In this document: positions 1 to 64,000 of the stretch, one piece after another
How the letters are laid out: every line of letters begins with the position of its first letter
Position numbering within the stretch: the first letter of the stretch is position 1
Source of the DNA: Diphasiastrum complanatum
Lineage: Eukaryota; Streptophyta; Lycopodiopsida; Lycopodiales; Lycopodiaceae
NCBI GenBank assembly: GCA_029204225.1
Contig: CM055106.1
Coordinates: forward strand, 51,095,325-51,159,324
DNA: 64,000 bases
Reading direction: 5' to 3'
Program-made: the position numbers and the translations under genes
The notes under the pieces: model-generated
What the model saw: the letters and a program-made list of their open reading frames with translations, nothing else
Databases searched by the model: none
Told to the model about the DNA's origin: nothing

Positions 1-273
1 TACTGACTTGACGTTTGTTATGTGAGTTTGAATATGTGTTTGTAAGTTCGTAACCTATGTCGTTTTGTGATCATGTTCTTTTAGTTTGCTAATATTTTTT
101 ACTTTTCTTTTTACACCCTTTTACGTTATGTTTTTTTTTCTTGCATGTCTGTCAGTCAAAGAATCTTTAAAGTACTCAAGCGTAACTTTTAGCTTCTATT
201 CCAAAACATTATCTTGTGCACCGCCATTATCACCATACTCCATCAGATATTATCTACCATTGTGCGGCCAATA
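1..273. other. Unclassified AT-rich sequence upstream of a copia RNase H fragment
   Basis: T-rich sequence with no convincing reading frame. The RNase H homology to the right starts abruptly near position 274, so this is either a foreign junction or a heavily decayed part of the same copia element. Confidence 0.4.
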
Positions 274-716
274 CAAATTATCTTCACATATGTTGCAACA
301 GCAAAGATGGCCAACAAAATAATCTGGCTAAGGCAGTTCCTCGACGAATTGGGCGAAACAAGGAAAGAGCCCCTGGTCTTGCAGATGGACAACACCTCTG
401 CAATACACCTGACGAAAGATCCCGTGTTCCATTCCATAACAAAGCACATTGCGATCAAGTACCACTTGATCATGGATCTAATTGAGAAGAAGATGCTACA
501 GACCACCTTCATCAGAATGAGAGACATGGTTGCTGACATCTTCACTAAAGTCCTAGACAAAGGACTCTTTGAGAGACAAAGGAGCAGTCTTGGGATCGTA
601 AAGCTATCATGCTTTGAGAGGGAACTGAAGAAACAAAACATTTCGAATTACAAAGCCTTGCTAGCTTTCAGCCCTCAGCCCGACAAAGACATTCACGAAC
701 TCGAAGATCTGGAGAC

Positions 717-735
<19 letters not shown>
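274..735 (+). pseudogene. Ty1/copia Pol fragment: C-terminal half of RNase H
   Basis: The frame reads TAKMANKIIWLRQFLDELGE, then QMDNTSAIHLTKDPVFHS, TKHIAIKYH and RMRDMVADIFTKVLDKGLFE, the usual C-terminal RNase H signatures of copia elements (DN-SAI for the active-site Asp, H-R-KHI, DIFTK-L). RNase H removes the RNA template during reverse transcription. The N-terminal part (the AEY motif) and everything upstream are missing. A closely related copy lies at 41840-42068 (element F). The Ty3-type LTR begins at 717, inside the last codons of this frame, and the sequence to the right of that insertion (from 9303) leads into an LTR shared with element F. The fragment is therefore the 3' end of an F-like copia, split by an 8.6-kb insertion. 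Confidence 0.85.
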
Positions 736-1593
<858 letters not shown>

Positions 1594-2241
1594 GGGTCCA
1601 CGACCCAAAGTAGTGCCGGTCCCTTGACACTAGGCTGCAATTGTCATGAAGGGGCACTGTTGTTGGTTCATTTATTGCTGGGACATGGGTGCTTCAGGAA
1701 AAGCGTGGATAGAATTCACTTACATAAAACCTGAGGCTTTATTGATTGTTGATCAGCAAGAACCTAGACTTGCCAGATTTTCAATAATACACATAAGGGT
1801 CTGGTGGCCATATCAGATAACTTTGTTCATTGACAATTGGGTAGTTGAGGCATGCCATCGGAGGATCCCAAGATAAATCTTGCTGATATAATGGATCTTC
1901 ATAGATCGGCGAAACTGGTCCCAATATCATAGACTCCCCCAAATCATAATGTGGATATGACGTGTTTGCTTGATGCTCTTGTCTGTCTTGGTATTCGAAG
2001 TATGCATCAGTCTGACGACTTTTCTCAGCAGTCAATATCATAGATTTAGGAAAGGCTTTATCATTGTAGGTTCTGGTTCTTGCTGTACAATTGGCCATTT
2101 TGGGCTTGGATTCCCTAGACTTGGTCTTTGAAGAATGGATATACTCCGAATTGGCGTTGATTTGGGGGTCTGTTGAATTGTGGAACAATTAGACTTTGGT
2201 TGAATCTTGCTCATTGAGGGACAATCATCAACTTTAGTCTT
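1594..2241 (-). pseudogene. Gag C-terminal fragment trapped between two LTRs (copy 1)
   Basis: This 648-bp piece matches the 2836-3483 part of the element's own gag region. On the minus strand it holds an open frame of 135 codons (2188 to 1781) starting MFHNSTDPQINAN and ending PPDPYVYY. The frame is rich in Pro, Ser, Tyr and charged residues, with no recognised catalytic motif. The copy at 7998-8645 has exactly the same length; the two 135-residue translations differ at 8 positions. The right border is the junction TCTTCTCGAG at 2236-2247, where gag sequence meets LTR sequence through a shared CTC. The ATG is internal to gag, so an independent protein is unproven. Confidence 0.7.
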
Positions 2242-2305
2242 CTCGAGCGGCTACCCAAAGCTATTATATCCCAACGTAGGGAGAGAGAGAGAAGAGAGAG
2301 GGAGA

Positions 2306-2338
<33 letters not shown>

Positions 2339-2835
2339 AGAGATGGAGATTAAGAAACCAAGAGAGTTTTATTAGAATGAGAATGGAAGATGATACAATA
2401 CAAAGGAAATGGCTCCCTCTTATAGATTTTAGAGGTGAGCCTCCTTTACTCTCATTGGCCACTTCATTGGGGCAAGGATTCTAATCCAAGCCTTTCAAAA
2501 AAACACAACTTAAATCTAATGGTGCTAAGAAAGCACACGGGCACTCACATGATTCATGTGAGTTTTAAGTTGGGCCCTTTTAGCTTTTTTATTTGCAACT
2601 TGACTTAGGGCCTCTAATGTCATTTTAGAGTTTTAAGCCCCTAGTCTCTTATTCCTAGGAATTACAACTTGCTACTTGTGCTCATTGGTGGCTGGGCTTA
2701 TACACACAGAATGCTAGTGCCTTGCATTTATTATTCTACTATACTATGGCGGGGCCCACTAGGCAAGGCTTGGCCAACAGTATTTTAAGTTGTGGGACCC
2801 ACTTATTTAGTTGTATACATGCAATACCCACAACA
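2242..2835 (-). repeat. Truncated Ty3-type LTR (inner copy, 3' compound end)
   Basis: Same family as 717-1593 but starting at CTCGAG, so about 150 bp of the 3' (U5-side) end is missing and no primer site follows. The GA tract is short (2281-2342). Its 5' terminus TGTTGTGGG lies at 2835. The variant near the junction matches LTR 8646-9302 rather than the two full LTRs, which supports pairing of the two truncated copies. Confidence 0.78.
2281..2342. repeat. (GA)n microsatellite, short allele
   Basis: Interrupted GA tract of about 60 bp inside the truncated LTR, at the position homologous to the much longer tracts in the sister LTRs. Confidence 0.95.
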
Positions 2836-4861
2836 GGGTCCACGACCCAAAGCAGTGCCGGTCCCTCGGCACTATGCTGCAACTGTCGTGAAGGGGCACT
2901 GTTGTTGGTTCATTTATTGCTGGGACATGGGTGCTTCAGGAAAAGCGTGGATAGAATTCACTTACATAAGACCTGAGGCTTTATTGATTGTTGATCAGCA
3001 AGAACCTAGACTTGCCAGATTTTCAATAATACACATAAGGGTCTGGTGGCCATATCAGATAACTTTGTTCATTGACAATTGGGTAGTCGAGGCATGCCAT
3101 CGGAGGATCCCAAGATAAATCATGCTGATATAATGGATCTTCATAGATCGGCAAAACTGGTCCCAATATCATAAACTCCCCAAAATCATAATGTGGATAT
3201 GACGTGTTTGCTTGATGCTCTTGTCTATCCTAGTATTCGAAGTATGCATCAGCCTGACGACTTTCCTCAGCAGTCAATATCATAGATTTAGGACAAGGCT
3301 TTATCATTGTAGGTTCTGGTTCTTGCTGTACAATTGGCAATTTTGGGCTTGGATTCTCTGGATTTGGCCTTTGAAGAATGGATATACCCCGAATTGGCGT
3401 TGATTTGGAGGTCTGTTGAATTGTGGAACAATTAGACTTTGGTTGAATCTTGCTCATTGAGGGGCAATCATCAACTTTAGTCTTCTCTTGGTCATTGCAC
3501 TTTCCCATTGAAGGCTGCGTGATGGCACTTTTTCTTGGATCTTGTGTTGAATTGCCTTCAAGTTGCCCTGTTGATGCTAGTCCCCTTTGTAATTCATCAC
3601 TAAGAATTCTTTGCATTGACCGTGAAAAAAGCCCTGACAGAATCTGCTAGAGTTCCTCGGTTGCCCGTGTCTTGATTTCCTCGACAATCGTTGGCTTGAT
3701 GAATTCTACCATCTTTGTCTTCTGTGATGGTTCTATTTGTTTTCCCGAGGGTATCTTTGCGTACCTTGGAACTTTTGTCATATTTTCTTCTTCGTCACTT
3801 GCTTCATAACCCGGTGGCACTAAGATTTTTCTTTTGTAGTATGTTCGAGGTGGAAGGGTTACCACAGGTGCATGTCGGTCTACATAGGCCAAATGCCTCC
3901 TGGCTATTTATGAATTTCTCATTGGAAAATCTCGGCATGGATGATTAGCTCCGCATTGTGAACACAAGGGATCAAATGTTGACGGATCCCCTTGGTGTGG
4001 ACATTCAGCACGTCGGTGTTTTCCTCCGCATCCATAGCACCTAACTGAGTGTAGTATGCCATCACCTCTAAGTTGATAGGCATACACCGGTAACAAATTC
4101 CCCTTAGGATCTTCCACAAAATAGACTGGTAGGCTGTTATGGTCCTCCATTGAATTCGGTGACATGCAAGAGGATATAACCAAAACTTCTACCTTGCCAC
4201 TGTTTGTTGAAGAAACTCGTGATTTAGATGGATCAATCTGACATCCACCCTTCTGGTGAGCTCCTTGTTAGCTTGATTATGCTTCCGACCATTGAACCAC
4301 CAGATCTTGCTGTCGACAAGCCTGTTGCTCTGTATTTTGTCCTTTTAACAAGCGCGGATTCTTGATTGGACACTTGGTACTTGGATGATCTCCAAAGCAG
4401 AAGGTACATTCGTCCTTTTTAAGAAACTTAAGAGAGCAAGCATAAACTTGCTGACAGCTTAAAGTGCAAGGTTCTGGGTCTTCCGCTGCACTTGTTCTGC
4501 TTGACCTTGCTGCACTTTGTTGCCTTGCATGGGGTTCCATTCTTGTTGGATCATTGCTCGTTGTCGACCTTTGTTCCTCTGATTCCCCATATAGATAGGG
4601 AAAATCCTTCTTCCTGAGTGAGATTTCCATCTGGGCAGCATCCTTACAGAGTTGTACAGGTGACGCATAGGATGCTAATTCTGCCATACCAAATCTGATT
4701 CTTTTGGGCAGTCCAGCATAGTATTTTGCCATGACGATCTGTTCAGGAATCGGTGGATTACAATCTTTCACTAGATGATAGATCCGATAGGTGTAGTCTC
4801 GGATTGTTTCAGAAGGGAAATTTTTAAATTTCGATAATCCTACAAGGGCGGTCTCCATAGT
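2836..4861 (-). pseudogene. Ty3-type gag polyprotein, decayed, with three short zinc knuckles
   Basis: Reading minus from 4858, a 193-codon frame opens METALVGLSKFKNF and contains KYYAGLPKRIRFGMAEL, resembling the capsid region of plant Ty3 gag. Knuckles follow: CTFCFGDHPSTKC near 4400, CYGCGGKHRRAEC near 4020 and CSQCGANHP near 3950. The first two have CX2CX3HX4C spacing, one residue shorter than the usual CX2CX4HX4C. Beyond them come an acidic segment (GYEASDEEEN, about 3790) and a Gln/Ser/Pro-rich tail (3616 to 3230) that overlaps the piece duplicated in the compound LTRs. Stops and frame changes separate these blocks. Gag packages the element RNA. No protease or RT follows; an LTR comes directly after. 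Confidence 0.72.
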
Positions 4862-5564
4862 TCAGCACTATAATGTCGCAAAGTAGCTGGTTGGTGAATT
4901 GCTTAAAGATTTGCTCAATGACTCTGGTGTTCCAACTTTTTTTTTTTTTTTTGAAGTGGAAGAAGAAAAAGAAGAGGAGAAAGGAATCAAAAAAAGAGGG
5001 ATCCGTATGGATGTGAACAGAAACAGAAATGGATTTAACAGATAACCGCATTTAAAGTTACACTGTCAAGAGAATATGGAGATGGACAGAAGAGTGATGA
5101 ATGGTTGGGATGGATGGTGGTGGAAACTGATTTTTCTTGGTACTGATCAACTTGATCTGAGGTTCATTCACTTGGTTCAGTCCAGGGATGTTGGATCTTG
5201 ATGAATATTGTGACTACAACCTAGATTTGACAAGATCTAATCAGTTGTAGTTGGCTAATAGTGTGATTTTAGCCCCTTTTCTTGGTTCTTTGTGTTTTTT
5301 TTTTTTTTGTTGAGATTTATGCAAATCTGAGTGAATTTAACCTTCAACCTTCCTACAGTAGCTGTATATGGACCATTTCTAGACAATGTGAGTTCTACAA
5401 GAGTTCTTGATGGGCAGATTTGTCAGGATCTTGAAAAACCTCAGTTTTTTTGGCATTTTTTGGCACTTTTTCTTAGATATTTCTAAATCTAGCCATTGGA
5501 TCTTCACAAAATTTTTACAGTAGCTAGATCTTGGTCAGATTTATTTAAAAAAACTTTTGCAAAG

Positions 5565-6320
5565 GCTACTTTCCAGCAGATCTTAAAAAATCATGGAAAA
5601 AGTGCATTTTTTTGGGGTCTTTTTGCAAAATTTTAAGATTTTCTGGGAAAAAATCCTTGCTGACTGGTATGCACTTGTATCTCAGTCAGATTCAGCTGCT
5701 CACCAAGCTGCAAGAGTTACTTCGCAAAGAAACTCAAAAAATCTTGAAAAAAGTGCATTTTTTGTGGTTTTTTTGCAAAATTTTAAGCTTTTCTGAGAAC
5801 AAACCCTTACAGACTAGTATGAACTTGTATCTTAGTTAGATTCAGCTGTGCACCAAGCTACAAGAGGTAATTCCCAAGGAAACTCAAAAAATCCTGAAAA
5901 AAGTGCATTTTTTTGTGGTTTGTTTGCAAAATTTTAATATTTTCTGGGAACAAACCCTTGTAGACTAGCGTGCACTTGTATCTCAGTCAGATTAACTTGA
6001 TCACCAATCTGCAAGAGTCAAGAAAACTCAAAAAATCTTGAAAAAAGTGCATTCTTTTGTGGTTTTTTTGCAAAATTTTAAGCTTTTATGGGAACAAACC
6101 CTCGCAGACTGGTATGCACTTGTATCTCAATTAGATTCACCTGCTCACCAAGCTGTAAGAGCTACTTCCCTAGGAAACACCAGAAATCTTGAAAAAACTG
6201 CATTTATTTGTGGTTTTTTGGCCAAATTTTGAGATTTTCTGGGAACTAATCTTCGCAAGATGGTATGTGCTTGTATCTATGTCAGATTCACTTGCTTACC
6301 AAGCTGCGAGAGCTACTTCC
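5565..6320 (-). repeat. Five tandem copies of a ~150-bp leader repeat
   Basis: The marker AGTGCATTTTT (or close variant) occurs at about 5601, 5752, 5902, 6046 and 6197, giving periods of 151, 150, 144 and 151 bp. Each unit also carries a run like GCAAAATTTTAAG, then TGGTATGCACTTGTATCTCAG and CACCAAGCTGCAAGAG. Copies differ by scattered substitutions and small indels. Confidence 0.9.
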
Positions 6321-6645
6321 CAGAGAAACTCAAAAATTTGTTGTCTGAGAAGGTTCTAGGCCACTTTTTGTTCTTGGGAACCTTCACAAGGGCACTTTTT
6401 TGGGATCTAACTCTCGCAAACTTCTCTCTGTCCTTGTATTAGTGAGATAGAACTTTAGAGAGCTCTGCGAGGGTTAATTCCCAAGGAAACTCAAAAATTT
6501 GTTGTTTGAGAAGGTTCTAGGCCATTTTTTGCTCTTGGGAGCCTTCACAGGGGCACTTTTTTGGGGATCTAACTCTCGCAGACTTCTCTATGTCCTTGTC
6601 TCAGTGAGATGGAACTTTAGAGAGCTCTACGAAGGTTAGTTTTGA
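6321..6645 (-). repeat. Two tandem copies of a second ~160-bp leader repeat
   Basis: Two units share AACTCAAAAATTTGTTGT, GAAGGTTCTAGGCCA, GGGCACTTTTTTGGG, CTCTCGCA and TAGAGAGCTCT. They start near 6327 and 6486. The unit is a diverged relative of the preceding ~150-bp repeat, with the same CAAGGAAACTC lead-in. Confidence 0.8.
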
Positions 6646-6870
6646 GTTTTGAAAAAAAATTGATTTTTACAAGGGATTTTTGAATTTTTATGGGTTTTTC
6701 TCTGTTTTTTCAAAATCTATTGAGAAGTAACCTTTACAGGCTTCTATGCAGGTCTGGGACAGTACCCTAGAGCTGCTGCTAATCATGCGAAGGTTAGTTC
6801 TTGCTGGTTCTTGAGAAATCAAAATCTGATGGGATTTTGGCTCTCTTTTTCCCTCCAAAAACAGATTTTG

Positions 6871-6905
<35 letters not shown>

Positions 6906-7157
6906 CTGATTTTTATGGATTAATGAAAGGATTTGGTGCCTGGATCGGATCCTCCCACCCCACAATCTCTCCCTACAGTGCAAACAAACAAAAAAATCAC
7001 GAAAAAATGGAAAAAGCTAACACTACTCACACTATTCTACCCTTAAAATTCGATATTTTTTTTTGATGAAAAAGAATGATGAGAGAGAAGAAAGAGAGAG
7101 ATAGAGGAAAAGAGAAAGTGAGTAAGAAAACTATGCAACGAAAAGAGTGTGTGGCGC

Positions 7158-7175
7158 TCCTCGGCAACGGCGCCA
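7158..7175 (-). promoter_or_regulatory. Primer binding site complementary to tRNA-Asp
   Basis: The minus strand reads TGGCGCCGTTGCCGAGGA, one mismatch from TGGCGCCGTTGCCGGGGA, the complement of the plant tRNA-Asp 3' end. It sits one base from the LTR terminus at 7177, which fixes that LTR as the 5' LTR and the element's direction. Confidence 0.9.
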
Positions 7176-7176
7176 C

Positions 7177-7997
<821 letters not shown>

Positions 7998-8645
7998 GGG
8001 TCCATGACCCAAAGTAGTGTCGGTCCCTTGGCACTAGGCTGGAACTGTCGTGAAGGGGCACTGTTGTCGGTTCATTTATTGCTGGAACATGGGTGCTTAA
8101 GGAAAAGCGTGGATAGAATTCACTTACATAAAACCTGAGGCTTTATTGATTGTTGATCAGCAAGAACCTAGACTTGCCAGATTTTCAATAATACACATAA
8201 GGTTCTGGTGGCCATATCAGATAACCTTGTTCATTGACAATTGGGTAGTCGAGACATGCCATCGGAGGATCCCAAGATAAATCTTGCTGACATAATGGAT
8301 CTTCATAGATCGGCGAAACTGGTCCCAATATCATAGACTCCCCCAAATCATAATGTGGATATGACGTGTTTGCTTGATGCTCTTGTCTGTCTTGGTATTC
8401 GAAGTATGCATCAGCCTGATGACTTTTCTCAGCAGTCAATATCATAGATTTAGGAAAGGCTTTATCATTGTAGGTTCTGGTTCTTGCTGTACAATTGGCC
8501 ATTTTGGGCTTGGATTCCCTGGATTTGGCCTTTGAAGAATGGATATACCCCGAATTGGCGTTGATTTGGGGGTCTGTTGAATTGTGGAACAATTAGACTT
8601 TGGTTGAATCTTGCTCATTGAGGGACAATCATCAACTTTAGTCTT
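7998..8645 (-). pseudogene. Gag C-terminal fragment trapped between two LTRs (copy 2)
   Basis: Second copy of the 648-bp gag piece, with a 135-codon minus-strand frame (8592 to 8185, MFHNSTDPQINANSG...). The frame is open in both copies, so either the insertion is young or the frame is maintained; eight residue differences over 135 favour modest age. The left side meets the full LTR terminus, and the right side meets LTR sequence at the same TCTTCTCGAG junction as copy 1. No function is recognised. Confidence 0.7.
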
Positions 8646-9302
<657 letters not shown>

Positions 9303-10240
9303 AAGACACGAAACATGAAAAGTTTCACGAACACAAAAGTCAACGAAAACAAAAACGAACGGTTTGCAAACATGAAAGTCAAAGCAGATGAAGACGAACG
9401 GTTCGTGAACACAAAAGATTTACGAACGAGAATCTTTTGCGGTCTAGTACGAGAGAAGGCAAATGACCAAAACAGATACAATGACGGAAACGAAACCTTT
9501 TCCTACCCTCCATGCTCCAAAGAGTACCAGCGAGATCATGCAAGTACCCAGAAGTATAGATATCAGATTTGATGGTATGACGTCAGTAGATACATTTTAG
9601 GTCATGGCTAATCCGCCACTCTTGCAATTCCCTGATTAGTTGTAGATGCTTAATCACTCTAATCTCAGATTTACATAGAGCGACCATACTTACTGGATGA
9701 TACTTGACATATACATCAACAAAATACACATATGTACTAGTCTGATGCTAGTAAGCAATCAAGACGAAATACACACAACAAGTCTGCCTACATGCGAGAC
9801 GAGCTCTGTGATCAGGATCCATAGAGATCCAACTGTCCGCTAGTAAAGTGAGACGATTACTCGTGAGAGAACCGCGTTTCTCTCATGCCAACGCACTACA
9901 TGGATTTGCATGCAGTGCTTGAAAAAATCAGAGGAAGATCAATATAGATGATTTTTCTTGTTGTGTCTGATCTCGAATGCAAATGCTTTTGTTGTTAATC
10001 GTGTGTCCGAGTTCTTTTGTTCATTTTAATTTCGCACCTTGGTTGAAACTATGTTGAATGCTCCATTAATTTAATAAACGTAGATCAACATTGCCCGACT
10101 ACATTCTGGAGGACTGTAGGAGTAATTCAGCTGGTAGTGTCCAACGATAGCATCTGAACTCCATCCGAATCCAAAGAGGATCATGGTTCAGTCGCGAAAG
10201 CTTTGCGACTGCAAAATCCAAATTGCTGTTCCGAACACTC
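9303..10240 (+). repeat. Rest of the F-like copia 3' end/LTR, resumed after the Ty3 insertion
   Basis: The stretch 10052-10165 (GTTGAATGCT, ATTAAT, CGTAGATCA, CTGTAGGA, CCAACGATA...) matches 42139-42250, which follows the RNase H of element F in the same orientation. Together with the RNase H at 274-735 it reconstructs an interrupted copia 3' end. The A-rich part at 9303-9480 with repeated GAACGGTT, CACAAAAG and ACGAACG words is probably the equivalent of the TTCG-rich LTR part at 42270-42610. Confidence 0.6.
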
Positions 10241-10954
<714 letters not shown>

Positions 10955-10972
10955 TGATGCCGTTGTCGGAGA
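10955..10972 (+). promoter_or_regulatory. Decayed tRNA-Asp primer binding site
   Basis: TGATGCCGTTGTCGGAGA differs from the ideal site at four positions, all C-to-T or G-to-A changes, as expected from deamination of methylated cytosines. Confidence 0.75.
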
Positions 10973-11520
10973 ATAGATTAGCATTTTCTTGCATTTTTAG
11001 CTTGCATACATTCATTTTGTATTTGTGAGTTTTGCTTGTGGAATGGATGTTTGGGGGGTAGTTTAGTGTGGAGTAGAGGTTAGATTTGTTGTTTTTTCAT
11101 GATTTGTTGCTTGTATGATCTATGGAGAGAGATTGAGAGGTGAGAAACATCAAATCCCAGCACCCTATCCCTTCCACAGATCCTAAAAATTAGAAAAAAC
11201 CATGTAGTTTAGACAAACTGTCCAGAAAAGAGCCAAAAAATATCTATCAGACCTCATAACAGTCTGTTCTGATCAAACCAACCTTCATCCACCTGCGAGT
11301 AAGTTCTGCCACATCATCAGTACCTACAGCTACTCAAGCAAAGTTATTTCCCATCCAATTTGCCAAAATTGCCAAAAAAAACAACCAGAAAAATGAACAA
11401 ACCTTTGTAAAAAATGTCCAGAATCTCATAGTAGCCCAAAACACCCCAGACAACCTTCGCCCAAGCTTCATTTTCACCATCAGAGCCATCTTGGAGGTCA
11501 ACAAAGGTGCACTAGCTTCT
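10973..11520 (+). other. Leader remnant of the older Ty3-type element
   Basis: No gene is visible. The sequence runs from the primer site to a second LTR fragment at 11521, so only about 550 bp of internal sequence remain. Confidence 0.45.
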
Positions 11521-11690
11521 TGCATGTATAAGCCCAACCCAATGAGCATGCAATTTGGTTTTGTAGAACTTGTATAATTAGGAATAACTGACTAGGGGCC
11601 TAAAACATTAGAGGCCCTAAGTCAAGTTGTTAATAAATAAACTAACAGAGCCCAAATTAGAACTCACATGAATCATGTGAGTGCCCCTCA
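11521..11690 (+). repeat. Ty3-type LTR 5' fragment
   Basis: Begins TGCATGTATAAGCCCAACCC and continues GACTAGGGGCCTAAAAC, AGAGGCCCTAAGTCAAG and CACATGAATCATGTGAGTGCC, the same order as the other LTRs of this family. It stops abruptly after GTGCCCC. Confidence 0.7.
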
Positions 11691-12038
11691 TCAATGACTC
11701 TCGTGCCTTGTTTCCAGTCCCTGCAAATAGGTCCACCACCACATCCCCAGGTTGCGTAAGCAGCTCCTCTAAAAATCTGCACTCAAGACAAGAACCATAT
11801 CAATATAAAGAGTTGGCATTAATTTAGTCGGAGATATAATTTGACTAGACCTACGGTTTAGGGTGTATTGAACCTGCAGAAGCTCGGTGATCTCTCTACA
11901 CCACCACAACAAATAACATCATCTATTGTGGTGAGGGTGGCAATATTCAAGTTTATAACCCAGTTGGCCTTCAATGAGAAGGCATTTTTCTCTACCTGAT
12001 TGGCTTCTTGCCTATGGACTGCAGGGGTGGGGACACCC
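11691..12038. other. Unclassified spacer
   Basis: No gene, repeat or RNA gene recognised between the Ty3 LTR fragment and the copia-type LTR at 12039. Confidence 0.4.
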
Positions 12039-12689
12039 TGTGAAAATTGTCAATATTTCCTAGCTAGTTTGAGGCCTAAATTGGCAATTTTTGTACATAG
12101 TTTTGAATCTAACCTTTCACACGTGTGAAAGAGGCCTAGATACTTTTATTTTAGTATATATTTCATATTGAAGAAGTCTCAAACTTTAGGACCTTTGAAA
12201 TGACACCAAAATCATGTTATTTAGAAATATAGACCAAAAATGACTATTTTAGACTACTGGTGTCCTAAAATTGGGTCCTAAGTTCTAGAGAGAGGAGAGA
12301 GAGTCATCTCTCTCACCTATATTAGGCTGAAATTCGTGGAGAATAGGTCGGAGAAACTTATTGTATTGTTGAGAGAGATCAATAGATCATTGTCACAGTT
12401 TCTTCCTCCATTGAGAGCATTGCTTTGTGTATTGTCTTCAAGCTATTGTGTATGATCTTAGGAGATTTCCAAAAGTGGTAGGCTATTGTAGTAAGGCTGT
12501 TTGCTGCTATTTTTGGCTGCCATTAGTACCTTTTATTAGTTTCTTTTGTCTCTTGAATGCTTTGTCAAGTTCATGTGTATCAAAGGTAGCATTAAGATGC
12601 TTTGCCATTTCTAGCTTTTGTAGCTTGTGAAAAGATCTTAGCCAAGTATTTTGGGAGTTTGGATCCATTCAAGATCCACTTTTTTTACA
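12039..12689 (+). repeat. Copia-type LTR, family B, 5' LTR
   Basis: Starts TGTGAAAATTGTCAA and ends ACTTTTTTTACA, followed at once by a tRNA-Met primer site. It shares its length with an inverted copy at 30160-30686, including TAGATACTTTTATTTTAG and CAAAATCATGTTA. The palindrome TTTCACACGTGTGAAA lies at 12115-12130. No internal gene follows: element D begins after 195 bp. Confidence 0.85.
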
Positions 12690-12701
12690 TGGTATCATAG
12701 C
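12690..12701 (+). promoter_or_regulatory. Copia primer binding site (tRNA-Met type)
   Basis: TGGTATCATAGC, one change from the common plant copia site TGGTATCAGAGC, immediately after the LTR end. Confidence 0.85.
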
Positions 12702-12884
12702 TAGTTGGATAAAATTTTTAGTAAGGTTTCCATTTATGGTGATATTTGGATGTTTGATCAAGTTCTAGCATGATTATGCATTGCATTGTTGATCAAATCT
12801 TACTAGTCTTTGTTTGTTGAGTTGAACTTGTGGATCAAAAGAATATTTCAGGTCTATTGAAGATCAGAGACTGAGAAGAAGCTA

Positions 12885-13848
12885 TTTTGGATCATGCTGC
12901 ATATTTACTCGCGTTGTCATGCAGTCTGCATATTCACATGCAAATTCTCACAGGTGATGAAAAGACGAAAAGCAAAGGCTGATGTCACACCCTCTTCACG
13001 CTCATGCAGCTACGCTAACAGACTGGACAACGACTGTAGCCACCCACGATCTCCTACAGGCAACACATCCACCTTGTACTTTTTTCATTGGCACACCTAT
13101 AACATTATGTATATATTGAATACCAGTTTGCATATTCATCAATGAAGAAGTTAGTAAGCGAGAGAGAACGAAGAAGAGAAGCTTATCAGAGATAGACAAA
13201 AGTAGATGCTCTGTGCATTGATTCTTTAATTTGTCAGCAATAAGGTTTCATTCCTTTTACAGTTTGAATAAGCTTCGTAGGGCATGCGGTTTCGTCCACT
13301 ATTGTCTTGTGCTCTACCACATTATTGAAATGTATACTTGATATACTTAATCTGATACAATTCTTTGTTCTGCGTTCAGATTTGTGTTAATATTGCTATG
13401 CTTATTATTCATTCTGTTTGATCTTTCTAGTTGCTCTTTCTAGTAATAGATGACTAATATTTAGTCTTGTCTTTTGCGAATGTTTCGCGACTAATTATCA
13501 ATTGAGCACTGTGTAGCTCTTCGCGAATCATTCACGACACATAATTTGTCTAGCTATTCGCGACAAATTATTCTTTTGGCACTTCATTTATTAATGTTTG
13601 GCTATGTAATCAAGAACGATTGTGATTTCCATCACTAACGTTCTGTTCGTTCTGATATGCGTAGTCATGCTTTTGGAGAGAGTCACATAGCTCGTTCCAC
13701 TGTGCATGAACAATTTCTATTCGAGTTCGTTTCTCGTTCGTGTTTCGTTTCTCATTCGTGTTCCTCTTACCCCTCTAAGCTAAATTTTTTTTTTGTTTCT
13801 AACATACGACACGTTTCTCAACTCTCGCTACTCTCCCTCTCTCCAACA
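12885..13848 (+). repeat. 5' LTR of copia D (left end damaged)
   Basis: Homologous to 19157-20185 from CATGCTGCATATTTACTCG to CTCTCTCCAACA. The first ~50 bp seen in the 3' LTR (TGTTGGATTTATTTCC...) are reduced to TTTTGGA. TATA-like TATGTATATATTGAA occurs near 13105. Confidence 0.85.
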
Positions 13849-13860
13849 TGGTATCAGAGC
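13849..13860 (+). promoter_or_regulatory. tRNA-Met primer binding site of copia D
   Basis: TGGTATCAGAGC directly abuts the LTR terminus CCAACA; an exact match to the usual plant copia site. Confidence 0.95.
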
Positions 13861-14005
13861 TATTTTCATAGCTTGATAAGCTTCCACAGTACAAGACTCT
13901 ACTAGCCAATAGAGTAATTATTTTCTTGTTCTGTATTTTTCAGTATCAGATTTTCATACTTAAGTCACTGATAGTTTCTCCTATCACTCAGACTAACTCT
14001 TCCAC

Positions 14006-15790
14006 ATGGATTTCCAAGGGAAAGCCAGTCCTGTCATGGACAAGCTTGATGGAGCCAATTACCATCTGTGTGAATTTAAGATGAAAACTGTACTAATGGC
14101 AAAATAATTGTACGACGTTGTTACAGGTGCAGAAGAGAAACCCGAAGCGGACGATGCGACAATTATCAGATGGAAGCTGAAGAATGGAAAAGCTTTCGCG
14201 CTGATCATCCTCAACATCACGGATATCCAGATCGACCATGTATCTGAGGCTCAGACATCGAAAGAAGTCTGGGACATCTTGAGCACACTATATGAAGTGC
14301 AAGATATTGTTGGCTGATTCTGATGAATCTCCAAGATACTCAGACAGAGCAACTCAAGAGCACCTCTCACCTTAGACTGAGGAGGTCTTTGAGAAGACGA
14401 GACGAACGAAGACTGAAAATAGAGTATGAGAGCCGAGAAATGCTAGTTAGGAATGACAAGCAAGAACTGTGTAAGCCTCATGGTGAATCCCAGAAGATGG
14501 AATGACCAGTCGGAACTAGTATTTCTAGGCAAATGTAATAAATGCTAGTAGACCCCTCTTAAAGAAAGTAGAGTGAGCCACCTTTTGATGGTGACCTCTA
14601 GTGGAGAGCATTATTTCACTTGTAATTTGTGAAATGTAGAAATTCCACTAGGATGCCACCTAAGGAGCTCTCTTGCTTATTTAAGAGATCCCTCTTTGTG
14701 AAGAGGAGCTTTTAGCCTATTGTATCAACTCCATGCTGAAATGAGAAGAGCCTCCATGAGTTAGATGCATCCATTGAGCTCATTGATCATGATGGATTTC
14801 TTGAGTGATGCCCCTATGATCATGCCCTTCCATTCATATTGTGTGTGGTTGTGGATTTAGAGTGGATTAGTTTTCTTGTTTTCCTAGTTGTGGATTAGTT
14901 TTCATTTCTTGTTGTGAATTCATGTAGGAATCAGCATTCAAGTAAACTAAATTGGCTAGAAATGTGACATAAATGTTGCATACCCCCTAACATTCTAGTT
15001 CTTGATGTTCTTGGGATGTCCAAGAATCAAAAGACTGGTTGGTTTCTTGATTCTTGGACTTCTAACATGCTGTAGATTAGTTCTTGTTTCTTGTTTTGTC
15101 AATTTATGGAAGTATGGTAGCGCTTAGGATTTGATTTCAATTCATTTTGCAGCAAAGTAAAAGTAGAAATCCATCGTTTTTCAACTGAGCAGTAATGTAG
15201 ATCATTTGTTGAATGCATTGGCTTGTATTTTGGTTGATTATGCATGTGCATTCAGTTCAAGAGGGACCCATCTGGATGTCCTCTGATAGGTAGGACAATA
15301 TTACAATGATTATTAGCCCCTTCTGCCTAATCTGGGCCTTAAAACAAGAAAGATAATTTTAAGAAGTGCCCATAGTCTCTGTTGACAGGCTAAATACCAA
15401 GCTGTTAAAGTTGTAAAACAAACAACAAAAGAAGTAATGAAATAAAAAACTAGTTAATAGATTCTAAGACAGAGAATTTGTCAACAAATATAGCTTCCAA
15501 GCTACATCTCAGGAAGAAATTCTACTCCCTCAAGATGACGAATGGTGATTCTCTACAGAATCACATTAATCAGTTCAAGAACCTGCTAAGACAAATGGCC
15601 GATGTCAGATCTATCGTTGACGATCAAGATGCAGTAATGTAACTGCTTACAAGCTTGCCAAGCTCTTACGACAACTGGGTGATGATCGTCACGACTCATC
15701 CAAAATTGACTCTTTCGAGAGTCATTACTATGTTGTTGTAGGAAGACACGCGGAGGAACAAGCCACAAGTTTCTCAGCTGATTCTCACAC
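14006..15790 (+). pseudogene. Copia D gag, split by an LTR-like insertion
   Basis: Starts MDFQGKASPVMDKLDGANYH at 14006, a typical copia gag opening, with a TAA after LMAK. The frame continues with WKLKNGKAFALIILNI and KEVWDILSTLYEV to about 14307, is interrupted, and resumes near 15462 with TENLSTNIASKLHLRKKFYS, LTSLPSSYDNWVM and related gag signatures. Gag forms the capsid around the element RNA. Stops such as the TAA/TAG at AVM*LL show it is dead. Confidence 0.85.
14308..15461 (+). mobile_element. LTR-like repeat C inserted in copia D gag
   Basis: A ~1.15-kb segment starting TGTTGGCTGATTCTGATGAA interrupts gag. Its first ~570 bp match the minus strand of 31402 to about 30840, with the same TGTTGGCTG start, so it is a dispersed repeat, most simply a solo LTR. 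The right border is only approximate, and no clean target duplication was found (GATAT on the left, GATTC near the right). Confidence 0.6.
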
Positions 15791-15791
15791 C

Positions 15792-16437
15792 TTGTACACC
15801 AACAAGAGTACGACAAAGCAGAAGAAGAAAGGCCCGAAGCAATCAAAGCCAGACCAGAAACCAGCTCAGCACAAGGAACAGTCAAATCTGCAGACAAAGA
15901 AAAAGATGTTTTGCAAATACTGCAAACAAAACAACCACGAAATACAAGACTGTCGAATACTTCAAGCGAACAACAACAGCAAGGGACAGTCGAATCAAGT
16001 GGCAAATGCAGCTGCAGAAGCTCTACAGCCTATTCAAGAAGCGGATCATGATGTCTTTATGACCAGCCATCAAGGAACATCTGTCGACAGTTCTTGGTTT
16101 CTGAACTCTGGAGCCACTCAGCATATGACTAGTCTCATTGGTTGTTTCGAGTCCAAAAATATGTCCACCTTGGTGACATTAGCACACACTATTAAAGGTG
16201 AAGGCACTGTAAGATTAAACTTTGCCAATGATCAGTCTAAGCTACTCTCTAAAATCCTTTATGTTCCAAATTTATTGCTCTTTGTAAGCAGAATCACAGA
16301 TCTAGGACACAGAGTAGAATTCGAATGTGATCAGTGTAAAGTAGTTGATAGGACAGGCAAGATCCTAACACTCGGAAAGAGACATCGATACTTGTACAAA
16401 TTGAGTTATTGTTTTTTGTCCTCTAGTTAGGCTCTCA
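15792..16437 (+). pseudogene. Copia D zinc knuckle and protease
   Basis: Lys-rich segment, then a canonical knuckle CKYCKQNNHEIQDC (CX2CX4HX4C, from about 15912), then the protease core WFLNSGATQHM at about 16095. The retroviral-type aspartic protease needs D-S-G at this place. Here D is N, a single G-to-A change that would abolish catalysis. The downstream signature ILYVPNLLLFVSRI, which normally precedes integrase, is present. The frame ends at 16428-16430. Confidence 0.88.
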
Positions 16438-17394
16438 GTACTTCAATTCATTCAAATAAAGGTCTACTTTGGCATTATAGACTTGGTTATTTAAATCATG
16501 TTGTTGTACAACGAATGTCTAGACAATCTATTGTTCTTGATCTTGACTATCCTCGTGAAAGAGTTGAGTTACTTGTCTGTCAAGACTGTCTAGTTGGAAA
16601 GCCATCAGCACATTGCTAGAGGATTGCTAGATGTTGTACATTCAGATATTTGTGGCCCGATGAAAAATCCTTCCCTGAAGGATGCCAAGTATTTTATAAC
16701 CTTTATTGATGAATTTTCTAGAAGGACCATGGTGTATTTTATAAAGAAGAAATCAGAAGCCTTCAACTGCTTCAGAATCTTCAAGGAGCATGCAGAGAAG
16801 GAGACTGGATGGATGATTAAGGCCCTCAGGTCAGACAACGGTGGAGAATATATCTCTATCAAGTTTAAGGAGGACTGCCAAAGCCAGGGCATTGAGCAAC
16901 AACTCATCACTCCCTACAGTCCTCAGTCTAATGGCTTAGCCGAGAGGAAGAACCGTACTCTGGTTGAATCTGCCAAATGTATGCTATCGCATGCATCGTT
17001 GCCTAAGAGATTCTAGATTGAAGCTGTCTCCACTGCATCTTAAATCCAGAACAGATGTTCGACCAAGGCCCTCTCAGACAACACACCCCACGAGGTGTGT
17101 ACAGGCTCTAAGCCTTCTTTGAAGAACCTAAGAGTGTTTGGGTGCATTGCCTAAGCGTAGATCCCAAAAGACACGAGGAAAAAATTGGACTTCCAAGGTC
17201 TCAAGACTATCCTGATCGGATATACTTCATCTGATAATACTTATAAGCTGTATGATCCTGATACCCAGCAAATCTTGTATAGCCGAGGTACATCTTCATC
17301 GAGGATCAGTTCGTCGACCTCAAAGGCAAGGATGTTGCTCAAGAAGAACCCTCATCACCTGCCCTTGACACGACAGTCCGAGCTTCTGGCTTAA
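16438..17394 (+). pseudogene. Copia D integrase
   Basis: Zinc-binding part: LLWHYRLGYLNH and CQDCLVGKPSAHC in separate phases. Catalytic core: VHSDICGPM (first Asp), LRSDNGGEYIS (second Asp) and PQSNGLAERKNRTLVES (Glu), all three acidic residues retained between 16630 and 16960. Stops interrupt after LPKRF and elsewhere. The C-terminal region GYTSSDNTYKLYDPDTQQI is the usual copia integrase tail. Integrase inserts the DNA copy into the genome. Confidence 0.88.
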
Positions 17395-18480
17395 TCGTGT
17401 CTATTGTCGACCCACTTCGAGATAGCGAATCAGATGAAGACGTTGCTGCTACCCAGCAACAAATCCCAGGAGCGGTTCTTCAGTCGAATCCTCCCAGAAG
17501 ATCAAGCCAAGTGCACACACATCCCACAAGGTATACTCCTAAGTCTGCCTATCTCTTGATACAGGAACCGACGACAGTTGAAGAGGCACTCAACCAACCA
17601 AACTCTGATCTCTGGAGAGAAGCTATGGACAGAGAGTATTCCTCTTGATCAAGAACCAGACATGGTCATTAGTAGAAGCTCCTATTGGCTGCAATATTAT
17701 TGATTGCAAATGGATTTTTAAGATCAAGTACAATGCCAATGGAGCAATTGACTGAAGGAAGGCAAGACTGGTAACAGGATTCAGTTAGATCTTGAATGTC
17801 GACTATAGTGAGACTTTTAGTCCAGTCATCAAACATTTGTCGATCCAAATGCTCTTGTCTTATGCTATAGCTGTTGACCTTGAGGTGCATCAACTCGATG
17901 TACAAACAACCTATCTGAAAGGAGTGATACAAGAAGATATCTACATGATCCAGCACAAAGGATACGTTCTGGAAGATATGAAAAATCATGTCTGTAAACT
18001 CTACAAAGCACTGTATAGCTTGAAACAGTCTACCAGATCTTAGTTTCAGAGGATCAACATATTCCTCGTTGAACAAGGATTCAAACCAAGCACTGCTGAT
18101 TTCAACGTCTATTCCAAGTCAGTACAACAATCCTTCATTATCATCACCTTGTACATTGATGATACGTTGCTCTTCAGCAACGATACCAATATGGTCCAAG
18201 ATTCGAATCAGATGCTGTTTTTAGAGTTTGACATGACTGATCTGGCCGAATCTCACTTCTGTCTGGGAGTTCAAATCTACAGAGACAGAGCAAATCGATT
18301 GATTTACATCACTAAAAAACGGTATCTTCACAATGTTCTCAACAGATACAATTTGATGAATTGTAAATTAGCTCACTCACCAATGGATCCAGGCTTGCAT
18401 CTATCAAAGGAACAATGTCCCCAGACCAAGCAGGAGGTGGAGCAAATGAGAGAATACCCTTATTGATCGATACTAGAATC
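17395..18480 (+). pseudogene. Copia D reverse transcriptase
   Basis: Signatures in order: EPTTVEEALNQP and WREAMDREY (17570-17640), VDYSETFSPVIKH (17797), VHQLDVQTTYLKG (17885), CKLYKALYSLKQS (17993), and the catalytic LYIDDTLLFSND at about 18149-18187 (Y-x-DD intact). ESHFCLGVQIYRD follows. Several stops and at least one frameshift break it. Confidence 0.88.
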
Positions 18481-19149
18481 TCTTATGTACGCAATGGTCT
18501 GTACAAGACCTGATATCTCTTTTGTTGTAAACTCACTCAGCCAATACATGGTTAATCCTGGAATTACCCATTGGAAGGCTCTCATACGAGTCATGAGATA
18601 TATTCGAGCTACCATGGAATAGTGTATCTGCTATGGAGATGTCAGCAACGACAATCTTCATCAGCTCAGTGGTTATTCTAATGCAAACTGAGGAGGAGAT
18701 GTAGACAATCATAAATCCACATCTGGATTTACGTTGTTCTTCAACGACAGTCCTATCTCATGGAACAATCGTAAGAAAGCTTCTGTCGCACTTTCTTCTA
18801 CGGAAGCAGAATACATTACTGCTTCTCAATCTATCAAGGAGCATTCTGGTTGAGAAATTTACTGTCAGATGTTAATCTAAATCAGTATAGCCCTACAATT
18901 TTATTTTGTGATAATCAGATTGCTATTGCCTTATCGGCCAACCCTAGATTTCACTCTAGGAGTAAGCACATTGAAATCAGATATCACTACATTAGGGACA
19001 AGGTTCTCAACAAGGAAGTAAGCTTAACGTACTGCAGAATGCAGGACATGGTTGCAGACATATTCATGGAAGCACTCAGTGTTAATGCACACAACAAATT
19101 TTATGCATTGCTTAGTCTAAAGATCAAGGCATTCACGGATCCAGATTAA
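18481..19149 (+). pseudogene. Copia D RNase H
   Basis: MYAMVCTRPDISFVV and SLSQYM link RT to RNase H. SSTEAEYITAS (Glu of the active site) lies at about 18795, CDNQIAIALSANPRFHSRSK (Asp) at about 18907, and MQDMVADIFMEALS near the end. A stop and a frame change fall between the AEY block and the DNQ block. The gene ends at TAA (19147-19149). Confidence 0.87.
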
Positions 19150-19156
19150 GAGGGGG
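19148..19156 (+). promoter_or_regulatory. Polypurine tract of copia D
   Basis: AAGAGGGGG lies directly before the 3' LTR start TGTTGG at 19157, the standard plus-strand primer site. Confidence 0.85.
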
Positions 19157-20185
19157 TGTTGGATTTATTTCCTCTAGTCGCCTAAATCCCATTTTTAATC
19201 TGCCTCCATTCATGCTGCATATTTACTCGCGTTGTAGCGCAGTCTACATATTCACATGCAAATTCTCACAGGTGATGAAAAGACAAAAAGCAAAGGCTGA
19301 CGTCACACCCTCTTCACGCTCATGCAGCTGCGCTAATAGACTGGACAATGATTGTAGCCACCCATGATCTCCTACAGACAGTGCATCCACCCTATACTTT
19401 CTTCATCTGCACACCTGTAACATTATGTATATATTGAATACCATTTTGCATATTCATCAATGAAGAAGTTAGTAAGCAAGAGAGAACGAAGAAGAGAAGC
19501 TTCTCAGAGATAGACAAAAGTAGATGCTCTATGCATTGATTCTTTAATTTGTCAGCAATAAGATTTCATTCCTTTTATAGTTTGAATAAGCTTCATAGGG
19601 CACACGGTTTCGTCCGCTACTGTCTTGTGCTTTATCGCATTATTGACATATATACTTGATATACTTAATCTGATACAGTTCTTTGTTCTGCATTCAGATT
19701 TGTGTTAATATTGCTATGCTTAGTATTCATTCTGTCTGATCTTTCTAGTTGCTCTTTTTGGTAATAAATGACTAGCATTTAGTCTTGTCTTTCACGAATG
19801 TTTCGTGACTAATTATCAGGCGAGCACTGTCTAGCACTTTGCGAATCATTCGCGACACATAATTTGTCTAACTATTCGCAACAAATTATTCTTTTGGTTC
19901 TTCGTTTATTAATGTTTGGCTATGCAATCAAGAACGACCGTGATTTCCATCACTAACGTTCTGTTCGTTCTGATAGGCATAGTCATGCTTTTGGAGAGAG
20001 TCGCATAGCTCGTTGCGCTATGCACGAACAATTTTTGTTCGAGTTTGTTTCTTGTTCGAGTTTGTTTCTCATTCGTGTTTCGTTTCTCGTTCGTGTTCGT
20101 CTTACCTCTCTAAGCTAATTTTTTTTTTTTTGTTTCTAACATACGACACCTTTCTCAACTCTCACTACTCTCCCTCTCTCCAACA
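19157..20185 (+). repeat. 3' LTR of copia D
   Basis: TGTTGGATTT...CTCTCCAACA, 1029 bp, homologous to 12885-13848 with scattered transitions. It contains a TATA-like TATGTATATATTGAA and many TTCGCGA / TCGTTCGTGTT words. Confidence 0.9.
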
Positions 20186-21965
20186 GGAAAAATATTAGAC
20201 ACTACATTGCTTCAGGGGGCATGTGACTTTTCTAGCATCAGTAGGGAAGCATATGCAACAATGTTTAAGATGATAAAAGAGGCATTTGCACAGGTAAATA
20301 TTAAAAAGATTCCAATCCCACGACCATTTCATCTTTAAAAAAAAAAAGACATGTTAAACCAAGGTATGCAGACAATAGTTGGTAATCCATCTCATATCAA
20401 TGAAGTGTATTGCTCGAAAGGAGAAAGTCTAGCTTATACACAATTGTTATTGACATTCTCATTTGTAATACCATTAAAATTTATGATGAATGTTAGTAAC
20501 TGATTAATGTCAATAAATAAATTGATAGTTGTTCTCAAGCTAGATGAGTCTGAGATTATAAAAGGACAAAAAATGGAAAGAGTCAGTCTCACGATCATGA
20601 ATGGAGCACTTTCAAATTCAGAAGACTTAAAAGGCCTCAATTTTAGTGTTCAATCAGAAAATGATATCTGGTGGTTGGATTTTAGGTATAGCAGTTCCTT
20701 CGCATAATAAATAGGGATAATCATTTGAATATGGATTTCATTTGAGAAATCTTATCTGTGTTAATATTATGAGGCTAATCATGTTTTTGTATTCTCTTAT
20801 AGGTGATGAAAGAAGACCATGACCTTCTCTCATGGATATTTAATAGAACCTCATATCCTGCCACCATAAAAATAACCACCTGGAGGAAATTCCACCTAAT
20901 ATTCCTGGAATTGGCACTTTCAACATTGAATGGAATTTAGAAGGAGATCTGAAGACATTAAAATGTATGTTCAATGTATCTCATGACCCTTGTTTGTACT
21001 GCATGAAGACAACAAAAGACATGACAAGGAGTACAGAAATATCAAGAGATCGAGAAGATCCTAATTGGAAACCTGTACTGCCAATTTCTCTTCAGAATGT
21101 TCATATTTGTACATTGCATGCGAAGGTGCGTATTATAAAAAAAATAATATATCTTCACATCTTGTTTGCATGGAATTTCGCGAGCCAGAGGCATCTGCAA
21201 AGGAAGTTATTTCCAAATTAGAGAATGTGTTGTCCAAAGCAGACTTACATAAAGGCCATGTTAAAATAAAAAAAGATGACAAGCTATCAGGTAAAACAGG
21301 AAATATTCCATGCAAGCCGAACATTGAAGGATCCAAAGCTCGAAGATTTTTATCAAATTATTCTGGCAAACAATCTAAGATTCAATACACGGTTTGGAAA
21401 GAAATTATTGCAGCAACTCAAGATTTCGAAGAAGAAGGTTCTACTCGTATACACAAAGTAGAAGCTTGAAAAAAGTTAGACAACATGCTGAAACACTTGA
21501 GAAAAGATAAATTTTCAAATACTGATGTACAAATGATACTGAAACAACCAGTGAATTTGTGAATGTAGCTCAAAGTGCATGGGGTGTTGATCATATAACA
21601 CATTATATGGTAAGATTTCGATGCTACACTACAATAGACAAATACATGCAATTAGATTAGATACTTTTGGTACTAATTTAGATTATGTTTTTATGACATG
21701 CAGCACATATTACGACATCATTCAACATTCTTTGCAAGAAACAGTGGAAGTCTTAGCATATGGTCATCGCAAGGAATGGAAAAATCTCATTGGCAAGCAA
21801 GAGCGACATTTCATAAAAGTACACAACATGGCGGAACAAGCACAAAAACCAGCTATATACTGCAACTTTTTCAATGGTTTTACAGAAGAATCCAAATTTG
21901 TCATAATACAAAATCGACGGATTATAAAAAATTTCCAAAAGCATGCAAATTTATACAAGCCATAA
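20186..21965 (+). pseudogene. Gene a: spliced member of an uncharacterised multicopy eukaryotic family, broken
   Basis: A coding exon (GKILDTTLLQGACDFSS..., to CAG|GTAAAT at 20293) directly abuts the copia D LTR, so the 5' end is lost. Further blocks: LIVVLKLDESEIIKGQKME near 20525, ending at a GTATAG donor (about 20687); FNIEWNLEGDLKTLKCMF and CLYCMKTTKD near 20930-21010; WKPVLPISLQNVHICTLHAK to about 21125; then KIQYTVWKEIIAATQDFEEE. An intron at 21609-21703 (GTAAGA...ATGCAG) leads into SGSLSIWSSQGMEKSHWQAR and the stop. Shifts and a TGA disable it. From memory this order (substrate-like DGE block, C-x2-C, W...LP...H-LHA-RI, GMEKSH) resembles an abundant unnamed family seen in invertebrates and mucoromycote fungi, possibly transposase-related. 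That link needs a database search. Confidence 0.6.
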
Positions 21966-22033
21966 GGCAATAGACACACAATAAAATTTTGTATATTAAA
22001 TAAAAATATCTACAAAGTACAATTCAGCAGTAT
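21966..22033. terminator. Shared 3' region of convergent genes a and b
   Basis: Only 68 bp separate the two stop codons. On the plus strand CAATAAAATTTTG and TTAAATAAAAATATC provide AATAAA signals for gene a. Confidence 0.5.
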
Positions 22034-23640
22034 CTACTCTGCTTCCGATACTTTCTCCAATGAAAGTTGCAACTTAGAATCATGCGACAATTTTTTTCTT
22101 TTGTATGGATCCAACAACTCGTAGTTTTCATGCTTACTCAGATCAACATAAGCAACATACAATGCAAAATGAGATGATCTGAGCATGGAATTCACTGGTC
22201 CATATCCTAAAATTTTAAGTGCAATAATTTTCTTTACAAAAATTATTCTATGCACCTTATTATAATTATGTCCTCCAAGAAAATGAGATAGTGCCTTGAT
22301 TGCCATAATCATAGTCTCACCATGTTGATGAAATTTTGAATGAGCAACATTTATCTCATTATTCTTGAAGAACTTCAGATAGTGCCCCAGTGCATAATCT
22401 CTTGAAAATTCTCCATCAGAAGGTCTCTGCCCTCCTAGACGAATTGCGAAATCATCAAGGAAAATTGTTTTCTGAAATGATAAAAAACAAAGTAGGCTCC
22501 AGTATATAATTTGACATAATGAATCTACTAGTATATGATAAGATACAAAACTTTATGCATTCGACTTTGTCTTCCCTGATTACTGTTTCTCCATCAATAT
22601 GATGTCCACCTTTCGATGTCAATATTATTGGTGAATAGACAGTTGGTTGAGGAAAACCAAGTTGACTTTGGATTCTGAGAAACTCCTCCTCAAAAGGTAG
22701 ATCATCTTCTTTGTTGCGCATTTTCTCCATAGCCATTTTCCAGCAATCTTTCCCTGAAAAAAATTTATCATTATATACATCGTCAACACCAGGGAGAAGA
22801 TCATCAGCATCAAAATCAATTATATCCATAAATTCATCAAGCTCTTTGTTCAAAATGCAAAGAGTCTCAACTTCAATGAAATCAAAACGATCCAATATAT
22901 CCGATATTGTCAAAAAAGAATTATTATCTATATTATAAGTAGGCAAAGTGATCAAAGATTTATCAGAAGGAGAAGGGGTAGTGGGTGTTCTAGGGCCTAT
23001 AAACGATGCCCTATTTCGAGCAGGATCAAAATCTGAACAATCATCTAAATTAACGCTCGTATCAATAAAAGAAGTATCTATATCTACAATCTTTGACTTT
23101 TCAGACTTTGTACCACTAGAAGAAGCAGCTTCATAAGTGGAAGGGACAGCTTCCGAATCGTCAAAAAGAAAAAAAACAAATGTAGACTGAAAATCAACAA
23201 ATCTACATTTTTTATTGTGAATTGGGCACTCATCTACGGACTTGAAATCATGATGTAACTTGGTGAACATTCTGTCAAGCTTAGCTTTATAGATATGCTT
23301 GTCGAGTGCCACTAGGTCCTGATAATAAATCATGTCTTTATTTAGAGATCTGAATAACAGAGTACTGAGCAGAGATTTAAATCTGAGATATATCTCAGAA
23401 AATGTCTCCACACCAAGGCGCTTGGTAATAGAAGGAAGAATAAAAAGAAAAGAAAAAAAGAGAGATTTGAAATACTCCAAACTATCAGTAATACCAAATT
23501 CATGAAAAAAAGAAAGCAAACTAATATCAAAATTAGATATTTTAAACAAAAAGTACAACTGTAAATTTCCAAATATCGCTCTTAGGCACAAACTGCAGGT
23601 CAAGAAAAATCTCAAGGAAATGTGCGCTCGAAAGAGATAT
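22034..23640 (-). CDS. Gene b: apparently intact spliced gene of unknown function
   Basis: A long minus-strand frame (23615 down to 22584) joins without a stop to a second exon (22471 to 22034) through a 112-nt intron with donor ACA|GTAATC and acceptor ATCATTTCAG; both junctions are in phase 0. The join reads HHIDGET then KTIFLDDFAIRLGG. Total is about 490 codons if translation starts at 23615; the ATG at 23332 (MIYYQDLVALDKHIYKAKL) is an equally possible start, because the first ~95 residues are Phe/Leu-rich. The middle is Ser/Thr/Asp-rich (DIDTSFIDTSVNLDDCSDFD, RTPTTPSPSDKS) and acidic (MDIIDFDADDLLPGVDD), and the end is basic (YKRKKLSHDSK). No known domain is recognised. It is divergent from gene c and shares its promoter region. 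Confidence 0.6.
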
Positions 23641-23722
23641 TAGAAATTAGAGTATCGGATTTGAGCGCGTGAACAAAGAGTAGACAAGAAAGGAGATGTA
23701 AGACGCGCTTGAATGCGATACC
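23622..23722 (-). promoter_or_regulatory. 5' leader of gene b with three copies of a 19-bp motif
   Basis: In gene sense: GGTATCGCATTCAAGCGCG (23722 to 23704), an inverted copy whose plus strand reads AGTATCGGATTTGAGCGCG (23651-23669), and ATATCTCTTTCGAGCGCAC (23640 to 23622). The same three-copy arrangement occurs in the leader of gene c. Confidence 0.7.
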
Positions 23723-23850
23723 GGACCAAGCAGTATCGGATCCAGACGCAAGTTAGTCAACAGAGGGTAATCAGTGCAAATGGCACGTTTGAAATTGATA
23801 TTCGACCAAGAAATCAAAAATTTGCATGAAAATTTGAACCGAAAATGACC

Positions 23851-24130
23851 TATTTATAAAAAAAAATTTGCACGTGTGGAGGAGTTACGAAGGAACACGT
23901 GTCGATGTATGATTGATCAGAATTAATACGTTGTATAGACAATGATTGATCTGACATCTGTCACGTGCGAGAATGACACGCGTCAAAAAGAGATTTGTGC
24001 ACGTGTTCCAACCCACGTGGCCTCATGATGAGGTCATCATTGCCAGTACGGACATTCCACATGGAACAATCAGATGACGACACATGTCTTCCGTCGTCTT
24101 TTCACGCGTGCAAAAATTTTGTATATATAA
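23851..24130. promoter_or_regulatory. Bidirectional promoter between genes b and c with five G-boxes
   Basis: A minus-strand TATAAATA at 23858-23851 faces gene b and a plus-strand TATATATAA at 24122-24130 faces gene c. Between them are five CACGTG palindromes at 23871, 23896, 23962, 24000 and 24014. In plants CACGTG is the core site of bZIP (G-box/ABRE) and bHLH factors, so light- or stress-linked control is plausible but unproven. Confidence 0.75.
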
Positions 24131-24180
24131 GTCCTCGGACTTTTCATTTTTTTTTGTAGAATTTTCAGTTTTCGCTCTCA

Positions 24181-24346
24181 ATATCGCTCTCAAGCGTGCC
24201 CTTACATCGTTTAATTGTCTGCCTTCTCACAGTGCACTCGAAACCGATACCACTGTTAGTCCAATATCATTGTGCATCTCATTTCTTAAAATATTCTGTG
24301 TATATCTTGCACTCGCAATTCAGTTCTGGTATCGATCTCAAGCCCC
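24181..24346 (+). promoter_or_regulatory. 5' leader of gene c with three copies of the 19-bp motif
   Basis: ATATCGCTCTCAAGCGTGC (24181), an inverted copy GCACTCGAAACCGATACC (24234-24251), and GGTATCGATCTCAAGCCCC (24328). Orientation +,-,+ and the first spacing of 53 bp are identical to those in the gene b leader. Confidence 0.7.
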
Positions 24347-24427
24347 CTCTTCTTGCAAATTTTTTTGTTTTCATTCCCTACATTTTTGATCAAACTTTTC
24401 TTTGTTAATTTTCTTCTTCTCAAAATG

Positions 24428-25431
24428 ATGGCAAGGACCAAATTCACTACCCATGCCATAACCACTATACAACCATCCCGTGCCCGTGTTCCCCCTGGAA
24501 CTGGCCGTAGACGTGACAGAAACCAGGTCTGTCTGAGGAAGATTAGGAAATTCCAAAGATCAACTGAACTGTTGAGCCCTAGAGCTCCTTTCGGCCGATC
24601 TGTAAGGAATGTCACTCTGTCACTTGGGATAAATGTTTGTTTTGCTATGACAGCCATGCAGGTCTTATAGGGTGCTGCAGAAAATTTTTTGTCCTAGTTT
24701 TTTGAGGATACCTGTCTTTTGGCAGTGCATGGTAAGCGTGTCACCATCATGCCAAAAGATTTCGTCATTCTCAAAAGACTTTGGGACCGTTATTCTGGTC
24801 TGCATGTTGATAACTCCAGCACCTCCAAAGACCTACCTCTGGATAGAACCAACTTGCCGACTACCTCTAGGAGTTAGAGGAAGCAGTCTGTCCCCAAGAA
24901 GACTGGATCTCGAAGGCCAGATGTTTTCCTTCCTCCTAGAGTTATCCCGGCCAAGAGACTCCGGATCGTCTTGAGCTTTAAGTCAGATGCTGGAGAATCT
25001 GATTCAGATCGAGAATCATCACCCCTTCTTCCTATTGTTATTCGTCCAACTCCTCAGCGGGTTTCTTCACCAAAAGTGTTGATTACCCAAAAGGAGCTCG
25101 ACAAATATTGTATCTACTTCTTTTTCTGCTCCTGTACATAATCTTTTTGTCAGAATTCCATACGATCCTGCCCAAGTATATTTTGATTCTGACCATTATA
25201 ACTAGTTCAAGGCCTACCTAGCTAATAAAATTGATCTTCTCAGCAATTTTTTTGATTTTTTTCTTCCAGATTCATGTAAAAGCTTTAGATTAGGTCCCAA
25301 ATTATGTGCCGAGCTAAAAGATAACACTTCAGAAATTCTAGATGTAATAGTAGAAGCCGGAGGATGTTTTTTGCAGAATAGTATTAGTGCCGATTCCCAT
25401 GGTATAGTTTTTGTTGTTAGTGAGCAATAAA
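24428..25431 (+). pseudogene. Gene c: divergent histone H3 fold with C-terminal extension, disabled
   Basis: Opens MARTKFTTHAITT; the ARTK start with Lys4 is kept, but no ARKS motif equivalent to Lys9 or Lys27 is visible. The fold follows: LRKIRKFQRSTELL (alpha-N), PFGRSVRN (alpha-1), then FFEDTCLLAVHGKRVTIMPK and D (alpha-2/alpha-3), all aligning with H3 in order from about residue 37 to 110. After the fold come about 110 Ser/Pro/Arg-rich residues (LPPRVIPAKRLRIVLSFKSD). A one-base frameshift near 25110 then leads to VRIPYDPAQVYFDSDHYN and LGPKLCAELKDNTSEILDVI, ending at TAA. In-frame TAG codons occur at 24668, 24695, 24875 and 25203; the first aligns with a Gln of H3, consistent with CAG-to-TAG change. 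Canonical H3 stops soon after the fold, so this tail is unusual. Its role could be a specialised nucleosome histone; CENH3 identity is not supported by tail or loop features. Confidence 0.75.
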
Positions 25432-25690
25432 GGCAAAAGAAGCCAATTTTGAGAAGGCTGTATATTTTATCGAATGCAGTCCTGTGACAAAATTTTATAT
25501 GATTCCATATGAAAATAAATAAGGATTGATGTTTTGTTTTTGTTGCTTTAATCTGGATTGTTGCATGTGGCATTGCTTTAGTAAGTAAGGATTGCTTTCA
25601 TAAGTATGGATTTATCCATATCTGTATTTTGGTTGTTGTAGTCGGCATTGCAGCCTGAACATTCTTTCTGTAAAGATAAATAAGAAGGGA
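25424..25690 (+). terminator. 3' region of gene c
   Basis: GAGCAATAAAGG overlaps the stop codon region, and AAATAAATAAGG follows near 25515, offering poly(A) signals. No gene is seen before the hairpin at 25693. Confidence 0.45.
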
Positions 25691-25692
25691 GT

Positions 25693-25750
25693 ATCAAATT
25701 TTCTATGTGTAAAATTAAACTCAGCTATAAATACACATAGAGAATTTGAT
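25693..25750 (+). promoter_or_regulatory. 18-bp inverted repeat enclosing the TATA box of gene d
   Basis: ATCAAATTTTCTATGTGT (25693-25710) and ACACATAGAGAATTTGAT (25733-25750) pair at 17 of 18 positions. TATAAATA (25726-25733) lies in the 22-bp loop, overlapping the right arm by one base. Gene d's first ATG is 10 bp downstream of the right arm. Confidence 0.75.
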
Positions 25751-25760
25751 TCTCTACTTC

Positions 25761-26501
25761 ATGATGTCGTTCGGGAAATACCGACAACGACAACCTCAAT
25801 TGGAGAGATAACCATTAGATCTCTCAGGGTATATTCAATTTATCTCTGATATGCATGTATTCTTTTTTTAGTTCAAATCTATCATCATATTATAAATAAA
25901 TTTTCTATCATAATATTACTAATTTTTGTTCTATATATGCAGTGTGTACATCAAAAGGACACTTTTAGTTGTGCATTGTTCGTTCTGTACAATACGAAGC
26001 TATTTTTTGAGTGGTATAGTTTACAAGTGGATGTAGATATTGAAAATGTAATATTCTGCTCATTTGTAGTTCCTTTCATTTTGATTCATATTTTTTTACT
26101 ATCATTGTTTGTAATTTGCTGATTCTCATGTTTTGTGATGACAGTTCACTCTTGAGCTGTATACTCCTGATGATGTATATAGATTTTGGCAAGAGTTGGT
26201 CAGAACCTATGCCCAGAATGGTGTAAGCGTTGCACCTGAGATCGAGGGCCCTCAAAAACAAGCTGCTCCTGTCTTAACAGCCTTTCAGGTTGCTCAGGAT
26301 GCAGATCTTATTATATATGATCAAAAAAGAATAGAAGTCCTTTCTAATACAGAGGAAGGCTCTATTATAGTAGAGAGTCCTCTTGTCTTAAAAGGCATTG
26401 AGGCCCTTCCCAAAATAGAGGAAGACGAGATTATAGAAGGAGTTGTTCCCTTATCAGTTCCTAATACTGATAAAAAAAATATAACTAAATTGACTGAATA
26501 G
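25761..26501 (+). pseudogene. Gene d: three-exon gene of unknown function with a single stop
   Basis: Exon 1 25761-25856 (MMSFGKYRQRQPQLER...SGYIQFISDMH), intron 25857-25942 (GTATTC...ATGCAG), exon 2 25943-26047 (CVHQKDTFSCALFVLYNTKL...DIEN), intron 26048-26144 (GTAATA...GACAG), exon 3 26145-26501 (FTLELYTPDDVYRFWQELVR... to TAG). All junctions are phase 0, giving about 185 residues. The only defect seen is a TAA at 25809, which a C-to-T change of CAA would produce. The C-terminal half is acidic (EEGSIIVESPL, IEEDEIIEGVVP). No domain is recognised. It lies downstream of gene c on the same strand with its own TATA box. Confidence 0.6.
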
Positions 26502-26970
26502 AGATCTATTTGTAAATAGAGATACATTAAAAAAAAAAAGGATACAAACATTTTACATGTAAACAACCCGTTTATGGATTTTTTTTAATTGATATCAATA
26601 TAGATTCTTACAATCAGGTTGTGTCCATAGTGTAATACTGGAATGCAATTTTCTATATTGATAAAAAGACATGATGATTGACATGTATTTGCTGATAGTG
26701 AATATCAATGTTCTTCCATAAGTTGGATTGTTTCGCCAATATCTCTACATTTGATTGAGTTTACCATTGAAAATGAATCTAAAGTTTGAAAGTACATCAT
26801 CTTGTAGGAGCAATAGTTCCTGTCTGATGTAATTTAGACTTCAATCTTCTTCCACCTCAACACACATCAAAACGACATCATTGTATATAATTTCAATATT
26901 TTTTTGTTTTGAATGTCCACTAGCTTCCAAGTCTCGATCGAGTGGCACCCATTTACCTTTATTTTTTTTT
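26502..26970. other. Intergenic region between convergent genes d and e
   Basis: AT-rich, with no reading frame of note. Confidence 0.4.
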
Positions 26971-27935
26971 TCATCTTTGATAATGGAAGCATAAGCTCAA
27001 CATTTGTTTTTCAATTTGATAACGGAAGCACATGGAAGACATTTTAATTCTGCATTCTATTTTCCCATCTGATTTTTTCTCCCAGCCTTCATCCATAAGT
27101 TCAGGTAATAAACTATTTGATAAATTTTTGTATACAAACATCGTTGGGGTTTTGTGTACATTGACACTTGAAAAGAAATCCACAAATATATCCAAGGAAA
27201 TAAACCAACTCAATTTGACTGTTTTTGATCCCACGCTCATTTTTAATGAATTTTTTACATCATTATATATCTTGCAATGAAATGATTCTGAAACTATAGC
27301 ATTTGGTGCAATCCATTCATCACTTTCAAAACTAGGTAATGGAATTGGTACTATTTGTCCAAAATTTTCTTTTGTATAAGGAATGTGCATTGATTTATGA
27401 AAAAAAATCTCACTATCAACTAGATCTTTTGCAGTTCTACCTTGATATTGCAGCTGTCCAATATCAGTGTGAATAACATCTAACACACCTGCTAAAGATC
27501 CACTCGGCTGTCATTCATTTATATTGGATGGATATAAATCTGCAAGAGAAAAATGATCAGATTAGCAAGTTTACTATTAGATATTTATGAATGACAAAAA
27601 TCTAATATCAATACTCACAGTGGTTTTTTTTTGTGATCTTGACGGTTGAATGCTTGCACATTTATCTCTGAATGCATATATACATGTTAAACTATAATTT
27701 CAGAAATAGATTTTCCTCCTGATGATGTTCTGAAATCCAAAATTCTGGCCTTCCAATAAGATCGAAATGATAGTTTTGACATTTCCCTTTTTCGAAATGT
27801 TCCTGTTGATGATGGATGCATCAAAACCCAAGAGATTTTTGAATATTTTCTTGACACCCATAATCCATTATCATCTGTCTCATTGAATAGAAGCACAGAG
27901 TCGATTGAGGAGCACGACTTTCTTGATGGCGCCAT
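26971..27935 (-). pseudogene. Gene e: spliced gene of unknown function, broken
   Basis: Minus strand, ATG at 27935 (MAPSRKSCSSIDSVLLFNET), then KREMSKLSFRSYWKARILDF to about 27700. A frameshift near 27690 continues into FRDKCASIQPSRSQKKTT, which ends at a good donor, ACT|GTGAGT (27618). The intron runs 27618-27540 and ends CTCTTGCAG. Exon 2 reads DLYPSNINE, a TGA, then GSLAGVLDVIHTDIGQLQYQ, KDLVDSEIFFHKSMHIPYTK and VKLSWFISLDIFVDFF, ending at 26971. The basic N-terminus could bind nucleic acid, but no known domain is recognised. Decay (one shift, one TGA) is similar to that of gene a. Confidence 0.5.
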
Positions 27936-28069
27936 TCGTAATGTGCATGCAAAAATATGAAACAATGAACTATGAATCTGAAAATTTGCGTAGACAAAAA
28001 TCCATGAATATGAGAAAATGTGTTGGCGTAAATTTGAAATATTGATCTATTTGGCGTCATGAATTAACT

Positions 28070-28420
28070 CTGGTTAACCTTGTTAACCATAATTTGACAA
28101 TGCATATACATTAATGGTACATCAATTTTCTCATCTCAACCATCTGTCATATTCATTTTCAATATTTTTGGGTCTTTTCGGGTAGTGATGAGCTGGAAGG
28201 ACAGGCCTCATCAACCAATTGCATTTCCACATGTTGCCTGACAAAACAAAAATATTTTAAAAGTTTTTATTTTATTTATATTTGGAAAACTCTACATTAC
28301 GTAAAACCCCGATTTCAAGGTTTCAATTGGTCCACATGGCAACGAAAATAAGAAAAAAAATAAAAAAAACATCTTTTTCAAAGGCCCTCTTCGGGCTCTA
28401 AGTTTCTCTAATGTATATCA
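28070..28420. other. Spacer with a small GGTTAA hairpin
   Basis: GGTTAACCTTGTTAACC at 28072-28088 is a short perfect hairpin. The rest is AT-rich with nothing recognised. Confidence 0.4.
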
Positions 28421-29690
28421 TTGATTAGGAGTCTAGGTTTGACAAAAAAAAGTACTTCAATTATTCTTATGTTGAAGGTACTATGTATTCTTTTCATGGC
28501 TTCTAATATTCGAGATTCTTCTATTTCTTATGATGCAACTATCAAGAGGGAGATTGCTAACTTTTGTGGTGTGATCATTAAGAGGGAGTCTTGTGAAGGA
28601 AAGGGCAAAGGAAGAGTGACTCTTGGGAAGATCCAAGGCATGGATCTTACATCTATTCATCAACTCAAAGGATGTTATGATTGTGGTGGAATGTTCATGC
28701 ATGATCAAGATGGCAAAAGGTTGAATGAAGAAGACTACATGGAGCAACTCAAGTGGCAATTTCTTCAAGGCAAGGAAGATCTCATTGGTGAGCTCATTGA
28801 GGTTTGGTTTGAAATCAAATGGGCTAGTTTGATTAGGTTTGATACTCGACTTCATCTATTCCACTTCATGTTGGATAGAATTGTAGAAAATTATCTTTTG
28901 GTTTATGATGGTGACATTGTTTTCTCTAACTATAGTGAAAGGTTAAAATCAAGCAATGATTAGATCTTGTGGGATGTTAATCATGTGTTTGAGAGGGAGT
29001 ATATTCAGAGGTTCAGATCTGAAGATGTTTATAAATGCAAAGTCCTTGATGTTTTATTGGAAGATTAAGATGTTGATCTTGAATTGCTTCATCAACACCA
29101 AGAGGCAATAGCAATTGGAAGCTAGTCAAAAGCATCAAAGGGGACCCACATGGGCAAAGCATTTTGGATCTATTTTTACAGGTTCTTGAAGGTTCAAGTA
29201 AGGTTCTTGGAGCATCAAGAAAGTGTCCTTTTGCTCTACCTTGTTTAATCTCATGTATGAACATTGTCATGTCAATGTGTTGGAATTGTCAAAATTCAAT
29301 GAAACTACTTCCATAGTTTTTCATCATTTGGATCTTGGAGATGGAATAGTTATCATTTCTGGTTTTTATGATCAGGTACATGCATTCATTCAAATCTTGA
29401 AAGATATTGAAGTGGTCAATATGTTTACTTTTGAGCAAAGTACAAGATCTAGCATCCTAGTGTTGGCAAATTGGCAAATTGTTGACAATGTAGGATCAAG
29501 GGTTGTATGCAAATCTTGTGGAGATACTTCAAGTATTTCAAGTTCAAGTTTTGATCATTCAAATGGAGTAGAGAACACATCATTTTGGCATTCATTCACT
29601 CAAGGGATTTCATGGATTGGAGATCTACAAAGGCAAGGCGGTGATGGAGGTTCATTCATGGAGATACATGGTTCATTCACTATGGCATAG
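28421..29690 (+). pseudogene. Unidentified protein-coding relic
   Basis: Two long frames follow each other: 28421-28963 (core KREIANFCGVIIKRESCEGK, LKGCYDCGGMFMHDQDGKR, EDLIGELIEVWFEIKWASLI) and 29223-29690 (core VLELSKFNETTSIVFHHLDL, ANWQIVDNVGSRVVCKSCGD). The DNA between them also translates into plausible protein with two stops. CYDCGG and CKSCGD could be half-sites of zinc-binding knuckles, but no known family is recognised. The segment lies between the five-gene cluster and LTR fragments, and which unit it belongs to is unknown. Confidence 0.4.
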
Positions 29691-29814
29691 TGGAATGTGG
29701 AGGAGGCATGCAGACACTTGTTTGCTGCTGTTTTATAGAGAATTCAATGGTGGATACATGGAGTGTCAAAAATGGTGAACTCCTGCAACTTTGTTGCAAC
29801 ACGAACACGAAGCG

Positions 29815-30160
29815 AAAGTCGAACGAGAACAATTCGTGAAAGTCAACATCCCTTGACTTGAAGCACGAGCGATTTGGGAATCATTTGTAAGTAATAAACA
29901 TACTTCCAGGACCGCAAACCACAAAGGGACGCAAAACAAAAGAATACGAAAGAGACGAAAAGAACGAAAGCAAATGAAGGAAACGAAACAAACAAAGGGG
30001 AATCTTTTGCGCTACCAGTTGGGAGCTCAACGGGCTTGGAGTCGTAAAGAACGAGAACAATCGTGAAAGTCAACGTCCCTTGACTCCAAGAAAATGATTT
30101 GTAATCATTCGTGAATCGTAAACATACCTCCAGGACTGCAAACCGCAAAGGGACGCAAAA
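29815..30160 (-). repeat. Two tandem copies of an LTR-derived segment
   Basis: GAACGAGAACAATTCGTGAAAGTCAAC (split by one indel between copies) at about 29831 and 30049, each followed by CCCTTGACT and then CAGGACYGCAAACC and AAAGGGACGCAAAACA. The part TTTGCGCTACCAGTTGGGAG at about 30007 is the inverted relative of 31545-31590. Confidence 0.65.
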
Positions 30161-30686
30161 CATGCTACCTTTGATACACATGAACTTGACAAAGCATTCA
30201 TAAGACAAAAGAAACTAATAAAAGGTACTAATGGTAGCCAAAAATAATAGCAAATGGGCCTTACTACCTAAGACCATACACAATAGCTTGAAGACAATAC
30301 ACAAAGCAATGCTCTCAATGGAGGAAGAAACTGTGACAATGATCTTTTGATCTCTCTCAACAATACAATAAGTCTCTCCAACCTATTCTCCACGAATTTT
30401 AGCCTAATATAGTGAGAGAGATGACTCTCTCTCCTCTCTCTAGAACTTAGGACCCAATTTTAGGGCAGTGGCCTAAAATAGTTAATTTTGGCTTATATGT
30501 CCACGTAACATGATTTTGGTGTCATTTCAAAGGTCCTGAAGTTTGAGACTTCTTAAATATGAAATATATACTAAAATAAAAGTATCTAGGCCTCTTTCAC
30601 ACGTGTGAAAGGTTAGATCCAAAACTATGTACAAAAATTGCCAATTTAGGCCTCAAACTAGCTAGGAAATGTTGACAATTTTCACA
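30160..30686 (-). repeat. Copia-type LTR, family B, inverted and truncated
   Basis: Reverse complement matches 12039-12580 from TGTGAAAATTGTCAAC onward, including TTTCACACGTGTGAAA at 30595-30610. The 3' part is lost at 30160. Upstream on the minus strand lies AAGTTGAAGAGGGAG, a fitting polypurine tract, so this is a 3' LTR remnant. Confidence 0.85.
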
Positions 30687-30839
30687 CTCCCTCTTCAACT
30701 TAACTTGCTAGTTTTACAACACTACTTTGCTCCAACCTAAGAATGATCTCCATCATGATAATAGATCTCTTCTCAAGTGTTCTAATTGTACAATATGAAG
30801 TACAACATAATTGATATAGATAATAGTGTCCATATAGGA

Positions 30840-31402
30840 TGCTTCACTCTACAGTCCACAACCACACACAAAGGGAGGGAAGGGCAAGATCATAAATGTA
30901 TCACTCAAGAAACAAGCATGATCAAGGAGCTCAATGGATGAACCAAACTCGTGAAGGCTCTTCTCATTTCAGCATGGAGTTGATACAATTCACAAAAAGC
31001 TCCTCTACTCAAAGAGGGAGTCTCTTAAATAAGCAAGAGAGCTCCTTAGGTGGCATCCTAGTGAAATTTCCACATTTCACAAATTACAAGTGGAATAATG
31101 CTCTCCACTAGAGGTCACCATCAAAAGGTGGCTCACTCTACTTTCTTTAAGAGGGGTCTACCTGCATTTATTACATTTTCCTAGAAATACTAGTTCCTAC
31201 ATGGTCATTCCATCTTCCGGGATTCACCAGGAGGCTTACATAGTTCTTGCTTGTCATTCCTAACTAGCATTTCTCGGCTCTTATACTCAGCTCTCAGTCT
31301 TTGTTCGTCTCGTCATCTCAGAGACCTCCTCGGTCTAAGGTGAGAGGTGCTCTTGAGTTGCTCTGTCTGAGTACCTTGGGGATTCGTCAGAATCAGCCAA
31401 CA
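30840..31402 (-). repeat. LTR-like repeat C, inverted copy
   Basis: Reverse complement starts TGTTGGCTGATTCTGACGAA at 31402 and matches 14308-14880 through GTACTCAGACAGAGCAACTC, CACCTCTCACCTTAG, TATTTAAGAGA and the CCCTTCC region, then diverges. Confidence 0.7.
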
Positions 31403-31621
31403 AGAAAGAATAGTTTATATCTCCACTGTGTGGAGTTTACAAGATGGCTAAACGCAGAATCACAAGACTAGTTAACGCTAATCAACTAATCAGTTACTCT
31501 TTATCATTGCCACTCGTTTCATCTTGGCATGAAGTCTACGACTCCAAGCCCGTTAAGCTGCCAGTTGGCAGCGTGAAAGATTCTCCTTCGTGTGTTTCGT
31601 TTTCTTTTGTTCTTTTCGTTT

Positions 31622-31825
31622 TCGAAGGAATAGTCACTACCTCAATATATAGAGAGTAGGATCATTTGCATGAGCCCATGCAATCCCCATGCAGGTCAAC
31701 TATAAATAGGTCATAGCTCTGCATGAAGAGCTGTGACCTATTTATAGTTGACCTGCATGGGGATTGCATGGGCTTATGCACAGGATCCTACTCTCTATAT
31801 ATTGAGGTAGTGATTATTCCTTCGA
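31622..31825. repeat. 204-bp near-perfect inverted repeat (hairpin)
   Basis: Arms of 99 nt (31622-31720 and 31727-31825) pair with about five mismatches around the hexamer loop GCATGA. Each arm contains TATAAATAGG directed toward the centre and CTATATAT near its outer end. The right arm runs into an LTR end and a primer site at 32008, so the hairpin probably arose by inverted duplication of LTR promoter sequence. Confidence 0.9.
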
Positions 31826-32006
31826 CAATTTTGGTATAGGTTACCCATTGAGATCTTCTCCTCTTGCTATCACATGGCATGGCTTGGGGGCTAGATCCAG
31901 GAGGATTCTCCAAGAGTGATCTAGGATTGGTTGGGCGGTTTTGCTCCATAGTCTCTCTTGTGTTTTTCTATCCTCATCTTAGGGGTCTTCCTTGGTGGTC
32001 TTCACA
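31826..32006 (+). repeat. 3' part of a copia-type LTR (family E)
   Basis: Ends GGTCTTCACA followed by one base and a tRNA-Met primer site. The 5' limit is unclear because the hairpin precedes it. Confidence 0.55.
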
Positions 32007-32007
32007 T

Positions 32008-32019
32008 TGGTATCAGAGC
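32008..32019 (+). promoter_or_regulatory. tRNA-Met primer binding site of element E
   Basis: TGGTATCAGAGC, an exact match to the plant copia site. No gag or pol is recognised downstream. Confidence 0.85.
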
Positions 32020-32606
32020 CCGACTAAGATGCGGTCATGGATGGGATGGAGACAAGTTCTACATCAAAGCGGATTTGGAATGCACTTGGATTCACATCCC
32101 GATTGGAGTGTTGTTTTTTTTCAAGGGATATTGGGTTTGGATTCACTAATTCTTGTGTGAATCATGCTCTTAAAACTTGGTGGTAGAGTGCTCTTCTCCT
32201 TGTTTAATTTTATTGGAGATGCTGTGGATTAGTGTGAAATTCATTCTTATTTTTTCTGATGTCTTGAGAATGGTTCCATTCGAAGTAGAATAATCTGCAT
32301 GAGTAGATCCACTTTTTTGTCTAAATCTATTTTTTGGATTGAACAATTTGCATAAATCCATAATGTTTGGACAGTTTAGATTCAAATTAGTAGCAGATGT
32401 TTGCTGATAGATTGATGAAGAATATGAGATTGTTGTCAAATTGAACAAAACGATAAGAAATTACTACGAGAGTTAAATGAAAAAGCCAAATAAATGTAAA
32501 GCAACATATACTTTTACTCTGACAAATGACGAATGTAGAGGACGCCATCATTGTAGCAAACAAACAAGAAAATGCAGCGAGCTCTCAGCCCTGCAAAAAG
32601 TTTTCA
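32020..32606. other. Unclassified leader-like sequence
   Basis: Probably the leader of element E, but no coding homology is visible. Confidence 0.35.
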
Positions 32607-33167
32607 CCTATGCTCAACATAGGGTTTAGGGTTTATGGTTTAGGTTTTCTTTACACAGAATCTTTAATTTACATAGGAAAAAGATTGTATATAAACAAAA
32701 AGATTCTTCTATCCCAAGCATAGCAAAAAATTTTTTTGCTATGCTCGACATAGCAATTTTAAAAAAATCTCGTGTAACCAAGCAAAGGGATCGAGAATTC
32801 TTAAGATTTGCCAATATGTTGTTTGTTTAGAAATGTCTACATTATGGAAGATCGAGTTACTCTGTCGACAAAAACAACGAAAGCCCATTTTGAATCCTAT
32901 GTTGAGCATAGGACTCAAAATGCTCCTTCGCTGAGTCCAAGGCTGAGCATAGGTCTCAAAATGCTCCCTCATTGAGTCCTACACTTTATTGACAACTTCA
33001 TCAACAAAAATGGTCCTAGATTCAACATTTCGGTGATCATCACGGAAATGTTGAACATAGCTACGCTTTGTTGACAAAGTTGTTGACAAAAGCAATGAAG
33101 GCCCATAAAGTTTCTCTTGTTATGCTCAACATAGCCAAAGTTTCTATTGCTATGTTCAGTATAGCAA
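32607..33167. repeat. Cluster of short related palindromes
   Basis: CCTATGCTCAACATAGG (32607), TTGCTATGCTCGACATAGCAA (32736; palindrome of 21), CCTATGTTGAGCATAGG (32896), TATGCTCAACATA (33121) and TTGCTATGTTCAGTATAGCAA-like (33148) share one consensus. A 35-bp imperfect palindrome TTCAACATTTCG...GAAATGTTGAA lies at 33021-33055. Flanking words such as GACAAAARCAAYGAARGCCCAT are repeated at about 32867 and 33074. Confidence 0.75.
32621..32644 (+). repeat. Short telomere-like TTTAGGG stretch
   Basis: AGGGTTTAGGGTTTATGGTT then TAGG: about three units of the plant telomere heptamer with one change. Too short to imply a former chromosome end. Confidence 0.7.
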
Positions 33168-34475
33168 GAGAAAGTACTTGAAAGTTTTGAAAACTTAATA
33201 AATAAAATAAATAAATAATTAAAAAGCAAAAAAACAAAAATTTAAAATAAAAAATTCTAAATATTAAAAATTAAAATATCAAAAAAATCATGAAAATTAA
33301 ATATTAATTTTTTTTAAATACTATAAATACTAAAAATTAAAAAATTAAAAAATTGAAAACTAAAAAAATAAATAAATTTTATAAATTTACATATTTATAT
33401 TGAATATTAAGATAGAAATTTTTAAAAAAAATTAAAAACTAAAACATAAGAGTAATTTGATAATTCACAACAAATGTGGAGTGTGTTGCAAATAATTTTT
33501 TGAAGAATGAAGAAAGGTAATATGTGAGCTCAAAAAATAATAGGAAAACTGTGAAAGCTGCAAAAATAAAGTGGTGTGTAATCTGAATGCAATTCAAATT
33601 GGAAGTCTTGTTGCACTTCTATCTTCAAAAAATAAAACAAAACATCTATTATGGATTGCCAAAGTGCTTGAGTTCAATTAAAATAGTAATCAGACAAAAG
33701 TATTACATGTCCGTTGATTGCGTACCACTTCAACAAGTGTCTTTTTGAGAAAGTACGAATTTGAAATGTTGCAAATAGATTTGAAGGTCAAGAGAAAACG
33801 ATTGTCAAAAAATCAATTAAAGGTTGATGATTTGAATTTTGGCATTTAATTTTTAGCTAACAATGACTAATCATTTATGAAAATCAACTATAGCCATTTT
33901 GAAAAAACGACTTGAATTAATGAGACAACCAACGTCTTCAACTCGTCAACAACAGAGAGAAATTGACTTACAAGGTTTCTTGTCAATATTGCACGTTGAT
34001 TTTCGAAGAAAATATATCAACTAACTCTAATGAAAAAGACGGGTTCTCCACTTCATCAACTCAAAATGAGGGTGTTCAGAGTATGTCAAGTTCTGAATCG
34101 AGAGACATAAATGAAAATTCCTTTAAAAAAATATTTTGAAAAAATAATACATAAACAAAATTTTAGTCTTTTTGTATTTTTATGAGATTTAGATTCTCAA
34201 AAATCAAGTGTTGTCTTGAAATATTGTTCATTTTTTATCATGATGCTTTAATGACATTTTTTAAAAAACTTATAATGATCTATAAAAAACTTGTAATACT
34301 CTGCTAAAAATATGCATTTTTTTGAACTTTTCTTAGGTACAATTTAGAGATTGACTCAAAAAAATCATGATTTTGGCCTAAAAATAGGTACTCTAAAAAA
34401 TTTAAAAAAATGTTACTCTTTTCTAGGTCAAAGTTCCAAAACAAATGTCATCGTGTTAACACAAATTCAGAAGCA
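33168..34475. other. Very AT-rich non-coding stretch
   Basis: Long A/T runs and TAAA/AAAT words, especially 33185-33440, with no gene. It may include the lost 5' LTR and leader of copia F, but no LTR or primer site is recognisable. Confidence 0.5.
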
Positions 34476-35090
34476 ATGGCTTCAATCAGCAGCCTACAAT
34501 CCAAGATCTGTATAGTTCTGGATTCATCAGGATCTAACTTCCTAGCATGGAAGGTAAAGACTTCGTTGATACTAAAGGGTGAAGGATTATTCTCCTAGGT
34601 TGATGGCACCGAGGAGATGTCTACAACAACAAACAAGGAGCTATGCGAATGGAGGGAGGAGAATGACAAGGCAGTAGCCTTGCTATCATCATCCATTAAA
34701 GATAGCCTCACACTTGACCTGGCTATACTCTCCAAAGCAAAGGAGATGTGGGATACACTACTCACAAGATTTTAGATGAAATCACGCAGTCAGATAATGA
34801 TGCTTGAGGATCAGCTGACAAACCTGCAGTGAGATGGCAAAGACCTCACTTCTTTTGTTAGGAAGATGAAGGATCTATTCCTATCACTACACAATTCTAG
34901 AGCAAAAAATGTAGTGTCAACAGAGAAGCAACTCACTTATCTGTTAAGAGCCTTACCTAGATCCTTCCAGACAACCAGAACTCTGCTTGTAAAGGATCCT
35001 ACAATGACACTCAAAAAGGCAATTGTCGAGATTCGAGAGGAAGTCGAGGCTAGAGAGCACCTTGATTACAAAGATGCTTCTGAATAAGCC
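34476..35090 (+). pseudogene. Copia F gag
   Basis: MASISSLQSKICIVLDSSGS, NFLAWKVKTSLILKGEGLFS, then stops, EMWDTLLTRF, FVRKMKDLFLSLHNSRAK, LLRALPRSFQTTRTLLVKDP and IVEIREEVEAREHLDYKDAS: the normal order of a copia gag (UBN2-type). The ATG at 34476 is the natural start, with no better upstream candidate. At least three in-frame TAG codons, several at sites where Gln or Trp is likely, make it non-functional. Confidence 0.85.
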
Positions 35091-35490
35091 CTCTACAGCA
35101 ACAAAGAAAAGACAAAGAAACAATTCAAGCCTATGAGGGAGTTAGATTGCAAGCAGAAGAGACTAGCAAAGGCAAATGGAAGAACAAAGGAAGGTCGAAA
35201 CAGCAAGGTGGAGACAAGAAGACATGCGTGAGATGCAAACGCGAAGGACATTTTGTCCCAAGAAACAAATCAGCACAAAGCAGATAGGAGAACAATAATT
35301 GTTCGTCCTATGTCGAGGAGCCAGAGAGCTCAAAAATGGGCGAAGAAAGATCGAACAAAAATAATTCGACTGCCTACATCTATGCAGACATGTGTGCAGT
35401 GTCAATACCTGACACACAGAGTAATCCTAGATTCAAGAGCTACCTCACACTTCGTTACATTAAAACGAATCATGTCTGATTTTTGAAATG
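35091..35490 (+). pseudogene. Copia F zinc knuckle and protease
   Basis: CVRCKREGHFVPRN (CX2CX4H with the last Cys replaced) at about 35222-35265, then VILDSRATSHFVTLKRIMSD at about 35421. The protease triad D-S-G has become D-S-R, a G-to-A type change, so catalysis would be lost. A frame change separates the two blocks. Confidence 0.83.
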
Positions 35491-35599
35491 CAGATTCATC
35501 AAGATTCATTGTTCTTGGCGTGGATCCAAACACCAAGTGAATGGTATTGGTTCACTGTGGCTCAACACGAATAGCAGAGACAGATGACTCGAAGATGTT

Positions 35600-36517
35600 C
35601 TGTTTGTGCCTAAACTGTAGCAGGACTTGCTATCTGTAGCAAGAATAGCTGATGCAGGGATGCATGTGACATTCTCAAATGAAGCATGCAATGTTGTTGA
35701 TGCTAGTACCATTACCCTGATCACTCAAGGCAGAAAAAAAGACAATCTGTATCACCTAAATGTATATGAATTTAATGGCACTATACCAAGCAAGCCATCA
35801 TGGAGCAATCACAGGGGTGAGCATCTTGAATGCAACCAGTTCGACGACCTGTGATACATGTTTTAAGGGTAAGATCTCATGCACTCCATTTGTCAAGGAC
35901 TCCTATAGAATGACTAAGATTCTGGAGCTAGTACATTCTGACATTTGTGGGCCTTTCAATGTGATTTTAGTAGGAGGAATATTACATTACTTTTATTGAT
36001 GATTACAATAAATTTTTCAGAGTCTATTTTATTCACAATAAATCAGAAGCATTTGACAAATTCACAAAGTATGTGAATTGGGCAGAGAGATGCACTCGCA
36101 ATAAAGTGAAGCAGATCAGGACAGATCGAGGTGGAGAATACATCTCAAATCACTTCACTGACTTCTATAATGATTGTGGTATCATTCACAGAAGGAATGC
36201 ATCTTACACACCACAATACAACGGTGTTGAAAAAGAAAGAATAGGACTCTAATGGAAGTTGCCAGATGCATGATGGCCTACTCAAAAGCTCCAAGAGTAC
36301 TGTGGGCTGAAGCAATAGCTACATCTACTTACATTCAAAACAGGACAAGAAAGTCTGGTGTTCCTCACACGACACCACACGAATTATGGTGGGGTAGAAA
36401 ACCCAATCTGACTCACATTAGAATCTTTGGCTGTGCAGCTTATGCACATATTTTTGATAAGCTTCGCAAGAAGCTTGATGACAAAGCTGAATAGGGATAT
36501 CTGTAGGATATAACAAT
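35600..36517 (+). pseudogene. Copia F integrase, N-terminal and core part
   Basis: LSVARIADAGMHVTFSNEAC leads into the zinc-binding part (TCDTCFKGKISC near 35850). Core: ELVHSDICGPF (35930), RTDRGGEYISNHF (36120), then PQYNGVEKERIGL (36210); the catalytic Asp residues and the Glu position are recognisable. MEVARCMMAYSKAPRVLWAE and PHELWWGRKPNLTHIRIFGC follow in a clean frame to 36494. The gene is cut at 36518 by the target duplication of element G. Confidence 0.87.
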
Positions 36518-36522
36518 AATTC

Positions 36523-37354
36523 TGTGAAAAATGCAAAAATAAGCTTGGTAGAGGCCAAAAATCTTGTATATAGATAAACACACATGTGTCGAGCCTGTTC
36601 CCACGTCTGAAAATAGTGTACTTGTCATGTATCATAATCATATAGGTTGTACATATGATTTAATTCAAGTTCTAGTGGCTAAAAAGGCCAAAAACTAGTT
36701 TTCTAGACATATGACACATGGCATCAATCTATTGCTTTCATGAGCCACATCCTTTGGTTAGGTGTCACCTCCCATGTGTAGAGGACAGCTCACATGTGTG
36801 GAATAAGCTGAAGTAGACTAATTTTGACTTCTAGAATATTTTCAAGTAGATCTCCATATAGAAGGAAAATGGACCAAAAGTGCTCAAAAGAGAAGGTTTT
36901 GTCCAAGTGTCAGTTTTGCATGATGAATCATCATATGACAAAGCACCTTCACACATGTGGGATCAAAGGGATGATCAGTACCATGAGCTCTCACTTATTG
37001 TATAAATAGAGCCACATTTGGCCATAATCAATGTGAGACACCAATCTTGGTTTTGGAAGCAATTTTGAGTGATTCTCTCCATTTGTCTATATTTGTTTTG
37101 ATTGTTTTGAGGTTCTATCAATGTGTACTTGATTTTCAGGTTGGAGTCCGTACTCAAACAGTGTTTCACATGTGTGAAACCAGAAAGTACACTTACCTTT
37201 AATTAATGATTGTTCTTGTTAGGATTTTGTGTCTAGAATTGATCTAGATTGATCTTAATCTGAAGTAGATTGATAGATCAAGTAATCTGACAACCAATCC
37301 CTCTTGAGGATCAGATTAGGATCCACTCTTGGTCCTTTTTGTACTTTTTGCACA
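36523..37354 (+). repeat. 5' LTR of element G
   Basis: 832 bp, TGTG...CACA. Contains TTTCACATGTGTGAAA at 37164-37179. Compared with the 3' LTR it has about 14 extra bases near 36760 (GTCACCTCCC region) and scattered transitions. Confidence 0.93.
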
Positions 37355-37366
37355 TGGTATCAGAGC
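37355..37366 (+). promoter_or_regulatory. tRNA-Met primer binding site of element G
   Basis: TGGTATCAGAGC directly after the LTR terminus GCACA. Confidence 0.95.
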
Positions 37367-38990
37367 CTAATACAAGAGCTTTTGTTGAAATTGATAGGGT
37401 TAATCCAAATCAAAGCCAAAATTAGTAGTTTTTTTGGAAACTAGTCAAATCTTGGGTAACAAGTTGGATTTGATAGATATTCTCAAAATTTTTGGACCAG
37501 AACTTGTTGTTGGCTGTAGGAACCCTTTTCACACATGTGAGGCCGTACAGCTCCGGTTTTGGCTAAGAAAACTCTACAATTTGACTCACACACCCAATTT
37601 GAGAGATTTTTGGTGCAAAATCAAGCATTTTCTATAGAAAATCTAATCCCTTGATTAGTTCTTGGATTAGATCAGCCAAGAAATTAAATTTGAAGCTTGA
37701 ATTAGGTGCATTAATTGATTATCTCTTATTTTTTGAGTGCATGTTGAAGTTGAGAGAGATTTTGCTAAAAATCATAGATTAAGGAGTGATATGCAAGGTG
37801 AGAGGTTGAAATCCATTGTACCATCACTCTAGATTTGTTCAAGAGTGATAGATCGAAGTTTAGAAGCATCAATTTGCTAGAAAACATCCTTGGATCTATC
37901 CTCCAAGTGAAACCTTTGAGAGTTTCTAGTGCATATAGAGCATCTATGCAAATCTTTTGTAGAATTTGACATAGATTGGCTTAAATTGAGAGTTCTAGAA
38001 AAGAGATTGAGATCCAAGTCACATTATTCAATCCTACTCAATTTGTTTGAGTGTTTGTGAGGTTTGAAAAGAGTCATTAAGGTGTCTATGACAAATGTGT
38101 AGAGAGAGATCCAATTTTCTAAGAGTTCCTTCCTTTGGAGAGGGCAAGATCTAGAAGCTCATTATGTGTTGTTATTGGTGAAAAATTTGTCTTCTCCTAT
38201 GTGATCAAATCTTTCTAAGTGGCATTAGCCCTTTGAAGCACAATATCTTAGTGAGAAAAATCAAAACTTTTGATTTTGAATTTCATTCCAAGTCGGTAGA
38301 GTAATTGGTGGAATCCAATAGGAGTGATTGAATTCAATTTGTTGAGCAAAAATTTACATAGTATGTATGAAACTCAAATAAGTTTTATTCAACTTTCTTT
38401 GTGAGAGTGTGAGGGTCAATTTGTGATCCCATTGGATGTCTAGAATGAGGAAGAGTCCATATTTGAGTATTCATGCATGGTTGAGATCTTTGTGAATCTC
38501 TAGTTGTCTAAATTTTTAAGCTTTGTGAAAAATTGGTGGTATAGTTTGTTGTCAAATCAGATCAAATTCATTCTAAATCTCAAGTGTGAGATTATTTGGG
38601 TCAAGAGTGAGTCCAAAAGAAGTGATTAAGTTTGATTTTCATGTATTTGACACAAAACCCATCTTTTGTTCAAGAATCTCAAGTGAACTAGTCAAGTGAA
38701 AAGGAAAATCTAGGTGTCAAATCTTTTTCATATCCATTTCAACTTTCAAAAGAAAGAATAATTGGTATTTGATGAGTTCAATAGGAGATTGGATCTGATT
38801 TCTTTTGTGATTTGATTCAAAGATTGTGTGCTTTTGTCTTAGTGATCAAAGCAAAGTTTCCAAGTGACTAGTCATTAGTGTGAAGATTGATTCTTAGGTT
38901 TGTGAGCTAGATCTTTTGTAGATCATTCTAGATTATTGAAGATTTTCAAATCTAGTCTCTTGAAAGTCACAAATTACATTTGTAGAATCA
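37367..38990 (+). other. Leader of element G
   Basis: 1.6 kb without a credible gene, rich in words such as GAGAGAG, TCAAGTG and GTGATTGA. Only short frames with no homology. Confidence 0.5.
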
Positions 38991-39009
38991 TATCACAGGT
39001 TTTTATTCA

Positions 39010-40136
39010 CATGGCATCAATAGGTGGCATCCTATTGAAGGAAAGAAAGGATCCTGAGTGCAACCTTTGTGGCAAGGGAGAATATTTTTTCTCAAGATGC
39101 TACAGAAAGAAGACTAGTCCATCCAAGGAAACCAAAGCAAGGGGGCCGAGGTGAAGGATGGAGCTTCAAGTTCGAAATGCAAATACAAGAAGGACAAGTC
39201 CAAGGAAAGGTGTTTCCTTTGTGGAAAGGTGAATGAGGCTTGGAGTCTCATAAGGACTTGCAAGATTTGTCTTCAAGAGTCCATCACAACACATGTCAAA
39301 TCTTTTGAAATTTTTCATTTGGAAGTACATTGTTTGGTTCAAGATGCAAAGATAGATGTCACTTTCATGAAAGTAACCTGGATTTATTTATGTCCTTGGA
39401 AAGTATTTTGCTTGGAACTTTAGATAAGTTCAAACTTATTGTTATGATCCAAGAGATATCAATCAAGAATAAGGAGCATCAATCACAAAATGAAAATAGT
39501 TTCATTTATGCTCTCATGTCAACTTATGAAGATCTATTTTGCTTTGGAAGGATTTTTGTATCTCAAAGGTGGCTTAAGGCAATGCCAGTTGAGTGTGATG
39601 CCTTAAAAGGTAGCAAAGTATGTTTTCCTTGTAAGCTTACATTAGTTATGAAGTGAAGGAAATGGAAATATCTTCATAATGTAGGATCTTTTGGTTTCAA
39701 TAAGATCATGAATGATGTGTTCATTCAAAAAGATGAAAATTGTATGTTTTCAATCCTAAAGGCAAGTTGTAAACTTCTTATGAGAATAAGTGAAGCATCC
39801 AAAGTGGACACTTATATCCATAAGCAAGTAGTTAGCCTTATTGAGATGGAGATACCTTTTGATTCCAATACTGGAAAAATCATGCCAAGTTGTGGTGATT
39901 TTTGGACTTGTGTTTCTAGCATAAGTAATCTTGATAATCATAGGAAGTGCATATTGAATGGTCATACTTGTTGTGATCATTATGAGACATGGAGGTCTCG
40001 GATTTCCATCACGAAGGAGCATCATGAAGAGGATCTTAAGGAGTCATCTCAAGGTTCAAGTGTGCCAAGGATTGAGGAGAGACCTTCTCAAGTTGTGATT
40101 CCAAAAAGAAACTCAACACTATCATGGATATGGTGA
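39010..40136 (+). pseudogene. Gag-like remnant of element G with damaged zinc knuckles
   Basis: MASIGGILLKERKDPECNLC begins at 39010. CNLCGKGEYFFSRC matches CX2CX4-x-X4C of a copia knuckle with the His replaced by Tyr. A second, CFLCGKVNEAWSLIRTC, lies at about 39211. The following ~900 bp translate in several frames into Cys/Lys-rich segments (SMSTYEDLFCFGRIF, CKLLMRISEASKVDTYIHKQ) that resemble no known enzyme. The order knuckle-then-unknown suggests that pol was lost and replaced or degraded beyond recognition. Confidence 0.5.
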
Positions 40137-40273
40137 TTTCAGATCAACAGCAAGCTCATTGGCTGATCTTCACACCTTTTGAACCAGCAAAGACCAATTC
40201 AGCCCATGGAGTCCAGTTCAAGATCATCATGTTTTCCATCAAGCTAGATTTACCAAGCTAGATTTTTGAGGAG

Positions 40274-41091
40274 TGTGAAAAATGCAAAAATAAGCTTGGT
40301 AGAGGCCAAAAATCTTGTATATAGATAAACACATATGTGTGGAGCCTGTTTCCACGTGTGAAAATAGTGTACTTGTCATGTACCATAATCATATAGGTTG
40401 TACATATGATTTAATTCAAGTTCTAGTGGCTAAAAAGGCCATAAACTAGTTTTCTAGACATATGACACATGGCATCAATCTATTGCTTGCATGAGCCACA
40501 TCCTTTGGTTATGTGTAGAGGACAGCTCACATGTGTGGAATAAGCTGAAGTAGACGAATTTTGACTTCTAGAAGATTTTCAAGTAGATCTCCATATAGAA
40601 GGAAAATGGACCAAAAGTGCTCAAAAGAGAAGGTTTTGTCCAAGTGTCAGTTTTGCATGATGAATCATCATATGACAAAGCACCTTCACACATGTGGGAT
40701 CAAAGGGATGATCAGTACCATGAGCTCCCACTTATTGTATATATAGAGCCACATTTGGCCATAATCAATGTGAGACACCAATCTTGGTTTTGGAAGCAAT
40801 TTTGAGTGATTCTCTCCATTTGTCTACATTTGTTTTGATTGTTTTGAGGTTCTATCAATGTGTACTTGATTTTCAGGTTGGAGTCCGTACTCAGACAGTG
40901 TTTCACACGTGTGAAACCAGAAAGTACACCTACCTTCAATTAATGATTGTTCTTGTTAGGATTTTGTGTCTAGAATTGATCTAGATTGATCTTAATCTGA
41001 AGTAGATTGATATATCAAGTAATCTGACAACCAATCCCTCTTGAGGATCAGATTAGGATCCACTCTTGGTCCTTTTTGTACTTTTTGCACA
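40274..41091 (+). repeat. 3' LTR of element G
   Basis: 818 bp, contains TTTCACACGTGTGAAA at 40901-40916, ends TTTTTGCACA before AATTC. Confidence 0.93.
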
Positions 41092-42068
41092 AATTCGTCA
41101 TACTATAGAGTCTACAAGCCAGAGACAAACATTGTGAAGACAGTTAGAGACGTCAAGTTTGATGAGAGCAGAACGATGGATCATCCTATCAGCTATATGA
41201 TCTTCCAACTGTGACAAAGGAAGTAGATGACGAACATGAACACGAAGATTTTCGAGTTGCTTCGCATTTCGAGTGACAAATCAAACGAAGAAAATTTTGA
41301 GAGGCAACCTTCTACTATAGTACCTGTGAACCGAGATGGTTTCGGACCTAGCACAGTAGACAAAGACAAAGGCATTGCAGTTCTAGGAGGATCTCCTAGA
41401 AGGTTGACAAGACAACGAAGAGTGCCAACAAGCAGACAGCTCTGCTTCTACATCAAAAGAGTTCTATGGATTCAGTGGCGAACCACAGACATTCGAGGAG
41501 GCAATTGAATGTCCAGAGAAGGACAAATGGATCCAAGCCATGAATGAGGAGATGGAATCCATGAGGAAGATCCAGGTATGGACATTGTAGCCATTACCAG
41601 ATAAGCGAAAGACTATAAAATGCAAATGGGTATACAAGCTAACATATGGACCAGATGGAGATGTCTCAAAGTATAAGGCAAGACTTGTAGCGAAGGGATT
41701 CTCTCAGGGATATGGTATTGACTATTATGAGACCTTCTCTTCCTGTCATGAAACATTTGTCCCTACGTGGGCATCCCTTAAGGACAATTGTAAAAGTGTC
41801 TCAGGAGGATGCACCATTGCATCAGGAGCAACAATTCTCTTGGTCAACAAGAAGCAGACCATTGTGGCTCAGTCATCCTGCGAAGCAGAGTATGTTGTAG
41901 TAGCAAAGATGGCCAACGAAATAATTTGGCTCAAACAGCTCCTTGACGAACTGGGCGAAACGAGGAATGCACCTCTGGTTTTGCAGATGGACAACACACT
42001 TGCAATACATCTGACAAAAGACCCTATGTTACACTCAAGGACAAAACACATTGCGATCAAGTACCAAT
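41092..42068 (+). pseudogene. Copia F integrase tail, RT remnants and RNase H
   Basis: YRVYKPETNIVKTVRDVKFD is the integrase C-terminal tail. MNEEMESMRKIQVW and KCKWVYKLTYGPDGDVSKYK are the start of RT, ARLVAKGFSQGYGIDYYETF follows, and the text then jumps to NKKQTIVAQSSCEAEYVVVA of RNase H. The catalytic YVDD part of RT, roughly 150 or more residues, has therefore been deleted near 41740. RNase H continues with LQMDNTLAIHLTKDPMLHSR and ends at KYQ-stop (42068), cut short relative to 274-735. Confidence 0.85.
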
Positions 42069-42640
42069 GAAAATTTGTCTACTACAATTTGTGTATCTGA
42101 TTCACTTGTTTATATAATTCCACACATTGGTTTGATTTTGTTGAATGCTATATTAATCTGTTAACGTAGATCAGCAGTGTCTGTCTACACTCTGAAGGAT
42201 TGTAGGAATGATATAGCCAACAGTGACCAACAATCATATTTGAATTCCTGACGAACTGATTTTTTGTTCGCAAATGCTTTTGTTTCGTGTTTCACTTCGT
42301 TTCGCTTCGCGATCACTTGGCTATAAGCGTAAATCAATTTCAGAGCTCACTTAAGTTTCATTTCATTTCGCTTCATTTTGTCTTGTTTTGTTTCATCTCG
42401 TCTTGTCTCGTTATAGAGCCTGATTGATCTTTTTGCGAATGCTTGCGCTTTGTTTCATTTTGTTTCATTTCGCGATCTCTATGCTTCCAGTATGAATCAA
42501 TGTCAGAGCTCGTTTAAGTTTTGCTTCGCTTTGTTTCGTTTCGTTTTCGTCTAGATTTCGTCTCGTTTCATTTCGTTGTGTTACAGGGCCTGATTGATCC
42601 AACACGAATTATTCTAGAACAAAAATAATTCGAGTTTCAT
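42069..42640 (+). repeat. Copia F 3' LTR-like region with a TTTCGCTTCG-rich tandem pair
   Basis: 42139-42250 matches 10052-10165. Then two tandem units of about 165 bp (42264-42429, 42430-42602) share GCGAATGCTT-like starts, TCAGAGCTC, runs of TTTCRYTTCG and the end GCCTGATTGATC. Confidence 0.7.
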
Positions 42641-43300
42641 GAATCGTTCGAGACCTGTTATCAATTTGTCACCAGAGTTCTAGCTGGAATTTGCATTTTC
42701 TAAGCACATTTTATGCAGCACCCAGCCCACCCTTAAATTGGCTACACACGTTATTAGATAGTAAGCAATAGGTAATTATACCCATCTTAAGAATCGTCGA
42801 AAATATTTGATATAAGCTAGTTTTTGTAAGGCCGAGCAAAAAATGCTGGTCCATGTAGAAGTAGATTCCAGCTCGCCTAAATGTGGCTAGTAGAAAATTT
42901 TAAGACGTTAGAATTGGCCCGGAAGTAAAAATGCCAGTAATGCCGAGCATAATTTTGATGTAATTATCAATATTTTGACTAATAGAAGAATCTCTTTGTA
43001 TTTCAGGGATGGCCAGTCTTGGTCCAAGATTGCTCTAGCTTGTCACATGAGTAACGTCGACAACTTGAAAAACCGAAATTGCATCACTTGAACTATCAAC
43101 AAAAAAAAGGCCAAAAGAATCGACATAGCAATTATACGAATATTGGAATCAAAAATGAAAATCGGGCACTCAAATATGAGAATTGGAATCAGACACGACA
43201 AGAGTGGGGAATCATGAATTTGCGACATGGAAATTCAGTGTTACGATGATTATTGGCAAAAAAGACCGACAAATGGAAATGTGAAGTCAAGGCCAACTAG
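42641..43300. other. Unclassified sequence
   Basis: No gene or repeat recognised; possibly decayed LTR sequence continuing from element F. Confidence 0.35.
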
Positions 43301-43345
43301 CCCCCCCCCCCCCCCCCACCCCTCCCCCCCCCTCCCCCAGCCCCA
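43301..43345. repeat. Poly-C tract (G-rich on the minus strand)
   Basis: C17, A, C4-T-C9-T-C5 and AGCCCC. The opposite strand offers several G-runs and could form a quadruplex. Confidence 0.9.
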
Positions 43346-45060
43346 ACCTTAGCAAGCATAAAGTTTTTGTGAGACTTGAGAAAATCCATGAGAACTTCAC
43401 TTTTTGCGAAGTGGCAAAGAACCAGTTGCTAAGTACTACAATTATGTCTTGATAGCCCTGCATAGCCCTTCAACATTAGGCACATGGGCTAGTGTACGAA
43501 AGTGTCATCTTTTTAATGGTTGACATAATGGGTAATCAATGACAAAAACCAACTTTTTGCAAATGTCAAAAATTCAGTGGTGAGCACAGAGGCCATCATC
43601 TAAAGACAAAAGTGGAAAAGGAGCTCATGATGAGAGAAGGAAAAGGTGACTTGAAAGGGGCCATCACACAGCAGGTAGGGTACAATGAGTACATGAAGTG
43701 AAAGGCACCATCGGAAGGGTGAATAAATGTCAAAATGAAGGGAAACTTTTTTTCCACCCCTATAAAAAGAGGTGAAAGAAATGTGTAAGTACTGGTTTGT
43801 TCCTTTTGAAAGCTCTATAGTGTCTCTCTCCCATCTTCTATCCTCCCATCTCCCTCATTGTCTTCTATGTTCCTTCATGCTCTGCTACACTCACTTCATG
43901 CTCTTGAATCATCTCTTGTTGCTCTCCTCTTGAGAAATTGAGTATCCCCACTTTTTCCTTGACTATGGAGTGAGTTAACAATGGAAGCATTATGGTGGAG
44001 ACTTTGTAAGTTGTATATTGCTTTGGGATGTCTTTACTTAGAAAGAATGTTGATTGGAGGAAGTTTGTAGAATGTGAGTGTTTTTGTTACTTTTGAGAGT
44101 GGTTTCATGAGAGAAGAAAAATCAGGCTCCTATCCCTCCTCAGGGACCCATCTTGTTTAAGAGTGTGTTGTGGAGTCCCTTCATTGAGCAAGAAAGGAGT
44201 GTAATGCAAGTGAGGTACCATCCTTGAGCAATGGCATTTTGGGTGAAGACATTTTGTGAAGAACAATGCAAGGGGCATCATTCTGAGAATTAGTTATGGG
44301 TGTTGAGCTTACAATTTAAGATCCTTTTTTTTTGGAAACATGCTTCAAGATATCCATATTGTTGGAACTATCTATGGCCTTGTAACCTTGGATCAGAACC
44401 TTTGCAAATTCTCTAGCTACAATTTGGCCAAACTTTGTTTGAAATTCGACTGTTCTGAATTTCAAGTAGGATGTGAGAGTGACAATCTACTGTTAAGTTT
44501 TCTGCCATAGGGCATGTGCACTACAGCCTAATACTTTATGGTCTGGATCCTAAGCTTTGCCAATTCCTCAACTGTAGGTTGGCTAAGTTCCTTCTAATTC
44601 TCAAATAGGAGGTGACAATGATTGAAATCTGTACTAAGACTATGTATAGTCTGTCCAATAGATCTTTGAATGCTCGCCCATCTTTTGTTTCAACCAGCAT
44701 GTGGGAGGAAGTGTGTGCCATTAAGAATCTGCCTCAGATTACAGAAGCAAAGAAGAGAGCATTACATCATGAGATCCCTGAGGATACGAAGCACATGCGC
44801 TGTCTGTGTAGCACTAGAAGAGCGACGGGCCTGGAAAGAACAGTAAGAAATAGTCACAGAAATAGAGATACCAAGCAACAATGCAATAGACCTCACTTTG
44901 GCCACTTTGGCCCCAGCTTCACCACAACCACAACCACAGGTTTTTATTTTTTATTTTTTAATTTGGATGCCCGGGTGCCACATGTCCGGGCAACCAAAAC
45001 TTAACCCATAAGCATTCTTATGGGATTATTGAGAGAAAATATATAGACAAACTGTACCTT
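43346..45060. other. Unclassified sequence, LTR-like promoter in part
   Basis: CCCCTATAAAAAGAGGTG near 43758 looks like a TATA box with a T/C-rich region downstream, as in LTRs, but no paired copy exists in the window. No gene was recognised. Confidence 0.35.
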
Positions 45061-45069
45061 CTCCTTTGA

Positions 45070-45310
45070 AAGCATGCCTGGGTGTGGAGGTGCCCGGCGT
45101 TGCCTGCTCTGTGCTCGGTGCCATTCATTGGCAGCCTGGCGCCCGGCGCCACCCGCATTGCCTGGCACCATAGCCAGGATGCTCGGGACCGCACCCGTTA
45201 GGAGCGCCCACGAAAATCAGCCGCAACCGTTCATTTTGGCGGGCATCGGGGCCATGTGGCGCCTAAACATTGGGCTGGGGCCAAAACCCAAGGCTACATT
45301 GGGCTAGGTT
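45070..45310. other. GC-rich islet in AT-rich DNA
   Basis: Dense GGTGCCCGG, GGCGCCCGGCGCC and TGCCTGGCACC words, clearly more GC-rich than the flanks. Similar GCCCGGGTGCC words at 44968 and GCACCCGGACACC at 45807 suggest one repeated family. A 77-codon plus-strand frame (45074-45307) lies across it but has no recognised homology. Confidence 0.6.
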
Positions 45311-46990
45311 ATTCCGTTACAATGTACTTGTGTTTTTTGCCTAAGGTTCATTAGTAGATATGGTTGTCTCAGTTGTTGTTTGGTGTTAGTATCAATAATG
45401 GAATAGATGATTGATCTTAGTTCAAACAAAATCAAGTCTCGACTATATGGCATTATCTAAAGATCTAACATTCAATAGCATGTAGAGCTGGGTGTGGATA
45501 AACTTTCGTATGTGATTTTGGGATGCTAACCATTTAGCTTAATAGTATGGAAAAACAAAAAAAAGAGTTTCCAGCAAGTGTGTAGGTGGTTTACTTAAAG
45601 TTTGGTGTTTGTAAGTTGACAAATTCTAGTACTAGCATGCAATCTCTGTTGTGTCAGCTGAATGTATATTGAAACACAGAGGCAACTTAACACTCGATGA
45701 GGGTGAAATGGACCTCTTGAGTTAGGAATTGGGAAAATTATTACTGTACTATTTAGAGCAACCTGCCCAGGCCACTCATTGAAACACACAGACCTTGGGA
45801 GGCAAGCACCCGGACACCTAGCAACCAAGGTGCCGCCCCCCTGAGCACGGTGATGAAAATAGCCGAACTTGCAATATCAACTAAATTCAAGTCTAATGTG
45901 CTGAAAATCGCTTATGTCATGAATAGACACGTCTTATTGGGAAACTGGAATTTTATATCGCCACTGAGATAGCATATCGCTGGACTTAGAAGAACTATGA
46001 ATTGAAGTGCAAACCCATACATCAGTAAGATGCACATGACCTACTGTTCTGACCATCGAGGACCTTACGCAAGCCTAGTAACATTAGAGATCACCCATGA
46101 GACAAAGTCGGTGATAAGAATACTTCTTTCCACCTGATGATGCTTGGTAATTATGTATCTTGAACAATGCCTCCACATCGTAATCCTAAGTTTGTATTGA
46201 CCTGTTGAGAAAAACCCAGGCACTTTTATGGACATACCTTTGACATAAAGGCCGAACGACATTACATTGGTCCCAAACCACGACATTTTGGCATAAGGGA
46301 GCATATGACTCATCTCTTAGTGGGAGAGTACATCTGACTATGTCTTTATGAAACTACCCCCTAATGAAGCCTAGGTGATACTGGCTTCAAGTATACGGTC
46401 ATGAACCTCCGAGACGGCCTTTAGTCGAGAATATCTATAGGAAGTCCAGGATATCAGAGGGATAAAAGACCAATCAACCGATACCAAAGGGACTATGCGA
46501 ATGAAATTAGATTGCATAGAGATAGTTTTGAACGAAACCAAAGATGAGGAGGCCTATAAAGGATGGAAAAAAGCTCTTCAAGTGAATGAATCACATATGT
46601 TATCGACCTGAAATCTATCATGTCTGGAAGTTGAATTGCAAAGAAGAATTATCGAGCTTTACGAAGGGGATATGGCACATAGAGTCTAGTGGACTAGGAG
46701 AGAGTATTATCTTGAACCAATTCTACTAAGGAAGAAATTATGTGTATCAGGATGTTTAGTGTGCCAATACAGAAGTAGACCTCAACCCACAAACCAGATA
46801 GAAGTTCTTGACCTTGGCAGAGATCTTATGTGAAGTCAGACCTCCTCTGCAACATGCCTTTGGCAATGAGAATATTTTTCCAGTTCACTTCAAAGGTATT
46901 AACAATGACTTTAATGCAGAAGGAATATTTAAGAAGTTCTGATGACACTATAGCAACATCTTGACAATGTGAGCCATCTACCTGATCTGA
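45311..46990. other. Unclassified sequence
   Basis: No feature that I can support. Confidence 0.35.
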
Positions 46991-47890
46991 TACCAAAAGT
47001 GTGTCCCGAGTCGATCAAAATTGCCTCGAGCTCTCAGGAAAATCTCTCAACCGTATAGACTCGGAAGACAAAGTCGATTGTGCCGATCCTAGTTTTGGGC
47101 ATATTGAAGAGGCTAGCTTGGTATTGATACACATTGGCCCAAACTCCAAACTCCCAAAGTATATTGCAAGATTGACACCAGTCTCCATCATACACCCTGA
47201 ACTAATATCCATAGCTAGCATATCTCATCTGACCAGCATGAATCTAGTATCAGTTACTGAGGATAGGATACCATGGCACATTTTGTCAATCCAAGAAAAT
47301 TTTGCCCTGTATTACGGATCAGAAGTTAGAGATTTGCAACTATAATAGTGTTAGATACAACTCTAGGGTGCATCACCATGGGCAATCTCGCATTAGTTGT
47401 CAATACCGAAGGATCTCAGATTCGCGCCATTCTTTACCTACGATTGAACAAACATTGGTTCCCGTCAGCAGTCGTTATCATCCGCGTGAATGACATTTCT
47501 CGAACCGCTTTAGGATTCATGTGCCGGATCTAGGATATCAATTCCTACCCTTATCTAGCAACGTATGCCAACTGATCCGAAGAGGGATACACCCCGAAGA
47601 TATCTTGTTTAGAATATGACATTATGGAAATTATAGTTACCTTGAGCTATACACGCACTTCATCCAATCGACATGCTGAAGTGACACAATCACTCCCTAG
47701 GGTCCCCAACTTCGGCTCACCCAAACGGTCACCCAGAAAAGAAAACCGTGCTAATATAAGTCCAAACGAGCCCAGGCGAAGAATTAGAAGAGCTTTGTTT
47801 CAACATCCTGAATTTGTTGTAGAAACCTCAAGTGATAGCCTTATTGAGAATCCTGATAACAGTCCTAGCATAGAAGTGAGAACCATCTAG
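46991..47890 (+). pseudogene. Unidentified protein-coding relic
   Basis: Frame 47001-47345 (SFGHIEEASLVLIHIGPNSK, YIARLTPVSIIHPELISIAS) shifts once near 47345 into a frame that runs to 47890 with only two stops (MGNLALVVNTEGSQIRAIL, LNKHWFPSAVVIIRVNDISR, then a basic tail with PKRSPRKENRANISPNEPRR and an acidic end). The length and continuity suggest a real former gene. No family was recognised with confidence. Confidence 0.4.
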
Positions 47891-48755
47891 ATGTTTGGGC
47901 TGGTGGATCTCCCGTGACTCTTGGTCGAAAACTCTTTTGAGTCCCTTGAAGGAAAGGACCCCAATAAGACTAAACGATTTTTGCTCCAGAGTCCCCCGAG
48001 ATTCACTTAGGCCCTGCCTAAGATTCAGACTCTAGATCTCAGTCTTATCATTACCCAATGAATCTTTGAAATGCTGCACCCCTCAGATGTTGTCCAGTCT
48101 TACGCGTTGAAGGATGGATGTCAATATGATTCATCACACTCGATACACAACATGATAGTGTTCGCACGAAAGATCTAGTAATAGAGATAGTTAGAGAAGT
48201 ACACTGGTTCCGGATCTGTATCTATTATCGCCTAGGCCCCCTTTGGATACCTTTGGCTATGAATCTGACTCGATTATGCCATGAATAAGTAGAAAATATC
48301 ATAATGAACTAGGACCGAAACCTAGAATATGAAAAATTGAATCTCGCTTTAAATTGTGTATCCATCTATCTCCTAGCGGTCATACCTCTAAGACCTGAAA
48401 AATTCTCATTGACCCAGGAGTACGGGGTGATTAAAACGGCCCCCGAAGTTATCCTAGTCACTCACGTAAGGGCAGTGTGGGCCCTTCTCTCGCTGAGTTA
48501 AATTAGTAATAATCTTTGTGTAGTTTTTCTATGACTACTTTTTAAGTTTGACGGTGACACGTTTTGCTTAGTTCTATAGGTATCGAGCCGATTCTTTTAC
48601 GATCCCATGTTGAGCACTTATGTGGCTTTTCTTTGTACTTGTATAATTAGTGTGAATGTACAACTGATGGTGAGCAATTTTGTTTTGTCTTGTCTTGAAG
48701 TACTTGACGCTATCATTGTGGTGATTGTGTCAATCGATTTCTAGGCCTGTTGTCA
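47891..48755 (+). repeat. Possible 5' LTR of copia J (left border unknown)
   Basis: Only the right end can be supported: CCTGTTGTCA followed by ACT and a primer-site-like TGGTATCATAGC. No second LTR copy is seen in the window, so the extent is a guess. Confidence 0.35.
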
Positions 48756-48758
48756 ACT

Positions 48759-48770
48759 TGGTATCATAGC
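48759..48770 (+). promoter_or_regulatory. Copia-type primer binding site of element J
   Basis: TGGTATCATAGC, one change from TGGTATCAGAGC, three bases after a CA terminus. Confidence 0.7.
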
Positions 48771-50230
48771 CTTGGTGGCCGTGATCACTAGACAAGAATA
48801 AAAAGTTTCGAATTCACGACGGTTTTGAACTAAGGATGAGTGGGTAGCACAAAATTGAGTCTGTGGAGATTCGAAGAATTGCTTGGGATTGTGATAGGAA
48901 TCAGAGACAGGGAATTGTCATCTGGATCAAAACGATAGCTTACTGGAAGCTTGAAATTATGTAGGAGAAGTTGGGAAGCGTTCGTAGTAAGAACTTGCTC
49001 AGTTCTTCACCGATTTGCAAACCGTTTGAAGCTGTGGATTACTGACTATAGGGTGACCTCAATCCGATAAAGAGTCGCATGAAAAATCCCAGACAAAGGG
49101 TAAGAAAATTTCAAAAAAGCTATATTTATTGAAGGCTAGGATTTTTGAAGCAAAAAGCATCGTTCTCTCTCCATTTAGAACCAAATTCAAAGTTGTAAAG
49201 TCATAGTTGTGGCTGCTTTAGGGGCACAAATTATCTAGTTGATGGCTGCATCTGGTCGTGAAGGGAAGAGTGAGATTGATCGATCCGCAAGGGCAAAAAA
49301 AGCCTCAAATCAATAGCTGGAAAGAGGAACCATGCCTCGAGGAGGGTACGCGGCCAGTGCACGCCCTCATCCAAAAAGATGTTGTAGCCATCGAAGGGGT
49401 CCAGTGAGACCTGGGTTCAGTGTGCCAAGTCGTGGGGCATCGATGGATCATAAAACATTAAGATCAATGGTGTTCCCCTGGCTGTTGTGGCATCACTAAT
49501 ATGGGTGATCATGATCCTTCACTGAGAGATTGATCAATGATAAGGCACTTTGTCCCCTTCTTGTCATAGGCCCTCATGTCGGCAGGACTGGTGTTCGGCC
49601 TCAATTCAATGCTTGCAATGATATCCCACAACTCCTTATTTTGAACTTCCAGATGTTATAGTTGGAAGCCCAAAATTGCTTCAAAGATGTTGGCCATCTC
49701 CGAATTGCATAAAACTCCACCTATAGGCTATAGAGATTATGCCGAGGCCAATGGTGATGTCAAAAAACAAAAAATTTGACTATAAGTTTTGGCTTACTAG
49801 GCCACCCGCCACTTTGCCGCCAAATTGGAAGCCAAATCATTTTCGCCTTTCGAAATGCTTATTTCCACGAATTCCCAACTTCGTGCCCTATAGAGTGGTG
49901 AAGCCGCATTTGATGTGCTCCAAACAGTTTCTGCATGGAAATCGCTCTATTTTGATATACTATGCTTGCAGGTACAGTTAGGGTGCCCTTCGTTTGGAGG
50001 CTATAGCCTTTTGGTTGGCCAAAAAAGACTAAAGGAGGTGAAAATAAGGGCTCTTTGAGTTTTTGAATTGTTTCTTTGAAGTGAAGAAACTCTACCCTTC
50101 AGTGAATTTGGACCCAACTCTCACTTCAAGTTGAAAATTTTTAATGAATTTGTAATGTGAATTGCACTTCAAGCCCTTTCTTCTTTTCAAAAAAACATTT
50201 TCTATACATATAATGGTGATCAAGCTTGGG
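48771..50230 (+). other. Leader or unrelated sequence before gag of element J
   Basis: No gene recognised. The distance from primer site to gag (about 1.4 kb) is long for copia, so an unrecognised insertion is likely. Confidence 0.4.
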
Positions 50231-50940
50231 AAGCTCTTAGAGCGCAATTTCAAACTTGCAATCCAGTTTGAGCCATGTTCTTGAAGTCAAAATTGAACAC
50301 TATCAAGATGGAAGAAGGTGAAACAGTGAGATCCTTCTTGACCAGGATCAAAGAGCTGAGAAAGCAACTTGTGGCGATCGGAAAACCAATTAGAGATGTC
50401 AAATTGGTGCATACCACAATGAGCAATGTTTTGGATGGCCCACAAATGTTTGTAAGTGGCATTGCCACAAGGGAGAGATTGCCTACCTTCGAAGATCTGC
50501 ATGGAATCATGTTGTGGGAGGAGCAACATTGAGAGGTAGTGAAGTCAAGGCAAACTCCACAAGAGGATCAAGCATTGTTGGCTAAGAACAAGCAAAATGG
50601 TTGGAAAAGGGTTCCAAGGAAGGGAAAGGATGATGAAGACGAGGGAGCGTCGTCATAAAAATATTAAAAAAAAGAAGAATGACAAATGTTACTATTTCCA
50701 CAAACCTGGTCATTGGGCATGCGAATGCTATAAGAAGAAATCTGACATAAAGGCGGGAAAAGTAGAATAATAGGGCAATATCATAGAAGATGATGGGGAA
50801 GATGATGAAACTAGTGTCTTCTCACCGCCATTATCATCCCAAGTAGATGATGGTGCCAGGTGGTTTATTGATTTAGGCGCCATGAGACATATGATTGGGA
50901 AACATGATTGGTTCGAAAACTTTTCACTAATATGATGATG
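50231..50940 (+). pseudogene. Copia J gag and protease
   Basis: MFLKSKLNTIKMEEGETVRS, FLTRIKELRKQLVAIGKPIR, GIATRERLPTFEDLHGIMLW: the C-terminal half of a copia gag. A knuckle CYYFHKPGHWACEC follows at about 50689 (second Cys replaced by Phe). Protease core WFIDLGAMRHMIG lies at about 50862, where D-S-G has become D-L-G. The frame breaks twice in between. The gag N-terminus is not recognisable. Confidence 0.8.
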
Positions 50941-52310
50941 GGGACAAGGTCAATCTTGTGATGAATAAGATTCACATTAGTAAGGACGTCATCTTTGATG
51001 AAATGCATATGTTTGATGATGAAGACCATGCAGCTGATGATAGCATCAAAAGACTTCTCACAATCTTGGAAGACAATGAAAAAGAAGTTCCACAGGTTGA
51101 TGCACATGAGGATCAGGCTCGAGAAGATGAGTATGAGAGAACTCCACCAATCCATGAGCCTAGGGGAAGGTATTTGCCGATAGGTGCAACAAAGGAAAAA
51201 TCTTTTGGAAGTAAGAGATGTTACTTGGAAACTCCTTGGGACACATACTCACCAAGAAGTGTATCACCAAAGTCAAAGGTACCCAAATGGTGTGAAAAAA
51301 TCATATTAGATGCGAAAATGAACCAACCTATATCTAGTTTGCAAGAAGAAGTGAGGAGATTAACGTGAGAAAGGAAAACTTGTGATCGCTACCATGTGAA
51401 CTTTGTCCTAATAAGCGACATTTTGGAGTGTCGAGAGCCAACGACCTTTGATGAAGCAAAGGATCTCAAAGAGTGGCAAAGGGCAATGGAAGATGAGATG
51501 AAATCAATCCACATGCATGATACATGGGAGTTGGTTGATCTACCACATGGAAAGAAATGCATTGACAACAAATGGGTATATAGAACGAAGTTATGGCATG
51601 ATCACAATGATTTGCAAAGCATAAGGCACTCCTAGTAGTAAAAGACTATGAACAAAACAAGGGGATCAACTATGAGGAGACCTTTGCTCCAGTAGCTAAG
51701 TGGACTACGCTACATCTACTTGTTGCCTTGGCATCTCATTTTAGGTGAAATATCCACCAAATGGATGTGAAATCCGCATTCTTGAATGGTGACCTAGAAG
51801 AGAAAGTATACATGCTCCGACCACAAGGTTTTGTTACGAAGGGACAGGAACATAAGGTATGCACGCTACACAAAGCACTTTATGGTCTCAAGCAAGCACC
51901 ACATGCATGGTATGGATGTATTGATCATTACTTTCTCTCTCACAAGTTTATAAGAACAAGTTCATATCCAAATCTTTATATTCTTATAAACAATGACAAC
52001 ATTGCCTTGATAGTGCTATATGTTGATGATATAAATATCACGGGCAATGATGAGAATCTCATTCACTCCATCAAAGCCAATTTGAAATGACGGATTTAAA
52101 TCTTATGGATTATTGCTTGGGGGTTGAAGTATGGCAGAATGGCAATGATATCAGGCTATGTCAAAGCAAATACATTCATGAAATTCTAGAGAGATGCCAC
52201 TTGACAAAGTGCAAACCTTCCATCACTCCATGTGAAGATTGTGAGAAGCTGTCTCGTATTGATGATAGTGGTCAAGTTGATGCTATACTATTTCCTCAAC
52301 TAGTTTGAAG
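50941..52310 (+). pseudogene. Copia J reverse transcriptase; integrase missing
   Basis: Directly after the protease the text jumps to VNKIHISKDVIFDEMHMFDD, the C-terminal tail of integrase, so the catalytic integrase core is deleted near 50940. After an acidic linker come ECREPTTFDEAKDLKEWQRA and WELVDLPHGKKCIDNKWVYR. The frame then shifts to VKSAFLNGDLEEKVYMLRPQ, HKALYGLKQAPHAWYG, and the catalytic LIVLYVDDINITGND at about 52006-52050 (Y-V-DD intact). YCLGVEVWQN and SKYIHEILERCHLTKCKPSI close the domain. Confidence 0.87.
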
Positions 52311-52918
52311 CTTGATTTATCTTATGACTACTCACCCTGATATTTGCTATGTTGTGAGCTTGATCAATCAATTCATGTCATCACATAATTTGGATCATTG
52401 GAAAGTGAAGAGGGCCTTGAGGTACGTGAATGGCACACCCAACCCTTGGTTTGGTCTATAGAAAGCAAGTCTACACTGTACTTAGATTACAAGGTTACGT
52501 TGACGCTGATTGGGCTAGCAATATAGATGATAGAAAGTCAACTATTGGGTATGCTTTCAACTTTGGAAATGGTTGTTTCTCATGGTCTACTAGTAAAAAA
52601 TAGGACACTATTTCTCTTTTATTGATAAAAGCTGAGTATAAAACATTAAGTTCTGCTACTCAAGAAGTTGTTTGGTTGCGAAGATTGCTGAGTGAGATTG
52701 GTATGAAGCAAACATGCCCGACTATTTTCTTCAGTGATAGCCAAAGCGGGATATAGTTGGCCAAAACTCCAGTCTTTCATGCAAGAACTAATTGACAAGA
52801 GTTTTTGTGCCCCACACCCTGGCCCATGACATCTTCATGATGTAGAAGTTTGGTGTTTCCAACAAAGAAACCGTGTTGATGCATATCCACAAGAAGACAA
52901 AAGTTGGATGGAGGTGGA
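52311..52918 (+). pseudogene. Copia J RNase H
   Basis: [20 protein letters not shown] (first acidic residue), then LIKAEYKTLSSATQEVVWLR (Glu) and PTIFFSDSQSGI (Asp), AKTPVFHARTN, and, after a disrupted stretch, KFGVSNKETVLMHIHKKTKV near 52850-52905. Stops are present. A (GA)n tract begins at once after the domain, where the end of pol and the 3' LTR are expected. Confidence 0.83.
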
Positions 52919-52921
52919 AAT

Positions 52922-53063
<142 letters not shown>

Positions 53064-53095
53064 TGTGCATAACCCATGGTTCAATGTGCTGATGG

Positions 53096-53560
53096 TTGTC
53101 CTTGCGCAAGTTGTTTACAAGGTACTATATTTTTGTGGATATCTACGAGTCATACACAACATTTTCTCTAGTTCCACAATTTTATTCTCTAAAGTTGCAA
53201 GAAGATTTCAACATGATGGTTCTTGATGTCAAAACTGGGATAGACAAACACAAGCTTAGCCATGACAATTACATAAATCAACATGAGGCAGCCGTACAAG
53301 TATGTCATTGTTCAACACACGCATGCTATAATTAAGATTTTTATGGTGCTTGCATGAACACTACATAATCATAGGCTGTGGAGACAACACTAAGAAATAG
53401 AGCATACAAGATGGCAATAATTGTGAATTTTGCCAATGGCCTTGGATTCTTTCACGTCATATTCAATCTTGATTGGGAAGCCAAGGGTCAGGCGATCATA
53501 GAGGACAAAGTATAGACAATTGTGGCTTCTAGTGTTGGCCCAATAAAGTAAGCATAAAAA
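53096..53560 (+). pseudogene. Possible exon pair of an unidentified gene
   Basis: TRYYIFVDIYESYTTFSLVP and LKLQEDFNMMVLDVKTGIDK read open to HEAAVQ|GTATGTC, a good 5' splice site at about 53300. After ~75 bp a second open block (LRNRAYKMAIIVNFANGLGF, FHVIFNLDWEAKGQAIIEDK) begins near 53380 and stops at 53514. The pair could be a host-gene scrap. No family recognised. Confidence 0.3.
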
Positions 53561-53794
53561 TTGATACATTCTACCAAAGCATGTGTTCCTTTGTTTTTTT
53601 GTGCTAACACTCTTGCTAATATGTAGAAAAAAAGAGGTGGTGGCATTGTTGGTTGGAAGCAAATAACAAAGAGATGCCATTGGCATGAGTTCTAACAGTG
53701 AAAATATTGTAAAATTAAAATAATATTAAACTTAGAAATTCAAGTTTTGGGGTTTGTCCAAACTTGAGGTAGACTAGTCTAGTAGCTTTCCAAG

Positions 53795-54526
53795 TTGAGT
53801 CAAGGTAGATTTTTAGTCTCCATAGTGATGTGTAGGTCTGGAACCTATCAAGAAGCATGTGAGGCTACTCTTGTAGGTCAAGGATTCTCAAAAAGAGAGA
53901 TTCTCGAGTCTTATCCATTTCTCTTTTTGTCATCTAGTAGAGAGGTAGAGGCAATGTGGCATCTAGGTTGCTTTCTCTCTCCACAAGTTCTAGAAGGCCT
54001 CTTGTATTATAAAGAAGGTGGCTTTGTACCTCAATAATACACTTCTTCAAGTAAAGTTTCCATTTGGTCCATTGGAGGTGTAATGATAGTTAGATTGTGA
54101 TGAATGCTCTGCCTTCTTGCTAACTAGCTTGCCAATGTTTTTCATCTCTTTGGTTTTGGAATAGAAGCTAGTTTAGTGTGCAAACATTCATTTCCTTGAT
54201 CCTTGTACTTGCAGGTGGTTCACACGTGTGAAAAAGCTCTCACTAACAACAAGGACTTTAGTCGATATATGGCCAAGGAAACTTGCTGGTGGCAAATGAC
54301 ATAGATGGAGAAGGAAATTGTGGTGCACTTGTTTCGTCATGATAGTTCTCGACTTCTAGATGAAGATGAGGTATATTTAAGAACACAACCTCAAATCCAT
54401 TTCCTGCATGCTTTTCTAAACCTCCAAAAAGATATGAAGAATGCAATCAAAGTAGACAAGCAACCACTATTTTTATGTCCACCGACTCACAAATTATGTG
54501 TCTTACAAGCAATACACACAAAATAA
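53795..54526 (+). other. Two short open frames of unknown status
   Basis: 53795-54037 (ATLVGQGFSKREILESYPFL) and 54305-54526 (LRTQPQIHFLHAFLNLQKDM). The first has the look of one mTERF-type helical repeat but is too short to assign. Neither has support as a real gene. Confidence 0.2.
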
Positions 54527-56090
54527 ACAGTTTTCGGTGAATTCTCTTCACACTGTCCATTTTCCCAATTAACTTCCACAGGAGTAACCAAATTACTCAA
54601 GTTAATTGCCCATGATTTAAAAATATTAAATGTCTAGGTGCAGTTCTTGATTGTACTAGTACAACACCCCATTTAGATCCTTATCCAAATTACTCTTAAG
54701 TTACCCTATAGATTTATCAAAACAGATCTGTTAAATCTACAAGTAATTGTCAAACACAATACTTGATCATATGTCTATGTTCAACGACTAGGCTAAGTGC
54801 ACCAGATAACCTTAGTAACCAGGAATACATAGTAGATCCAAACAAGATTAACTGTGCACATATGAGAATAATCTCACTATGACCCAGTACATAAATACAT
54901 ATGTCCTTATCTAGCAGATTCCTCCAAAATCCACATATGTTATTCACATATCACACTGAGAACCTTGTAACTCAGCTACAGAAGATTCTATTTCTCTTAA
55001 GTAAATAACATATCTAGGAAATCTCTAAAGTGAATAATTCCACCTCACAAAGTTTACGACTATCAACTTTTACCAATAAAATCTCTTCAACCAACCTACT
55101 TCAGATCTTGCTGCACAAACCAAGACTAGGCTGACTTATACAGACATCTTGGACACAAGGTTAAGATTAAAACTTTATTCCATCTGATCCAATCAGCAGA
55201 ATCTTAAATTAATCTTTACCACCACTATCCATAATCATGAATATCTAACAGCTCAAAACTCCCAAAACTACCAGATTATTCAAAACAATCACTAGAGATT
55301 TTCTCTATTCCACTGGATAGTTCCACCATTGCACACAAACTGGATTTTACAATAGAAATCTGTGCAACTAGTTGATCCCATGAAAGTATTATTCGTACCA
55401 TTTTCTTCTCCCCCTTTTAAAAGAAATTCATAATTTCAAATAAAAAGTTCTCAGGAGAGTTAAACTTGTTTAGGGTATTTGGAGAGGTTATAAGATATAG
55501 ATCCGGATCCCTTAATGGTATCTCATAAATTCCAAATCGAAAACCCTTAAAAGCTATTTCTCTTTTAATTTAAACCTCTATCTTTTACAAATTTCTTAAA
55601 TACAATCCAATTGGATTGAGATTCATACAATTCCTTCCAGTGTAGAACTAGGTTTTGAAGGACAATTTAAGTTATATGAATTTATGCTTCCATTTTAGTA
55701 TTGTGAATATAGCTCAGAATCAATTGATGTTTTCAACTGATTAAGTGGAATTTAGACTTCTTGAGCCCAAATGATTATCTCTATTTGATAGTTGATTATG
55801 GAGAGTAATGTTTCTATCACATGGGATAAGATAATTTAAGATTTTGAGGAAAAAGCTCGATTTGTAATAGTATTGGATACTCATTACTAACTTTTTTGAA
55901 TCTTTTATAATAGTTTCAACTGTTAGCATTACTAATAATGTAAATACTAACCACTGGCCTACAAATCATTCTCGCACAAGAATTTCCCTTTGAAATCACT
56001 GACATCCCATACCATCAATTTTCTCTTGAAGAAAGTTCTTTGCTTTTAGATCTGCTCAACAGAAAATCAAAAAGATTATCTAACCATCCT
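54527..56090. other. Unclassified AT-rich sequence
   Basis: No gene recognised; possibly the RNase H/integrase and 3' part of the decayed minus-strand Ty3 element to the right. Confidence 0.35.
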
Positions 56091-57000
56091 ATAGCCAAAT
56101 ATAGGATCCGATCTTCAACCATTTCCAAAAATTACTTCCTACCATTGAATTCTCCATTTCCTTAAGCTTTTCACTGTAGACGACAATATCATTTAAGAAT
56201 ACCACTAGGCATTGACCATTATGGACGAGAGCCCTTGTTCATAAATAGTTGAAATAACCCAAGAGTATTCATCAAAAACCAAAAGGAACCCTTAAAAATT
56301 CAAAACATTGAAATATATTCTAATAGATATCCGATATCTATATCTGAAATGGTACAAGGAATTCCATTCCATCAAGAAGATCCTTAACCACCATATCCTA
56401 TAATCCAGAGATCTAAAAAATTTCATCTGGATTTCCATTGCCAGATATGCACATATCCGTTTCACCAAGTACTGGAGTACCCCCCATATTTGTTCCTAAT
56501 GGATCACAATAATCCATTGACAAAATTGTGATTTAACAAGAATCTGCACATGGTTTTACTATCACATAAACAACCCATTAGGTTGGCACCATCAATCCCA
56601 AATTCCTACCTTTTGAGAGTACCAACTCTTAGGAGTAAGGCTCTTTATAGTGCAAATGTGAACAAAGTGTCATTCTTGTTCCATGTCACAATTTTCAATA
56701 ACAAATAGGGTCAACTCATGGTCCTATAGATATTCAAAATAAATTCAATAAACCGGTGCTATGCAATTTTCTTATAGGGATTGTTAACCAATCCAAACTA
56801 CATAACACAATCACATTTACCTACTCAAGTGTCTCATTTTCTTCCTCCGTTAGATTTTACGGTCACCCGAAAAATTTCATCAGCGAAGGCACCGAAAACT
56901 CCTTTGACACTCGTAAATGCCAGGTTGCTACTTTTTTTACTACACTAGCTTAAGTATTACTTCGTTGAAGTTGTCTGAAACTAATGAAAAATCCATAAAA
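56091..57000 (-). pseudogene. Heavily decayed Ty3/gypsy reverse transcriptase
   Basis: On the minus strand CLVVFLNDIVVYSEKLKEME (about 56220 to 56155) matches the active-site block of Ty3 RT, where V-V-Y/F-L-D-D-I-L-V-Y-S is usual; here the second half is F-L-N-D. Just upstream, VPFGF and later LGYFNYL recall PFGL-NAP-TFQ. Frames change every 30 to 60 residues. No LTRs, gag or integrase of this element were recognised, and it seems to have cut off the RT of copia H. Confidence 0.55.
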
Positions 57001-58140
57001 TTTGGATCCGGGTACTCTTTACAATATTTGATACACCTATTTTTTAATCGAATATAGAGCTACCTCTCAAAAATTATGACCTTCTTCCATTTATTCACTT
57101 TAACAAGTATCTGAAAAGCTTTAGTTTGCCGAATCCTAAAGATCAAAATCATTTAGGATAAGCCTATCGGTACACCACTAAGTCCAAAAGGAAGAACCGA
57201 AAAAAAAAAACCATTTAACTCAATTAAGTGGGAATATCTCTACTCCATAGTTAAACCGATAAAAAGCACAGTACCAGGAACCCAAAATTTTCACTAACTA
57301 GGTACTTGCCTAGAGAAAATTACCATGAAGAACAATATTTTACTACCGATCCTAAATCCATGGATCAATCACATAGACATAGCAGTTAGGTTCACGCCAC
57401 ATTAGAGATCCTGGCTCCATTCACACCAACCATTGGCTCAAATCGATCTGCTGCCAACGTTCTCCGTAGGTCAGAACAGTTTGCCAGTTACCATCAGCCT
57501 CCAGTCGCAGCTCGTTTCGGTCACAGCGTTTCTTCAACAATTGAAAGTATAGGGAGGTGCGTCCCTCTGATTGCCATCACCAAGTTACAAATATAGGATC
57601 CACTGCAGATTATAGCTATTCATTGACAAGAATGGATTCAATAGCTACACAATTATTTTAAATAGGAACCCAATCCATCAACAACAATTTTGCCAGTCAA
57701 CAGATCAACTGATCAAGGACAATCACAGACTTCCTCCATGCACTTCAACCAGAGCAACCACTGCTGTGAATAAGTGTCCAACAGCCTCACAGTCGCCCAC
57801 TCTTCTACCAATCAGGGTGTTCATCCTCACCACCGACCTTCAAACATCTTTCAAGCACCCATAAAAGGTGAAAAAACATGCCTTTGTACTTCTAGTATTC
57901 TATTGTAGGAAATCGACTTCAGATATTCAAAAGTGACTCTCATTCATGCATTAATCCCATAAGGCAATGTTTGGAAAAATCCAGAAATCAAATTGGCAAA
58001 AGATTAGCAACTAGGTTTTACTGCATGCATCACTTAACCCAAGCCTTCATCTGCTTTTCTTAAAATAATAGGCAATCTATGTTTTCAGTTTTCAGTTTGC
58101 ATGAAATACAAGAGGAATAGTCTAAAAAAACCATAAACCC
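57001..58140. other. Unclassified sequence between the Ty3 RT relic and copia H
   Basis: Nothing that I can assign. The copia H pol ends at 58141, so a junction lies near there. Confidence 0.35.
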
Positions 58141-59190
58141 TCACACAATCCATAAATTCAAGAATTCCAGCAATAGTCTTTTTGTTGATTCATGATTTTT
58201 GTCAGTAGAGGGCAAATAAATCTTGTATGCTTTTTTAGTAGATGCATAACCTACAAAAATTCCTTTTACTGCACTAGAATCTTCCTTCTTCCTAGTTTCT
58301 AGAGGCACATGCACAAAGCATACATAGCCAAAAATCCTAGGATGATCTACCTTAGGCTTTTTCTTATACAACATCTCAAATGGTGTCTTTCCTCCTATTG
58401 CAAGATTTGGAAGCCTATTACAAAGATAGTTTGCACATGCAACTGCCTCTCCCCAAAATTCTTTAGGCAGAGAAGCTTCCAACCTAATGGCGTTTGCACA
58501 TTCACACAAAGTTCTATTCTTTCTCTCAGCAACTCCATTTTGCTGAGGCGTATATGAACAAGAGAACTCTCTTTGAATATCCTCTCTCTCACAAAAGTCT
58601 TTAAACTTATTGGAAGTGTATTCCCCTCCACTATCACTTCTTAAAGCTTTTAACTTGAAAGCAAACTGATTTTCTACATAAGATTTAAAAGTAAGAAAAA
58701 CATCATAGACCATGGCTTTTGAAGACAACATATAGATCCAAGAATGTCTTGTATAATCATCTACAAAAGAGACAAAGCAGTTGGCTCTTCCTTTGCTCTT
58801 AGTTGATGAGAAATGAACATTTGAGTGTACAAGTTCAAATGGTTGCTTTGTCTTTATACTTGATCTAGGAAAAGGCCTTTTGTGTGACTTTGCCAGCACA
58901 CAAGCTTCACAAGGTAGATGCTCCTTTGACAATGTATTTGGTAGACCAACAACTTTTCCTTCTTTGACCATAGATTTCATGGCTTTGATATTGGGATGAC
59001 CCAATATCTTATGCCACAGATCCTCCTGTAGAACCTTGGTCTCATAAGCAATATCTGAAATGTTAGCACTCTCCCTAGAATCTAGTTTGTACAACTTACC
59101 AATTCTAGATCCTCTAGCAATAACTTCATTTTCTCTTGAGATTATACATTTGTCAAGTTGAAACTTGACATCCAATCCACTATCAAACAA
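58141..59190 (-). pseudogene. Copia H integrase
   Basis: 350-codon open frame: LWHKILGHPNIKAMKSM and CEACVLAK (zinc-binding HHCC), ELVHSNVHFSS, DDYTRHSWIYMLSSK, LRSDSGGEYTSNKF, PQQNGVAERKNRTLCE, then AVKGIFVGYASTKKAYKIYL. The first catalytic Asp (HSD in the family) is Asn, so strand transfer would fail, while the second Asp and the Glu are kept. It is joined in frame to the upstream gag-protease frame apart from one TAG at 59191-59193, exactly where Gln is usual (ISVGQ). The frame ends after FLNLWIV with no RT. Confidence 0.88.
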
Positions 59191-60356
59191 CTATCCTACA
59201 CTAATGAGATTCTTAGTCAATCTAGGTACATACAGTACATCATGTAAGCAAAAAGATTTTGATGATGATGCATGTAATGAAATGCTACCTATTCCTTCAA
59301 TCCTACACTCTACATCATTAGCAGTATAGATTGACCTTTTTGCACCTAGATATGGCATGAGATTAGTGAAAGAGTTTCTAGAACTAGACATGTGGGAACT
59401 AGCCCCACTATCTATCCACCAGACTTCCTCATTCTTAAAAGGAAAAGATGAAAAAGTAGACATCATTAATGCTCTTTCACTTTGTACACCCTCACACTCA
59501 TCCTCATTAGTAAGGTTAGCTTGCTTAGATTGGTTCTTCTTCTTGAAATAGTTTGATGCATAGTGTCCTTTCTTGCCACAGAAAAAACACTTGATCTTTG
59601 ACAACTTTTTCTTGCCACTGGATGTTGCAGCTTGTGAGGACTGATCCTCACCACCTTCTTTGGCTTTGTCCTTCTTGAAGTGTTGTTGTCCTTTGCCCTT
59701 GCCTCTTGACTTGTCTCTGATGAAGAGTGCTTTGTCATCTCCACCATATTTCAATGAAAGTCTATTGATCCTCAGCATCTTGTTCTCTTGCCTGCTTTCT
59801 TCAGCAATGAGAACACCTTGCAGTGTCTCCAAGGATGGAAGATCCTCCGTGACAGCATAAGTCTGCACAATATTGTCATACTCATCTCTAAGTCCATTCA
59901 GGACTACTTGAACAAGTTCAGTGTTCTTAAGAGCATCACTAATACCAGCTAACTCTTGATGAAGATCCTTTACTCTCATGACATATGATGAAGCACTCTC
60001 ATCTACTCTCTGATAACTTAGAAATATTTGGTTTCTAAGTGTAAGCAATCTAGAAGTATTTTTGATTTTATAGATTGTTTTTAGAGTATCCCAAGCTTTC
60101 TTGGCAGTGGTGCATGTGTTGATCTCTCTTAACACTTCATGATAACATTCATTTTTATAAAACGATAGGCAATTCTGATTCTTTTGTGAAATGTTGCAGC
60201 TTCATTAGGTGCAGCAAGTTCTTCTTCAGCTCCACTCACAATATCCATTACATCCTATAGAATCAACAATGATTCCATTTTGATCTTCCACATTACATAA
60301 TTGGAAGATGTTAATCTCTCACTGTGCTCTAAGAAATTTGAACCAGATGAAGACAT
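59191..60356 (-). pseudogene. Copia H gag and protease
   Basis: ATG at 60356 (MSSSGSNFLEHSERLTSSNY), a TAG after SLLIL, a shift near 60140, then a 314-codon frame: AKKAWDTLKTIYKIKNTSRL, SYVMRVKDLHQELAGISDAL, TYAVTEDLPSLETLQGVLIA (gag UBN2 core), a Lys/Gly-rich linker, the knuckle CFFCGKKGHYASNY (last Cys replaced by Tyr), and an intact protease core WWIDSGASSHMSSS at about 59420. The end LHDVLYVPRLTKNLISVG is the usual protease-integrase border. Gag coats the RNA; the protease would mature the polyprotein. Confidence 0.88.
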
Positions 60357-60790
60357 CTTCTTTATAAAAAAATCTAGGATCTAACACAGATGTTGATCCA
60401 CCCTATGAAATCTAGCAACAGATGTGAGAACAAATTCTCAATATAGAAAATCAATCTATCTTGAATTTGGATCTTGCTTCAGTCACAAAAGAAGAAGCAC
60501 ATGCAAGCAAGAAGTCTATCTCTTCCACAAGTTTCAATGTACTGATAAACTCTCTAGGAACTTACTTTCAACTCAAACATAGTAATATGTGTGAACTGAA
60601 AAGAATAAGACCTCAGAACACTCACTTCTATCCAATTCTACTTGATTGATAGTTAAAATCGATGAAAATGGTGAAAAAGACATATGTGTGCTGAGTTTGG
60701 CATATCCCACGAGTTGAGTACCCTCTCAAACTCTCTGATTGTCTAAAACTCTTATAAAAACAAATCAAATTGATTTAGAAACAATAGAAA

Positions 60791-61622
60791 TGTGGAAAAA
60801 GTACAAAAAGAACCAAGAGTGGATCCTAATCTGATCCTCAAGAGGGATTGGTTGTCAGATTACTTGATCTATCAATCTACTTCAGATTAAGATCAATCTA
60901 GATTAATTCTAGACACAAAATCCTAACAAGAACAATCATTTATTGAAGGTAAGTGTACTTTATGGTTTCACACATGTGAAACACTGTCTGAGTACGGCCT
61001 CCAACCTGAAAATCAAGTACACATTGATAGAACCTCAAAACAATCAAAACGAATGTAGACAAATGGAGAGAATCACTCAAAATTGCTTCCAAAACCAAGA
61101 TTTGTGTCTCACACTGATTATGGCCAAATGTGGCTCTATATATACAATAAGTGGGAGCTCATGGTACTGATCATCCCTCTGATCCCACATGTGTGAGGGT
61201 TCTTTGTCATATGATGATTCATCATGCAAAATTGACACTTGGACAAAACCTTCTATTTTGGGCACTTTTGGTCCATTTTCCTTCTATATGGAGATCTACT
61301 TGAAAATCTTCTAGAAGTCAAAATTGGCCTACTTCAGCTTATTCCACACATGTGAGTTGTCCTCTACACATGTGATATGACACCTAACCAAAGGATGTGG
61401 CTCATGCAATCAATAGATTGATGCCATGTGTCATATGTCTAGAAAACTAGTTTTTGGCCTTTTTAGCCACTAGAACTTGAATTAAATCATATGTACAACC
61501 TATATGATTATGGTACATGACAAGTACACTATTTTAACACGTGGGAACAGGCTCCACACATGTGTGTTTATCTATATACAAGATTTTTGGCCTCTACCAA
61601 GCTTATTTTTGCATTTTTCACA
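60791..61622 (-). repeat. Solo LTR of element G family in the copia H leader
   Basis: 832 bp, the same length as the LTR at 36523-37354, reversed: starts TGTGAAAAATGCAAAAATAA at 61622 and ends ACTTTTTCCACA at 60791. Flanks AGAAA (60786-60790) and AGCAA (61623-61627) are a 4/5 target duplication. No internal sequence accompanies it. TTTCACACATGTGAAA is at 60966-60981. Confidence 0.88.
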
Positions 61623-61905
61623 AGCAATACATTCTACTCTCCAATACCTATCCAACAAGCTATAGAACATCAAATTTGGATCATTCCTTGAGAAGTAGCA
61701 CTCCTTAGTGAGGGCTAATTTCACACGTGTGAGCTCTTTGTTTGTACAAAGATCTGCTGGATCAGATCAGCCTTGATTTGATCCACTTATGATCCACAGA
61801 TTGCTTATTTCTCAGCGAGTTTGAATCCTTCTCCAAAATTTGAGTTCCTACAAGCAAAAACACTAATGATCTGATGTATACACCCTCACCTCTTCAAAGC
61901 ATGAA

Positions 61906-61917
61906 GCTCTGATACCA
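61906..61917 (-). promoter_or_regulatory. tRNA-Met primer binding site of copia H
   Basis: Minus strand TGGTATCAGAGC, directly after the LTR terminus CTTCACA. Confidence 0.93.
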
Positions 61918-62553
61918 TGTGAAGTTTTTAGCACGCGTGAACTTCACCACACACCCTACAGGATCTTACTGAGATGTTGTGATTGCACAAGATTGATCAA
62001 AGAACAGTATGCTTGAAAAATCTAAGGCAAGAGCACAATGGCATACATCTGATGAAAAAATCTAACTCTTCACTATGACAAATGAATGTCAAAAATAATT
62101 GTAAGTGTTCAACATGGAAAAAAGAAGCTGTTGTCGGGTAGAGAGAGAAAATCATACATAGAAAACTCGGGTAGAGAGAGAATGAGTCCAAAACACCAAA
62201 ATCTCAATATTCACAATATGGCAAAACATGCCCAGCTTTTCCTACATGAGGGAGACTTGAATTCCTACACTGAAGTTGCATGGAAAGTCTACTTAACTGA
62301 ACTAATTCACCTACTAGAGATCCACATGTGTAACTACATGCATGTCTGGTGCATGTACTGCATGTCAACTCATAAAATTGCCTAGACATGTGTAGATCAC
62401 AGAAACTACTTTGCATGTTGCATGCATTGATTGCATGTGGCTTGCATGCATACAGTAAGACTTTGCATGCTATCTAAACATCTGCATGTCATCATAATTG
62501 AACTATCTAACTCAAATCCGAGCTACACTAGAAGGATATGTGCTCAATTCACA
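61918..62553 (-). repeat. 5' LTR of copia H
   Basis: Minus strand starts TGTGAATTGAGCACATATCC and ends AAACTTCACA. The right end is set by the TGTG/CACA terminus only, because no second copy is present. It contains a dense GCATG cluster. Confidence 0.65.
62338..62492. promoter_or_regulatory. Cluster of about ten GCATG (RY-like) motifs
   Basis: CATGCATG, GTGCATGT, CTGCATGT, TTGCATGTTGCATGCATT, TTGCATGTGG, TTGCATGCATAC, TTGCATGC and CTGCATGT occur within about 150 bp of the copia H LTR. CATGCA is the RY element bound by B3-domain factors in plants. Confidence 0.6.
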
Positions 62554-62599
62554 CTCCTTATATGTACAACATGAAATCTAGTGGAAATTATCATGGACA

Positions 62600-63780
62600 T
62601 GACCCCAAACTCGAGATAGGAAGATAATATTTTAATAATCTTCACAATCGGCACTCTACAACTACGAACACTGTCAGGCCAAGCAAAGTTGCCAGGAGTA
62701 CTCTATGTGCCCTCACTCAGAAAAGATCTGCTATCTGTTTCCAAGATGGCAGATCTTGACATTTGAGTTTTGTTTGATGACAACACTTGCCGCATGATCG
62801 AGAAGACGATGAACAAGTTGCTCATGGTCGGATGCAGATAAGGAAACCTCTACCAGGCCAAAATAATCAGCAACTCTGATAGCATATTAAATGCTTCAGA
62901 AAATGAAGATCAACTCTAGCATAGGAGAATGTATCATCTGAACATGCGGAGCCTGTATGACATGAGCAGAAAGGACATTGTCACAGGTCTGAAAATTTCA
63001 AGACCCGAAGCTGAGTTCTGCAAAGCTTGTCAGAAAGGCAAGAAACATCAGAATCCATTCACGCATGAGGGGAGAAGAGCCAAGGAAGTTCTTGAGCTTG
63101 TCCACTCTGATGTCTGTGGACCAATGTAGATGGATTCGCATATTTTCTAATGTTCATAGATGATTATAGCAGAATGACCACAATCTACTACTTAAAGAAG
63201 AAATCTGAAGTGTTTGATTCCTTCAAGAAGTTCGTGGCATTCGTAGAGCCACACACCTCAAAAAAGATACAGGTCCTTAGATTTGACAACGGAGGTGAAT
63301 ACAAAAGCAAAAAATTCTCAAAATTCTGTGAAAAACAGGGAATCGAACATCAGTTTACTCCTGAATTCATACCATAATATAATGGTGTTGAAGAAAGAAG
63401 AAACAGAACACTAGTCGAAGGAGCCAGATGCATGATGGCATAGGCTCAATTACCGAGTCAATTCTGGACTGAGGCAATAGCTGCAGCTGTACACCTGCAG
63501 AACAGATCTACAATGACAACGCTGGAAAACAAAGCACCATACGAAATGTGGATAGGCAAAAAGTCTGATCTATCATACGTACGAGTGTTTGGATTTGCAA
63601 CATACAAGCACATTCCAAAAGAATAAAGAAACAAGCTCGATGACAAATCTGAGCAAACAATCATGGTCGACTACTTAAATGGAACACATGTGTACAGGCT
63701 CTACGATCCAACCACGAAGAAGGTTGTTTCGAGCAGAGATGTGAAGTTCGATGAATCCACATTTTCACACACAAGAAGCT
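62600..63780 (+). pseudogene. Copia element I: integrase region, decayed
   Basis: KLPGVLYVPSLRKDLLSVSK and MADLDI (protease-integrase border, 62690-62765), then HRRMYHLNMRSL and EFCKACQKGKKHQNPF (zinc-binding part), ELVHSDVCGPM (first Asp) with a stop right after it, FIDDYSRMTTIYYLKKKSEV, RFDNGGEYKSKKF (second Asp), and NGVEERRNRTLVEGARCMM (Glu). ENKAPYEMWIGKKSDLSYVR and VFGFATYKHIPKE follow. The tail YRLYDPTTKKVVSSRDVKFD ends at about 63755. Several stops. Gag, RT and RNase H are not present here; RT may lie beyond the window but the next 220 bp do not show it. Confidence 0.83.
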
Positions 63781-64000
63781 AATTACAGATTTGTGGGTTT
63801 ATTTAGCACAGTCCAGTTGCATTGAATCCAGATCCTTTAACGAGCAGACTCACGTTCACGAGCAGACCCAAGTTCACGTTGTTGTTTGGTCCATCCGTGA
63901 GATTGATAGCTGGCCTGCTACTCTGCCTGTGGACTGATTTAAGGTAGAGAGCGACCATCTTTTTAAGGTAGAGAGCGATGCATTTCATTTTCGAAGCTTT
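63781..64000. other. Unclassified end of window with short direct repeats
   Basis: ACGAGCAGAC(T/C)CA(C/A)GTTCACG occurs twice (63839 and 63858), and TTTAAGGTAGAGAGCGA occurs twice (63938 and 63961). No gene. Confidence 0.5.

Follow-up and report, generated by a model that had tools for sequence, protein, structure and literature searches.

Five compact genes in the clubmoss Diphasiastrum complanatum, one of them encoding a histone H3 fold, lie among retrotransposons and raise the question of whether they form a single unit and, if so, of what kind. The window, i.e. the whole stretch of 64,000 nucleotides analysed here (C15:51095325-51159324), was studied together with the genome (1.74 Gb in 5176 contigs). 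With a probability of roughly 0.78, the five genes belong to a decayed copy of a DNA transposon that is present in high copy number, falls in the CMCT clade (CACTA/Mirage/Chapaev/Transib), perhaps as a lineage of its own, and bears chromatin cargo. Direct support for this comes from the shared ends, the inverted repeats, the ordered copies, the RAG1/Transib-like fold predicted for a relative of gene a, the constraint seen on a and e between two families, and the recognition of gene c as a histone.

Copy number and extent of the cluster

The initial annotation described five coding blocks, a(+), b(-), c(+), d(+) and e(-), and regarded them as one mobile unit, such as a large DNA transposon. All five were found at their described places, and stops and frameshifts occur in them, b having the fewest, in line with the low-level decay noted for all genes except b. 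The histone stretch of c has at least 40 genome matches at 87-100% identity, the window itself among them (40 of 1258 first-look candidates were scored), which places the cluster beyond chance; such a copy number rules out conserved single-copy host genes. DNA was then fetched around 14 further loci of the same genome, every one picked for carrying c, so that the frequency of a or e alone cannot be read from this sample. At 13 of the 14 loci the genes co-occur and neighbouring a-e pieces keep the order of the window, with deletions and insertions, and the copies have common borders with inverted repeats; the view of a mobile unit was thus borne out, and the possibility that these genes never occur together elsewhere was not. 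The order is rearranged at the remaining locus, L031. Several copies carry just two of the five genes. In copy 0 a further fragment of c lies in inverted orientation, copy 2 consists of an inverted pair, and a single duplicated segment accounts for both copy 1 and copy 6 (98% over 6 kb). A head-to-head pair of c sequences, about 1.54 kb apart, was seen on C7 at 64.61 Mb and 65.03 Mb (L004, L005, L007, L013 and L014), i.e. this inverted pair occurs twice, 0.42 Mb apart.

The copy in the window is a left-truncated transposon of 8228 bp (20186..28413, +), sharing its borders with copies in L009-L032. The five genes do lie in the originally delimited region, and the unit goes on for 478 bases beyond it, to 28413. 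Adding the 1368 bp found on the left in L023 gives a full element length of about 9.6 kb. As expected from the retrotransposon setting that had been described, copia DNA borders the cluster on the left, where a 3' LTR runs up to 20185, and on the right, where we read the flanking sequence as gag-like. The left terminus had been considered lost to this copia element (copia D). The left end is indeed gone; since the left 1368 bp (L023:5579-6946) were found nowhere in the window, however, copia D does not simply split the copy. Retrotransposon-like fragments flank the cluster in inverted orientation (window 12039-12592 versus 30162-30686, and 14307-14798 versus 30910-31403), and a past inversion possibly removed the left end of the element. 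Other repeats were noted in the window as well. A repeat of 0.6-0.8 kb is present three times (36523-37355, 40274-41091 and 60790-61622; 96-99% alike, one inverted), and these sequences look like recent LTRs. A 300-base repeat occurs four times within 1078-9086 (95-98% alike, two pairs about 1.25-1.3 kb apart), and a long simple-sequence tract lies inside 7030-7530.

Ends and target sites

The copies share ends starting CATTAGAG, and the left and right termini form inverted repeats that agree at 26 of 32 positions. The right terminal inverted repeat of the window copy (28382..28413, -) reads CATTAGAGAAACTTAGAGCCCGAAGAGGGCCT on the minus strand. A common left end, at CATTAGAGAAAATATGGGCCC, is seen in L009, L011, L022, L023, L029 and L032. 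Four of these are independent, since L022 is a repeat of L011 and a single insertion is common to L023 and L029. On the right, the shared end is present in the window (28413), in L010, in L020 and, decayed, in L029. The right ends of L013 and L014 are altered, and none turned up for L032 in the DNA fetched rightward of that locus. All left ends read begin with CATTAG and the right ends with CATTAG or decayed versions of it, so that the termini, CATTAG...CTAATG, are of the 5'-CA..TG-3' type of CMCT transposons. Ends starting with CAC, as in an RSS heptamer, were not found among the left and right ends read.

Two insertions have readable empty sites. Copy 0 is inserted in a copia element, an uninterrupted relative of which is present in the window, and its flanks abut exactly, with nothing duplicated. 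L029 is inserted in a gypsy pol gene, and the joined flanks continue in frame, by our reading, as ICVNLKALNKVM*MDHFPLPFTDSILDRLARA, a spacing that fits what we take to be that of the gypsy pol region. Target-site duplication therefore amounts to 0 bp at 2/2 readable insertions, a small sample, and both the 2-5 bp duplications of CMCT elements and the 5-bp ones of Transib and RAG-like elements are absent there. The shared borders that had been looked for at the outset were thus obtained, with inverted repeats and lacking target duplications at these two sites. Together with ends that read CATTAG and not CAC, this speaks against the CMCT placement. The right flank of the window copy starts at a site known from L013, its left flank being lost.

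Diverged sequences resembling the ends of the element were also seen at L027:2299 (-) and L028:6362 (-), and may belong to other subfamilies or to short relatives that are non-autonomous. In copy 9 (L028:5734-6362), the left part breaks off 128 bases before the common left end, and another end-like sequence lies 628 bases further outward.

Genes b, c and d

Gene c (24425 to about 25522, +) comprises an H3-like domain (24425 to about 24800), a linker and a C-terminal stretch, the end of which was read from the frame of other copies. The H3 fold proposed from the window alone held up by sequence: c passes Pfam Histone with E 1.5e-6 in the window and 1.7e-25 in copy L012, where CENP-T_C lies just over its cut-off on the same stretch. 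Among solved H3 chains it matches H3.1 with E 2.4e-21 and CENP-A with 1.3e-20, values that do not tell the H3 subtype apart. Its tail reads MMARTKSTA[H/R]AIT. With the numbering anchored on the ARTK start, in a tail shorter than that of H3, K4 is kept in 16/16 stretches and residue 9 is alanine in 15 and serine in one; L022 repeats L012 in this set, and L013 and L014 are a pair.

Gene b (about 22037..23400, -) encodes a protein of unknown fold in two exons by our reading. The sole protein found at E <= 0.01 among 5.8 billion searched is a hypothetical one from D. complanatum (73% identity), and a PDB sequence search with the second exon gave no match. The exons of gene d (about 25690..26501, +) contain a weak Ulp1/C48 peptidase-like part, which scores 15.1-17.8 bits against a Peptidase_C48 cut-off of 20.7 and hence does not qualify as the catalytic domain. 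More generally, none of the scanned pieces of a, b, d and e reaches a Pfam cut-off. It is possible that c and d are one gene, with d as its 3' half; joining them neither extended nor improved the C48 match, and a PDB sequence search with the joined product gave no match.

Rate ratios within the family, computed with duplicated segments left in, were 0.78 for the H3 part of c, 0.87 for its linker, 0.67 for its end, 1.08 for d, 0.65 for exon 1 of b, and 0.34 for exon 2 of b (10 pairs, with two duplicates among the copies). For a, the ratio was 0.43 in a set that may include the sister copy described below, and for e it was 2.11 in the first exon and 0.75 in the second. Such values mostly reflect near-neutral decay of dead copies.

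The almost neutral drift of c and d argues against a working histone cargo, and it suits an alternative in which b, c and d would come from the host, captured without any function for the element. A fungal hAT transposon captured and amplified H3, and its copies were inactivated (PMC6710886). Against such idle capture, the H3 part is far from canonical H3, yet its fold is recognisable and its frame is largely kept across copies, which points to a past period as a coding gene; the ratio of 0.34 in exon 2 of b also disagrees with it. We therefore hold idle capture to be somewhat unlikely and prefer a transposon with chromatin cargo.

For the transposon, the following course of events may be proposed. 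The product of a, perhaps with that of e, would bind the CATTAGAG ends and excise the element, which would insert without target duplication, perhaps through blunt joining. Genes b, c and d would be accessory cargo between the convergent a and e. The c protein would pair with H4 and enter nucleosomes, where a tail lacking K9 would resist H3K9 methylation, and the element would stay expressed; the histone-like protein may in this way counter silencing. The boldest form of this proposal, in which the transposon's own K9-less H3 variant, loaded in nucleosomes on or near the element, blocks H3K9 methylation while a RAG1-type transposase inserts without target duplication, seems unlikely to us.

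Gene a, gene e and the sister family

Gene a (20186..21965, +), the 5' part of which is missing, is the predicted transposase of the element. All five DDE-type motifs are present in the window copy: KLDE (20537), EGDLK (20940), C(2)C (20988), H(4)H (21099) and the E in QGMEKSH (21770). Among 35 aligned relatives, C(2)C occurs in 34 and H(4)H in 35, and the E motif in one, most of them being fragments that end before it. The predicted fold of one relative (mean pLDDT 67) matches RAG1, BbRAGL and Transib and is thus RAG1-core-like, in a comparison list that did not contain families such as EnSpm/CACTA and so does not exclude them. No sequence match to a transposase family or RAG1 was obtained with Pfam or in a PDB search with a profile of a, and the CMCT link accordingly rests on the predicted fold and the motifs.

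Gene e (26971..27935, -) is convergent to a and is the second gene conserved in a sister family. Four relatives were found at E <= 0.01, no Pfam match was found in the window or copy sequences scanned, and the predicted model was unusable (pLDDT 34). The sister copy at L020/L034, about 3.8 kb long, shares 65-69% DNA identity with the main family over the aligned parts, has a and e tail to tail, and possesses ends of the same type; no obvious target duplication was seen at its uncertain junction. It matches window positions 20535-21530 and 26969-27884, just 34 bases apart in the sister copy. The last exon of a and the end of e, both present in relatives, are missing from the sister copy, which is therefore internally deleted and provides no evidence on the former presence of b, c and d; its interpretation as a minimal a+e element was dropped for this reason. 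Of 23 comparisons of a and e between the families, 13 had a computable dS and gave dN/dS of 0.11 to 0.32 (0.11-0.22 for e), dS being saturated in the other 10; as every computed dS was at least 1.05, these ratios are rough. They indicate that both genes were under selection while the families parted, and e is likely the partner of the transposase.

A true Transib or RAG-like element, with e in the role of the beta-propeller partner RAG2, would share with our copies the fold of a and also its convergence with e, which recalls RAG1L/RAG2L in ProtoRAG; 39 Transib-like plant proteins have been reported as well (PMC9435367). The ends, however, do not start with CAC as RAG-like ends do, no 5-bp duplication was found, b, c and d sit between a and e, and e has neither a Pfam match nor a usable model. 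RAG1 and Transib may, moreover, be just the solved folds nearest to a. This makes a RAG-like element improbable. A gene block left by an integrated large DNA virus, suggested by the compactness of the cluster and its histone (some viruses encode histones), was rejected as very improbable, because the unit has a transposase and well-delimited ends that carry inverted repeats, scanning 2.9 million viral contigs with two to six short patterns per scan confirmed no relative of genes a, b or e, and no viral structure matched a at E <= 0.001, the best being a hAT-named pandoravirus protein with E 2.8e-3.

Discussion

The histone cargo and the apparent absence of target duplication are the surprising parts of the CMCT-like transposon proposed here. 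Among titles and abstracts of open-access articles, preprints aside, narrow search terms brought up a histone-carrying transposon named from a fungus and none from a plant. Through this element, the transposon clade that gave rise to RAG1 gains a lycophyte family. If the absence of target duplication holds in a larger sample, a RAG1-type fold would be separable from the staggered insertion that usually goes with it. Moreover, a plant transposon that encodes a histone permits a direct test of whether mobile DNA evades silencing via its own nucleosome part.

Several known systems resemble the element in part. Like VANDAL elements with VANC, it is a transposon of plants that may counter silencing through a protein of its own, an ability that we infer for the clubmoss element; VANC proteins are sequence-specific, whereas c is histone-like (PMC5735166, PMC10398659). 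Insertion without target duplication is known from the Spy group of PHIS transposons, which are PIF/Harbinger-related and insert in AAATTT, a sequence that the two clubmoss sites do not fit (PMC4482050). ProtoRAG, RAG-like elements and Transib share the predicted transposase fold and the convergent arrangement of a and e, and differ from our element in their CAC ends, their 5-bp duplication and the lack of three more genes between the two; e is not recognisable as RAG2.

The hAT transposon of Pseudocercospora fijiensis, about 9.5 kb long and with an H3-like gene amplified to hundreds of copies, is a precedent for histone cargo (PMC6710886). It has a hAT transposase, 8-bp target duplications and copies inactivated by RIP, whereas the clubmoss H3 has diverged, forms a fusion with additional sequence and is carried by another class of transposon. 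The element also resembles the CMCT clade, i.e. EnSpm/CACTA, Mirage, Chapaev, Transib, Plavaka, ESTA and Lanisha, with target duplications of 2-5 bp (PMC12730594). In contrast to these, the clubmoss element has no target duplication at its two readable sites, CATTAG termini, a histone in place of a dioxygenase as cargo, and a plant host. Both encode a DDE transposase in which C(2)C and H(4)H lie between the second D and the E, as well as having 5'-CA..TG-3' termini, and fungal members of the clade bear an epigenetic cargo of TET/JBP dioxygenases (PMC12730594), which is a parallel to the histone borne by the clubmoss element.
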